Part shown: one piece after another, positions 1 through 44,613 of the stretch
Position numbering within the stretch: the first letter of the stretch is position 1
Layout: every line of letters starts with the position of its first letter
NCBI GenBank assembly: GCA_903859815.1
Contig: CAIOOA010000179.1
Location: 1-44,613, forward strand
Reading direction: 5' to 3'
Length of the DNA stretch: 44,613 bases
DNA from: an uncultured Methylococcaceae bacterium
GTDB lineage: Bacteria; Pseudomonadota; Gammaproteobacteria; Methylococcales; Methylococcaceae
Translations under genes and position numbers: made by a program
The notes under the pieces: generated by a model
What the model was told of the DNA's origin: nothing
Databases searched by the model: none
The model's input: the letters and a program-made list of their open reading frames with translations, nothing else

Positions 1-325
1 CTCCTGCACGGGTTCGCTTCCCATGCAGGCATCCCCGCTTACTGCGCACAGCCTTCCCGACATCCCATCCCCAAACACACCATGACGCCCTACCCTCGTT
101 TGTTTCGCCATGCTCAACGGGGCCGGTGATTTCCAGGCTTCGCCACAAATCCGCAGTCGCCTAAGTCACACCGCCGAATCGGGTTCGTTAACCAACGGGC
201 TGTCGGTTCGCCTCCGGTTGCTCCCCACCCCGCCTCGCGGCGACGCAGTTACCTTCGGCTTCGGGGTTATGGCTTCCCCCGGCGCGGACTTCCACCGCAC
301 TGACTGTGCGCCCTCACGGGCGCAC
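1..325 (-). mobile_element. Group II intron, 5' part (class C-like), runs off the left edge
   Basis: Read on the minus strand from position 325, the sequence opens with GTGCGCCC, a short GTGA loop and GGGCGCAC, which matches the GUGYG 5' end and first stem of bacterial group II introns. It is followed by the typical domain I string GCGGTGGAAGTCCGC (plus positions 284-298) and a CCGAAGGTAACTGCG-like segment. The exon side is a perfect hairpin (326-353), and group IIC introns are known to insert just behind terminator-like hairpins. The reverse transcriptase, domain V and the 3' end would lie left of position 1 and are not visible. Short open frames here look like intron RNA, not genes. The group II identity is fairly secure; the class assignment is inferred. 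Confidence 0.72.
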
Positions 326-353
326 GGATTCCTGCTTCCCGGCAGGAATGACG
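326..353. repeat. REP-like hairpin element, left copy
   Basis: This 28-base element has two arms (ATTCCTGC and GCAGGAAT) around a short TTCCCG loop. Its reverse complement is identical, base for base, to 44507-44534. It lies 67 bases behind the stop codon of the SUMF1-domain gene and immediately before the group II intron, so it probably served as the intron's hairpin target. It resembles the scattered REP palindromes of many proteobacteria. Confidence 0.8.
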
Positions 354-420
354 GCATTTCGCCTTGGCGGGCTTGTGTATAACGCCGAGCGCGGAGCATG
401 GGAACAATGGGGACAGCCAA

Positions 421-1179
421 TCAGCGGACAACGTGAATGGGAACCACAGACAATACCCGGAAACCCCTGCCGAAGTACCGATTGACGGGAAAGCTCCTGT
501 AGCGGAGGTCAGAGCGCGCACCGCCTTGATCGTCGAGCCAAGACCCGCCACGCACAACCCGGGAGTCGCCGCTGGTATCCACTGCTGTCATCTCCGGCTT
601 GTCCCACTTGTTCAAACACCATTCCCACGCCGTCCCCGACATGTCTTCGATGTGGTAAGGTGATTCGCCATGGGGATACAGGCCAACCGCAGTGGTCTGC
701 TCCAAATACCATTTTCCAGCATTTCCCATTGTTTCGTCGATATTGGCAAACCCAGATTGATATTCATTGCCCCAAGGGTAGATTAACCCACTGGTTCCCC
801 TCGCCGCCTTCTCCCATTGCTGCTCAGTAGGCAGACGAATACTGCCCTCTTCCAAACCCAACACCGCCGTCAGCCAACGGGTGAAAGCAATGGACTCATA
901 CCAATCGACATCAGTGCGCGGACGGTTGGATTGCTGCCAGCGGGAGGTTTGCGGCTCCGGCTTTTTCAAATCCCGCCACCAGCGAGGGTCTTGATAACCT
1001 CCATCGTCTATGAAAGTTTGGTATTGTTGGTTAGTGATGGGGTATTTTGCTATCCAAAAATCAGCGAGATTTATCGTGATTTGTTGTTTGCCTTCGCCAT
1101 AGATAAACGGGCCAGCGGGGATTTCGATCCAGGCAATGTCAGGGATTAGCAAGCGGCGGGTTGTTGGGGCGGTTTGCAC
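421..1179 (-). CDS. SUMF1/FGE-fold protein lacking the catalytic cysteines
   Basis: The 252-residue product has the formylglycine-generating-enzyme (SUMF1, C-type-lectin-like) fold from about residue 14 onward: an IPAGPF opening, RLPTEQQWEKAARG at 115-128, WGNEY at 136-140, GTAWEW at 182-187 and RGGSW at 210-214. In true formylglycine-generating enzymes two cysteines follow GGS(Y/W)L; here that stretch is DDQGGARSDLRYR and has none, and the only cysteine is C188. Sulfatase activation by the copper-cysteine mechanism is therefore unlikely. Such cysteine-less domains often sit at the C-terminus of larger signalling proteins, and this one starts abruptly. It begins at a GTG three bases after the sulfotransferase stop and in the same reading frame, so the two are probably co-translated or once fused. 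No signal peptide is seen. The fold is secure, the role unknown. Confidence 0.8.
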   Translation of the reverse strand: MQTAPTTRRLLIPDIAWIEIPAGPFIYGEGKQQITINLADFWIAKYPITNQQYQTFIDDGGYQDPRWWRDLKKPEPQTSRWQQSNRPRTDVDWYESIAFTRWLTAVLGLEEGSIRLPTEQQWEKAARGTSGLIYPWGNEYQSGFANIDETMGNAGKWYLEQTTAVGLYPHGESPYHIEDMSGTAWEWCLNKWDKPEMTAVDTSGDSRVVRGGSWLDDQGGARSDLRYRSFPVNRYFGRGFRVLSVVPIHVVR

Positions 1180-1182
1180 GGC

Positions 1183-2007
1183 TTATTCCATGGCATATCC
1201 AAACGTTTCCAAGGCTTCCTTGGCTTGATTTTCAAATGAACGAATGATGGAAGCGTCCAAACCTTGCTTATAGGAACCAATATTATTCGTGGAAATGGGG
1301 GTGTAGAGTTTGGCATGTATGGACATGCTATGATAACGGGGGTGAAAATTATGAAAATCCAGTATCCCCGGTTCAAATTCAACCTCTAAAAAATCACAGA
1401 GGGAGCGGAATATACGCTCCGGTTCCCTGACCATGTCTTCATAGCGAATAAACGAATAACTTGCAGTTTTGTGTTGATAAAGCGAATAAAGATATAAGTT
1501 TGAATGGCACCACAATCTTGGAAAATACAAATCCAAGTCACTGACCCAATTGGCCCTTTGTAGGGACACCATGACATCGCGCACATCTCTGACAACATGG
1601 ATGATTTTAATGCTCTGATCGTCAAAGGTTCCTGCCTGATCCAATATCCTCAAGTACATGATGTCGTTTGGCGTTTTATTGCCAGCCAGTTTTTTCCCGA
1701 GCTTGGTGGCAAGTCCGCCATAGAGAGCATTGAGAATATGGGTTGGATGATATTCGCACCCCATAATGATATTGGATACTTCGTTTTTGTCCAAGTATTC
1801 CCCAATATGCTGGGGAAAAGCCGACGAATGGGTGATGAGATTAATCATTAACTGTTTGCCGATTTCCGGGTCACGAACCGTCTCGACAATAAACGCCAAT
1901 GGGATGACGAAATCGGTTTCGGCAGGAACGATGATGTCAGAATGGGCGCTAAGCGATTGGGCCAATAAGGTCGTGCCGGAGCGAGGGGAACCAAAGATGA
2001 AAAACAT
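1183..2007 (-). CDS. Sulfotransferase family protein (PAPS-dependent)
   Basis: The 274-residue protein opens with the 5'-phosphosulfate-binding loop FGSPRSGTTLL (residues 5-15) and has the second PAPS-binding segment HVVRDVRDVMVSL in the middle, both hallmarks of the sulfotransferase superfamily. The C-terminal part has the usual YEDMVREPE segment followed by a helix like those of bacterial cytosolic sulfotransferases. These enzymes move sulfate from PAPS to a hydroxyl or amine on a sugar, lipid or small molecule; the acceptor cannot be told from sequence. The ATG at 2007 directly precedes the loop, so little can be missing, though no clear Shine-Dalgarno is visible. The stop (TAA) is followed by GCC and the GTG start of the SUMF1-domain gene in the same frame. 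Base composition is more AT-rich than ffh upstream, which hints at separate acquisition. Confidence 0.85.
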   Translation of the reverse strand: MFFIFGSPRSGTTLLAQSLSAHSDIIVPAETDFVIPLAFIVETVRDPEIGKQLMINLITHSSAFPQHIGEYLDKNEVSNIIMGCEYHPTHILNALYGGLATKLGKKLAGNKTPNDIMYLRILDQAGTFDDQSIKIIHVVRDVRDVMVSLQRANWVSDLDLYFPRLWCHSNLYLYSLYQHKTASYSFIRYEDMVREPERIFRSLCDFLEVEFEPGILDFHNFHPRYHSMSIHAKLYTPISTNNIGSYKQGLDASIIRSFENQAKEALETFGYAME

Positions 2008-2112
2008 GTTGAATAATGTATGGGTTTAGTGGATAAGGTTCCCTTCCATGTGGCATCACATCCGTGTGAAAGTTAAGTCATTCAATTCAAGCTTTCAATG
2101 AAAAGTGATTTC

Positions 2113-2168
2113 GGAGTGCGAGGCTTGCCTTGCGAGGGCATGTTAAGCCAAGGCAAGCCTTGCACTCC
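2113..2168. repeat. Long imperfect hairpin element (20-base arms)
   Basis: The arms 2113-2132 and 2149-2168 pair at 19 of 20 positions around a 16-base loop (left arm begins GGAGTGCGAGGCTTG, right arm ends AAGCCTTGCACTCC). It lies between ffh and the sulfotransferase gene and could end ffh transcription, but no run of T follows on the minus strand, so it looks more like an interspersed palindrome than a classical terminator. Confidence 0.7.
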
Positions 2169-2212
2169 CGACGTGATTTTTAAATGGCGAAACCCTGCTT
2201 ATCCAAAAACGC

Positions 2213-3577
2213 TTAAAACGTTGGCGACCGTTTGCCCATCATGGATTTCGCGCCGCGCATCATCGAGGCGATATTGCCGCCTTTTTTGAACTTCTTCATC
2301 ATTTTCTGCATTTGCTCGAATTGCTTGAGCATCTTATTGATTTCAGCCACATCCGTGCCAGAACCCTTGGCGATGCGGTTTTTGCGCGAACCGTTCAGAA
2401 TGTCGGGGGTATGGCGTTCCTTCTTGGTCATGGAGTCGATCATGGCAAGCTGTTGGAACAGTTCCTTCTCGTTGATCTTGTCTTTGACATGCTGCGGCAT
2501 CGAGGAAACACCGGGCAGTTTGTCCAGCATCGCCATGACCCCGCCCATGCTCTTCAACTGGGTAAGCTGGTCTTTATAGTCTTCCAAGTTGAAATCCTTG
2601 CCCTTATGGATCTTCTTCGCCAGCTTTTCGGCCTTGTCCTTGTCCATCTTGCGCTCCACATCCTCGATCAGGGAGAGCATGTCGCCCATGCCGAGAATTC
2701 GGGAGGCTAGACGGTCGGGATGGAACAATTCCAAAGCGGCGGTTTTTTCACCGATGCCTAGGAATTTGATGGGTTTGCCAGTGATATGGCGGATGGACAG
2801 GGCTGCACCGCCACGGGCATCGCCATCGGTCTTGGTCAGGATGATGCCGGTCAGGGGCAAGGCATCATGGAAGGCTTTGGCGGTGTTGGCAGCATCTTGG
2901 CCGGTCATGCTATCGACCACAAACAAAGTTTCGATGGGTTTGATGGCGGCATGGATTTCTTTGATTTCCGCCATCATTTGCTCGTCGATAGCTAAGCGGC
3001 CGGCGGTATCGACGAGGACCACGTCATAATATTTTTTGCGGGCAAAATTAATGGCATCCTTGGCGATGTCCACAGGTTTTTGTGAGATGTCGCTGGGGAA
3101 GAATTCGGCTTTGACTTCAGTCGCCAAGGTTTTCAACTGTTCGATGGCGGCAGGGCGGTAAACGTCGGCGGACACCACCAGCACGGATTTACGCTCGTTT
3201 TCCTTGAGCCAACGTGCCAATTTGGCAACTGTGGTGGTTTTGCCCGCACCTTGCAAGCCGGCCATCAGAATCACCGCCGGCGGTTGACAGGCTAGGCTGA
3301 GCTTTTCATGGGCATTGCCCATAATGGCTTTCAATTCTTCATGGACGATCTTAACCAAAGACTGCCCGGGGCTGAGGCTTTTCTCGACTTCCTGACCGAG
3401 CGCCCGGACTTTGACATGTTCGATGAAGTCCTTGACCACGGGTAAAGCCACATCCGCTTCCAGCAGGGCTGCTCGCACCTCGCGAAGGGTGTCTTGAATA
3501 TTGCTCTCGGTCAGGCGGCCCTGTCCACGAATTTTCTTGAGCGAATCGTTAAATCGTTGGGTTAGGTTATCGAACAT
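2213..3577 (-). CDS. ffh: Signal recognition particle protein Ffh
   Basis: This is the GTPase that, with 4.5S RNA, binds signal sequences of nascent membrane proteins and brings ribosomes to FtsY at the inner membrane. The N-terminal four-helix N domain spans about residues 1-85. The G domain has GLQGAGKTTT (from 107), the DVYRPAA segment, DTAGR and TKTDGDARGG. The methionine-rich M domain runs from about residue 320 to the end at 454, and includes IHKGKDFNLEDY, GSGT and a MMRGAKSMMGKR tail. The frame extends 26 codons further upstream, but the ATG at 3577 gives the standard MFDNLTQRF start and has AAAGG about eleven bases ahead, so it is chosen. The length of 454 residues is normal. It stands alone, 194 bases from the upstream iminopeptidase gene on the same strand. 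Confidence 0.98.
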   Translation of the reverse strand: MFDNLTQRFNDSLKKIRGQGRLTESNIQDTLREVRAALLEADVALPVVKDFIEHVKVRALGQEVEKSLSPGQSLVKIVHEELKAIMGNAHEKLSLACQPPAVILMAGLQGAGKTTTVAKLARWLKENERKSVLVVSADVYRPAAIEQLKTLATEVKAEFFPSDISQKPVDIAKDAINFARKKYYDVVLVDTAGRLAIDEQMMAEIKEIHAAIKPIETLFVVDSMTGQDAANTAKAFHDALPLTGIILTKTDGDARGGAALSIRHITGKPIKFLGIGEKTAALELFHPDRLASRILGMGDMLSLIEDVERKMDKDKAEKLAKKIHKGKDFNLEDYKDQLTQLKSMGGVMAMLDKLPGVSSMPQHVKDKINEKELFQQLAMIDSMTKKERHTPDILNGSRKNRIAKGSGTDVAEINKMLKQFEQMQKMMKKFKKGGNIASMMRGAKSMMGKRSPTF

Positions 3578-3771
3578 GTAAATAATACCTTTAAGCTTGG
3601 CAACGTTTGGTTGTCGGTTCCGGTCGGCGATGATGCCTGTCTTGCTCAGGGGCAATTGGCATCAAAACAGTAATTTTACCTCGACAAGCGGAAGAAATAT
3701 GCTTTTTTCTGAAAATTGAAACAAATATGGGGTAGAAAGGATTGGCTTTCAAGTTATTTGGGCTTGCTTTT

Positions 3772-4725
3772 TCAAGCCGACAGCAGCAAAGCCAACTCAT
3801 CCGCCGCCGTGACCAAGGCATCAATCATTTCTGGGCTCCCCGCAATATGACCGGCTTGCGGCAAGATTCTCAGCTTTGAGTCTGGCAAATGTTTGTGCAA
3901 GGAATAAGCCGATTCCATTGGGCAGACGAGGTCGCGCCGTCCATGAATGATGATGGTCGGGACTTTGGGGAGGCGTTGGCGGTTAAGTAGGATTTGATTT
4001 TCTTGGATGAAATAGCGATGGAAGGCATAATGCAACTCTATCTTCGCTTGCTGTAAGTCACTGTTGGAAATATGGCCTTCGCAGTCAGTGGGTGCAAAAT
4101 CCTCCCCGAGCGCCAATTGTCCACCCCATCTCGACCAAGCCCTTGCGATCCTGCGTTGGGCCAGTTCATCCTCGCCGTTCAACAATGCGTGGAAGGTGGC
4201 GATAGGGTCTTCATGGGTTTCGCCATGCAGGGCTGCCATCAGTTCGTCCCAAGGTTCCGGGTAAATACGATTGGCCCCCACTTTGACGAACCAGTCCAAA
4301 TCTTCTTGCCTAGCCAGGAACGTGCCACGCAAAACCAAGCCCTTGACCTTGTTTGGGTAAGCTTCGGCGTAGAGCAGGGCTAGTGTCGCACCCCAGGAAC
4401 CTCCAAACAGCAACCAAGCGTCAATGCCTAGAGAGTCTCGAATAAACTCCATATCGGCCAGTAAATGGGCGGTAGTGTTGTCTTCCAGCCGACCCAGCGG
4501 GGTGGATCGCCCGGAACCGCGTTGGTCGAACAGAATGGCGCGGTATTTGTCAGGGTCAAAAAAACTGCGATGGTAGGGTTTGCAGCCTGAACCCGGTCCG
4601 CCATGAAGAAAAACCACTGGAATACCCTTTGGGTTGCCACATTCCTCCACATGCAAGCGGTGGGTTTTGTCTACGCTTAGGGTGTGAACCGCAAAAGGGG
4701 CAATGCTGGGATAAAGTTCTTTCAT
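3772..4725 (-). CDS. pip: Proline iminopeptidase (S33 alpha/beta hydrolase)
   Basis: The 317-residue cytoplasmic peptidase removes N-terminal proline from peptides. It shows the family's full signature: HGGPGSG at 41-47 (oxyanion region), DQRGSGRS at about 67-74, the nucleophile elbow GGSWG with Ser110, then Asp265 in HGRRDLVCP and His293 in AGHIAG, giving a complete Ser-Asp-His triad. The length is what is usual for the bacterial single-domain enzyme. It is transcribed in the same direction as ffh with a 194-base gap; a shared transcript is possible but not shown. No signal peptide is present. Confidence 0.95.
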   Translation of the reverse strand: MKELYPSIAPFAVHTLSVDKTHRLHVEECGNPKGIPVVFLHGGPGSGCKPYHRSFFDPDKYRAILFDQRGSGRSTPLGRLEDNTTAHLLADMEFIRDSLGIDAWLLFGGSWGATLALLYAEAYPNKVKGLVLRGTFLARQEDLDWFVKVGANRIYPEPWDELMAALHGETHEDPIATFHALLNGEDELAQRRIARAWSRWGGQLALGEDFAPTDCEGHISNSDLQQAKIELHYAFHRYFIQENQILLNRQRLPKVPTIIIHGRRDLVCPMESAYSLHKHLPDSKLRILPQAGHIAGSPEMIDALVTAADELALLLSA

Positions 4726-4899
4726 GGTAAAGGTGGATATTGAAGTCCCAAATGCGGATTAAAATACTATAGGATTGAGTAGAGCGCTATGGAATTCCAC
4801 CTATTTCTGGTAAATGTGACGGTTGAGGAGCTTTGACAACGCTCAAGCCGTTAGGGCTTCTGTCTTTTTCCTTGATGGGTTTACAATAACCTCAAAATA

Positions 4900-4933
4900 A
4901 AAGGGGAAGGGGGATTGCTCCCCCTTCCCCTTT
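4900..4933 (-). terminator. Rho-independent terminator of the outer-membrane protein gene
   Basis: A perfect 15-base-pair stem (arms 4900-4914 and 4919-4933) with a four-base loop lies 26 bases past the stop of the outer-membrane gene. Read on the minus strand it is followed by TATTTTGAGG after the stem's own T run. One arm is all purine (AAAGGGGAAGGGGGA), which makes it exceptionally stable. Confidence 0.9.
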
Positions 4934-4959
4934 CAATGCTAAGATAAACTGAGTGAATC

Positions 4960-5925
4960 TTAGAACTTGAAGCCGAAATAGCCACCTGCGGTCAGGCCGT
5001 CGGTGCTCATGCCTTTCAGCCTGACAGGAATACCATTGAGGCCAATTTTGTTGTTGTAGCTCAAGTCGCCGCCAGTGAAGTTGTAGCGGAAGTCGATACC
5101 TGCGACTATTGCTTTCCAAACGGCAACTTCGCCACCGACGCCCAGCATCAAACCGGGGTTCAGCACGGTTACACCGCTAGACGGCGGGGAGATGACGTTC
5201 ATCGACAGGCCAAACGGAATGACCCAAGGTGTGAAGATGGTTCCGGTGTTGAACTTGATTTTCGGAGAAGCGGCCAAGGTGAATTGGGTGATTTGGTTCT
5301 GAATGGTACCCAGAGTTCCAGCCGGGCCGAAAGCGGTGCTTGCAGCGGCAACCAAAGTGTTGGTGGATTGACCAAAGTTCTTGTATTCAAACATCAATTC
5401 GCCATCAAGGGCGATCAAGTCGGTCAAGCCCCAGAGGTCGTTAGTCAAGCGGTGGTCAATGCCAGCACCAATATACCAGCCAGCGCCACCATTGCTGATG
5501 TTCTGAATGCCCAATCCATTCAAGCCACTGTTGGAGACTAACAATTCATCGGAACGATTGTGGGTCATGCCCGCATAACCGCCACGGAAATACAGGGTGC
5601 TGTCGTCTTCTTTGGACTTGGCTTCATGCTCTGCAATTTTTTCTTCGACCACTTTTTCCGAAGCAGCGTTCTGCTGGGAATTGGTGAGTGCGGATTTAGC
5701 AGTGGTGTTGGTAGTGTTCAATTGGCTACGCAGAGCTTGAATTTCCGCTTCCATGGCACGCAGTCTTGCATCGGTGCTGGAAGTGGACACAGCGGATGAA
5801 GAACGGGTGGCTGAACTATGAGTGTGAGATTTGCCCGTTTTGTGGGCAAATGCTGCTTGTGGCACAACGGCAATCGCTGAAGCGACTGCTAGGCTAATTA
5901 AAGTAGTTTTAGTGATGGTCTTCAT
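4960..5925 (-). CDS. Outer-membrane beta-barrel protein with N-terminal coiled coil
   Basis: The 321-residue product has a clear signal peptide (positive MKTITKTT start, hydrophobic core, cleavage after AAFA near residue 27). A short mature stretch with His, Ser and Thr follows, then a coiled coil (about residues 53-105, with RLRAMEAEIQALRSQL) and a C-terminal barrel of alternating strands from about 110. It ends in GGYFGFKF, and a terminal phenylalanine is the usual BAM recognition signal. Coiled-coil-plus-barrel proteins of this plan are common in methanotroph genomes, where they are usually annotated only as outer-membrane proteins. The start is supported by GAGGAAGGG about ten bases before the ATG at 5925. 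It has its own promoter candidate and terminator, so it is probably monocistronic and well expressed. The transported substrate, if any, cannot be inferred. Confidence 0.88.
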   Translation of the reverse strand: MKTITKTTLISLAVASAIAVVPQAAFAHKTGKSHTHSSATRSSSAVSTSSTDARLRAMEAEIQALRSQLNTTNTTAKSALTNSQQNAASEKVVEEKIAEHEAKSKEDDSTLYFRGGYAGMTHNRSDELLVSNSGLNGLGIQNISNGGAGWYIGAGIDHRLTNDLWGLTDLIALDGELMFEYKNFGQSTNTLVAAASTAFGPAGTLGTIQNQITQFTLAASPKIKFNTGTIFTPWVIPFGLSMNVISPPSSGVTVLNPGLMLGVGGEVAVWKAIVAGIDFRYNFTGGDLSYNNKIGLNGIPVRLKGMSTDGLTAGGYFGFKF

Positions 5926-6003
5926 AAGGTTTACCCTTCCTCAAAGCATTTAGTTGGAATTAAATCCGTTGTTTATAAGCAACAGATAGTTGCTCTGGTG
6001 CAG

Positions 6004-6032
6004 ATCGTAGCAAATATTTTTCATTTTTACAA
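6004..6032 (-). promoter_or_regulatory. Candidate sigma-70 promoter of the outer-membrane gene
   Basis: On the minus strand TTGTAA (6032-6027) and TACGAT (6009-6004) are separated by exactly 17 bases, and the -10 box is preceded by TGC, an extended -10. It lies about 80 bases upstream of the ATG at 5925. It was found by eye and is untested. Confidence 0.45.
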
Positions 6033-6186
6033 CATTTTTGTGGCAAAAGTTGCGACAGATAAAATTTTGACTGTGTTGCCAGCGGGCGTGAACTCAGCTA
6101 GCTTGTGGTTCTAAGGCTAGGGCGAACAGCCAATAATCCCTGCATCATCAAATCCAAAATTTAGGGAAAACCAAGCCTTAAGCGAT

Positions 6187-6192
6187 TATAAT
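6187..6192 (+). promoter_or_regulatory. Candidate -10 box upstream of mcl
   Basis: A perfect TATAAT lies 54 bases before the mcl ATG. No good -35 box is found at the usual distance, so the promoter may need an activator or the match may be chance. The rest of the 320-base gap 5926-6245 holds only the divergent promoter candidate and no open frame worth calling. Confidence 0.3.
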
Positions 6193-6245
6193 CATTCGCT
6201 TTAACGTCAAGGATGCGGATTTTTTAATTTTTCCCAGAGATAAAC

Positions 6246-7214
6246 ATGGCCGTGAAAAATCGATTACACCGTAGTGAACTGGCGGTTCCGGGCAGCAACA
6301 AACGGATGCTAGAAAAAGCACCTGAAGCGGGTGCCGACATCGTTTTCCTTGATCTTGAAGATGCCGTGGCCCCGGATGACAAGGAACCGGCGCGGGCGAA
6401 CATCATCGAGGCTTTGCAATCTTACGATTGGTCAAAATGCGCAGTTTCCATTCGCATGAACGGATTGGACACTTACTGGGCCTACCGGGATTTGGTGGAA
6501 ATAGTGGAAGTTGTCGGTGACAAGTTAGACACCATATTAATACCAAAAGTAGGGTCCGCTTCCGATGTGCTGTTCGTCGCGACCATGCTCTCTCAGATTG
6601 AAGCTTATAAAGGTTACAAGCCAATCAACATCCATGTGCTGATCGAAACAGCCATGGGGATGGCAAATGTCGAGGAAATTGCACGGACTTGTCCAGAACG
6701 CATGGAGGCCATGGTGTTTGGCGTGGCTGATTATGCGGCTTCCGTCCGCGCACGGACGACGAACATTGGCGGTGCAAACCCGGACTATGGCATGTTGACC
6801 GACCCGGACGAAGCCAATGAACGTGGCTTCCACTGGGGCGACCAATGGCATTTCGGCATTTCCCGCATGGTTGCCGCCTGTCGTGCCTACGGTCTGAGGC
6901 CAATCGACGGGCCTTTTGGCGATTTTAACGATCCAGAAGGCTTCCGTGCCGCCGCCCGCCGCGCAGCCGCCTTGGGCTGTGAAGGCAAATGGGCCATCCA
7001 CCCTTCGCAAGTCGCTTTGTGCAATGAAATCTTCACCCCTACCGAAAAGGAAGTCAGCCGTGCCTATCGTATCATTGAATCCATGCAGCAGGCGGCTAAG
7101 GAAGGCAAGGGGGCAGTGTCACTGGACGGTCGGCTGATTGATGCCGCATCAATCCGCATGGCGGAAAATGTGGTTAGGCAAATCAAGCAAATAGAGATGA
7201 GGTCAAGCGTTTGA
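6246..7214 (+). CDS. mcl: Malyl-CoA lyase
   Basis: The 322-residue protein belongs to the HpcH/citrate lyase beta family. It starts HRSELAVPGSNKRMLEKA, has the metal-site segment VFLDLEDAVAPDDK (about 33-46), the LIETAMG strand with a catalytic-site glutamate, and the FGVADYAAS and WAIHPSQV segments that mark malyl-CoA/beta-methylmalyl-CoA lyases. It cleaves malyl-CoA to glyoxylate and acetyl-CoA, a step of the serine cycle. The gene leads a three-gene operon: its TGA overlaps the TTG start of mtkA. The usual serine-cycle neighbours (ppc, hprA, ftfL) are absent here. A related citramalyl-CoA or 3-hydroxy-3-carboxyacyl lyase role is less likely given the malate thiokinase partners. Confidence 0.93.
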   Translation: MAVKNRLHRSELAVPGSNKRMLEKAPEAGADIVFLDLEDAVAPDDKEPARANIIEALQSYDWSKCAVSIRMNGLDTYWAYRDLVEIVEVVGDKLDTILIPKVGSASDVLFVATMLSQIEAYKGYKPINIHVLIETAMGMANVEEIARTCPERMEAMVFGVADYAASVRARTTNIGGANPDYGMLTDPDEANERGFHWGDQWHFGISRMVAACRAYGLRPIDGPFGDFNDPEGFRAAARRAAALGCEGKWAIHPSQVALCNEIFTPTEKEVSRAYRIIESMQQAAKEGKGAVSLDGRLIDAASIRMAENVVRQIKQIEMRSSV

Positions 7215-8392
7215 ATATCCACGAATACCAAGCAAAGGAATTATTGAAAGCCTATGATGTGCCGGTTCCCGTCGGCGGGGTTGCCTATTCTGACAAACAA
7301 GCGGCCCAAGTCGCCGAGGATATTGGGGGTTCCAAATGGGTCGTCAAGGCTCAGATTCATGCCGGTGGACGTGGCAAGGCCGGTGGTGTGAAGCTGGTTC
7401 ATTCCATTGACGAAGTGAAAAAGACTGCCGATGCCATGATTGGCAGCACACTCGTCACCCATCAAACTGGCCCGGAAGGCGCGTTGGTGCATCGGGTTTG
7501 GGTTGAGCAAGCCAGTCATATTAAAAAGGAATTCTATCTGGGCTTGGTGATTGATCGCGTCACTCAGCGCATCACCGTGGTGGCATCCAGCGAAGGTGGC
7601 GTGGACATTGAAGATGTTGCCAAGGCTGCGCCGGAAAAAATCATCAAGGAAGTGGTCGATCCTGCCATTGGTTTGCGTGATTTCCAATGTCGCAAAATTG
7701 CCACAGGGATAGGGCTTAAAGGTCGGCTGATGCCGCAAGCCGTCAAGCTGATGAAATCACTCTATCGCTGCATGAGGGACAAAGACGCTTTGCAAATTGA
7801 AATCAACCCGCTCGCCATTGTCAGCATTGGCGAGGAGGAAAAACTGCTGATTTTGGATGCCAAGTTCAATTTTGATGACAATGCGCTTTATCGCCAGCGA
7901 GTCATTACGGATATGCGCGACTTGGCCGAGGAAGACCCCAAGGAAGTGGAGGCATCCGGCCATGGACTCAATTACATAGCGCTGGACGGCAATATCGGCT
8001 GCATCGTCAATGGGGCTGGTTTGGCAATGGCTTCCTTGGACGCAATCACCTTGCACGGTGGCCGGCCGGCCAATTTCCTGGATGTGGGAGGCGGCGCTTC
8101 GCCTGAGAAAGTCACCAATGCTTGCCGTATTGTATTGCAAGACTCCAACGTCAAGGCTATTTTGGTGAACATCTTCGCCGGCATCAATCGCTGCGATTGG
8201 ATCGCGCTTGGCTTGATCCAAGCTTGCAAGCATCTGCAAATCAAAGTTCCGCTGGTGGTGCGCTTGGCCGGCACGAATGTCGAAGAAGGCCGCAAAATAC
8301 TGGCGGAGTCAGGGCTTGCCTTTATCACCGCAGAAAACTTGGACACTGCTGCGGCCAAAGCGGTTGCCATCGTTAAGGAGACAGTCCTATGA
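7211..8392 (+). CDS. mtkA: Malate--CoA ligase (malate thiokinase) beta subunit
   Basis: The 393-residue ATP-grasp subunit resembles SucC: MNIHEYQAKELLKAYDVPVP start, KAQIHAGGRGKAGGVKL nucleotide-binding loop (about 46-62), the FNFDDNALYR segment and the C-terminal CoA-ligase domain with GLAMASLD and FLDVGGGA. Its pairing with mtkB and mcl points to malate, not succinate, as substrate. The start is a TTG at 7211 inside the mcl stop region (TTGA overlap), and the protein begins exactly where family members do. A rare start codon with overlap implies translation coupled to mcl. With MtkB it forms malyl-CoA from malate, CoA and ATP in the cytoplasm. Succinyl-CoA synthetase is the alternative on sequence alone, and is disfavoured by context. 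Confidence 0.92.
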   Translation: MNIHEYQAKELLKAYDVPVPVGGVAYSDKQAAQVAEDIGGSKWVVKAQIHAGGRGKAGGVKLVHSIDEVKKTADAMIGSTLVTHQTGPEGALVHRVWVEQASHIKKEFYLGLVIDRVTQRITVVASSEGGVDIEDVAKAAPEKIIKEVVDPAIGLRDFQCRKIATGIGLKGRLMPQAVKLMKSLYRCMRDKDALQIEINPLAIVSIGEEEKLLILDAKFNFDDNALYRQRVITDMRDLAEEDPKEVEASGHGLNYIALDGNIGCIVNGAGLAMASLDAITLHGGRPANFLDVGGGASPEKVTNACRIVLQDSNVKAILVNIFAGINRCDWIALGLIQACKHLQIKVPLVVRLAGTNVEEGRKILAESGLAFITAENLDTAAAKAVAIVKETVL

Positions 8393-9276
8393 GCGTATTC
8401 GTCAATAAAGAATCCAAGGTCATCTTTCAGGGATTCACCGGGGAACATGCCAGTTTCCACGCCCAAGATGCAATCAGCATAGGCACGAATGTGGTCGGTG
8501 GGGTCACTCCCGGCAAGGGGGGAACCACACATTTGGGTTTGCCGGTATTCGACACGGTGGCAGAAGCCGTTGCTGCCACCGGAGCCGATGTGTCGGGTGT
8601 GTTTGTGCCGCCACCTTTCAATGCCGATGCCTTGATGGAAGCGATTGACGCGGGGATTAAAGTGGCAGTGACGATAGCGGACGGCATCCCCATCCATGAC
8701 ATGGTGCGCTTACAACGTTATCGCTTAGGTCGGGATGCGATTCTGATCGGGCCGAACAGTCCTGGCATCATCACACCGGGTGAATGCAAAGTGGGCATCA
8801 TGCCCTCGCACATTTATAAGAAGGGTAACATCGGCATCGTTTCCCGTTCAGGCACTCTCAATTATGAAGCTACCGAACAAATGTCGGCCCTAGGGATAGG
8901 TATTAGCACCTCGGTGGGCATAGGTGGCGACCCTATCAACGGCACTGATTTCGTGACAGTGCTAAAAGCGTTTGAGTCCGACCTGGAAACTGAAATTGTC
9001 GTGATGATAGGCGAAATTGGCGGGCCACAAGAAGTTGCGGCGGCCCGGTGGGCGCAAAAAAATATGAGCAAACCGATTGTCGGCTTTGTCGCCGGTGTTA
9101 GCGCTCCGCCGGGCCGTCGCATGGGCCATGCCGGGGCGATTATCTCCTCCGAATCCGACACAGCCAGCGCCAAGATGGACACCATGGAAGCCTTAGGGCT
9201 ATATGTCGCCCGCAACCCCGCCCATATTGGTCAAACGGTGTTGCAAGCGATGAGGGAGCATGGGATAAAGGCGTGA
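8389..9276 (+). CDS. mtkB: Malate--CoA ligase (malate thiokinase) alpha subunit
   Basis: The 295-residue subunit resembles SucD. It has an N-terminal CoA-binding Rossmann fold (IFQGFTGEHASFH), the GPNSPGIITPGECKVGIMP segment, IVSRSGTLNYEA, and the phosphohistidine loop GRRMGHAGAI with His247. Members of the malate thiokinase branch carry this same plan. Its ATG overlaps the mtkA TGA by four bases (ATGA), so the whole mcl-mtkA-mtkB set is probably translated as a unit. The operon ends here: the next gene is convergent and starts its stop codon 33 bases on, with no obvious terminator hairpin in between. Confidence 0.93.
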   Translation: MSVFVNKESKVIFQGFTGEHASFHAQDAISIGTNVVGGVTPGKGGTTHLGLPVFDTVAEAVAATGADVSGVFVPPPFNADALMEAIDAGIKVAVTIADGIPIHDMVRLQRYRLGRDAILIGPNSPGIITPGECKVGIMPSHIYKKGNIGIVSRSGTLNYEATEQMSALGIGISTSVGIGGDPINGTDFVTVLKAFESDLETEIVVMIGEIGGPQEVAAARWAQKNMSKPIVGFVAGVSAPPGRRMGHAGAIISSESDTASAKMDTMEALGLYVARNPAHIGQTVLQAMREHGIKA

Positions 9277-9308
9277 ATGGCAATCTAATTGGCTATTTAG
9301 GAGAATGA

Positions 9309-10574
9309 TTAAATTTTAGAGGCTACATGTTGTTTGTCTTCTAAATTTAACCATTCAAGCGCCCCCTCGCCTGCGGCTTTGCCCGTGGCAAAGCAAGCGG
9401 TTAGCAAATAACCTCCCGTTGGGGCTTCCCAGTCCAGCATTTCTCCAGCGCAGAATACCCCCGGCATGGCTTGCAGCATTAAATGTTCGTCCAATGCCTC
9501 AAAAGTGACACCCCCCGCCGTGCTGATGGCTTCGTCCAGTGGTCGCGTGGAGGTTAACCTCAATGGTAAAGATTTGATGACTGATGCTAGGCGAACAGGG
9601 TCTTCGAAATCCTCAGGGTCGGCGAGTTCCCGCAACAAAACTGCTTTGATCCCATCAATTCTGGCTTTGTGCTGTAAATGCTTTGCCATCGAGGCCGATC
9701 CACGCGGTTTGGATAAAGCGCTGACCAAGCTTTTTAAATGACGGCCCGGTGTCAAGTCCAGCCGTGGCGTGGCAACCCCAAGGGCTTCAATGGTGTCGCG
9801 GATTTTGGCAGACAAAGCATAGATCAAATGCCCCTCGACTCCATTTTCGGTGACGAGGAACTCCCCAAGTTGCGAATGTTCCTCGCCTTCGGCGTCGGTG
9901 AAGGATATGCCTACAGTCTTGACAGGTTGCCCTGCAAAACGTGTGCGGAAATGTTCGCTCCAAGTGATATTGAACCCGCAGTTGGAAGGGCGTAAAGGAG
10001 ACACATTGATGCTGCGCTCAGCCAAGATTGGCACCCAAGCACCATCGGAGCCGAGTTTGGACCAACTGCCGCCGCCCAAAGCCAGCACAACGGCATCAGC
10101 TTCAGCGGTTTTAATGCCTTGAGGCGTTTCAAAAAGCAGCGCATTGTTTTCATCCCAGCCTTGCCAACGGTGGCGGCTATGGAACACCACACCGGCTTTG
10201 CGTAAGCGATGCAGCCAAGCCCTAAGCAAGGGCGCGGCTTTTTGGTCGGTCGGGAACACCCTCCCCGAACTGCCGACAAAACTTCCTATGCTCAAACCTT
10301 GCGCCCATTCGCGCAACTCTGTCGGATCGAAGGCTTTGATTAAAGGACGCAAATGGGCCTCGCGAGAACCATAGCGTGAAAGAAAGGCTTCCATCGGCTC
10401 GGCATGGGTCAGGTTCAAGCCGCCCTTGCCGGCCAACAAGAACTTCCGACCTACAGAGGCCATGCCGTCATAGACATCGACCCGTCCACCGCCTTGAATG
10501 GCGGCTTCAGCCGCCATTAAACCCGCAGGGCCGGCGCCGATGATGGCGATTGAATGTTGTTTGTTTGATTCCAT
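9309..10574 (-). CDS. HI0933/TIGR03862-type FAD-dependent flavoprotein
   Basis: The 421-residue protein starts with a dinucleotide-binding fold, IAIIGAGPAGLMAAEAA (about 9-25), followed by GRKFLLAGKGGLNLTHAEP, the hallmark of the HI0933/BaiN-like flavoprotein family. Near the end come GGVTFEALDEHLMLQAMPGVFCAGEMLDWEAPTGG-type segments with the second FAD contact. The arrangement with GFNITW and FLVTENGVEGH fits the TIGR03862 branch. The physiological reaction of this branch is not established; homologues are annotated only as NAD(P)/FAD-dependent oxidoreductases. It is convergent with mtkB and has no obvious functional partner nearby. Confidence 0.88.
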   Translation of the reverse strand: MESNKQHSIAIIGAGPAGLMAAEAAIQGGGRVDVYDGMASVGRKFLLAGKGGLNLTHAEPMEAFLSRYGSREAHLRPLIKAFDPTELREWAQGLSIGSFVGSSGRVFPTDQKAAPLLRAWLHRLRKAGVVFHSRHRWQGWDENNALLFETPQGIKTAEADAVVLALGGGSWSKLGSDGAWVPILAERSINVSPLRPSNCGFNITWSEHFRTRFAGQPVKTVGISFTDAEGEEHSQLGEFLVTENGVEGHLIYALSAKIRDTIEALGVATPRLDLTPGRHLKSLVSALSKPRGSASMAKHLQHKARIDGIKAVLLRELADPEDFEDPVRLASVIKSLPLRLTSTRPLDEAISTAGGVTFEALDEHLMLQAMPGVFCAGEMLDWEAPTGGYLLTACFATGKAAGEGALEWLNLEDKQHVASKI

Positions 10575-10610
10575 AAAATTGCCTGATGGTAAATCATATT
10601 GCGATGAAGT

Positions 10611-10628
10611 GTCAAAGCAAGCTTTGAC
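10611..10628. repeat. Short perfect inverted repeat
   Basis: GTCAAAGC and GCTTTGAC form an 18-base near-palindrome with two central bases, just behind the VF530-family gene on the minus strand. It may end that transcript or be a small interspersed palindrome. No T run follows closely. Confidence 0.45.
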
Positions 10629-10673
10629 GCTCCAAAATTTGAAGCCTTTGACTAAAACCTTGTGCGAACTCAG

Positions 10674-10931
10674 CTAAGCCTCTTCAATATTGGAAGGTTC
10701 AGGCTTATCCAATGTTTGTTGGTGGCGAAGGTACAAATCTTCAACCTCCTTCCTAGCCCAAGAGGTAGTGCGCAAGAATTTCAAGCTGGATTTGATGCTA
10801 GGGTCTTGGTTGAAGCATTTGATCTTGATGGTTTGGCCTAGCTTTTCCCAACCGTAATGATCAACCAGTTGGGTCAAAATGGTTTCGAGTGTCAGGCCGT
10901 GTAAGGGGTTTTTGGGCTGTGGGTGGGTCAT
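10674..10931 (-). CDS. VF530-family small DNA-binding-like protein
   Basis: The 85-residue protein matches the VF530 (formerly DUF2132) family across its length: [22 protein letters not shown], then [18 protein letters not shown], then [12 protein letters not shown]. Family members are small all-helical proteins, one with a solved structure suggesting nucleic-acid binding; a cellular role is not established. It begins five bases after the stop of the PIN-like gene, so the two are probably co-transcribed downstream of parC. Its composition is closer to the genome average than that of the PIN-like gene. Confidence 0.88.
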
Positions 10932-10936
10932 AGTTA

Positions 10937-11746
10937 TTAGAATGCTTCAAGCGCATTAAGAAAATCGTAGAGTCCCTTCTTTCGCTTTGAAAAACAATGG
11001 GCAAATTCGAAGTCAAGCCCCTGTTTTCTATGACGGTCTTTCGTTGTCTTTGCACGAGCGACCCATTTGCTATCAAGCAATACAAAGTCACAACATCTAA
11101 TAGAGAGAATTGCATGTTGCCAATCCACTATATCATTTTCTGATATGTTTGCTTTAGGATCAATCATCAATTCACGAATAAGCTCGCCCATGATTCCTGT
11201 AGTTTGTCGGCTCTCATTAATTGTTGAACGGCGTACTTTTTCAATGTAAGTCGAATCATCTCGCTTCAGCTCTAATTCGTGAAGTATATTCCGATTGGCT
11301 TGATTAAACTTTTCTGATAGATGGCTTCTATTGTGATGAGTAATCGAAAAAAAATCAATTTTTTGCCCCTTTGAAACTACAAATTTGAGTAATTCTAAAT
11401 CTGCAGAAGGCCACATTCGTTGGCCTTTAAAATTTGGGTGACTATCAAAAGCTATAGCTTTCTCAAGATTGAAGTCAGTAAAGTAGATGTTCGGCATAAC
11501 TCGATTAAGAAAATTTTCAGCAGCTATGGCATTTCGGGGGTCATCCATTTTTGTAAATTCAAGAATATTAGTAATAGAAAGAACAAATGTACCTTTCTTG
11601 TCATTCAAAGCTTTTACGAAGCGCTCTTGAAGCATCGCATCATCAGAAAATTCACAAAATGCCCAATGATCGAAATATACCGTTGGCGAGTCAAAACTTT
11701 GATTAACTAGTATCTCGTTGTTTGTTATTGAAAATTTAATGGGCAT
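10937..11746 (-). CDS. Predicted PIN-like domain protein, AT-rich
   Basis: I do not recognise a named family. The 269-residue product begins with a beta strand leading to [13 protein letters not shown], then [14 protein letters not shown], and late in the protein [24 protein letters not shown]. Acidic residues at the ends of those strands (D, E, then D and D) follow the PIN nuclease plan. The start at 11746 is chosen because the in-frame alternative at 11854 would run 92 bases into parC. No strong Shine-Dalgarno is seen; the gene starts 16 bases after parC stops, so coupling is possible. Base composition is clearly more AT-rich than parC, which suggests recent acquisition, and no antitoxin-like gene stands upstream. 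A ribonuclease function is inference only. Confidence 0.6.
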
Positions 11747-11762
11747 AAAAAATCTGTGAAAA

Positions 11763-13997
11763 TCAGATACTCTCCATCCCATCCACCCGTTGAAAACCTC
11801 TGGGCAAAGGATGTCCACGCTTGCCTCGTCCGGCTTCATAGGTTGCCAAATCATTGCCTTGCAGAGTCAAAAACCGCTTGCCGGCGATGATTTTCAGGCC
11901 AGTATGGGTAGGCAGGGCGCACAAGCCTATGATTCTATCAAACCCTTCGGCTAAATCGGAGGTTTTGATGTCAATCAGTTTATTGCCCTTGCCTTTATTC
12001 AGCACGGGTATCTCACTGAATGGGAATACCAATAATCGTCCTTGCAAGGTCACCACTGCCAGACGGTCGGTTGCCGGATCGTTAAACTTCATTGGCAATA
12101 ACACCTCGGTGTGTTCGGGTACGGTCAATAATGCCTTGCCGGCCCGGTTTTTGGTGGAGAATTCGCCCAATTTGGTGATGAAGCCATAACCCCCGGTGGT
12201 CGCGAGCAAATACCAATCATCATCTGAACCTGCCAACACGGTTTTGAACGTTGCCAATGGCGGCGGATTCAGTCGCCCCGTCAACGGCTCACCTTGGCTG
12301 CGGGCGGAAGGCAAGTCATGGGCCGAGATGGCATAGCTGCGTCCAGTGGAGTCGATAAAATAGGCGGGCTGGCTACTGCGGCCAAGGGCAGCGGCGAGGA
12401 AACCATCGCCGGTTCGATAGCCTAAGTTGGCGGCATCAATGTCGTGACCCTTGGCCGAGCGCACCCACCCTTTTTCCGACAAAATGATGGTCAACGGTTC
12501 GTTGGGAATCAACGAGGTTTCATCCATCGCTTGGGCGCTTTGCCTGACCACGATTGGCGAACGGCGGGCATCGCCGTATTTCTCTGCGTCTTGCGTCAAT
12601 TCCTTTTTTACCAGAGCGTGTAGCTTCGCCTTGGAACCCAAGATGCCTTGCAGTTTCTCCCGCTCCTTTTGCAATTCATCCTGCTCCCCGCGTATCTTCA
12701 TTTCCTCCAATTTGGCGAGGTGGCGCAACTTGGTTTCCAAAATGGCCTCGGTTTGGATGTCGGTCAGGCCAAAGCGAGCCATTAATACTGGCTTAGGTTC
12801 GTCTTCCGTGCGGATGATGCGAATGACTTCGTCCAAGTTCAGATAAGCAATCAGCAAACCTTCAAGGATATGCAGCCGCGCTTCGACTTTGGACAAGCGA
12901 TATTGCAAACGGCGAGTGACGGTTTGGGTGCGATAAACCAGCCACTCCACCAGAATCTCGCGCAGATTCTTCACCCGAGGCTTGCCATCCAAGCCAATCA
13001 TATTGAGATTGACGCGGTAACTTTTTTCCAAATCCGTGGTGGCGAACAAATGCGACATCAATTGTGCCGCGTCAATGCGCTTGGATTTAGGCATGATGAC
13101 CAAGCGAGTCGGACTTTCATGGTCGGATTCGTCGCGCAAATCCTCGACCATCGGCAATTTCTTCGCATTCATTTGCGCGGCAATTTGCTCCATGATCTTA
13201 TTGCCAGACACTTGATAAGGCAGCGATGTGATGATGATGTTTCCGTCTTCTTGCTCGTAACGGGCGCGTAGCCGAACCGAACCGTTGCCGGTTTGATATA
13301 GGCGCAAGATGTCTTCCTTGGCGGTGATAATTTCGGCTTCGGTGGGGAAATCCGGCGCTTTGACCAGTTCGCACACTTCTTCCAGCGTCGTTTCGGGATG
13401 GTCCAACAAGCGGATGCAAGCACTGACCACTTCGCGCAGGTTATGCGGAGGGATGTCGGTTGCCATGCCGACAGCAATTCCGGTTGCGCCGTTCAGCAGC
13501 AAATTGGGTAAACGGGCCGGCAATAATGACGGCTCGTCCATCGTACCGTCAAAGTTCGGTATCCAGTCCACCGTGCCTTGCTCCAATTCCGACAACAGCG
13601 TGTTGGCGTAAGCCGTTAGGCGGGCTTCGGTATAGCGCATTGCGGCAAAGGATTTGGGGTCATCCGGCGAACCCCAGTTTCCCTGGCCGTCAATCAGCGG
13701 GTAGCGGTAAGAGAACGGTTGCGCCATCAGCACCATTGCCTCGTAACAGGCGGAATCGCCATGCGGATGGTATTTACCCAGCACATCGCCGACGGTGCGA
13801 GCGGATTTCTTGTGCTTGGACAGCGCAGAAAGTCCAAGCTCAGACATCGCGTAAACAATGCGCCGCTGCACTGGTTTCAAGCCGTCGGCGAGATGCGGCA
13901 GGGCACGGTCTAGGATGACGTACATGGAATAATCCAAGTACGCCTTCTCGGTGAATTCTTTGAGGGGGATGCTTTCGTGGGATAGGGAAATGTTCAT
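11763..13997 (-). CDS. parC: DNA topoisomerase IV subunit A
   Basis: The 744-residue type IIA topoisomerase subunit works with ParE to unlink daughter chromosomes. The breakage-reunion domain has DGLKPVQRR (39-46), the quinolone-determining segment [14 protein letters not shown] with wild-type Ser82 and Glu86, and catalytic Tyr122 in [10 protein letters not shown]. The C-terminal beta-pinwheel domain is the short ParC type with weak blade repeats, not the GyrA type with a GyrA box, which favours ParC over GyrA, as does the total length. Its ATG overlaps the stop of the upstream hemerythrin gene by four bases (ATGA), an unusual partner. No parE is in the window. Confidence 0.96.
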
Positions 13998-14671
13998 TTA
14001 TATAAATCAAATGGCCTGAAATCAGATTCATAATCGATAGTTTCTACTAACACAGTCTGGATTTTACTTTCCAAGTCCGTGCATTTTTCTTGTAAATTCT
14101 TACATTTGATTTCCAACCCCTTATATTTTTTTTCCAAATTGGCATGAGCGTTTTTTGAGTCCATCCATAAGTTCATGACTGCATCCAGCATCATTTTGAC
14201 AGTGACTGAATCTAGTTTCTGTTCTTTGACGGTTTCAAATGCTTGCTGGGGGGTCATCCCCGATTTGATGCAGGCAATTTGTTCGGCCATGGCCAAATCG
14301 GTTCCCAAGATATGGAAGATTAGCCAAAATGCAATAAAGCGAACGATTTTATCCGCCTTATCAGTGCTGCCATCGTCTGAAGAGGAAAATTCGCTGAAAC
14401 GGTCCACGTCATATAAAAAGGAATTGTGTTCCATCCGATGCCTGGTAAAAAAACGGTTATCAATGCGGCTATCCTGCATCAACAGTTCTTCATCATGTAA
14501 ATGGGTTTTTGTGTAATGGATGAGAAGTCTGATTGCACTATCCAACTCCCCTTCAGATTTGATCCCATTTTTAATGTTGACGCAAAGTTTATTCAATAGA
14601 TCGAATAGGTTTTTATGCTGGGTATCCACCAAATCTAATTTTGTTTCAAATTTATTTGACCAAATAAACAT
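13994..14671 (-). CDS. Bacteriohemerythrin with C-terminal coiled coil
   Basis: The 225-residue protein has a hemerythrin four-helix domain with all expected di-iron ligands: His19, His57, Glu61, His78, His82, His120 and Asp125. Bacteriohemerythrins bind O2 reversibly, and in methanotrophs they are thought to deliver O2 to methane monooxygenase or sense oxygen. After residue 135 come a linker and a coiled coil (about 168-205) that could mediate dimer or partner binding. AAGGTG eight bases before the ATG supports the start. The stop overlaps the parC start (ATGA), so the two are translationally coupled. It is a paralogue of the next gene upstream; both share the FxWSxKF start and the DLAMAEQ-type segment. 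Composition is AT-rich. Confidence 0.92.
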
Positions 14672-14762
14672 TAATATTCACCTTATTCTTTGGGTTAATA
14701 AAAAGTGCTGATAAAAAATAAACTAGAGGGTCATGCGAAATTATGGAGTAGTTATTAAAGAT

Positions 14763-15341
14763 TTATATGATATTATCAATATTTTTTGTGAGACTTTCTT
14801 CCAAGCGCTTACAATCGTCTCTGGCATCGAACCAGAGATTAATTACCGAGTCAAGCATCAGATTAAAATTTTCGGGGTCAGTTTTGTTATCCTTAATGTT
14901 ATCATAAGCTTCCCGTGGGTCTTTGCCTGATTTAATCAAGGCTAATTGCTCAGCCATGACTAGATCGGTACTTAATATATGAAATGTGAACCAATGGGTG
15001 ATAAAACGGATTATCTGCTCCAATTGACCAATAATTCGGCGATCATAGCTGCTTGCATTATTTTTGAAACGATCAATATCATATCTAAAAGATGAATGCT
15101 CCATTATGTGTTTGGAAAAATGCCTATAATCGATGTGATATTCCCTCATGATGAGTTCTTCATGATGTAAATGGTTTTTAGAATAATGGACTAATATGCT
15201 TATAGAACTTTCAATATCTTCATCATCTATTTTCCTTAATTGTAGTTTAGTGGTTAGTGTGGCAAGTAGATTGAACAAATTTTTATGTTCTATATCCAAA
15301 ATATCAATATTAGTCAAAAACTTGTCTGACCAGCTAAACAT
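14763..15341 (-). CDS. Bacteriohemerythrin
   Basis: The 192-residue paralogue of the neighbouring gene keeps every di-iron ligand: His19, His57, Glu61, His78, His82, His121 and Asp126. The helical region after the domain is shorter than in its neighbour and lacks the long coiled coil. AAGAGG eight bases ahead of the ATG supports the start. It lies 56 bases after the co-polymerase gene and 91 bases before the first hemerythrin gene, all on the minus strand, so a run of co-polymerase, two hemerythrins and parC may be co-transcribed. The pair looks like a tandem duplication followed by divergence of the C-termini. Confidence 0.92.
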   Translation of the reverse strand: MFSWSDKFLTNIDILDIEHKNLFNLLATLTTKLQLRKIDDEDIESSISILVHYSKNHLHHEELIMREYHIDYRHFSKHIMEHSSFRYDIDRFKNNASSYDRRIIGQLEQIIRFITHWFTFHILSTDLVMAEQLALIKSGKDPREAYDNIKDNKTDPENFNLMLDSVINLWFDARDDCKRLEESLTKNIDNII

Positions 15342-15397
15342 TGGTTTGCCTCTTACGGTTAGGTTAAGTTGCGGAATTAATTAACATTCAAAATTAA

Positions 15398-17488
15398 TCA
15401 TGTTACATCCTCATGGTTGAGCAATGCAGGATGTTCTAGCGTTACCCGGTTGGCTGACAGACTAGGTCCGGGCGGGGATAGCCGCCCATAAAGGGCAAGG
15501 TTCTTGGCTGGAAATCGGCCTACTATACGTTCCAGTTCAGATAACTTAATGCCTTGCCTGACCAGATACGCAATATAAGTGTGGCGAATAGTGGCTGCAT
15601 CTATTTCCTCTGGGTGTGGCAGTCCCGAGTCGAAACTGGCGCAAGCAATTCGGGCGGATATTTCTTCGGCATCAATAGGTATTTCCGGCGAGTCATCCGG
15701 TGTGAATGCCAGAAATGCTTGTTTTAACCTGGGTGTCAGTGGGACCGACCTTGGCGAAGTTCCTTCAATGTTAATCCGATTCAATGATAAGTCCACATCC
15801 GCTACCCGCAAGCTTACGGCTTCCTCCACGCTTAAACCGGATAATAACAGTCCAATCCAGCGCTTGGTTTTAAGGTCGGAAGAGTCTAATAATATATGGA
15901 TTTCGTGTGCAGTCAATTCGCGCGGGAAGGGGCTGTCCAAGGCGAGCGGGGTGGGTTCTTGCTGGGCGAGCAGGGCTGGGTTTTGCTCGTCCCGGTTGCC
16001 AGTGGGAAGGCTACCTTGGACAGAGTAGAACTGGAAACTGGGCATTGCCGGCTGGGAGGGATGAGGCGTTTCATCCATTCGCGTCAGGTAATCGTATAGC
16101 CAAATGAATAAGATGGCAAAAATGAGGCTTGCAACCACGCTGATGCCGGTGTCACGCCAATAATGCGGCCAAAAAGCCTGCGTTGGTGGGTAGGCTCGCT
16201 CGACAACCTGCAAGGGAGGATAGGGTTCCTCGGGCCTAGATTCGATATGAGCCAGTTTGGCCTGGGTTTCCCGGTGCATTCCCTCCAGTCTCTTAAGATC
16301 GTCTTCCATGGCTTGTTGCTCGGCAAAGCGATTGGTGAATTCAGACGACTCCATCTTCATCTCGGCGATCTTTTGCCTGAGTTCCTGAGCCGATTGCAGT
16401 GCGGCAACATAGTTTTGTTCGGTCTGGCTGAGCAAAGCGCGGCTACCATATTCAAGCTTTTGCTTTACTGCCGCCTCGGCTTGGGCAAGTTTTTCAGGGA
16501 TTTGCCTCATCTGTGGATTCATCGCCATGTAGGCCGGTGTGAAACGGCGTTTTACTTCTTTCAAAGTTTCACGCAATTCCTGAACTCTTTTCTCCAAGGC
16601 GGCAAGGCCCGGACCGTCTTCAGGGGGCATGACGGGTTCGCCACGGGCGATTGCCGCCCGAATGGCATCCAATTTGGCTTTTGCCTTTACTTGCTCATCG
16701 GTTGCTTTGTTGTAAGCTTCATTCAAACCCTTCAGCTTCATCATCGGAGTGTTATCCGAGTCTGTCCTTGATAATATGTCATGGGTTGACCGAAATGCCG
16801 CCAATTTTTTTCGGTTTTCCGCGATCTTTTTTTCCAATTGCTTGGATTCTTCTTCCAAAGCAGCATAATTATTGCTTGTGGCATCGCGCATGGTTTGTTC
16901 CCGCAGTGCTTGGTAGGCATCAATCCAAGCGTTGACCAGCGGCGCTAGGATTTGAGGCGCTGGCCCTTGGGCTTTCATTTCGACCATATTTGTCCCCTTG
17001 ACCATATCCACACTCAGCAATCCACGGAGGTCGCTCAGGTTCAGGCGAGGGGCTCCCGCATTTTCCTTGTGTTCGTAAAGCCGGTGCAGCGTCTCCTCGA
17101 ATACTGGGACTCCGAGTAATATTTGCCTCTGCAAGGTGACGTGTTCGGGGTTTGCCGGGTTTTCTGACCGCTCAATGGCCGCTAAAGGAATGCTAGGCAC
17201 CAGACCATCATCTTGTGTCCTGATTTGGTGGACGGTAACGTTGCCGCCGCCAATTCCGGCTTCCTCGGGTGCGACAGTAAGCAGTGATGCCGTGCTTTGA
17301 TAGATCGGCTCGCGCAGCCAAACATAGGCCAAGCTGGCGGCCAGGCACAGGGAAAAAATAGCGATAAACAGCAAGAGACGCTGATTTTTCGGAGGTTTAG
17401 GTGTTTCAGACTCTCCAAAGGATTGTCCTGAATTATCTGGCATGCCTTGGAAACTTGGTATGATTTCGATGGAGGGTGGTACTGACAT
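15398..17488 (-). CDS. Wzz/GumC-type polysaccharide co-polymerase fused to a degenerate tyrosine-recombinase-like domain
   Basis: From the ATG at 17488 the protein has 696 residues (a TTG 22 codons earlier is possible but less likely). A short cytoplasmic head is followed by a membrane helix at about 37-58, a large periplasmic part with long coiled coils (about 200-415), a proline-containing approach segment (YPPTQAFWPHYW), and a second membrane helix at about 448-467. That is the plan of chain-length regulators. After a proline-rich linker, residues about 523-668 read like a phage-integrase catalytic domain: ELTAHEIHILLD, GLSVEEAVSLRVADVDL, VPLTPRLKQAF, TIRHTYIAYLVRQGI and ALYGRL. Arg I is replaced by Ser553, the box II His by Ala632 and the later His/Trp by Arg658; only Arg635 and Tyr667 remain. 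Recombination is therefore unlikely. It is divergent from a secreted protein and a glucan synthase. No BY-kinase is present. Confidence 0.8.
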   Translation of the reverse strand: MSVPPSIEIIPSFQGMPDNSGQSFGESETPKPPKNQRLLLFIAIFSLCLAASLAYVWLREPIYQSTASLLTVAPEEAGIGGGNVTVHQIRTQDDGLVPSIPLAAIERSENPANPEHVTLQRQILLGVPVFEETLHRLYEHKENAGAPRLNLSDLRGLLSVDMVKGTNMVEMKAQGPAPQILAPLVNAWIDAYQALREQTMRDATSNNYAALEEESKQLEKKIAENRKKLAAFRSTHDILSRTDSDNTPMMKLKGLNEAYNKATDEQVKAKAKLDAIRAAIARGEPVMPPEDGPGLAALEKRVQELRETLKEVKRRFTPAYMAMNPQMRQIPEKLAQAEAAVKQKLEYGSRALLSQTEQNYVAALQSAQELRQKIAEMKMESSEFTNRFAEQQAMEDDLKRLEGMHRETQAKLAHIESRPEEPYPPLQVVERAYPPTQAFWPHYWRDTGISVVASLIFAILFIWLYDYLTRMDETPHPSQPAMPSFQFYSVQGSLPTGNRDEQNPALLAQQEPTPLALDSPFPRELTAHEIHILLDSSDLKTKRWIGLLLSGLSVEEAVSLRVADVDLSLNRINIEGTSPRSVPLTPRLKQAFLAFTPDDSPEIPIDAEEISARIACASFDSGLPHPEEIDAATIRHTYIAYLVRQGIKLSELERIVGRFPAKNLALYGRLSPPGPSLSANRVTLEHPALLNHEDVT

Positions 17489-17739
17489 AGCAATTATGAT
17501 GAATTTAGATTGTTTGGAGATGGCGCAACGAGTGGGCCAATTCGAAGTAGGCAAACAGCAAGCAAAGCATTACCCAAGTGTGCGCTTGTTGATTGAATCC
17601 CCGCCATGTACAAATTACCAGATTAACAGGATAATGTACCACACGCCTACAGATCACCATCAGTGTTGTGCATCAGTTTTTTTGATCCCGCTGAGCTTAG
17701 CAAACTTATTAATCATTCTTAAGAAGAAGGTCACATTAT

Positions 17740-18273
17740 ATGAAATTCTGGAGTGTCAGTACCCCGCCCACCAGCAGTGTTAGCCTTGGCCTTTCCGTGC
17801 TTAGCTTCATAATACTTGCGGCTATCCCCCTCACCCCAAGTATGGCTGAGGATGCTGCCAAACCTGCCGCCCCGACAGCAGTGAAGCCTGATTCTCCCCC
17901 TGCCGCAACCAAGTCGGCTCCATCGTCCAAACCCGAAAACCCGGCATCCAAATCAGCACAATCGAGCAAACCCAAAGCTAAACAACCCGGTGCATTGGTG
18001 TCAGCCGAATGTGAGCGCACGGGCAAGCGCGTGGTCGCTGCATTGGCTAGGGACGATTCGGGGGCAGCCAGCCAGTTTTATACGTTTTACACAGCGTTTA
18101 AGTGTTCGCCGCAAGCCTTGGCTTCGGCATTCGGGTGTATAGTCAACCTACAGAAAGACAAACCTGACGTTTACAATCCCAAGCCTGAGGAGATCAACCA
18201 ATGTTGGGAGCAGCCGTCCGTAATCCCCAAGGATTTACCTGAAAACCCGGCGAACAAGGACGGGGCGCATTGA
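17740..18273 (+). CDS. Secreted protein with low-complexity linker and four-cysteine domain, unknown function
   Basis: I do not recognise the family. The 177-residue product has a signal peptide (hydrophobic 16-33, likely cleavage after PSMA near residue 36), then a linker of Ala, Pro, Ser and Lys (about 37-85). A compact C-terminal domain has four cysteines (in AECERTG, FKCSPQ, FGCIVN and NQCWEQ) that could form two disulfides. AAGAAGG lies nine bases before the ATG. It is followed 153 bases later by the GH17-GT2 glucan synthase on the same strand and is divergent from the co-polymerase gene, so a periplasmic or surface role linked to polysaccharide is plausible. The 251 bases upstream (17489-17739) must hold the promoters of both directions, but no convincing pair of boxes was seen. 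Confidence 0.8.
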   Translation: MKFWSVSTPPTSSVSLGLSVLSFIILAAIPLTPSMAEDAAKPAAPTAVKPDSPPAATKSAPSSKPENPASKSAQSSKPKAKQPGALVSAECERTGKRVVAALARDDSGAASQFYTFYTAFKCSPQALASAFGCIVNLQKDKPDVYNPKPEEINQCWEQPSVIPKDLPENPANKDGAH

Positions 18274-18426
18274 GCCAACATTGTGTTCTGCCTAGACTTT
18301 TTGTTTGGGGCGTGGGCAGCTTTTGAAGTTGGACAAACACTAACTGAAGTATGAAGTATATTGCCCGCGCCAAATTCACGATGAGTCTACCGGAACGACG
18401 CCACACCTAACAACATTTGATTAATT

Positions 18427-21111
18427 ATGCGCCTAATCGTTCTGATTTCTGCCATCATTGCCGCTTTCGCCCAATTTGCCGTCTGGTATGTGGCTCAACA
18501 AGTGGCTGAACCCCCTGACTTTCCCGACAAGATCGCATCGCTTTCGCTGGCTTACGAACCTTCGCATCCACCCTTCAATGGGCCAGAGAAAAGCCCTGAA
18601 GATATCAGTAAAGATCTCGAAATGGTGGCAAAAATTGCCAAAAAGGTGCGGATATACACGTCTACAGGCAGCGAAGCGAAAATTCCCGAATTGGCTCAAA
18701 AGTATAATCTTGATGTCAGTTTGGGTGTCTGGCTGAATGACGAGCGCGATGCGGCTGGCAAGGTTAACCAAGATATCAAAGATATGAACCAAAAGGAATT
18801 GGATGCCGCAATCAAACTCGCCATAGAAAATAAGAATGTCAACGAACTGATTGTCGGCAACGAGGTCATGTTGCGGGCGCGCATGGAGTACCCGGATATA
18901 ATCATTGTTGAAGGCGACGAAAATAAAAAGAAATTGTCGCCGGAAGCACAATTGCGCTTGAAAGATTTGATTGAATATATCAAACAAGCCAAAGCCAAAA
19001 GCACTAAGCCAGTGACTACCAGTGAAGGTTGGAATGATTGGGTCGCCATTCCTGAGTTAGTCAATGAGGTTGATTTCATCACTACCCATAATCTGCCATT
19101 CTGGGAAGAAATTGGTGCTGAAAATGCCGTTCATTATGCGCTAGACAAGTATAATTTGTTGCGCAAGACCTATAATAAGGATGTTCTGATTGGGGAATTT
19201 GGCTGGCCTAGTCAAGGTTACAATCGTCTTAGGGCAATCCCCAATCCATTAAAACAAGCTCAAGTGGTCAGGGAGTTTCTCAATGAAGCGAAAAAAAGGA
19301 ATCTTACAAAATTCAATATTGTAGAAGCCTTTGACCAACCTTGGAAAAGTACGATTGAAGGCAGTGGTGCCGGACCATATTGGGGTTTATACGATATTAA
19401 CCGCGTCCTCAAATTCCCTTTGAGCGGTCCTGTGCAGAAGAGCCGAATCGAGTTTGCCTATGGGGGAATCATCCTCGGCACTCTCATTACCCTATGGGGC
19501 TTGAGACGCAGGCGTCCGACTTTCGGACATGCCTTGGCTTATGCCTTGGCTGCCAATGCTTTGGGCGGGGGTCTGATTTCTGCTGCGCTTTATCCGCTAG
19601 ACTATTATTTAAACCCCGGCCTTTGGATCATGTGGGGGATCGGTTTTGTGATGATGCTGCCGTTGACGGTCATCACTTTGGCCAAAGTGCATGAAATTGC
19701 CGAGGTCATGTTGGGCCATGAGCCTGTCCGGCTGATTGAGCCCGGTAAGAATATGCCGAAATTGCCTGACCCGGCCCCGATGGTTTCCATTCATGTCCCG
19801 GCTTACAAGGAGCAGCCAGATATGTACAAGGCGACCTTGGATAGCATGGCCGCATTGGATTATCCAAATTTTGAGGTGTTGGCGATTGTCAATAACACCA
19901 CCGAAGAATATTATTGGAAACCGATTGAAGAGCATTGCCAAAAGTTAGGGCCGCGTTTCAAGTTTGTCTTTTTACCCAAAGTGTCAGGGTTCAAGGCGGG
20001 GGCGCTCAACATGGCGCTAAAGGAAATGGCCCCGGATGCGGCAGTTATTTGTGCGGTTGATGCAGACTATCAAGTTGACCCCAATTGGTTGAAAGACTTG
20101 GTGCCATGGTTCAACGATCCTAAAGTGGCCATCATCCAAGCCCCGCAAGACCATCGGGATGGTAATGATAATCTGCTTAAAACCATCATGAATGCAGAAT
20201 ATGCCGGGTTTTTCGACATTGGCATGGTGCAGCGCAATGAAGACAACGCCATCATCGCCCATGGCACGATGTTGATGGTCAAACGTTCAGCCTTCGACGA
20301 AGCCGGCGGCTGGGCCACCGATACCATAGTGGAAGACACCGAACTTGGGCTACGCCTGTTGACCCTTGGTTATCACGCGCACTACACACGGGAACGCTAT
20401 GGTTGGGGTTTGCTCCCGGACACCTTGCTGGCATTCAAAACGCAGCGGCATCGCTGGGCTTACGGGGCAATGCAAATCATCCGCAAACATTGGCGGCACA
20501 TGCTGCCAAAGTCCAAGACGCTCACCCCGCAGCAGAAATACCATTTTGTGACGGGTTGGTCCTATTGGTTTTCCGATGCAGTTGGCACGGCAGTGTCGTT
20601 TTTGAACTTGATCTGGGTGCCATTGATTATCCTGTTCGATCTGGCCTATCCTGCGATTGCTTTGACAGTGCCGGTTCTGACTGCCGTCTTTGTGAATGTG
20701 GTTCATGCTTGGTTGTTGTACAGTCGGCGGGTGTTGATCCCCAAAAAACAGATTTTCGGGGCGGCTTTGGCGGCAATGAGTTTGCAATACACCGTATCGA
20801 AGGCAGTGGTTGAAGGAATGGTCACCGAAGGTTTGGCCTTCAAGCGCACTGAAAAAGGCGGATTGGTCAAAAAGAAAAAAGCTGACCGGCCCGCTCAAAC
20901 AGAAACCATAATGGGTTTGTTGTTGCTTTCCGGGGCAATTTGGTTATGGATGTCTAATCAGTTCGATGTCTATGAGCAAAATTTGTTTGCATTGACGGTG
21001 TTTATCCAAAGTATCCCATTTTTATGCACCACGACAATGAGCGTGATTGAGGAGGTGCAGAATTGGAGTACAGCCCGAGCTGAGCCAAAGGATGTCAATG
21101 CTGAGCAATGA
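18427..21111 (+). CDS. Membrane beta-glucan synthase, GH17 domain fused to GT2 domain (NdvB-like)
   Basis: The 894-residue protein begins with a signal-anchor helix (3-25) and a periplasmic GH17 domain (about 35-340) with both catalytic glutamates: Glu146 in VGNEV and Glu257 in GEFGWPS. Membrane helices near 345-365 and 370-420 precede a cytoplasmic GT2 domain with SIHVPAYKEQP, DADYQVDP (Asp545, Asp547), VEDTELG (Glu636, Asp637) and the processive-enzyme motif QRHRW (Gln673, Arg676, Trp677). Further helices close the protein. This is the architecture of the NdvB-type enzymes that make cyclic or linear beta-1,3(1,6)-glucans in rhizobia and Pseudomonas, where the GH17 part acts as transglycosylase. 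UDP-glucose is the likely donor. No strong Shine-Dalgarno is visible. A second GH17 protein with the same fold lies at 40832-42577. Confidence 0.93.
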   Translation: MRLIVLISAIIAAFAQFAVWYVAQQVAEPPDFPDKIASLSLAYEPSHPPFNGPEKSPEDISKDLEMVAKIAKKVRIYTSTGSEAKIPELAQKYNLDVSLGVWLNDERDAAGKVNQDIKDMNQKELDAAIKLAIENKNVNELIVGNEVMLRARMEYPDIIIVEGDENKKKLSPEAQLRLKDLIEYIKQAKAKSTKPVTTSEGWNDWVAIPELVNEVDFITTHNLPFWEEIGAENAVHYALDKYNLLRKTYNKDVLIGEFGWPSQGYNRLRAIPNPLKQAQVVREFLNEAKKRNLTKFNIVEAFDQPWKSTIEGSGAGPYWGLYDINRVLKFPLSGPVQKSRIEFAYGGIILGTLITLWGLRRRRPTFGHALAYALAANALGGGLISAALYPLDYYLNPGLWIMWGIGFVMMLPLTVITLAKVHEIAEVMLGHEPVRLIEPGKNMPKLPDPAPMVSIHVPAYKEQPDMYKATLDSMAALDYPNFEVLAIVNNTTEEYYWKPIEEHCQKLGPRFKFVFLPKVSGFKAGALNMALKEMAPDAAVICAVDADYQVDPNWLKDLVPWFNDPKVAIIQAPQDHRDGNDNLLKTIMNAEYAGFFDIGMVQRNEDNAIIAHGTMLMVKRSAFDEAGGWATDTIVEDTELGLRLLTLGYHAHYTRERYGWGLLPDTLLAFKTQRHRWAYGAMQIIRKHWRHMLPKSKTLTPQQKYHFVTGWSYWFSDAVGTAVSFLNLIWVPLIILFDLAYPAIALTVPVLTAVFVNVVHAWLLYSRRVLIPKKQIFGAALAAMSLQYTVSKAVVEGMVTEGLAFKRTEKGGLVKKKKADRPAQTETIMGLLLLSGAIWLWMSNQFDVYEQNLFALTVFIQSIPFLCTTTMSVIEEVQNWSTARAEPKDVNAEQ

Positions 21112-21191
21112 AGTTTTCAGGTTGCCTTACTTTATGCCATTTTGAACGTTCGCCGACACTGGGTCATATTGACAGTTGCGGATAAAACAGT

Positions 21192-21785
21192 TCATTGATC
21201 GACAGCTTCCGTGTTTGTCTTTAGCCAATCCGCAAAGTTCATCAGTCCCCATCCACGCATACTAATTTCGCTGCTTAGGCAAAACGCTAGAAACCAACCT
21301 TCTGAGCTTGGCCATTCTCTCCAGACCAGCAGACCTAGTAAAAATGAAATGCCGGCAGTGAGGCTGATCGATTTGAAATGTGGGGATTGTGTCGCATAGG
21401 CAATGATCAGGCGATAGATGCTTTTCGTAATTAGAAAAGCAGCGATCAATGAAGACAACCTAGAGGGATTGTCCCCTAGACTGAAAATGATTAAAAAGGC
21501 TACCACGACATCCAATAGGCCGGTTTGCAGATTGAATAAAAAATCCTTGGATTCTTTGGCGATATAGGCATCAAAGCATTCAAGCAAGCCAATGGTCATT
21601 ATGACGATGCCGCAGAGCGGTAACAAGGAAAAATCGTCGCCATGCATGACCGTTAGCTTGGGGTCAGCAATGCTGGCAAAGGCAAATACAGCCCCAATAA
21701 CCGTCAGTAGCAACCCACGCCGCCGCAACTGCTGCCAATGGGTGCTCAAGCCTTCTAGTTTGGAAAGTTTTTCGTGCAAGCTCAT
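21192..21785 (-). CDS. HdeD-like (DUF308) membrane protein
   Basis: The 197-residue protein has about six hydrophobic helices spread over its length and the HdeD/DUF308 style of paired helices with short loops (GVIMTIGLLECFDAY-like and LLVWREWPSSEGW segments). In E. coli HdeD is linked to acid resistance; here the role is unknown. The charged N-terminus (MSLHEKLSKLEGLSTHWQQL) is cytoplasmic. It is convergent with the glucan synthase, 80 bases away, and on the same strand as the Old Yellow Enzyme gene 125 bases upstream. The DUF308 assignment rests on overall pattern, not on one diagnostic motif. Confidence 0.72.
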   Translation of the reverse strand: MSLHEKLSKLEGLSTHWQQLRRRGLLLTVIGAVFAFASIADPKLTVMHGDDFSLLPLCGIVIMTIGLLECFDAYIAKESKDFLFNLQTGLLDVVVAFLIIFSLGDNPSRLSSLIAAFLITKSIYRLIIAYATQSPHFKSISLTAGISFLLGLLVWREWPSSEGWFLAFCLSSEISMRGWGLMNFADWLKTNTEAVDQ

Positions 21786-21910
21786 ATCTTCTCCCGGCTG
21801 TTTGTGGTAGGTTTGTTTCGTTCAGTTACGATTATGGCTTAATGCAATCCATACTGTCATCTCTTTCGCATTGAAACATGCCAATCAGTGCAAAATTACA
21901 TGAATGACGG

Positions 21911-22975
21911 CTAACTGTTAGCCCGAAGATAAGCCTTTGGCCAGACAATGCTCTGGCCTAATTCGACGGCGGCTTGTAGGGGCCAATAAGGGTTTCGCAA
22001 CAATTCGCGACCTAGGAATATGGCGTCTGCCTGCCCTTGGAGGAGGATTTCATTGGCTTGCCGGGCTTTGGTAATCAATCCAACTGCGCCGGTGGCAATG
22101 CCCGTTTCTTTTTTGATGGCTTCGGCAAAAGGGACTTGAAAGTTGGGGGCGAAGGGAGGGAACACGTCTGGCAGTAGACCGCCGCTAGATGTGTCGATTA
22201 AATCAACTCCCTCATCGCGTAAGAGACTGGCAAATCGTATGGATTGCTCCAAGTCCCATCCCCCTTCTGCCCAATCATCGGCAGAAATCCGAACTAAGAG
22301 TGGAAGGTTCGAAGGCCAGGCTTTCCTGACCCGGCTCGCCACTTTCAACGGGAAGCGAACCCGGTTTTCAAAAGAACCACCATAGTCGTCAGTACGATGA
22401 TTGCTTAACGGCGACAGGAAAGAATGTAGCAGATAGCCATGTGCCATGTGAATCTCCACGACACCGAAATCGGCTAACAGCGCCCTTTTTGTGGCGGAAG
22501 CGAACTGTGTCGCAATAAGCTCCAATTCCTCTTCATTCAATTCATGCGGTTTCGGGTGCTTGGGGCTGAACGGGATAGGGCTTGCACTGACCACTTGCCA
22601 ACCCCCAGTTTGAACGTCTAGCGGGCCAATGCCGCTGTAAGGTGTGTGCGAAGAAGCCTTACGTCCTGCATGGGCAAGCTGGATTCCGGGAATGGACCCC
22701 TGAGTTCGGATAAAGCCAGTGATGGGCAAGAAGGATGCAATTTGATTGTCCGACCACAGGCCCAAATCCCCTAAGGTGATGCGACCCTCTGGACACACTG
22801 CCGTGGCTTCCAGCAGAATCAGTCCGACTCCGCCCACTGCTCTTGCACCATAATGAACCATGTGCCAGTCAGTGGGTTGGCCCCCGTGTGCTGCATATTG
22901 GCACATGGGCGATAGAAACACGCGATTGGGAAATTCCACATCCCGTAGTTTAAATGCTTGAAATAGATTGATCAT
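21911..22975 (-). CDS. NADH:flavin oxidoreductase, Old Yellow Enzyme family (YqjM type)
   Basis: The 354-residue FMN enzyme shows the YqjM-branch start LFQAFKLRDVEFPNRVFLSPMCQYAA with Cys25 and Tyr27 at the places that tune the flavin in that branch. It then has QLAHAGRKA, HMAHGYLLHSFLSPLSNHRTDDYGGS and FLGRELLRNPYWPLQAA. YqjM-like enzymes reduce activated C=C bonds of enals, enones and nitro compounds with NADPH, often in response to oxidative or electrophile stress. The ATG at 22975 is preferred over a TTG eleven codons earlier because the family begins here. It lies 78 bases behind ackA on the same strand; joint transcription with xfp-ackA is possible. Confidence 0.93.
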   Translation of the reverse strand: MINLFQAFKLRDVEFPNRVFLSPMCQYAAHGGQPTDWHMVHYGARAVGGVGLILLEATAVCPEGRITLGDLGLWSDNQIASFLPITGFIRTQGSIPGIQLAHAGRKASSHTPYSGIGPLDVQTGGWQVVSASPIPFSPKHPKPHELNEEELELIATQFASATKRALLADFGVVEIHMAHGYLLHSFLSPLSNHRTDDYGGSFENRVRFPLKVASRVRKAWPSNLPLLVRISADDWAEGGWDLEQSIRFASLLRDEGVDLIDTSSGGLLPDVFPPFAPNFQVPFAEAIKKETGIATGAVGLITKARQANEILLQGQADAIFLGRELLRNPYWPLQAAVELGQSIVWPKAYLRANS

Positions 22976-23053
22976 GCTTGCCAACGCCAGACAAAGAGTG
23001 AGAAACAAGCATTAATCCAGCAAGGAAAGTGCCATTATCCTTTAGGTGGCTCG

Positions 23054-24232
23054 CTAAGTATCGATCAACTGTCTGACATGGGTGGCTATCATCATTTCTT
23101 CGTTGGTAGGAATCACCAGTACTTTAATTAAACTGTCTTCAGTATGTAAATTAACCCTATCTTCCTGATTGGAATCTGCATCAATGGCTATGCCCAACCA
23201 TTGGCTTAGCTCACAAATCCGGGCGCGGATCGGTGCGGCATGTTCGCCGATGCCGCCGGTAAACACCAGTGCATCCACGCCACCCAATGCGGCGGCAAGC
23301 GATCCAATCGCACGGGCGATACGATAACAAAAATATTCAACTGCTTCAGCCGCTTCCTCGCTTGGGTTGGCCAGCAAGTCACGCATATCCGAGCTAATGC
23401 CGGAAATTCCCAGCAAGCCAGATTGTTTGTAAAGCAGATCTGCAAGTTCCTTCACGGAAAGCTGCTCTTGGTCGAGTAGATATAACAACACGCCAGGGTC
23501 GATTGATCCGCACCGGGTGCCCATGGGTAGCCCCTCCAAGGCAGTAAACGCCATGGTGGTTGCCACACTGAGTCCGGCATGAAGAGCGCAGAGGCTGGCA
23601 CCATTGCCTAAATGGCAGACGATGGTTCGGTCTGAAGCAGCGCCTGGGTCGATCTCAGGTAGGCGCGAGGCGATATATTCATAGGAAAGGCCGTGGAAGC
23701 CATAGCGCTTGATGCCTTTCTCACTCCAAAGTCTTGGTAGAGCGAACATTCTCTCTATTGTTGATTGAGAGGCATGGAATGCAGTGTCGAAGCAAGCCAC
23801 TTGCGGCAGTTTCGGGAATTTATCGGCAATAAAGCGGATTGGCGAAAGGTTGTGCGGTTGATGCAAGGGGGCTAGCGGAATCAGAGACTCGATGGTCTTG
23901 ATGACCTCAGCATTTACAAGGATGGGTTTTTGTAAACCATCTCCCCCATGCACGACCCTATGACCGACCGCAATCGGCTTAAGCGTGGGGGTTTCTTGGC
24001 CTATCCAGTCGAATAACCAAGCGAGTGCTTCTTGATGGTTGTTTGCCGGAACCGGGCCGTCAAATACCGGATTCCCTGAAGAATCTTTGATGACGGCCCT
24101 TGGCTCTCCTTCCCCGTTGCCTAAGCGTTCTATCAATACCCTCAACACCGACTCTTTGGACCCGAGCAAGGAAAATTTCAGGGTTGCAGAACCGGCATTG
24201 ATGACGGCTACCAAATTTTGTTCGGAAGGCAT
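23054..24232 (-). CDS. ackA: Acetate kinase
   Basis: The 392-residue ASKHA-fold kinase has NAGSATLKFSLL (Asn12) where the family reads NxGSSSxK, then HRVVHGG, FDTAFHAS, RYGFHGLSYEYIA, the phosphate loop CHLGNGASLCAL and a C-terminal FTGGIGEHA. It interconverts acetyl phosphate plus ADP with acetate plus ATP. It lies 109 bases behind xfp on the same strand, and this pairing is the well-known bacterial phosphoketolase cassette: the acetyl phosphate made by Xfp is used here for ATP or, in reverse, acetate is activated. The ATG at 24232 begins the protein at the family's usual place. Length is normal. Confidence 0.97.
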   Translation of the reverse strand: MPSEQNLVAVINAGSATLKFSLLGSKESVLRVLIERLGNGEGEPRAVIKDSSGNPVFDGPVPANNHQEALAWLFDWIGQETPTLKPIAVGHRVVHGGDGLQKPILVNAEVIKTIESLIPLAPLHQPHNLSPIRFIADKFPKLPQVACFDTAFHASQSTIERMFALPRLWSEKGIKRYGFHGLSYEYIASRLPEIDPGAASDRTIVCHLGNGASLCALHAGLSVATTMAFTALEGLPMGTRCGSIDPGVLLYLLDQEQLSVKELADLLYKQSGLLGISGISSDMRDLLANPSEEAAEAVEYFCYRIARAIGSLAAALGGVDALVFTGGIGEHAAPIRARICELSQWLGIAIDADSNQEDRVNLHTEDSLIKVLVIPTNEEMMIATHVRQLIDT

Positions 24233-24265
24233 GTTTCAATTCACAGTAAAGTAACAGAGTTGTTT

Positions 24266-24311
24266 GTAGGGGCAAATTGAGTCACCCATGGGTGTCTTAT
24301 TCAGCCCCTAC
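24266..24311. repeat. Nested palindrome (REP-like) between xfp and ackA
   Basis: Outer arms GTAGGGGC (24266-24273) and GCCCCTAC (24304-24311) enclose a perfect 12-base palindrome CACCCATGGGTG (24283-24294). GTAGGGGC...GCCCCTAC elements recur in many bacterial genomes. Transcribed inside the xfp-ackA message it would fold into a stem that could stabilise or attenuate the RNA. Confidence 0.65.
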
Positions 24312-24341
24312 ATTTGATGAGAAAGAACTTAGGGTCAGCCC

Positions 24342-26771
24342 TTAGTAAGGCCAGCGCCAATTGTCGACTTCCGGCATGTCAATGCCATGCTCGTAGGCGT
24401 AGTGTCGGCAGGCAATCTGCTTGTTCCTGAATTTTGCCTTGGCGTGGGCGCCGGCCACTTTCAGCCTTGGTACCCGGTCGATCACGTCAATCGCCAGGCT
24501 GAAGCGGTCAATCTGGTTTTGGATGGCGAGTTCCAGCGGGGTGTTGATGTTGCCCTTTTCCTTGTAGCCGCGCACATGGAAGTTGTTGTGATTGGTGCGG
24601 CGGTAGGCCAAGCGGTGGATCAGCCAAGGATAGCCGTGGAAGTTGAAGATGACGGGCTTGTCCACGGTAAACACGCTGTCAAAGTCGCGGTCGCTCAGCC
24701 CGTGGGGATGCTCCAATTCGGGTTGCAAGCGCAGCAAATCGACGACATTGACGAAGCGAATTTTCAAATCGGGGAATTCCTCACGCAGCAGCGCGGTGGC
24801 GGCCAGCGCCTCTTTGGTGGGAATGTCGCCGCAGCCGACCATGACCACGTCGGGCTCCACGCCTTCGTCGTTGCTGGCCCAATCCCATATCCCCAAGCCC
24901 TTGGTGCAATGGATGATGGCCGCTTCCATGTCCATGTATTGGGTATGCTTTTGCTTGTCGGAGACGATGACGTTGACGTAGTTCTCGCTACGCAGGCAGT
25001 GGTCTGCCACCGACAGCAGGCTGTTCACATCGGGTGGCAGGTAGATGCGGACGACGGCAGCGCTTTTGTTGACGACAAGATCGAGGAAGCCGGGGTCTTG
25101 GTGGGTGAAGCCGTTGTGATCCTGCCGCCAAACCGTGGAGGTGATCAGCAAGTTCAGCGAGGCGATTTCTTCGCGCCAACTCAGATGGTTGCAGATCGAC
25201 AGCCATTTCGCGTGCTGGTTGAACATGGAGTCGATGACATGCACGAAGGATTCGTAGGTGGAGAAAAAGCCATGCCGCCCAGTCAACAAGTAGCCTTCCA
25301 ACATGCCTTCCATGGTGTGTTCGCTGAGCATTTCCATGACGCGCCCGTCGGTCGCCAGTTCGGTTCCGTCCGCATCTTCGGGGAAGTATTCGGCGATCCA
25401 GAATTTCTTGCTGACTTCGTAAATCGCACCCAGCTTGTTGGAGGTGTTTTCATCCGGCCCGAACACGCGGAAATTGCGCATATTGCTTTTCATGATGTCG
25501 CGCAGGAACACGCCCAGCGGCGTGGTGTTGGGTGCGTCAATCTGCCCTGGCTTGTCAATTTGTATGCCGTAGTCGCGGAAATCCGGCATCCGCAATGCTT
25601 TTTTCAGTTGTCCGCCATTGGCGTGGGGGTTGTGGCCCATTCGTCGCGTACCCGTAGGAGCCAGCGAACGGATTTCAGCATTGGGCGCCCCTTCACTGTC
25701 GAACAGTTCTTCGGGTTTGTAGCTGCGCATCCATTCTTCCAGCAGTTTCAGGTGGGCGGGGTTTTTCTGAACATCCGCCACCGGCACTTGATGCGCCCGC
25801 CAGAAGCCTTCAACCTTGTGCCCGTCGATCTCAGCCGGCGCACCCCAGCCTTTCGGTGAGCGCAGCACGATCATCGGCCAGCGCGGCCGCTGGGCAACGC
25901 CGCTGGCGCGGGCTTCGCGTTGGGCGGCGTGGATGTCTTGAATGCATTGGTCAATGGTGGCCGCCATGGCTTGGTGCATGGTATCGTGGTCGGAGCCTTC
26001 GACAAAATAAGGGGTCCAGCCGTAGCCTTTGAGTAGGTTTTCCAACTCTTCGTGGCTGATTCGCGCCAGCAGCGTCGGATTGTTGATCTTGTAGCCGTTC
26101 AGGTTCAGGATGGGCAATACCGCGCCGTCGCGGATGGGGTTGAGGAATTTGTTGATATGCCAAGAGGTCGCCAACGGGCCAGTTTCGGCTTCGCCGTCGC
26201 CGATCACGGCAGCAACGATCAAGTCAGGGTTGTCAAATGCGGCCCCGCAGGCGTGGGACAGCACATAACCCAATTCGCCGCCCTCATGGATGGAACCCGG
26301 CGTTTCCGGGGTGCAATGGCTACCGATGCCGCCGGGGAAGGAGAATTGCTTGAAAAATGCCAACAAACCTTCTTCATCCAAGCTTTTTTCCGGGTAGATT
26401 TCGGAATAAGAGCCTTCCAAATAGACCGGACCCAGCACTCCCGGTGCGCCGTGACCGGGGCCGGCCATGAAAATGGCATCCAAGTCGTATTTTTTGATGG
26501 CACGGTTCATGTGGGTGTAGGCAAACGACAGCGCCGGACTGGCCCCCCAATGGCCCAACAAACGGTTCTTGATATGTTCGGGTTTTAACGGTTCTTTTAA
26601 CAGAGGGTTTTCCCGCAGATAGATCATGCCCAAGGCCAAGTAATTGCAAGCCCGCCAAAAAGCATCGGTTTGGCGAACTTCATCTGAGCTGAGCGGCGAG
26701 TCAATAATCGTGGAGCGGGCCGGGCCGAAGGCGCACAGATCGCGATGGGGATGGTCTAATTCGTTTGACAT
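24342..26771 (-). CDS. xfp: Phosphoketolase (xylulose-5-P / fructose-6-P)
   Basis: The 809-residue thiamine-diphosphate enzyme splits xylulose-5-phosphate (or fructose-6-phosphate) with phosphate to acetyl phosphate and glyceraldehyde-3-P (or erythrose-4-P). Sequence marks include [21 protein letters not shown]-type text near residue 100, the family signature [20 protein letters not shown], the ThDP site [11 protein letters not shown], the [10 protein letters not shown] linker and a C-terminal [11 protein letters not shown]. Length is normal for the family. GGAG eight bases ahead of the ATG at 26771 supports the start. With ackA behind it this forms a bypass from the pentose phosphate or RuMP pathway to C2 compounds, well known in methanotrophs. 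A -10 box candidate lies at 26809-26814. Confidence 0.98.
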
Positions 26772-26808
26772 GAGTTATTCTCCATAGAGTTAAGCAACGA
26801 GGTGTTCT

Positions 26809-26814
26809 ATTATA
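26809..26814 (-). promoter_or_regulatory. Candidate -10 box upstream of xfp
   Basis: A perfect TATAAT on the minus strand lies 38 bases before the xfp ATG. At 17 bases further upstream only TACAAT is found, a poor -35 match, so strength is uncertain. Confidence 0.35.
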
Positions 26815-26871
26815 CTAATCGCCTTGTGACGATTGTATTAACTAAGGAACTTATCATAGATAAAGTATCCT

Positions 26872-26903
26872 TTATTTTGTTATTTTGTTATTTTGTTATT
26901 TTG
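26872..26903. repeat. Four tandem copies of an octamer (TTATTTTG)
   Basis: Four exact copies of TTATTTTG stand head to tail. The permease stop codon (26888-26890) sits at the end of the second unit as read on the minus strand, so its last codons are made of repeat sequence, and the other two units lie between the permease and the xfp promoter region. Copy number could change by slippage. Confidence 0.9.
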
Positions 26904-28297
26904 TCTGCCAACTTGCTATTCCGCATGGAATAGGTGAAATAAACCACCAGCCCGATAATCAACCAAATAATGAATCGATACCATGTCGTGGTCGGTAGAA
27001 ACGCCATTAGCGCAGAACAAGAGAGTATGCCTAGCACGGGGAACAAAGGATTGGCCGATGTTTTGAAGGGGCGGTGCATGTGGGGGTCGGTGTAGCGCAA
27101 CATCATCACGCCTAGGCAAACTAGCACAAAGGCGAACAAAGTGCCGATATTGACCAGTTCGGCCAGTTCACCCAGTGGAATCAAACCGGCCACCAAAGCC
27201 ATTACCATTCCACAAATCACTATTACCCGGATGGGTGTGTGTGTCTTCTGGTTGACAACCGAAAATGTAGGGGTTAACAAACCATCCCTAGACATCGCGA
27301 AGATGATGCGAGTCAGCCCGTAATAAAGCACCAGCATTACCGTGGTCAGGCCGGCGATCACGCCCGTGGCGACTAAGGCCGAGGCCCAATTCAGTCCCAA
27401 GAGCTTGAGCGCATGGGCCACGGGTGACGAAACATTCAATTCCGTGTACGGTACGACAGCGGTCAGCAAGCCAGACACCAAAATGTAGACTAAGGTACAG
27501 AAGCCTAGTGAGGCGATGATGCCTATAGGTAGGTCGCGTTCAGGGTTATGCGCTTCTTCCGCTGCTGTGGAAACTGCGTCGAAACCTACATAGGCAAAAA
27601 AGACGATGGAAGACCCGGCCAACACGCCAATCGGCTTGCCTGCGGCATCGTGGTCGAACCAGCCAAAGGGCATGAAAGGGGTCCAGTTTTCTGGGTGAAT
27701 GTTAAAGAAAGCCAGCCCCACAAATATGCTGATGGTCACCAATTTGACGCTGACCATCACCGTGTTCAGTCTTGCGCTTTCCTTGACACCGATAATCAAT
27801 AAAAGCATTAAAATCAATATGATTCCCGTTGCGGGAAGGTTTATGATGCCGCCAGCGGAAGGCGCGTGGGTCAGAAAAAAGGGTAGGGCTATGCCGATGC
27901 CTTCCAAGGCGTTGTTGAAATAACCGGACCAGCCATTGGCCACTGCGGCGACAGAGATACCATATTCCAAAATCAAATCCCAACCAATGATCCAAGCTGC
28001 CAGTTCACCAAAAGCCGCGTAACTATAACCATAGGCACTGCCACAACCGCCTACGCTGGATGCAAGTTCGGCATAGGATAAGGCGGCGAATGCACAGGCC
28101 AAACCGGCGAAGATAAAGGAAATGACGACGGCTGGCCCGGCTAGGGTTGCCGCCGCTATGCCAGTCAGTACAAAGATGCCAGTGCCTATGATGGCTCCGA
28201 TGCCAAGCAGGGTCAGATCGACGGCGCTGAGGCAGCGACGTAGGCCGCTTTCTTCAAAATCATCGGGCGTGCTGCGTTTGACGCGGAATATTTGCAT
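26888..28297 (-). CDS. APC-family amino-acid permease (CAT-like)
   Basis: The 469-residue inner-membrane protein has twelve predicted helices and the APC signature TLLGIGAIIGTGIFVLTG in the first helix (about residues 28-45). A GFDAVSTAAEEAHNPERDLP segment follows, typical of cationic-amino-acid-transporter-like bacterial permeases such as YfnA. The start ATG at 28297 has GGAG eight bases ahead and gives the family's MQIFRVKR-type start; a longer frame upstream is rejected. The C-terminus KLADKITK ends inside the octamer repeat. It probably imports amino acids by proton symport; the substrate is unknown. It is upstream of xfp on the same strand with a 116-base gap. Confidence 0.92.
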   Translation of the reverse strand: MQIFRVKRSTPDDFEESGLRRCLSAVDLTLLGIGAIIGTGIFVLTGIAAATLAGPAVVISFIFAGLACAFAALSYAELASSVGGCGSAYGYSYAAFGELAAWIIGWDLILEYGISVAAVANGWSGYFNNALEGIGIALPFFLTHAPSAGGIINLPATGIILILMLLLIIGVKESARLNTVMVSVKLVTISIFVGLAFFNIHPENWTPFMPFGWFDHDAAGKPIGVLAGSSIVFFAYVGFDAVSTAAEEAHNPERDLPIGIIASLGFCTLVYILVSGLLTAVVPYTELNVSSPVAHALKLLGLNWASALVATGVIAGLTTVMLVLYYGLTRIIFAMSRDGLLTPTFSVVNQKTHTPIRVIVICGMVMALVAGLIPLGELAELVNIGTLFAFVLVCLGVMMLRYTDPHMHRPFKTSANPLFPVLGILSCSALMAFLPTTTWYRFIIWLIIGLVVYFTYSMRNSKLADKITK

Positions 28298-28489
28298 AGA
28301 TTTCTCCAAAGGGGGCAATGACATGATTACAATTATGCCCCAAGACCGTGTCCAAGTGGCGGACAATGCATAAAAACCGAATTTCCTTCGAGTAGGGTTT
28401 GGCTATTCTTGCGGGGATTTAGCTGGTAAAGCATAGCCGTGCGATAATAATGATAATTTAATTTGCATTTGGTTGGGGCAGTGGAATTC

Positions 28490-30991
28490 ATGCATAAATT
28501 ATTGTTGATCGCTTCTATCGGCATTTCTGCACTTTTGGGGTTTACTTTTGAGGAACCCAAATCAAGTGAGAGCCAACAAAAACCTACAACTCAATCGAGA
28601 GTTGAAAAATTAGTCAGCGAAATGACCCTCGAAGAAAAAATATCCCTGCTAGGCGGCACAGGATTTGCCACCCGCGCTATTGAACGATTAGGCATACCGG
28701 CGCTTGAAATGACTGACGGACCCATCGGTATACGCTCCGGTCATGGCACGACCGCATGGCCCGCCGGCATTGCCATGGCCTCCACTTTTGACCCCGAACT
28801 TATCGGCAAGATGGCTCGCGAACTTGGGGAAGAGGCTAGGTCTCAAAACAAAAGGCTACTGCTAGGGCCAACGATTAACATCACCCGAACACCTTGGGGA
28901 GGGCGCGATTTTGAAAGCTACGGTGAGGACCCGTTTCTGACCAGTGAGTTGGCTCGCGCATTTGTGACGGGGGTGCAGTCCATGGGAGTCGGCACTAGCA
29001 TCAAGCATTTCGCCGTCAATAATCAAGAATGGGCAAGGGATCTCATCGATGTTCATGTGAGTGAGCGGGCTTTGCGTGAGATCTACTGGCCTGGCTTCCA
29101 AGCTGGTGTCAACGCCGGCACAGTGTCGGTCATGGCGGCGTACAACAAGATGAATGGTGCGTATTGCTCTGAAAATGCTTATTTGCTGAAAGACATTTTA
29201 AAGAATGAGTGGGGTTTTGAGGGTTTTGTCGTTTCGGACTGGGGTGGGACACATTCGACAGTTCCGTCAGCGCTGAATGGCTTGGATCTTGAAATGCCAA
29301 ATCCGATATTTTTTGGTGCTGAACTCTTGAGTGCCGTGAAAGCGAATACGGTTCCAACGGCGTTGATTGATGACAAAGTCAGAAGAATTTTAGGGGCTAT
29401 GGATCGCCTAGGACTTTTTGAAGATGCCAAGACCCCAACTGATCATTTTGCCAGCCATCATCCAGAGACAGCGCTTAAAATTGCACAAGATAGTATTGTC
29501 TTGCTGAAAAATGACCGATCACTGTTGCCCTTGCCGACGAAGCAAAAAATCTCGGTTGTGGCGCTAGGCCCGTCAGTCACTCACGCCCGCACGGGCGGGG
29601 GTGGAAGCTCCTTTGTGCATGATTCTCCTGCGATTTCTGTGGCTGATGGTTTGCAACGGCGGATTCAAGAAACTGGCGCAGACATTGATCTAAAGATTGA
29701 CGGCAGCATGAGCCTACCGGGTGACGGGGTGAGCAAGTCTGAGATTGTGACCAGCCCTTATCGTGGCGAGTTTTTCAATAACCCGAAGCTGGAAGGCGAG
29801 CCGGTTTACCGGCAAGATTACCCGATCATGGAGTTTGATTGGGAATGGAACGCGCCTGCCAAATCTGTCAACGCAGACAAGTTTTCCGTTCGTTGGACCG
29901 CCTCCATCACCCCTCGTCAAACTGGCGAGCATACTTTCCGTATTGCCTTTACCCAAGCGGCTAGAGTCTTTCTTGACGATAAGCTGATCTTCGATCATTG
30001 GAAGGCGGATGCCAATCAAGCACAGTTGATTGACGACACGGTTGGAAAATTATTGACTGCGGGTCGGACTTATCAGTTAAGGATCGAATATTCCAAAATG
30101 GAGGGACTTGCCAATATTCAATTGGAAGTGGTTGAGCCGACGAAATTCGCCGAGAAAAGCAGTGGGTCTTTGGTTCGCCAAGCCGATTATGTCCTGCTAT
30201 TTGTCGGTTATTCGACAAAAACCGAAAGTGAAAGCTTTGACCGGTCGAGCCTGCGGCTTTCAAAAGAGCAAGAAAAACTCATTTTAAACACCAGCAAAGT
30301 GAATCCAAACACCATCGTCGTGGTGCAAGCCGGCAGCCCGATTGACATGATCGCATGGGCATCGAAAGTCCGCTCGATAGTGTATGCGTGGTATCCGGGC
30401 GAACAAGGAGGACTTGCCATTGCTGATGTCTTGCTGGGGACGGTAAACCCGTCGGGCCGAATGCCAATCTCTTTTCCAAAAACATGGGACGATTCTCCTG
30501 TTGCCAAAACTTACCCCGGTGTGGGCGGGGTTGCGACTTACTCAGACGACATATTGGTAGGCTATCGGTATTTTGACTTGAAACCGCTTCATGCCGCTTT
30601 TCGATTTGGACACGGGCTTTCTTACACCACGTTCACAAACAAAATTGCCAAGGTGACGGTGGCAGACTCTGCTATTTTGAATCCGAACATTGAGGTCATT
30701 GCAAGCGTGAAAAATACGGGTTCCCGGGCGGGGGCTTATGTGACGCAACTCTATGTAGGTGAACTTAAACCCGTTGTGACCAGACCCGTTAGAGAGCTAA
30801 AAGGCATAAAAAAGGTTTACTTGGCGCCCGGCGAGTCAACCGATGTGAGTTTTAAGCTCGATGTTCAAGCTTTTCGGCATTTCGACGAAGCCAGCAAATC
30901 ATGGGTTGTGACCCCCGGAAAATACCAGATTAGCCTACTTTCTGGAGAGTCCCGCCTTGTCGATAGTGCCGACGTGACCCTTGGTCGCTAA
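28490..30991 (+). CDS. Exported GH3 glycoside hydrolase with PA14 insert (beta-glucosidase type)
   Basis: The 833-residue protein starts with a signal peptide (MHKLLLIASIGISALLG). The GH3 TIM-barrel domain follows, with nucleophile Asp250 in VVSDWGG and the substrate-binding segments TDGPIGIR, KHFAVNNQE and GRDFESYGEDP. The second alpha/beta domain is interrupted by a PA14 domain (about residues 425-547), as in several yeast and bacterial beta-glucosidases, and a fibronectin-III-like domain ends the chain (GSRAGAYVTQLYVGELKP). Such enzymes release glucose or other sugars from the non-reducing end of beta-linked oligosaccharides, in the periplasm or outside. GTGGAA just before the ATG at 28490 supports that start over an upstream TTG. 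It opens the carbohydrate island and may act on the glucans implied by the two GH17 proteins. Confidence 0.94.
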   Translation: MHKLLLIASIGISALLGFTFEEPKSSESQQKPTTQSRVEKLVSEMTLEEKISLLGGTGFATRAIERLGIPALEMTDGPIGIRSGHGTTAWPAGIAMASTFDPELIGKMARELGEEARSQNKRLLLGPTINITRTPWGGRDFESYGEDPFLTSELARAFVTGVQSMGVGTSIKHFAVNNQEWARDLIDVHVSERALREIYWPGFQAGVNAGTVSVMAAYNKMNGAYCSENAYLLKDILKNEWGFEGFVVSDWGGTHSTVPSALNGLDLEMPNPIFFGAELLSAVKANTVPTALIDDKVRRILGAMDRLGLFEDAKTPTDHFASHHPETALKIAQDSIVLLKNDRSLLPLPTKQKISVVALGPSVTHARTGGGGSSFVHDSPAISVADGLQRRIQETGADIDLKIDGSMSLPGDGVSKSEIVTSPYRGEFFNNPKLEGEPVYRQDYPIMEFDWEWNAPAKSVNADKFSVRWTASITPRQTGEHTFRIAFTQAARVFLDDKLIFDHWKADANQAQLIDDTVGKLLTAGRTYQLRIEYSKMEGLANIQLEVVEPTKFAEKSSGSLVRQADYVLLFVGYSTKTESESFDRSSLRLSKEQEKLILNTSKVNPNTIVVVQAGSPIDMIAWASKVRSIVYAWYPGEQGGLAIADVLLGTVNPSGRMPISFPKTWDDSPVAKTYPGVGGVATYSDDILVGYRYFDLKPLHAAFRFGHGLSYTTFTNKIAKVTVADSAILNPNIEVIASVKNTGSRAGAYVTQLYVGELKPVVTRPVRELKGIKKVYLAPGESTDVSFKLDVQAFRHFDEASKSWVVTPGKYQISLLSGESRLVDSADVTLGR

Positions 30992-31142
30992 CCAACCGAG
31001 AATGATGACTACTCATGAGAGAAAGACGGCTGGCCTTCCATTGTTTGACTGGACTTAATAATAGACACGTCTTAAAATTTACACGATTTTTTTTTATCCA
31101 AGCAATGCCTAAATTTTAACAATCATAAGAAGGAATCCTTCA

Positions 31143-31820
31143 GTGGCAAGACTCAATCTAAACCCCTTCATATTCATCGCATTATTTGGCATCACCCATG
31201 CCGACCTTGGTTTTGCCAGTGCCATTGACACCATTCAGGGTAACAGCACGACTTTTGGCTCAATTCAAAGCTCTAATAAATCTGCATTATCCTTCCTGAC
31301 GGGTTCCAATGGCCCTTATCATTTTACCGACCTCAAATTTGACCTCCTAAACTTTAGCGATCCAAATAGCTTTAGCTTTAATGTTGATTTGTTTGCGGTG
31401 GGCAGTTCACCCGACTATTTCCCCACCGGCAGCAGTTTGGCCCAGGCAACCTTATCCACAGGACCCATGGCAGATTCTACCAGTGCGGTACTGGATTTCA
31501 CGACGCTCGACGCCCTAGGCAGCTACGGTCTCGCAGCCAATACAGGCTATGCCTTGGTCTTATCCGGTGCCACCCCTAGCGTCGCTGGCGGTGTTTTAGC
31601 ATGGAAAGCAGGGGGAAGCGGTGTTGTCACCGGCGATGGTTTCTCCTTGTTGCAGGGCTTTAATTTCAATAACGGATCATGGTTTACTCTAAGTGACCCC
31701 TTGCGTTTATCGATGCAGGTGGGTAATGCAGCAGTTCCCGAACCTGCCAGCATCGGCTTGTTAGGATTGGGTTTGGCATTGATGGCCTTAGCTAAACCGC
31801 GCAAAATCGACAAAATCTAA
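31143..31820 (+). CDS. PEP-CTERM sorting-domain protein
   Basis: The 225-residue exported protein has an N-terminal signal peptide (hydrophobic 8-26, cleavage near ASA) and a Ser/Gly/Thr-rich beta domain of the choice-of-anchor kind. Its C-terminus is a textbook PEP-CTERM tripartite signal: VPEPASIG, a hydrophobic helix (LLGLGLALMAL) and a basic tail (KPRKIDK). Such proteins are sorted by exosortase and often accompany extracellular polysaccharide systems. The start is a GTG at 31143 with AAGGA upstream. No exosortase gene is in the window. A terminator follows the stop. The ligand or role is unknown. Confidence 0.9.
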   Translation: MARLNLNPFIFIALFGITHADLGFASAIDTIQGNSTTFGSIQSSNKSALSFLTGSNGPYHFTDLKFDLLNFSDPNSFSFNVDLFAVGSSPDYFPTGSSLAQATLSTGPMADSTSAVLDFTTLDALGSYGLAANTGYALVLSGATPSVAGGVLAWKAGGSGVVTGDGFSLLQGFNFNNGSWFTLSDPLRLSMQVGNAAVPEPASIGLLGLGLALMALAKPRKIDKI

Positions 31821-31835
31821 GGTTTAGATTTGTTT

Positions 31836-31860
31836 GGCTTCCAAACGCCGTTTGGGAGCC
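31836..31860. repeat. Inverted repeat behind the PEP-CTERM gene
   Basis: GGCTTCCAAA and TTTGGGAGCC pair with one mismatch around a short loop, right behind the stop codon and before the T-run terminator. It may form a tandem stem with it. Confidence 0.6.
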
Positions 31861-31868
31861 TAAGCTTT

Positions 31869-31891
31869 CAAGCTCCCGCTTGCATTTTTTT
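31869..31891 (+). terminator. Rho-independent terminator of the PEP-CTERM gene
   Basis: The stem CAAGC-TCCC-GCTTG (31869-31882) is followed by CA and a run of seven T (31885-31891). It stands 49 bases past the stop and probably ends transcription from 31143. Confidence 0.7.
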
Positions 31892-31926
31892 ACTTCCAAG
31901 CTTGGCTATCGGAGCAAGTAAAGTAG

Positions 31927-31946
31927 GTCGGCATCCCTATGCCGAC
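31927..31946. repeat. Perfect hairpin, REP-like
   Basis: GTCGGCAT and ATGCCGAC form a perfect eight-base stem around CCCT. The flanks (AGTAG before, AACATCC after) match palindromes that recur in many gammaproteobacterial genomes. It lies between the convergent PEP-CTERM and galK genes. Confidence 0.65.
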
Positions 31947-32024
31947 AACATCCACGCACAACGGAGGGCGGCAAAGGGTTGTCGCTTTACTATTATCCCA
32001 TTCCGGTGTTAGCCGCACTCAAGA

Positions 32025-33230
32025 TCAATCAGGAAAAGTCTCGCCAGCGCACTCTGAGCGCACCTTCAGGGTGTGAACCGAACCTGGCCCGAAAACCGCT
32101 TCGATGGTTGTTGCATACTCTGATGAATCTTCCAAAGGAACGTAAGCTTGAATAGTGCCGGCGAAGCCCCCGCCGTGTACGCGGCAGGCTCCTTTTCCTT
32201 TAAGAAATTTGCGGGTAAGGGCTAGACCAAGCAAAATCGCCTGATCCTTCACTGATCCTTGTGGAACCGCATTTTGCAGAAACTCCGCTGAGGAATGGCC
32301 CGAAATGTTCACCAGACTCAAATAAGTGTCGAAGTCCCCGGCATCAATCGCATCCACCATATCCTCCACCCGTTGATTCTCCTCGAAAAAGTGGATGGCA
32401 CGGAGCAAAGCCCGGTCGCCCACACGGGTACGCAGACCGGCGATACCGGCCCAGAATTGCTCAGGCTTCACGTCGCGAAGCACTTCTTGGCCGAAACACC
32501 GGGCCACCATGTTCATTTCACTGCGAATGGCGGCGTATTCGGAGGTAAGGTCGTTGTGGCTGCCTTTGGTGTCGACAATGCACAAAGCCCACCCTTTGGC
32601 TTCCCAGTCCAGTTTCAACTGGCGGATACGGGGGAGGGTCGGATGATGAAAGTCGATAGTCACTATACCGCCGAGGGAGCTTGAAATCTGGTCCATCAGG
32701 CCACAGGGCTTGCCGTAATATAGGTTTTCGGCCTCCTGCCCGATCACAGCCAATTGCACTCCATCGATTTCTCCGTCGTTGTATAGGCTATTAACAATAG
32801 TTCCGGTTAGGATTTCGAAGGCTGCGGAACTGCTCAGGCCAGAACCTTGAAGCACATTCGATTCAACGCAGGCCCGGAAGCCACCCAACCGATGCCCGCG
32901 TTTTTGGAAACCAGCAGCCACTCCCCTCAGCAAGGCATTGGTCGTTCCAGTTTCGGCGGGGTTCGGTTCCAAGATGTCGAGTTGGATCACGAAGGGCTGT
33001 TCCCAACCTGCCGAACGGAGGTCGATCACGCCCACGCAGGGCTGAACCACGGCGACGATTTCGAGGTTGATGGCAGCAGCCAAAACACATCCGTTATTGT
33101 GATCGGTGTGGTTGCCCGCCAGTTCCGTCCGACCAGGGGCTGTGAAGAATCTTAGGTTCTGGCTGTTCCCGAACACCTCAAGGAAGCGTTTTTCCAGTCC
33201 TGCGAAAACATCTTTGCGGCCGGCGCTCAT
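32025..33230 (-). CDS. galK: Galactokinase
   Basis: The 401-residue GHMP kinase phosphorylates galactose at C1 with ATP. It has the galactose-binding start GRTELAGNHTDHNNG (about 34-48), the ATP loop GSGLSSSAAFE and the C-terminal HGGGFAGT motif. The TELxGNHTDH variant of the usual VNLIGEHTDY is seen in some bacterial galactokinases with the same role. Its ATG overlaps the galT stop by four bases (ATGA), so galT and galK are translated together. With galT it covers the first two Leloir steps; galE and galM are not in the window. It is convergent with the PEP-CTERM gene. Confidence 0.95.
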   Translation of the reverse strand: MSAGRKDVFAGLEKRFLEVFGNSQNLRFFTAPGRTELAGNHTDHNNGCVLAAAINLEIVAVVQPCVGVIDLRSAGWEQPFVIQLDILEPNPAETGTTNALLRGVAAGFQKRGHRLGGFRACVESNVLQGSGLSSSAAFEILTGTIVNSLYNDGEIDGVQLAVIGQEAENLYYGKPCGLMDQISSSLGGIVTIDFHHPTLPRIRQLKLDWEAKGWALCIVDTKGSHNDLTSEYAAIRSEMNMVARCFGQEVLRDVKPEQFWAGIAGLRTRVGDRALLRAIHFFEENQRVEDMVDAIDAGDFDTYLSLVNISGHSSAEFLQNAVPQGSVKDQAILLGLALTRKFLKGKGACRVHGGGFAGTIQAYVPLEDSSEYATTIEAVFGPGSVHTLKVRSECAGETFPD

Positions 33231-34261
33231 GCCAACACCTCTTCGCTACAGGCACGTAGCCGTTCGGCAGCTTGCTCGGCGGTGATGTCGCGCTGGGATT
33301 CGGCCAGCATCTCGTAGCCCACCATGAACTTCTTCACGGTGGCTGAGCGCAGGAGTGGAGGTAGAAAATGCACATGGAGTTGCCAGCCATCATGTATTGC
33401 ACCGTCTGTCGGCCTTTGGTGAATCCCCATGGAGTAAGGAAAACTGACGCTGAATAGGTTGTCAAAGCGGCGGGTCATGCGGCCCAAGGCATCGGCGAAG
33501 CCTTCTATTTCGGCATTGGTCAGTTCGGACAGATCGCGGCGATGGGCTTTGGGCAGCAACATGGTCTCGAAGGGCCAGATGGCCCAGAAAGGAACCACGG
33601 CGACCCATGTGTCATTTTCGAAGACCACTCGCTCGGAATTCGATTGTTCGAGCTTTAAATAATCCAGTAGCAGGACCGAACCCTTATCCTTCTTCCAAGC
33701 GGCTTGGTGTTTGGTCTCGCGGGCCGGTAGGTCGGGAATGGTTCGCTGTGCCCATATCTGTCCATGGGGGTGAGGATTGGAGCAACCCATGATCTCGCCC
33801 CGGTTTTCAAAAATCTGCACATGATGGATGTCGGGGTGTTCTCCTATCTCGATATATTGGTGGGTCCACGCCTTGACGACAGCCACCAATCCTTCCTGAT
33901 CCATCTTGGCCACGGTCAAGTCATGGCGAGGACTGAAGCAGACCACCTTGCAAATTCCCGATTCCGACTCGGCAACTAGCAGACCGTTGCCGTCATTGCG
34001 CGAACCTGCCGGGACACCTTCCAGCAACGCGGAGAAATCGTTAGTGAAAACAAACACATCTTGGTAGTCAGGGTTGACCGCATGACCAGCCCGCTGGTTT
34101 CCGGGGCAGAGGTAGCAATTCGGGTCGTGCCTAAGCGATATTGCTGGGGGCTGATTTTCGATCTTGCCCTGCCAAGGTCGCTGGTTGCGGTGTGGCGAGA
34201 CCAATACGGATTCGCCGGTCAGTGGGTTGAAACGGCGGTGGGGAACATCGTTCCAGTTCAT
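33227..34261 (-). CDS. galT: Galactose-1-phosphate uridylyltransferase
   Basis: The 344-residue HIT-fold enzyme exchanges UMP between UDP-glucose and galactose-1-P. It shows the RFNPLTGESVLVSPHR start, zinc-binding CYLCPG, the active-site NPHPHGQIW (histidine nucleophile), PFWAIWPFETMLLPKAH and WQLHVHFLPP. The ATG at 34261 has GAGG eight bases ahead and matches the family's usual start, so the frame's twelve upstream codons are rejected. It is the first gene of galT-galK. The divergent region 34262-34561 separates it from the glycosyltransferase operon and contains an apparent gene remnant. Confidence 0.96.
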   Translation of the reverse strand: MNWNDVPHRRFNPLTGESVLVSPHRNQRPWQGKIENQPPAISLRHDPNCYLCPGNQRAGHAVNPDYQDVFVFTNDFSALLEGVPAGSRNDGNGLLVAESESGICKVVCFSPRHDLTVAKMDQEGLVAVVKAWTHQYIEIGEHPDIHHVQIFENRGEIMGCSNPHPHGQIWAQRTIPDLPARETKHQAAWKKDKGSVLLLDYLKLEQSNSERVVFENDTWVAVVPFWAIWPFETMLLPKAHRRDLSELTNAEIEGFADALGRMTRRFDNLFSVSFPYSMGIHQRPTDGAIHDGWQLHVHFLPPLLRSATVKKFMVGYEMLAESQRDITAEQAAERLRACSEEVLA

Positions 34262-34318
34262 AGGGTAGCCTCGACCAATGATAAAAGAATCTGACAAATG
34301 CTTAAATCTTGTTCATAA

Positions 34319-34504
34319 TTTGGAGAATTTTACCATCGTTTAAACAGCGGCGAGTCTGTCGCCCTCGTAATAACAGAAAAGATTTCCGGCGAACGCTATG
34401 ATCACTTTACATAAACGCCAGATTTAATCATCGTCGCAGAAGACGGCAGTGTGCCTAGTCCACTTGTGATTAAGGATAGATTAAGGAAAAATGACCGAAA
34501 ATAA
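34319..34504 (+). pseudogene. Possible remnant of an unidentified gene, one in-frame stop
   Basis: In the gap between galT and the membrane glycosyltransferase one plus-strand frame stays open for 62 codons except for a single TAA at 34412-34414. Both halves read like real protein: SGESVALVITEKISGERYDH before it and TPDLIIVAEDGSVPSPLVI after it. The first half has no start codon and is preceded by a stop. I cannot name the parent family. It could be a decayed gene end, or chance; strand bias of amino-acid use favours decay. Confidence 0.4.
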
Positions 34505-34561
34505 TAAATCTTCCAGCTTTGAAGCAGAAGCTTGAATCAAATTACACTAAGGCTTATACAT

Positions 34562-36007
34562 ATGAAAAGTGAAATTAAATTGAATTCTACCTACTGGTTG
34601 CTTGGAATATTGATTATCTCTGTGGGGGCGTACTTGCGCATCAACGAAGCCATCGTTAATGACCTTTGGTACGATGAAGCCTTTACCGGAATGACCATTC
34701 GGCAATCATGGTCCGATGTATTTCAAATGATGAGTCATGATTGGAAACATCCGCCAACGTTTTATTCGATGGTCAAGTTTGTGACAATGGTGACGGGTTC
34801 AACCGATCCTTTTCACATAAGGCTAGTCCCTCTCTTTTTTGGGATTTTAACGATTCCATTAGGTTATTGGCTGATTCAGCAACTTAGTTTGGCAACAGAA
34901 GATAAGAAATACTTGGGGCTGGTGACTATGTCTGTGTTGTCATTTTCACCATTCTTTATTAGATATTCAAGGGAAGCTAGGTCATATTCTTTATTATTGT
35001 TTTTAATGCTCGTCGCGATCATTTTCTTTATCAAGTCATCAAAGAACTCGTTCCGATTCTCTAGGGATTTAATGATTTTTACGATAATCTTAATGATCAT
35101 TATGATGACGCATTTCTTGAGCATCCTGATTGTGACAGGTTTTTTTGTCGCTTTTGTATTGCTCAGGATGGAGGAAAATAAAACTTTCTACAATACCAAA
35201 TTGATGAAACGGGTTGGGGTTATTGCTTTATTGGGTTGGCTTGCCATTACGTGGGCGTGGTCAACCGCACATTTGGAAAAAATACTCGAACCATTAAACC
35301 CTAGTTTTCTTTTGCCACGTGATTTATCTATTATACCAATAACAATATCTGACTTTCTGTTTAATATTCCTGAAAATACACATTTTTTGTTTTCACTTTT
35401 CCCAGGAAACCTTGGTTTTGTCATTCTAATTGCATCGGTCATTGCTTTTATTGTTGTATTTCAGAAGAGCATTGATAATAGAGAATCGGTAGTTGATATT
35501 ATTATTCTAACCTCACTAGGTTTTGTTCCATTGATTATGGATATATTGGCAGCTTCCTTTGGGCTACGCATGTATCTGCCCCGCTATGTGATAGGTTATG
35601 GCACGATGTTGATAATTTGGATATTATATGTTTGGTGGAGAATTGCCAACAAACAAATGTTATGGATCATCTGTGTTTATTTTACATTGTTGTTTTTTGT
35701 TGACCGAACACCTTTTACGAAATATTCTGAGGTGATCTCCCAAATCTCAGCAGATTCTACGATAGCAATAGGCACTCCTTACGATTATGTTGTATTTAGG
35801 TACTATCTACCTAAAGCAAAGTTAATGTTACTGGAAAAAAATGACGACGTGGGTTATGATCCATTTGTTTCAGCGGCAACCCTAGTCACAAAAGAAGATG
35901 TCATGCCAGGTTCATTGGCTGTGATGTACAAAGAAAAACCAGTTCCTTCAACTTGGAAGCCTAAATTTGACACGAGCGATTTTCGGGTGTATGAATATGC
36001 AAAATGA
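34562..36007 (+). CDS. Membrane glycosyltransferase, GT39/ArnT-like
   Basis: The 481-residue protein has about eleven hydrophobic helices. The first loop carries RINEAIVNDLWYDEAFT (the acidic, metal-linked site of GT-C enzymes) and HDWKHPPTFY, the pattern of polyprenyl-phosphate-sugar dependent transferases of the PMT/ArnT superfamily (also called dolichyl-phosphate-mannose-protein mannosyltransferase-like). A C-terminal soluble tail (VYEYAK end) lies outside the membrane. The ATG at 34562 is chosen over a TTG ten codons earlier. Composition is strongly AT-rich against galT, suggesting transfer. Downstream are a GtrA-GT2 fusion that could make the polyprenyl-phosphate sugar, and a PIG-V-like transferase. 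Acceptor unknown. Confidence 0.85.
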   Translation: MKSEIKLNSTYWLLGILIISVGAYLRINEAIVNDLWYDEAFTGMTIRQSWSDVFQMMSHDWKHPPTFYSMVKFVTMVTGSTDPFHIRLVPLFFGILTIPLGYWLIQQLSLATEDKKYLGLVTMSVLSFSPFFIRYSREARSYSLLLFLMLVAIIFFIKSSKNSFRFSRDLMIFTIILMIIMMTHFLSILIVTGFFVAFVLLRMEENKTFYNTKLMKRVGVIALLGWLAITWAWSTAHLEKILEPLNPSFLLPRDLSIIPITISDFLFNIPENTHFLFSLFPGNLGFVILIASVIAFIVVFQKSIDNRESVVDIIILTSLGFVPLIMDILAASFGLRMYLPRYVIGYGTMLIIWILYVWWRIANKQMLWIICVYFTLLFFVDRTPFTKYSEVISQISADSTIAIGTPYDYVVFRYYLPKAKLMLLEKNDDVGYDPFVSAATLVTKEDVMPGSLAVMYKEKPVPSTWKPKFDTSDFRVYEYAK

Positions 36008-36131
36008 AATTCAATATAAAATCATCATGTGTTTCTTGCAGCAGTATGATTAGGAAGCTAGGGTATGGCTCCCTGTTTTTTGCTGTTACCCATTGTTAAA
36101 AGAAAATAACCTATAACTCAAAGGATTTAGA

Positions 36132-37526
36132 ATGACTCTCATTCGGTATCTTCTCGTTGGTGTAGTCAATACACTAGTCGGGCTTGGCACTATCTACTTG
36201 GCAATGTACTTTCTGAAAATGGGGGTTGTATCTTCAAATGCGTTTGGTTATGGCGTTGGCATTATGGTGAGTTTCGTCCTGAACAAAAAATGGACTTTTA
36301 ATAGTGATGCTCATGCCGTTTACAGTTTCCTCCGCTATTTGTTGGTGCTGTTGGTAGCCTATGTGGCGAATCTTCAAACGGTACTCTTTGCCAACTCTCA
36401 TTTCGATTTGAATCCTTATCTTTCCCAAGCATTGGGCATTGCCCCTTATACGGCCATTGGGTTTCTGGGTAGTCGCTACTTTGCCTTCCGTGAACGTAAC
36501 GGCATCCAACCGATACTGGATCAAGCCAATGAGGCTGGGGCCGTAAAAAAGGCAAGCTTGATCCAGCGAATGATCGAACTGAGTATTGTTGTGCCTTGCT
36601 ACAATGAGGAAGCAGTGCTACCAGAAACGGTTCAGCGATTGACGGAATTATTGCAATCCCTGATAGCCAAGGGAAAACTGACACCAGATAGTTGTGTTTA
36701 TTATGTTGACGACGGCAGCCGCGACCGAACTTGGGACTTGATCGAGGAATTAGCCAAAACTAACGGTTTTGTGCGGGGGATTAAATTGTCTCGCAACCGG
36801 GGCCATCAGAATGCATTGTTGGCTGGGTTGTTGACGGTGAAGGGTGAAGCGGTTATCAGCGTCGATGCGGATTTGCAGGACGATTTAGCGGCTATTGAAG
36901 AGATGCTTGATGACTATGCCGCAGGCTACGATATTGTATACGGGGTTCGCAGTTCTCGTAAAACGGATACATTTTTCAAGAATTTTACCGCCATAGCCTA
37001 CTATCGGCTGCTGGCCGTCATGGGTGTGGAAATAATTTACAACCATGCCGATTACCGGCTCATGAGCCGCCGGGTTATTGATGCATTGAAAGAATTCGGC
37101 GAAGTCAATTTGTTTCTTCGGGGCATCATTCCTCAGTTGGGTTTTGCTCATTCCATCGTGTATTACGAACGTGCTGAGCGGTTTGCCGGGGAATCAAAAT
37201 ATCCGTTAAAAAAAATGCTTGCATTGGCTTGGCAAGGCATTACATCCTTCTCAAATGTGCCTTTGCAAGCAATTACTCACTTGGGACTATTAGTATCAAT
37301 GATTAGTTTTGCTGTGACCATCTGGGCGATCTGGGTTAAGCTGTTCACCGAAAATGCGTTGCCTGGATGGGCATCCACGGTTTTGCCCATCTATTTTCTC
37401 GGCGGCATTCAATTGCTTTGTCTTGGTATGATAGGCGAGTATTTGTCGAAAATTTATACGGAAACCAAACGTAGGCCCCGTTTTATTATTGAGAAAACCA
37501 CTAGCCAAGATGATATGAGCTTATGA
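36132..37526 (+). CDS. GtrA flippase domain fused to GT2 polyprenyl-phosphate glycosyltransferase
   Basis: The 464-residue protein has two parts that are usually separate genes. Residues 1-120 form a four-helix GtrA domain (RYLLVGVVNTLVGLGTIYL, then KWTFNSD and SRYFAFRER), thought to flip polyprenyl-phosphate sugars. Residues about 148-370 form a GT2 domain like DPM1/GtrB (SIVVPCYNEEAVLP, YVDDGSRDRT, ISVDADLQDD, MSRRVIDALKEF), followed by two C-terminal helices (about 385-440) as in GtrB/ArnC. The protein would make and flip a polyprenyl-phosphate hexose, supplying the GT-C enzymes on either side. Its stop overlaps the ATG of the next gene by four bases. The 124-base gap upstream holds nothing recognisable. 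Confidence 0.92.
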   Translation: MTLIRYLLVGVVNTLVGLGTIYLAMYFLKMGVVSSNAFGYGVGIMVSFVLNKKWTFNSDAHAVYSFLRYLLVLLVAYVANLQTVLFANSHFDLNPYLSQALGIAPYTAIGFLGSRYFAFRERNGIQPILDQANEAGAVKKASLIQRMIELSIVVPCYNEEAVLPETVQRLTELLQSLIAKGKLTPDSCVYYVDDGSRDRTWDLIEELAKTNGFVRGIKLSRNRGHQNALLAGLLTVKGEAVISVDADLQDDLAAIEEMLDDYAAGYDIVYGVRSSRKTDTFFKNFTAIAYYRLLAVMGVEIIYNHADYRLMSRRVIDALKEFGEVNLFLRGIIPQLGFAHSIVYYERAERFAGESKYPLKKMLALAWQGITSFSNVPLQAITHLGLLVSMISFAVTIWAIWVKLFTENALPGWASTVLPIYFLGGIQLLCLGMIGEYLSKIYTETKRRPRFIIEKTTSQDDMSL

Positions 37527-38623
37527 AAAAGGTGTTGTGCATTTACATTGTTTGGCTTGTCATTATTAATCTGTTTGCCATCGCTGCGCAAAACCGTTTT
37601 AATCTTAACCAAGATACTGCTTACCCTTGGATGCAGAGGGAACATTTTATTGCAGACTATCCGTGGAATCCGATCCAGCTTCATGCACGTTGGGATTCAT
37701 TTTGGTACAAGGACATTGCGGCTAATGGATATTCTTTTAAAAACTTGGATAGTGTTTCAAACATTGTATATTTCCCCCTCTATCCATTTTTAACCCGATT
37801 GTTGGCTGTTATGGTTGGAGGTGATGTTGAATTGGCAGGTACACTTCTCAGTACCCTATCCACGGCACTGGGCCTTATCTATCTATTTAAAATAGTCAAA
37901 GAATTCCATCCCGACATCAATCCTTATTTACCAGTAATCATCCTTCTCACGTTCCCTACAGCATTCTTTTTTAATGTAATGTATACGGAATCCTTGTTTC
38001 TTTTTCTTTCGACGGCCTGTTTTTATTATGGGTTTAAAAGAGATTTCGTCAAGGCTAGTATTTTCGGAGTTTTGGCAGCTTTGACTAGAATAACGGGTGT
38101 TTTGCTGATTATTCCTTTGTTATGGGAGTATTTTAGCTATAATGGTTTCAAAAAGCCCTTTAACAAAGACTTGATTGCATTGCTGCTTATTCCTTTCGGT
38201 AGCTTTTGTTTTTTTCTCTATCATTACCTTGCTTTCGGAGATTTCTTTCTATTTCTTAAAGTGGAAAGCCTGTTTGGGAGGGCATTTCACATTGACGGAA
38301 GCGAGTTCTTGCCCGTTACCCGCCCAGCATTAGTGAACCTACTGATCGACTGTATGTTTGTGGTCGTTGCGCTGGTCACCAGCTTTTTCGCATTGACCCG
38401 GTTGCGGGTTTCCTATGGGCTGTATATGATCGCCACTATTGCCATAGCACTCAGCACAGGTATGATTATGAGCATTGGCCGTTATATCCTAGTGCTTTTT
38501 CCTATGTATATCCTACTGGCATCCATCAAAAGCGAAAGTGTTCGATTTGCTTATTCCCTGCTTTCGACCTTGCTTTTGTCGATGTATATTACTTTATTTG
38601 TCAATGGATATTGGGCGGGATAA
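37523..38623 (+). CDS. PIG-V-like membrane mannosyltransferase-type protein
   Basis: The 366-residue protein has about nine hydrophobic helices. The first large loop has ARWDSFWYKDIAANGY, then VYFPLYPFLTRLL and later FPTAFFFNVMYTESLFLFLS, all marks of the PIG-V-like GT-C family (GT76-related), whose bacterial members are thought to use polyprenyl-phosphate sugars. The ATG overlaps the GtrA-GT2 stop (ATGA), so the two are translationally coupled, and the GtrA-GT2 protein is the likely sugar supplier. The family match is good; donor and acceptor are inferred. AT-rich composition matches the two genes upstream. Confidence 0.85.
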   Translation: MKKVLCIYIVWLVIINLFAIAAQNRFNLNQDTAYPWMQREHFIADYPWNPIQLHARWDSFWYKDIAANGYSFKNLDSVSNIVYFPLYPFLTRLLAVMVGGDVELAGTLLSTLSTALGLIYLFKIVKEFHPDINPYLPVIILLTFPTAFFFNVMYTESLFLFLSTACFYYGFKRDFVKASIFGVLAALTRITGVLLIIPLLWEYFSYNGFKKPFNKDLIALLLIPFGSFCFFLYHYLAFGDFFLFLKVESLFGRAFHIDGSEFLPVTRPALVNLLIDCMFVVVALVTSFFALTRLRVSYGLYMIATIAIALSTGMIMSIGRYILVLFPMYILLASIKSESVRFAYSLLSTLLLSMYITLFVNGYWAG

Positions 38624-38755
38624 TGAGGCTACCCCTTTGTATCACCGCTAGATGAGGCCCGATAGGCCATTACCACAATGCTGCTAGAAGTGGCCCAGTC
38701 TGTAGACTTCTGAGCAATAAGATAGCAATTACATTTAATCCTCTTGGAGTATCGC

Positions 38756-40753
38756 ATGATCCCATCACCCCTGACATCCTTGCTTTCTTCCGCCGACCTT
38801 CTCCCCGATCCCCAAGGCGTGGGGGTTTTCGTCCGGTTCACTGCCGAGCAGCCTTCGCACCGGTTGGTCTTCCCGATTGGCGAGATGAAGATTTCACGTT
38901 TTATGGCATGTCGGCGCGGTGATCCCTTCTGGATGGTTTCTGAAGCAGGTGTTTGCCTTGGGCAAACGCCTGCCGAAACGCAATCGCTGCTGTTAGAAAT
39001 GGAAGATTCTAGTTGCGTGATACTAATACCTTTGGTGGATTCGCCTTTCCGTGGGGCTTTGCGCGGCAAGGGCGATAATGGGCTGGAATTGGTGGTGGAT
39101 ACCGGCGATTCCCAAGTGGTCGCCCATTCGGTGGTGGGCCTTTTTGCTGCCGCGGGAAAGAGTCCTTACACCTTGGTGAATGCTGCTGCCCATAGCGTGG
39201 CCGCATATCAGGGTAGGCCGCGTCTGCGTACCGATAAATACCTGCCGTCCTTTGTGGATCAATTTGGTTGGTGTACGTGGGATGCCTTTTATCAGGATGT
39301 ATCCCACGATCTAGTGCGCCAAGGATTGCAGAGTTTTGCCGAGGGTGGGGTACCGCCTAAATTTCTGATTCTCGATGACGGCTGGCAAACGGTGCGCCAA
39401 ACCGCCGAAAACGAGAACCGGCTTTCGGCTTTTCCCGCCAATGAAAAGTTTCCCGGCGATCTGGCCCCCACAGTACAAATGGCCAAGCGCGAATTCGGCA
39501 TCGAAAACTTCATAGTTTGGCACGGTATCATGGGCTATTGGGCCGGAGTGGATGGCGAGTCATTGCCGGCCTATGACGTTCATGACATGACACGCAATTA
39601 CTCCGTTGACCTCTTGGGTTACGCGCCCAACATGAACGACTGGTTTTCAAAGCAAGTGGGGGTGCCGGGAGTATCGGAAATCCACCACTTCTACAATGAT
39701 TATCACCGCCATCTACGTTCACAGGGTGTGGACGGGATCAAAGTGGACATTCAGTCATCATTGGAGGGGTTGGCAGCGGGTTTTGGGGGTCGAGTGGCGA
39801 TGATGCAAACCTATCATGAAGCGCTCGAAGGCTCGGCGCAGGTTCATTTCAACGGCAATTTGATTAACTGCATGTCGTGTTCGAACGATATGCTCTACAG
39901 TGCGCTTAATTCTACCCTAACCCGCACTTCGGGTGACTTTTATCCAACTCAACCCAACACTCACGGGCCTCATCTCTATAACAATGCCCAAGTAGGCATG
40001 TGGTTTGGCGAGTTTATTCGCCCCGACTGGGATATGTTTCAGTCTGGTCACGAGACAGGTGCGTTTCACGCTGCCGGTCGGGCGGTGAGCGGCGGCCCGG
40101 TGTATGTGTCGGACAAGCCTGACGGGCATAACTTTGATGTCCTGCGGAGACTAGTTCTACCCGATGGCAGCGTATTGCGTGCCAGCGGTGTAGGCCGTCC
40201 TACACGCGACTGCCTGTTTCATGATGTGACCAAAGAAGACGTGCTGCTTAAGGTTTTCAATACAAACACCGCTGGCAGCGGTGTAATTGGCGTCTTCAAT
40301 TGTCGGCATGGAGCGGGTGAAATCACCGGTGCTGTGTCTCCTGCGGACATAGACTCGCCGGCCTTCGACCAAACGGCTGAGTTGTACGCGGTATACGTCC
40401 ATAATACCCGCCAACTACGGTTACTGAAGTATGTTGAAAAATGGCCGCTTACTTTGGCTCCGTTGGGTTTTGAAGTGATGACCATTGTTCCCGTAGTAGG
40501 TGGGTTTGCCCCAATCGGCCTGCCAGATTATTACAACAGTGGTGGGGCAGTTGAAGAATGGCAGTCTGTACTGCCCAATATTGTTAGCTTGCGGATGCGC
40601 GGTAGTGGCCGATTCATGGCTTACAGCCATAAACGCCCTGCGTCGATAGTGTCCAACGGGGTAATGACCGATTTTACCTTCGATGAGGAATCGGGTAGGC
40701 TCGAATTTCAATTGACTTCGAAGCAAGTCATGATTATTTACAATGATTTATAA
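38756..40753 (+). CDS. GH36 alpha-galactosidase / raffinose-synthase-like (Sip1) family
   Basis: The 665-residue protein belongs to the Sip1/raffinose synthase branch of GH36. It has FGWCTWDAFYQDVSHDLVRQ in the first barrel strand, KFLILDDGWQ, the nucleophile Asp in VDGIKVDIQSSLE, and the NSTLTRTSGDFYP region that carries the acid/base. There is no signal peptide, so it is probably cytoplasmic. It could hydrolyse alpha-galactosides (raffinose, melibiose, galactosylglycerol) or transfer galactose. Galactose released would feed galK and galT nearby. The ATG at 38756 has GGAG six bases ahead; an upstream TTG is rejected. It starts 132 bases after the PIG-V-like gene. Gene order suggests a galactoside role, but substrate needs testing. 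Confidence 0.9.
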   Translation: MIPSPLTSLLSSADLLPDPQGVGVFVRFTAEQPSHRLVFPIGEMKISRFMACRRGDPFWMVSEAGVCLGQTPAETQSLLLEMEDSSCVILIPLVDSPFRGALRGKGDNGLELVVDTGDSQVVAHSVVGLFAAAGKSPYTLVNAAAHSVAAYQGRPRLRTDKYLPSFVDQFGWCTWDAFYQDVSHDLVRQGLQSFAEGGVPPKFLILDDGWQTVRQTAENENRLSAFPANEKFPGDLAPTVQMAKREFGIENFIVWHGIMGYWAGVDGESLPAYDVHDMTRNYSVDLLGYAPNMNDWFSKQVGVPGVSEIHHFYNDYHRHLRSQGVDGIKVDIQSSLEGLAAGFGGRVAMMQTYHEALEGSAQVHFNGNLINCMSCSNDMLYSALNSTLTRTSGDFYPTQPNTHGPHLYNNAQVGMWFGEFIRPDWDMFQSGHETGAFHAAGRAVSGGPVYVSDKPDGHNFDVLRRLVLPDGSVLRASGVGRPTRDCLFHDVTKEDVLLKVFNTNTAGSGVIGVFNCRHGAGEITGAVSPADIDSPAFDQTAELYAVYVHNTRQLRLLKYVEKWPLTLAPLGFEVMTIVPVVGGFAPIGLPDYYNSGGAVEEWQSVLPNIVSLRMRGSGRFMAYSHKRPASIVSNGVMTDFTFDEESGRLEFQLTSKQVMIIYNDL

Positions 40754-40831
40754 TGCGGTGTCCAATCCCAGATTGATATAAACTACGCATGATCTCCAAA
40801 GGCTTTGCAAAACTGTTTGCGAGAAGCAGGG

Positions 40832-42577
40832 ATGCATTATCAATTCTTTCCCAGAAGCCTATCATCACTAATGCATTGGATTAACAATATGCTTTCGAAA
40901 CGTCTATTCGTTTACATCATCCTCGCGTTCTGCGCCTTGATTTCGATCACGTATTGGTGGAAATTGAGCCAGCCGGTGACGATTGTCGACACCCCGAATG
41001 ACCATCTTAGCTGTGTCTCCTATTCACCCTTCCATAAACCGGGTCAAACGCCTTTGGACGGGAATATAACCATCAGTGAGAAACAGATCGAAGCTGACTT
41101 GACGGCATTGGCACAAAGTTTCGATTGTGTTCGAACCTATTCCGTCCTTGAAGGCGTGGATAAAGTGCCGGGGATCGCGCAAAAGCTTGGCATGAAAGTC
41201 TTGCTCGGAGTCTGGATTGGAGCCAAGCAAAGCCGCAACGAAAAGGAACTGGCTATTGCCATTGATTTGGCGAACCATTACCCCTCCGTCATACGTGCCG
41301 TCATCGTCGGCAACGAGGTGCTGCTGCGCACAGAGCAATCGCCTAAGCAGGTCAGTGCTTATGTCGAGCGGGTCAAGGCAGCAGTACCCGCAGGCGTGCC
41401 GGTCACCTACGCCGATGTCTGGGAGTTCTGGCTACGCTATCAAAAGGATTTGCTGGATTCAGTGTCATTTGCCACCGTGCATATCCTGCCCTATTGGGAG
41501 GATGACCCAATTGGGATAGACGATGCAGTCGGGCATGTTAGCTATATATACAAGCATGTAAAGGATGAGTTGAAGGGCAAGGAGGTGTTGATTGGTGAAA
41601 CCGGGTGGCCTAGCTATGGTCGCCAGCGTCAGGAGGCGGAACCCTCGCTGGTCAACCAAGCCCGATTCATCCGCGAATTTGCACTACGTGCGGAAGTGGA
41701 AAAAATCCCCTATAACGTTGTCGAAGCATTCGACCAGCCCTGGAAGCGCACCTCAGAAGGCGCAGTGGGCGGTTACTGGGGGCTTTACACGGCTGACGGC
41801 ATCTCCAAGTTTCCTTTCCGCGGTCCCGTACCCGAAGCCCCGTTTTGGAGTAAGATTGCTTATGGGGCGATGTTCGCATTCTTCGGCTTGTTTGCAATCA
41901 ACCAGTGGAGACAGCGCAAACTGGATGGTGCCTCCCTGTCAGCACTGCTTGCCATCAGTATCAGTGGCGGAGGTGCTTGGGTAGCTTTTTTTCGCGACAT
42001 GGTGATGACCAATCGCATGATGTTGGAATGGGCAAGCACTGGCCTGTTCGCACTATTGCTTATAATCGCCACTTGGGTACTAGGCAACACCCTAGCCAGT
42101 TGGTGTTCGACCGGCAATCCACCGCCAAGCTTTGCGTCGGCCAGCCAAATGGCTCGGTGGCTTCGGCGCAAAGACCAAAGCTTCGAGGGAAGTTCCCTTC
42201 TGTTGAGCGCATTGCGGTTCGTGTTTTTGTTCGGGGCCGCTTTGGCTTGCGTGTTGTTGGTGTTTGATTTGCGCTCTCAGGATTTTCCTGTGGCGCTGTT
42301 TTCAGTGCCTGTCGTCGGCCTTGCCTTGTTGGCTTGGATCAAAGGCAAGCCTGAAGCGGATCTGGAGGAAATCGTGCTTGCGGGTTGGATTGGCTTCGCA
42401 GGGTTGTGGACAGCCATAGCCGAGCATATTGTCTTGGTGCGTGGCGAGCCGTGGCGTTGGGCGAGTGACATCAACCCCCATGCGCTTGAATGGGCGCTAC
42501 TATGCGTGTTGTTGGCCGCTTCGGTGCTAGGCCCGATATTCGTCGAACTGCTCACGGGCAAGCGTCAAAACGCCTAG
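40832..42577 (+). CDS. Membrane-anchored GH17 glycoside hydrolase without a GT2 domain
   Basis: From the ATG at 40832 the protein has 581 residues (ATGs at 40871 and 40889 are alternatives). An N-terminal anchor helix (LFVYIILAFCALISITYWW) is followed by a periplasmic GH17 domain with both glutamates: Glu162 in VGNEV and Glu256 in GETGWPS, and VVEAFDQPWKR in common with the enzyme at 18427. The C-terminal half is a set of about seven hydrophobic helices, and the GT2 domain of the larger paralogue is missing. A beta-1,3-glucanase or transglycosylase role in glucan branching or turnover is plausible; the rhizobial ndvC type, a GH17 membrane protein linked to beta-1,6 branching, is one parallel. 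Its 3' end overlaps the convergent small membrane gene by 51 bases. Confidence 0.9.
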   Translation: MHYQFFPRSLSSLMHWINNMLSKRLFVYIILAFCALISITYWWKLSQPVTIVDTPNDHLSCVSYSPFHKPGQTPLDGNITISEKQIEADLTALAQSFDCVRTYSVLEGVDKVPGIAQKLGMKVLLGVWIGAKQSRNEKELAIAIDLANHYPSVIRAVIVGNEVLLRTEQSPKQVSAYVERVKAAVPAGVPVTYADVWEFWLRYQKDLLDSVSFATVHILPYWEDDPIGIDDAVGHVSYIYKHVKDELKGKEVLIGETGWPSYGRQRQEAEPSLVNQARFIREFALRAEVEKIPYNVVEAFDQPWKRTSEGAVGGYWGLYTADGISKFPFRGPVPEAPFWSKIAYGAMFAFFGLFAINQWRQRKLDGASLSALLAISISGGGAWVAFFRDMVMTNRMMLEWASTGLFALLLIIATWVLGNTLASWCSTGNPPPSFASASQMARWLRRKDQSFEGSSLLLSALRFVFLFGAALACVLLVFDLRSQDFPVALFSVPVVGLALLAWIKGKPEADLEEIVLAGWIGFAGLWTAIAEHIVLVRGEPWRWASDINPHALEWALLCVLLAASVLGPIFVELLTGKRQNA

Positions 42578-42901
42578 CAAGAAACCAAGGGCTGCTGAAT
42601 CCAAAGCGGCATGATTTCCACCATGAAGTATCAAGCTTGCCACGCCGACTATGCCGGCCAACAGACCGACCAAGCCTGAACGGGTGACCGTCGACACCAA
42701 GCCAAGCAACAGGACGAAGTAGCCAATGCCGCTTTGGATGAAGATTTTTTCAACGAGTTCGCGCAGCTTGCACGGAAAGCCTTGCCCGCCCTCTTGGCAA
42801 AAAATGGCTACTTCTTGCGCCTCCACGAAATGGTTTCTTGCCCACCAAGAAAGGCTCAGGATAGTCAGGATCAACAGCCATGGAAAAGGATTGAATTTCA
42901 T
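42527..42901 (-). CDS. Small membrane protein of unknown function
   Basis: The 124-residue product has a signal-anchor-like first helix (about 6-22), a short segment with two cysteines (IFCQEGGQGFPCKL) that could pair in the periplasm, and two or three further hydrophobic helices rich in Gly, Leu and Ala. I do not recognise the family. The gene is convergent with, and overlaps by 51 bases, the end of the GH17 gene, which is unusual and raises the question of antisense control. The downstream half lies over the coding end of the opposite gene, so part of the frame could be a shadow, but the N-terminal half is outside it and the hydrophobic pattern is regular. Confidence 0.65.
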   Translation of the reverse strand: MKFNPFPWLLILTILSLSWWARNHFVEAQEVAIFCQEGGQGFPCKLRELVEKIFIQSGIGYFVLLLGLVSTVTRSGLVGLLAGIVGVASLILHGGNHAALDSAALGFLLGVLTLAREQFDEYRA

Positions 42902-43085
42902 GATTGTACAGAATAAAGGTTAGTCAATTGGTTTTAATGTAACATTCCATTGCGTTTATCACCAGTGTGCAAACATCTGGGTAAGTCATAAAGCGTATTC
43001 GTTGATCCAATCAAAGCCCCAGATTGAAGCTGGTATGCGTGTAATCAAGGGGTTATAGTCAAATCGCTTAGTGGGAAGTAAGCCT

Positions 43086-44381
43086 TCATTTTGGACTATT
43101 GCGGATTACGGAGCCTTTGAAGCCATAATAGATTATATAGAGATAGCAAGTTGCCGACAATGCAAAAGCCTTTTGTATCCCATAAGTATCTGCAATAATA
43201 CCTTGCATCAGGGGTATTATTGCCCCGCCAATAATAGCCATAATGAGGATGCTCGATCCTTGGCTTGTCAGTCTTCCGAGTCCGTTTATTCCTAACGTGA
43301 AAATGGTTGGAAACATGATTGAATTAAACAATCCCACACTTAAAATCGCCCACATCGCCACCTGTCCTTTGGTGAAGACTGCCATGACAACGAGGCTAAA
43401 GGCAATCAACGCGAACACGCCAAGCAATTTCCCGGGGTTTATTTTTTGCAACAAAGCAGAGCCTATAAAACGTCCTACCATTGCACCCCCCCAGTAATAG
43501 GAAACATAGCTAGCCGCTTGGCTTTGGCTTAATCCAGCAATATCAGGTTGCCCAAAAAAACTAATCAGCAGGCTCCCAATCGATACTTCGGCACCGACAT
43601 AGACGAATATGCCAATCGCGCCAAGCGAGAGATTGGAATGCTTCAAGGCATCAGACAATTTGCCGGGTTTATGCTCATGGTCCTCAACCTCTGAAATCAC
43701 AGGCAGCTTCATCAGTGCCATGATTCCGGCAAACATCACCAATGCAGCGGCCAAACCCAGATAGGGGATTTGCACGGAGGCTGCTTCTTGTAAACGATAA
43801 GCTTGCAATTGTTCGGGCGAAAACGTTTGAGTAATGTCGCTTCCGACCATTGTTGCGGTCAGAATGAATAACCCGCCAAAGTAAGGAGCGATGGTCGTGC
43901 CTAGCGAATTAAATGCTTGGGTAAGATTCAATCGGCTAGAAGCTGTTTCGGGATTTCCAAGCACTGCAACGTAAGGATTTGCCGCGACTTGCAACAGTGT
44001 GATGCCTGAGGCTAGGATAAATAACGCCATCAAAAACAGGGGGTAAGATGTCGTGCTTGCGGCAGGGTAAAACAAGGCGGCTCCGAGTCCCGCCGTCAGC
44101 AATCCAATGACAATGCCCCGCTTATATCCAAGTACGGCAATAATCTTTCCAGAAGGCAGTGACATCAGAAAATACGCCCCGAAGAACGTGAACTGGATAA
44201 GCATGGCCTGTGTATAAGTAAGATCGAAAACCCCTTTCAAATGCGGAATAAGAATATCATTGAGGGAGGTTAAGAATCCCCAAACGAAAAATAGCATAGT
44301 GACTGTTGCAAACGGAATATTATAGTTTGTAGTTTGCAATGACTTATTGATTGCAGTGTTGCTGCCGTTATTTTTCGCCAT
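43086..44381 (-). CDS. FucP-family sugar:H+ symporter (glucose/galactose transporter type)
   Basis: The 431-residue MFS protein has twelve helices. VTMLFFVWGFLTSLNDILIPHLKGVFDL in the first helices, SLPSGKIIAVLGYKRGI after the second, and QVAANPYVAVLGNPETASSRLNLTQAFNSLG in the middle are hallmarks of the FucP/GluP group. Relatives of this type (GlcP, GluP) move glucose or galactose, and others fucose. A galactose or glucose role fits the neighbouring galTK, GH36 and GH3 genes, although it is on the opposite strand from GH36. The initial hydrophilic tail (MAKNNGSNTAINKSLQTT) is cytoplasmic. Upstream (44382-44613) there is no gene, only the REP copy. Confidence 0.92.
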   Translation of the reverse strand: MAKNNGSNTAINKSLQTTNYNIPFATVTMLFFVWGFLTSLNDILIPHLKGVFDLTYTQAMLIQFTFFGAYFLMSLPSGKIIAVLGYKRGIVIGLLTAGLGAALFYPAASTTSYPLFLMALFILASGITLLQVAANPYVAVLGNPETASSRLNLTQAFNSLGTTIAPYFGGLFILTATMVGSDITQTFSPEQLQAYRLQEAASVQIPYLGLAAALVMFAGIMALMKLPVISEVEDHEHKPGKLSDALKHSNLSLGAIGIFVYVGAEVSIGSLLISFFGQPDIAGLSQSQAASYVSYYWGGAMVGRFIGSALLQKINPGKLLGVFALIAFSLVVMAVFTKGQVAMWAILSVGLFNSIMFPTIFTLGINGLGRLTSQGSSILIMAIIGGAIIPLMQGIIADTYGIQKAFALSATCYLYIIYYGFKGSVIRNSPK

Positions 44382-44506
44382 GATTTGAGGTAATTGTTAT
44401 TTGACTAGAATTAAGTGGGTATTCTACAGGCTCTAGCAAAAAATAAACATACACCTAGGATTGGAGCGGCAATTCTCATTATGAGGCAAAGCGTTGATGT
44501 ATAACC

Positions 44507-44534
44507 CGTCATTCCTGCCGGGAAGCAGGAATCC
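44507..44534. repeat. REP-like hairpin element, right copy (unoccupied)
   Basis: Exact reverse complement of 326-353, with the same hairpin. Here the sequence runs on past GGAATCC into AGTCACAGG with no intron, so it shows what the left copy's target site would look like when empty. Confidence 0.85.
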
Positions 44535-44613
44535 AGTCACAGGGACGTGAAACTAGGATTTGCCAGTCATGTTTAATCAGACACTTATGCACCGACAAGT
44601 TACCATCCATGGC

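Follow-up and report, generated by a model that had tools for sequence, protein, structure and literature searches.

One gene in the window analysed here, the whole 44,613-nucleotide stretch of a contig from an uncultured Methylococcaceae bacterium, raises the question of what a domain resembling a tyrosine recombinase is doing at the C-terminal end of a membrane protein built like a polysaccharide co-polymerase. A sequence-only reading had described the product as a chain-length regulator of the two-helix Wzz/GumC plan, in which a catalytically dead integrase-like core stands where related proteins carry a BY-kinase, and had suggested an adjacent glucan synthase as its partner. Proteins with the recombinase fold are known to cleave and rejoin DNA, and a few phage repressors use the fold to bind DNA; here it appears to have parted from DNA and to have been built permanently into the machinery for an envelope polysaccharide. 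Since an unrelated fold occupies the place of the kinase in sister proteins, the case could also serve to test whether the cytoplasmic domain of a co-polymerase serves chemistry or only assembly.

The minus-strand frame at 15398-17488 contains no internal stop and encodes 696 residues, whose parts are collected with those of the neighbouring genes in Table 1. Hydropathy peaks (19-residue windows) begin at residues 38 and 447, and the full-length AlphaFold2 model predicts helices at residues 34-58 and at residues 443-469, with long helices in the interval 178-417; pLDDT falls below 50 over residues 472-518, and a confidently modelled domain spans roughly residues 519-690. This model was built from 44 sequences and has a pLDDT of 79.5 and a pTM of 0.40, so that the mutual arrangement of its domains is unreadable. 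Over the 44 members, mean conservation is 0.59 in the periplasmic part, 0.38 in the linker and 0.54 in the recombinase-like domain, in which the three motifs picked out beforehand start at residues 551, 633 and 665.

Table 1. Features of the fusion gene and its divergent neighbours, in positions of the window
Feature	Positions	Strand	Basis
Co-polymerase/pseudo-recombinase fusion gene, 696 aa	15398..17488	minus	Open frame; orthologues
Transmembrane helix 1, residues 34-58	17315..17389	minus	AlphaFold2 helix; hydropathy peak from residue 38
Periplasmic part, long helices, Wzc/PslE-like, residues 59-442	16163..17314	minus	Wzc fold alignment; PslE/Wzc profile matches
Transmembrane helix 2, residues 443-469	16082..16162	minus	AlphaFold2 helix; hydropathy
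Linker, predicted disordered, residues 470-518, cytoplasmic by topology	15935..16081	minus	pLDDT <50 over 472-518; conservation 0.38
Pseudo-recombinase domain, residues 519-690	15419..15934	minus	AlphaFold2; XerA fold alignment; sequence profiles
Ser553, place of catalytic Arg I	15830..15832	minus	Arg in 0/44 members
Ala632, place of box II His	15593..15595	minus	His in 0/44; one row is a gap
Arg635, catalytic Arg II position	15584..15586	minus	Arg in 42/44
Arg658, place of late His/Trp	15515..15517	minus	His in 2/44, Trp in 0/44
Tyr667, nucleophile position	15488..15490	minus	Tyr in 37/44
177-aa protein between fusion gene and GH17-GT2 gene	17740..18273	plus	Looks exported by eye; relatives in L009, L010, L011
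GH17-like and GT2 glucan-synthase-like protein, divergent neighbour	18427..21111	plus	Pfam GT2 4.2e-26; aligns with GH17 neighbours at 33-34%

The N-terminal half is that of a PCP-2 co-polymerase, with membrane helices flanking a long-helix periplasmic domain and with homology to known co-polymerases. Residues 28-469 of the full-length model align with Wzc (7nhr_C) at Z 14.8 and rmsd 5.6 over 212 residues; because this rmsd is high and proteins with long helices can by chance reach a Z of about 13, the assignment leans also on sequence matches. A profile of this half matches PslE at E 2.8e-7, its top co-polymerase match (PDB 9v75, 9v6l), and Wzc at E 9e-7. Matches to co-polymerase families of NCBIfam range from 1e-12 to 2e-6, among them TIGR01005 (1.3e-12) and TIGR03007 (3e-10) over the N-terminal half, all under their curated cut-offs, and Pfam PF02706 reaches an E of only 0.024; when the Pfam Wzz model was run against the genome that contains the window, it picked out a single different gene and missed the fusion gene. 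The PslE match ends at residue 485 of 662-670, PslE was not listed by the domain profiles, and the accessible portions of the literature on PslE, including PMC6813494, give no account of its C-terminal part. Wzc and the other PCP-2a proteins with a BY-kinase (PDB 7nhr; PF02706, PF13807, PF13614) share with the fusion the two helices, the long-helix periplasmic part and a cytoplasmic C-terminal domain, but they carry a kinase there, whereas the fusion has no kinase or AAA_31 match in its Pfam list up to E 10 and has a recombinase fold in place of the P-loop tyrosine kinase. Hydropathy, predicted helices, the Wzc fold match and sequence homology thus all bear out the two-helix Wzz/GumC plan. On other contigs of the window's genome there are one ordinary Wzz protein and three Poly_export genes.

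The identity of the C-terminal domain was approached through its structure and through sequence profiles, because the Pfam evidence is too weak alone. Modelled by AlphaFold2 from a 13-member alignment (pLDDT 88.6, pTM 0.86), the domain retrieved tyrosine recombinases from the PDB in a Foldseek search, with XerA at the top (3.4e-7); VIA-align superposed it on XerA (5hxy) at Z 16.1 and rmsd 3.0 over 152 residues, and residues 519-690 of the full-length model on an archaeal Xer at Z 15.5 and rmsd 2.7 over 149. Further structural matches of the same fold were MrpR/YopR and SroF. A domain profile of 13 relatives matched the PDB sequences of P2 integrase (3e-10) and archaeal Xer (2e-8), the 44-member profile matched archaeal Xer at 6e-12, and XerA/XerD and an integron integrase are among the domain's best sequence relatives in the profile searches. 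NCBIfam assigns the C-terminal part to NF040815 (XerA) at 1.2e-8, below its curated cut-off. Pfam PF00589 gives E 0.022 for the whole protein and 7.7e-4 for the domain alone, also below the curated cut-off, and matches 9 of 13 relatives at E<=10 (best 1.1e-6); across the genome to which the window belongs it gave 9 places, the fusion gene not among them, and by itself this model may be called only suggestive. Structure prediction, fold search and profile search together identify the tyrosine-recombinase catalytic-domain fold that had been proposed from the letters, and the place of a core-binding domain is taken by a low-confidence linker and a membrane helix.

The nearest records found belong to uncultured Methylococcaceae, at three loci with identities of 74, 80 and 97%; we take the fusion-bearing bacteria to be a group related to known methane oxidisers. 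Among 38 genomes of the window's family, 18 match the whole protein at E<=0.001, and 14 of these matches are strong (best piece 1e-144 or better) and reach the C-terminal domain, that in G029 by two frames; the one weak match that was checked (L041) is another co-polymerase. Across 251 genomes of the order, with at most 14 candidates scored per genome, the domain profile found at least 68 places in at least 65 genomes at E<1e-20, 64 of the 68 in frames longer than 600 aa (the others being in G029, G240, G137 and G049), and none of the weaker matches lies in a frame longer than 440 aa, which is what ordinary recombinases would show. At least four carriers outside the order (G305, G341, G562, G571) appeared in a class sample of 369 genomes, with at most nine candidates scored per genome, and at least one further carrier within the class (G936, 680 aa) in a phylum sample of 398 genomes, with at most eight; no fusion was seen outside the class in that phylum sample, where the other matches lie in frames of 282-426 aa. 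The fusion is therefore common in the order and scattered elsewhere in the class, and the survey of homologues that the sequence-only reading had advised recovered conserved homologous fusions. In genus g42, genomes G223 (L095), G235 (L105) and also G145 hold a second, diverged fusion copy, which in L095 and L105 adjoins a gene of an SNF2-helicase cluster.

This distribution bears directly on whether an assembly or sequencing error joined two separate genes, an explanation whose probability we regard as negligible. A near copy in G029 (L015/L010), 97% identical, does break near codon 400, giving one frame of 459 aa and an overlapping one of 319 aa, as an artefact would allow, but the long frames recur at 64 of the 68 places in the order, including the single-contig genomes G005 and G164, and the domain is under purifying selection (see below). 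The fusion frame is unbroken, at 653-789 aa, in 42 of 43 regions, G029 being the exception. One stop falls inside the match in 6 of the 68 order rows (G018, G041, G049, G058, G061, G073), and G018, G041 and G058 have whole frames despite it. The homologues, mostly in unbroken frames, thus rule out an artefact or frameshift fusion, and the hidden stop or frameshift that had been named as grounds for doubt was not found.

The co-polymerase half tells the same history from the other side. Searched alone against 274 genomes, with at most six candidates scored per genome, it gave at least four matches beyond 1e-100 (G000, G044, G305, G341), all of them genes known to carry the recombinase-like domain; the next matches, three at 3e-29 to 9e-26, are Wzz-GNVR-AAA_31 proteins, that is, PCP-2a proteins of the kinase type, in line with the earlier statement that relatives bear a BY-kinase at this place. 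Close relatives of this half carried the recombinase-like domain every time in both searches. Because the near relatives all have the dead domain and the next ones a kinase, the dead domain, judged by these matches, marks one co-polymerase subfamily at the place where sister proteins bear the kinase. The fusion is a real, conserved architecture and belongs with PCP-2 co-polymerases, not with recombinases.

The extent of catalytic loss was read from an alignment of 44 members, comprising 40 of the 68 order places and four class members and leaving out 28 order places and G936. Ser553, Ala632 and Arg658, the replacements on which the proposal of a dead enzyme had been built, are all present in the translation, as are Arg635 and Tyr667. 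At the Arg I position the members have Thr (22), Ser (17), Leu (2), Ala (2) or Gly (1), and at the box II position His occurs in none, one row being a gap; both residues are absent in 44 of 44. His stands at the late His/Trp position in two members and Trp in none, and Lys is found in two at the poorly aligned Lys position. Arg II is kept in 42 of 44, R580 in 43 of 44 and the tyrosine in 37 of 44, the others having Leu (5), Cys (1) or Phe (1) there. The domain thus lacks the full Arg-Lys-His-Arg-His/Trp-Tyr set, and because members without Tyr or Arg II retain the rest of the domain, no common chemistry is left. The Leu-for-Tyr members (L097, L106, L107, L108, L115) form one sublineage of family f8 and keep Arg II; L103 and L114 have lost Arg II and keep Tyr.

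The residues that persist suggest the main rival explanation, namely that a pocket formed by Arg580, Arg635 and Tyr667 binds a small phosphorylated ligand, for instance polyprenyl phosphate or a sugar nucleotide, with the domain acting as a sensor setting polymerisation. Conservation of these three residues, beside box II His, Lys and late His/Trp positions that vary freely, is what such a pocket would predict, but the domain is still kept in the 7 of 44 members that lack the tyrosine and the 2 of 44 that lack Arg635, and R580 may be structural. We consider a ligand sensor unlikely.

Charge also separates the fusion domains from recombinases. The 44 fusion domains have a median pI of 5.03 (4.38-6.24) and a net charge of -7 (-12 to -2), compared with 9.77 (8.95-11.23) and +6.5 (3 to 13) for 14 recombinase domains, and the two pI ranges do not overlap; the 14 are a non-random sample, drawn from our own profile matches and from the window's genome, in which L007 and L008 are near copies and the matched stretch was widened by hand for L003, L007 and L008. 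Because the fusion domains are acidic and the recombinase domains basic, DNA binding by the pseudo-recombinase domain is unlikely on this comparison. It is nonetheless the task that an MrpR-like protein would perform, and a membrane-anchored domain of this kind might tie DNA to the envelope or regulate polysaccharide genes: MrpR/YopR and SroF share the fold, MrpR is described in the available part of PMC10516654 as a DNA-binding repressor that has lost recombinase function, and Arg II is retained in most members. Against this stand the acidity of 44 of 44 domains where 14 of 14 recombinase domains are basic, the stretch of pLDDT below 50 and the membrane helix where a core-binding domain would be, and the absence of Arg II and of Tyr each in some members, and we judge continued DNA binding quite improbable.

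The domain has one origin and has diverged in step with the co-polymerase part. By a quick tree method the 44 fusion domains form one clade against the 14 recombinase domains (SH-aLRT 99), and the evolutionary distances of the two halves correlate at r 0.72, a value reached in 0 of 2000 permutations (maximum 0.22). Domain dN/dS is 0.113 against L011 and 0.133 against L010, and that of the co-polymerase part 0.065 against L011, ratios that are approximate, as dS exceeds 1 against L011; domain dS against L009 is saturated. Judged by these ratios, the fusion domains are under purifying selection. When viral contigs were scanned with the domain alignment, 27 stretches matched a pattern and none of them was confirmed, so a phage source was not upheld, and the five plasmid records that matched are all annotated as tyrosine autokinases.

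Several known systems share part of this design. The Xer, P2 and integron tyrosine recombinases (PDB 4a8e, 5hxy, 5dor, 2a3v) have the catalytic-domain fold and sequence homology in common with the fusion, which differs from them in having no visible core-binding domain, no Arg I and no box II His, and in being acidic and membrane-anchored. The SPbeta-group repressors MrpR/YopR and SroF are likewise cases in which the recombinase fold was reused for another task; however, as far as the consulted portions describe it, MrpR has a core-binding domain and acts as a soluble repressor that binds DNA, whereas the fusion is a membrane co-polymerase. A further comparison is with EcpK-EpsV and HfsB-HfsA, PCP-2 proteins with a BY pseudokinase, which according to the available part of PMC12004946 also have a dead enzyme at the base of the co-polymerase on its cytoplasmic side; yet EcpK, by the same partial source, is a separate protein with a kinase fold, and the dead enzyme of the fusion is fused and of unrelated fold. 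In keeping with the earlier remark that no such system was known to be described, searches of the open-licence PMC literature, judged by titles and the beginnings of abstracts, yielded no description of a co-polymerase fused to a recombinase domain.

What the computations establish is the recombinase fold and its position, the loss of the catalytic set and of basic charge, descent as one clade, wide inheritance and purifying selection. Because the domain is maintained by selection over the order and yet is acidic and has neither a catalytic set nor a core-binding domain, a protein-binding module is the best reading, and we think that the protein is probably a PCP-2/GumC/Wzc co-polymerase in which an Xer-type pseudo-recombinase at the BY-kinase place serves as a phosphorylation-independent assembly or docking module. 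The domain would act off DNA through protein-protein contact, and might hold or time the assembly of the periplasmic co-polymerase ring or, alternatively, dock a cytoplasmic glycan enzyme or exporter to the co-polymerase. In the portion of PMC12004946 available, phosphorylation of the Wzc kinase is held to control octamer assembly and disassembly, and EcpK is proposed as a phosphorylation-free scaffold for EpsV. The pseudo-recombinase domain, although of unrelated fold, might similarly take over the task of the Wzc tyrosine kinase without any phosphorylation, as EcpK may for EpsV. A scaffolding role fits the data, against which it must be set that the near-invariant R635 and R580 could mean a ligand pocket, that a glycan cluster around the gene is missing across the order, and that the domain is no more conserved than the periplasmic part. 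In true recombinases a C-terminal segment passes between neighbouring subunits. A more specific proposal, to which we give a modest chance at best, is that these proteins form a phosphorylation-free co-polymerase class in which the fold builds or breaks a cytoplasmic ring beneath the periplasmic one, an exchange of tails replacing the phosphorylation cycle of the tyrosine kinase.

The genes around the fusion include one candidate partner. The glucan-synthase-like neighbour has a GH17-like N-terminal half that Pfam missed and that keeps the NEV and GEFGWP motifs, presumably the holders of the GH17 catalytic glutamates; the 177-aa protein beside it has no Pfam match. All five fusion-bearing genomes of the window's genus have a divergent GH17-GT2 gene within about 4 kb of the fusion: the two are back to back in the window and G029, with just the 177-aa gene between them, in G026, G027 and G028 a separate GH17 gene also intervenes, and G026 and G027 additionally have a PpnN-like gene there. 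A GH17 protein is encoded directly upstream of the fusion in genus g42 (G223, G235; G145 by coordinates), and L092 has one 342-aa GH17-cluster gene about 5 kb away. The suggestion of a glucan-synthase partner nevertheless holds at most as a candidate within the window's genus and fails as a general rule, since 37 of 43 regions, the remainder, have no GH17 near the fusion, GH17 genes of this kind occur in G025 and G030, two further members of the window's genus in which no fusion was found, and GH17 relatives are widespread in the order (162 of 251 genomes). The assembly-or-docking reading does not depend on this partnership.

Beyond the window's genus the fusion's context is often glycan-flavoured, yet variable, and no operon is conserved over the whole order. 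Directly downstream in 11 of 43 regions, five from the window's family and six from family f5, is a gene of cluster C1, an MsbA-like ABC exporter (two members profiled); one of the 11, L110, was counted by eye, because an antisense frame hid its gene. Of the 11, eight continue with a gene of cluster C2, a PHP-type 3',5'-nucleoside bisphosphate phosphatase/RNase RNM (two members profiled), and in four regions of family f8 the downstream gene belongs to cluster C13 (GT2, one member profiled). Other regions show unrelated neighbours; in four of them these belong to a cluster with an SNF2 helicase as its profiled member. A further idea is that the domain captures the cell's own XerC/XerD or FtsK at the membrane and so links polysaccharide export to chromosome segregation: its best sequence-profile relatives do include XerA/XerD and an integron integrase, but no supporting context was found and the charge of the domain is reversed, which makes such capture highly improbable. 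Within the window itself, a second GH17-like protein is encoded in a 594-aa frame at 40883-42553 (plus strand), and two tandem hemerythrin-domain proteins (13994-14671 and 14763-15341, minus strand) adjoin the fusion gene, followed beyond them by a gene that reads by eye as topoisomerase IV subunit A.
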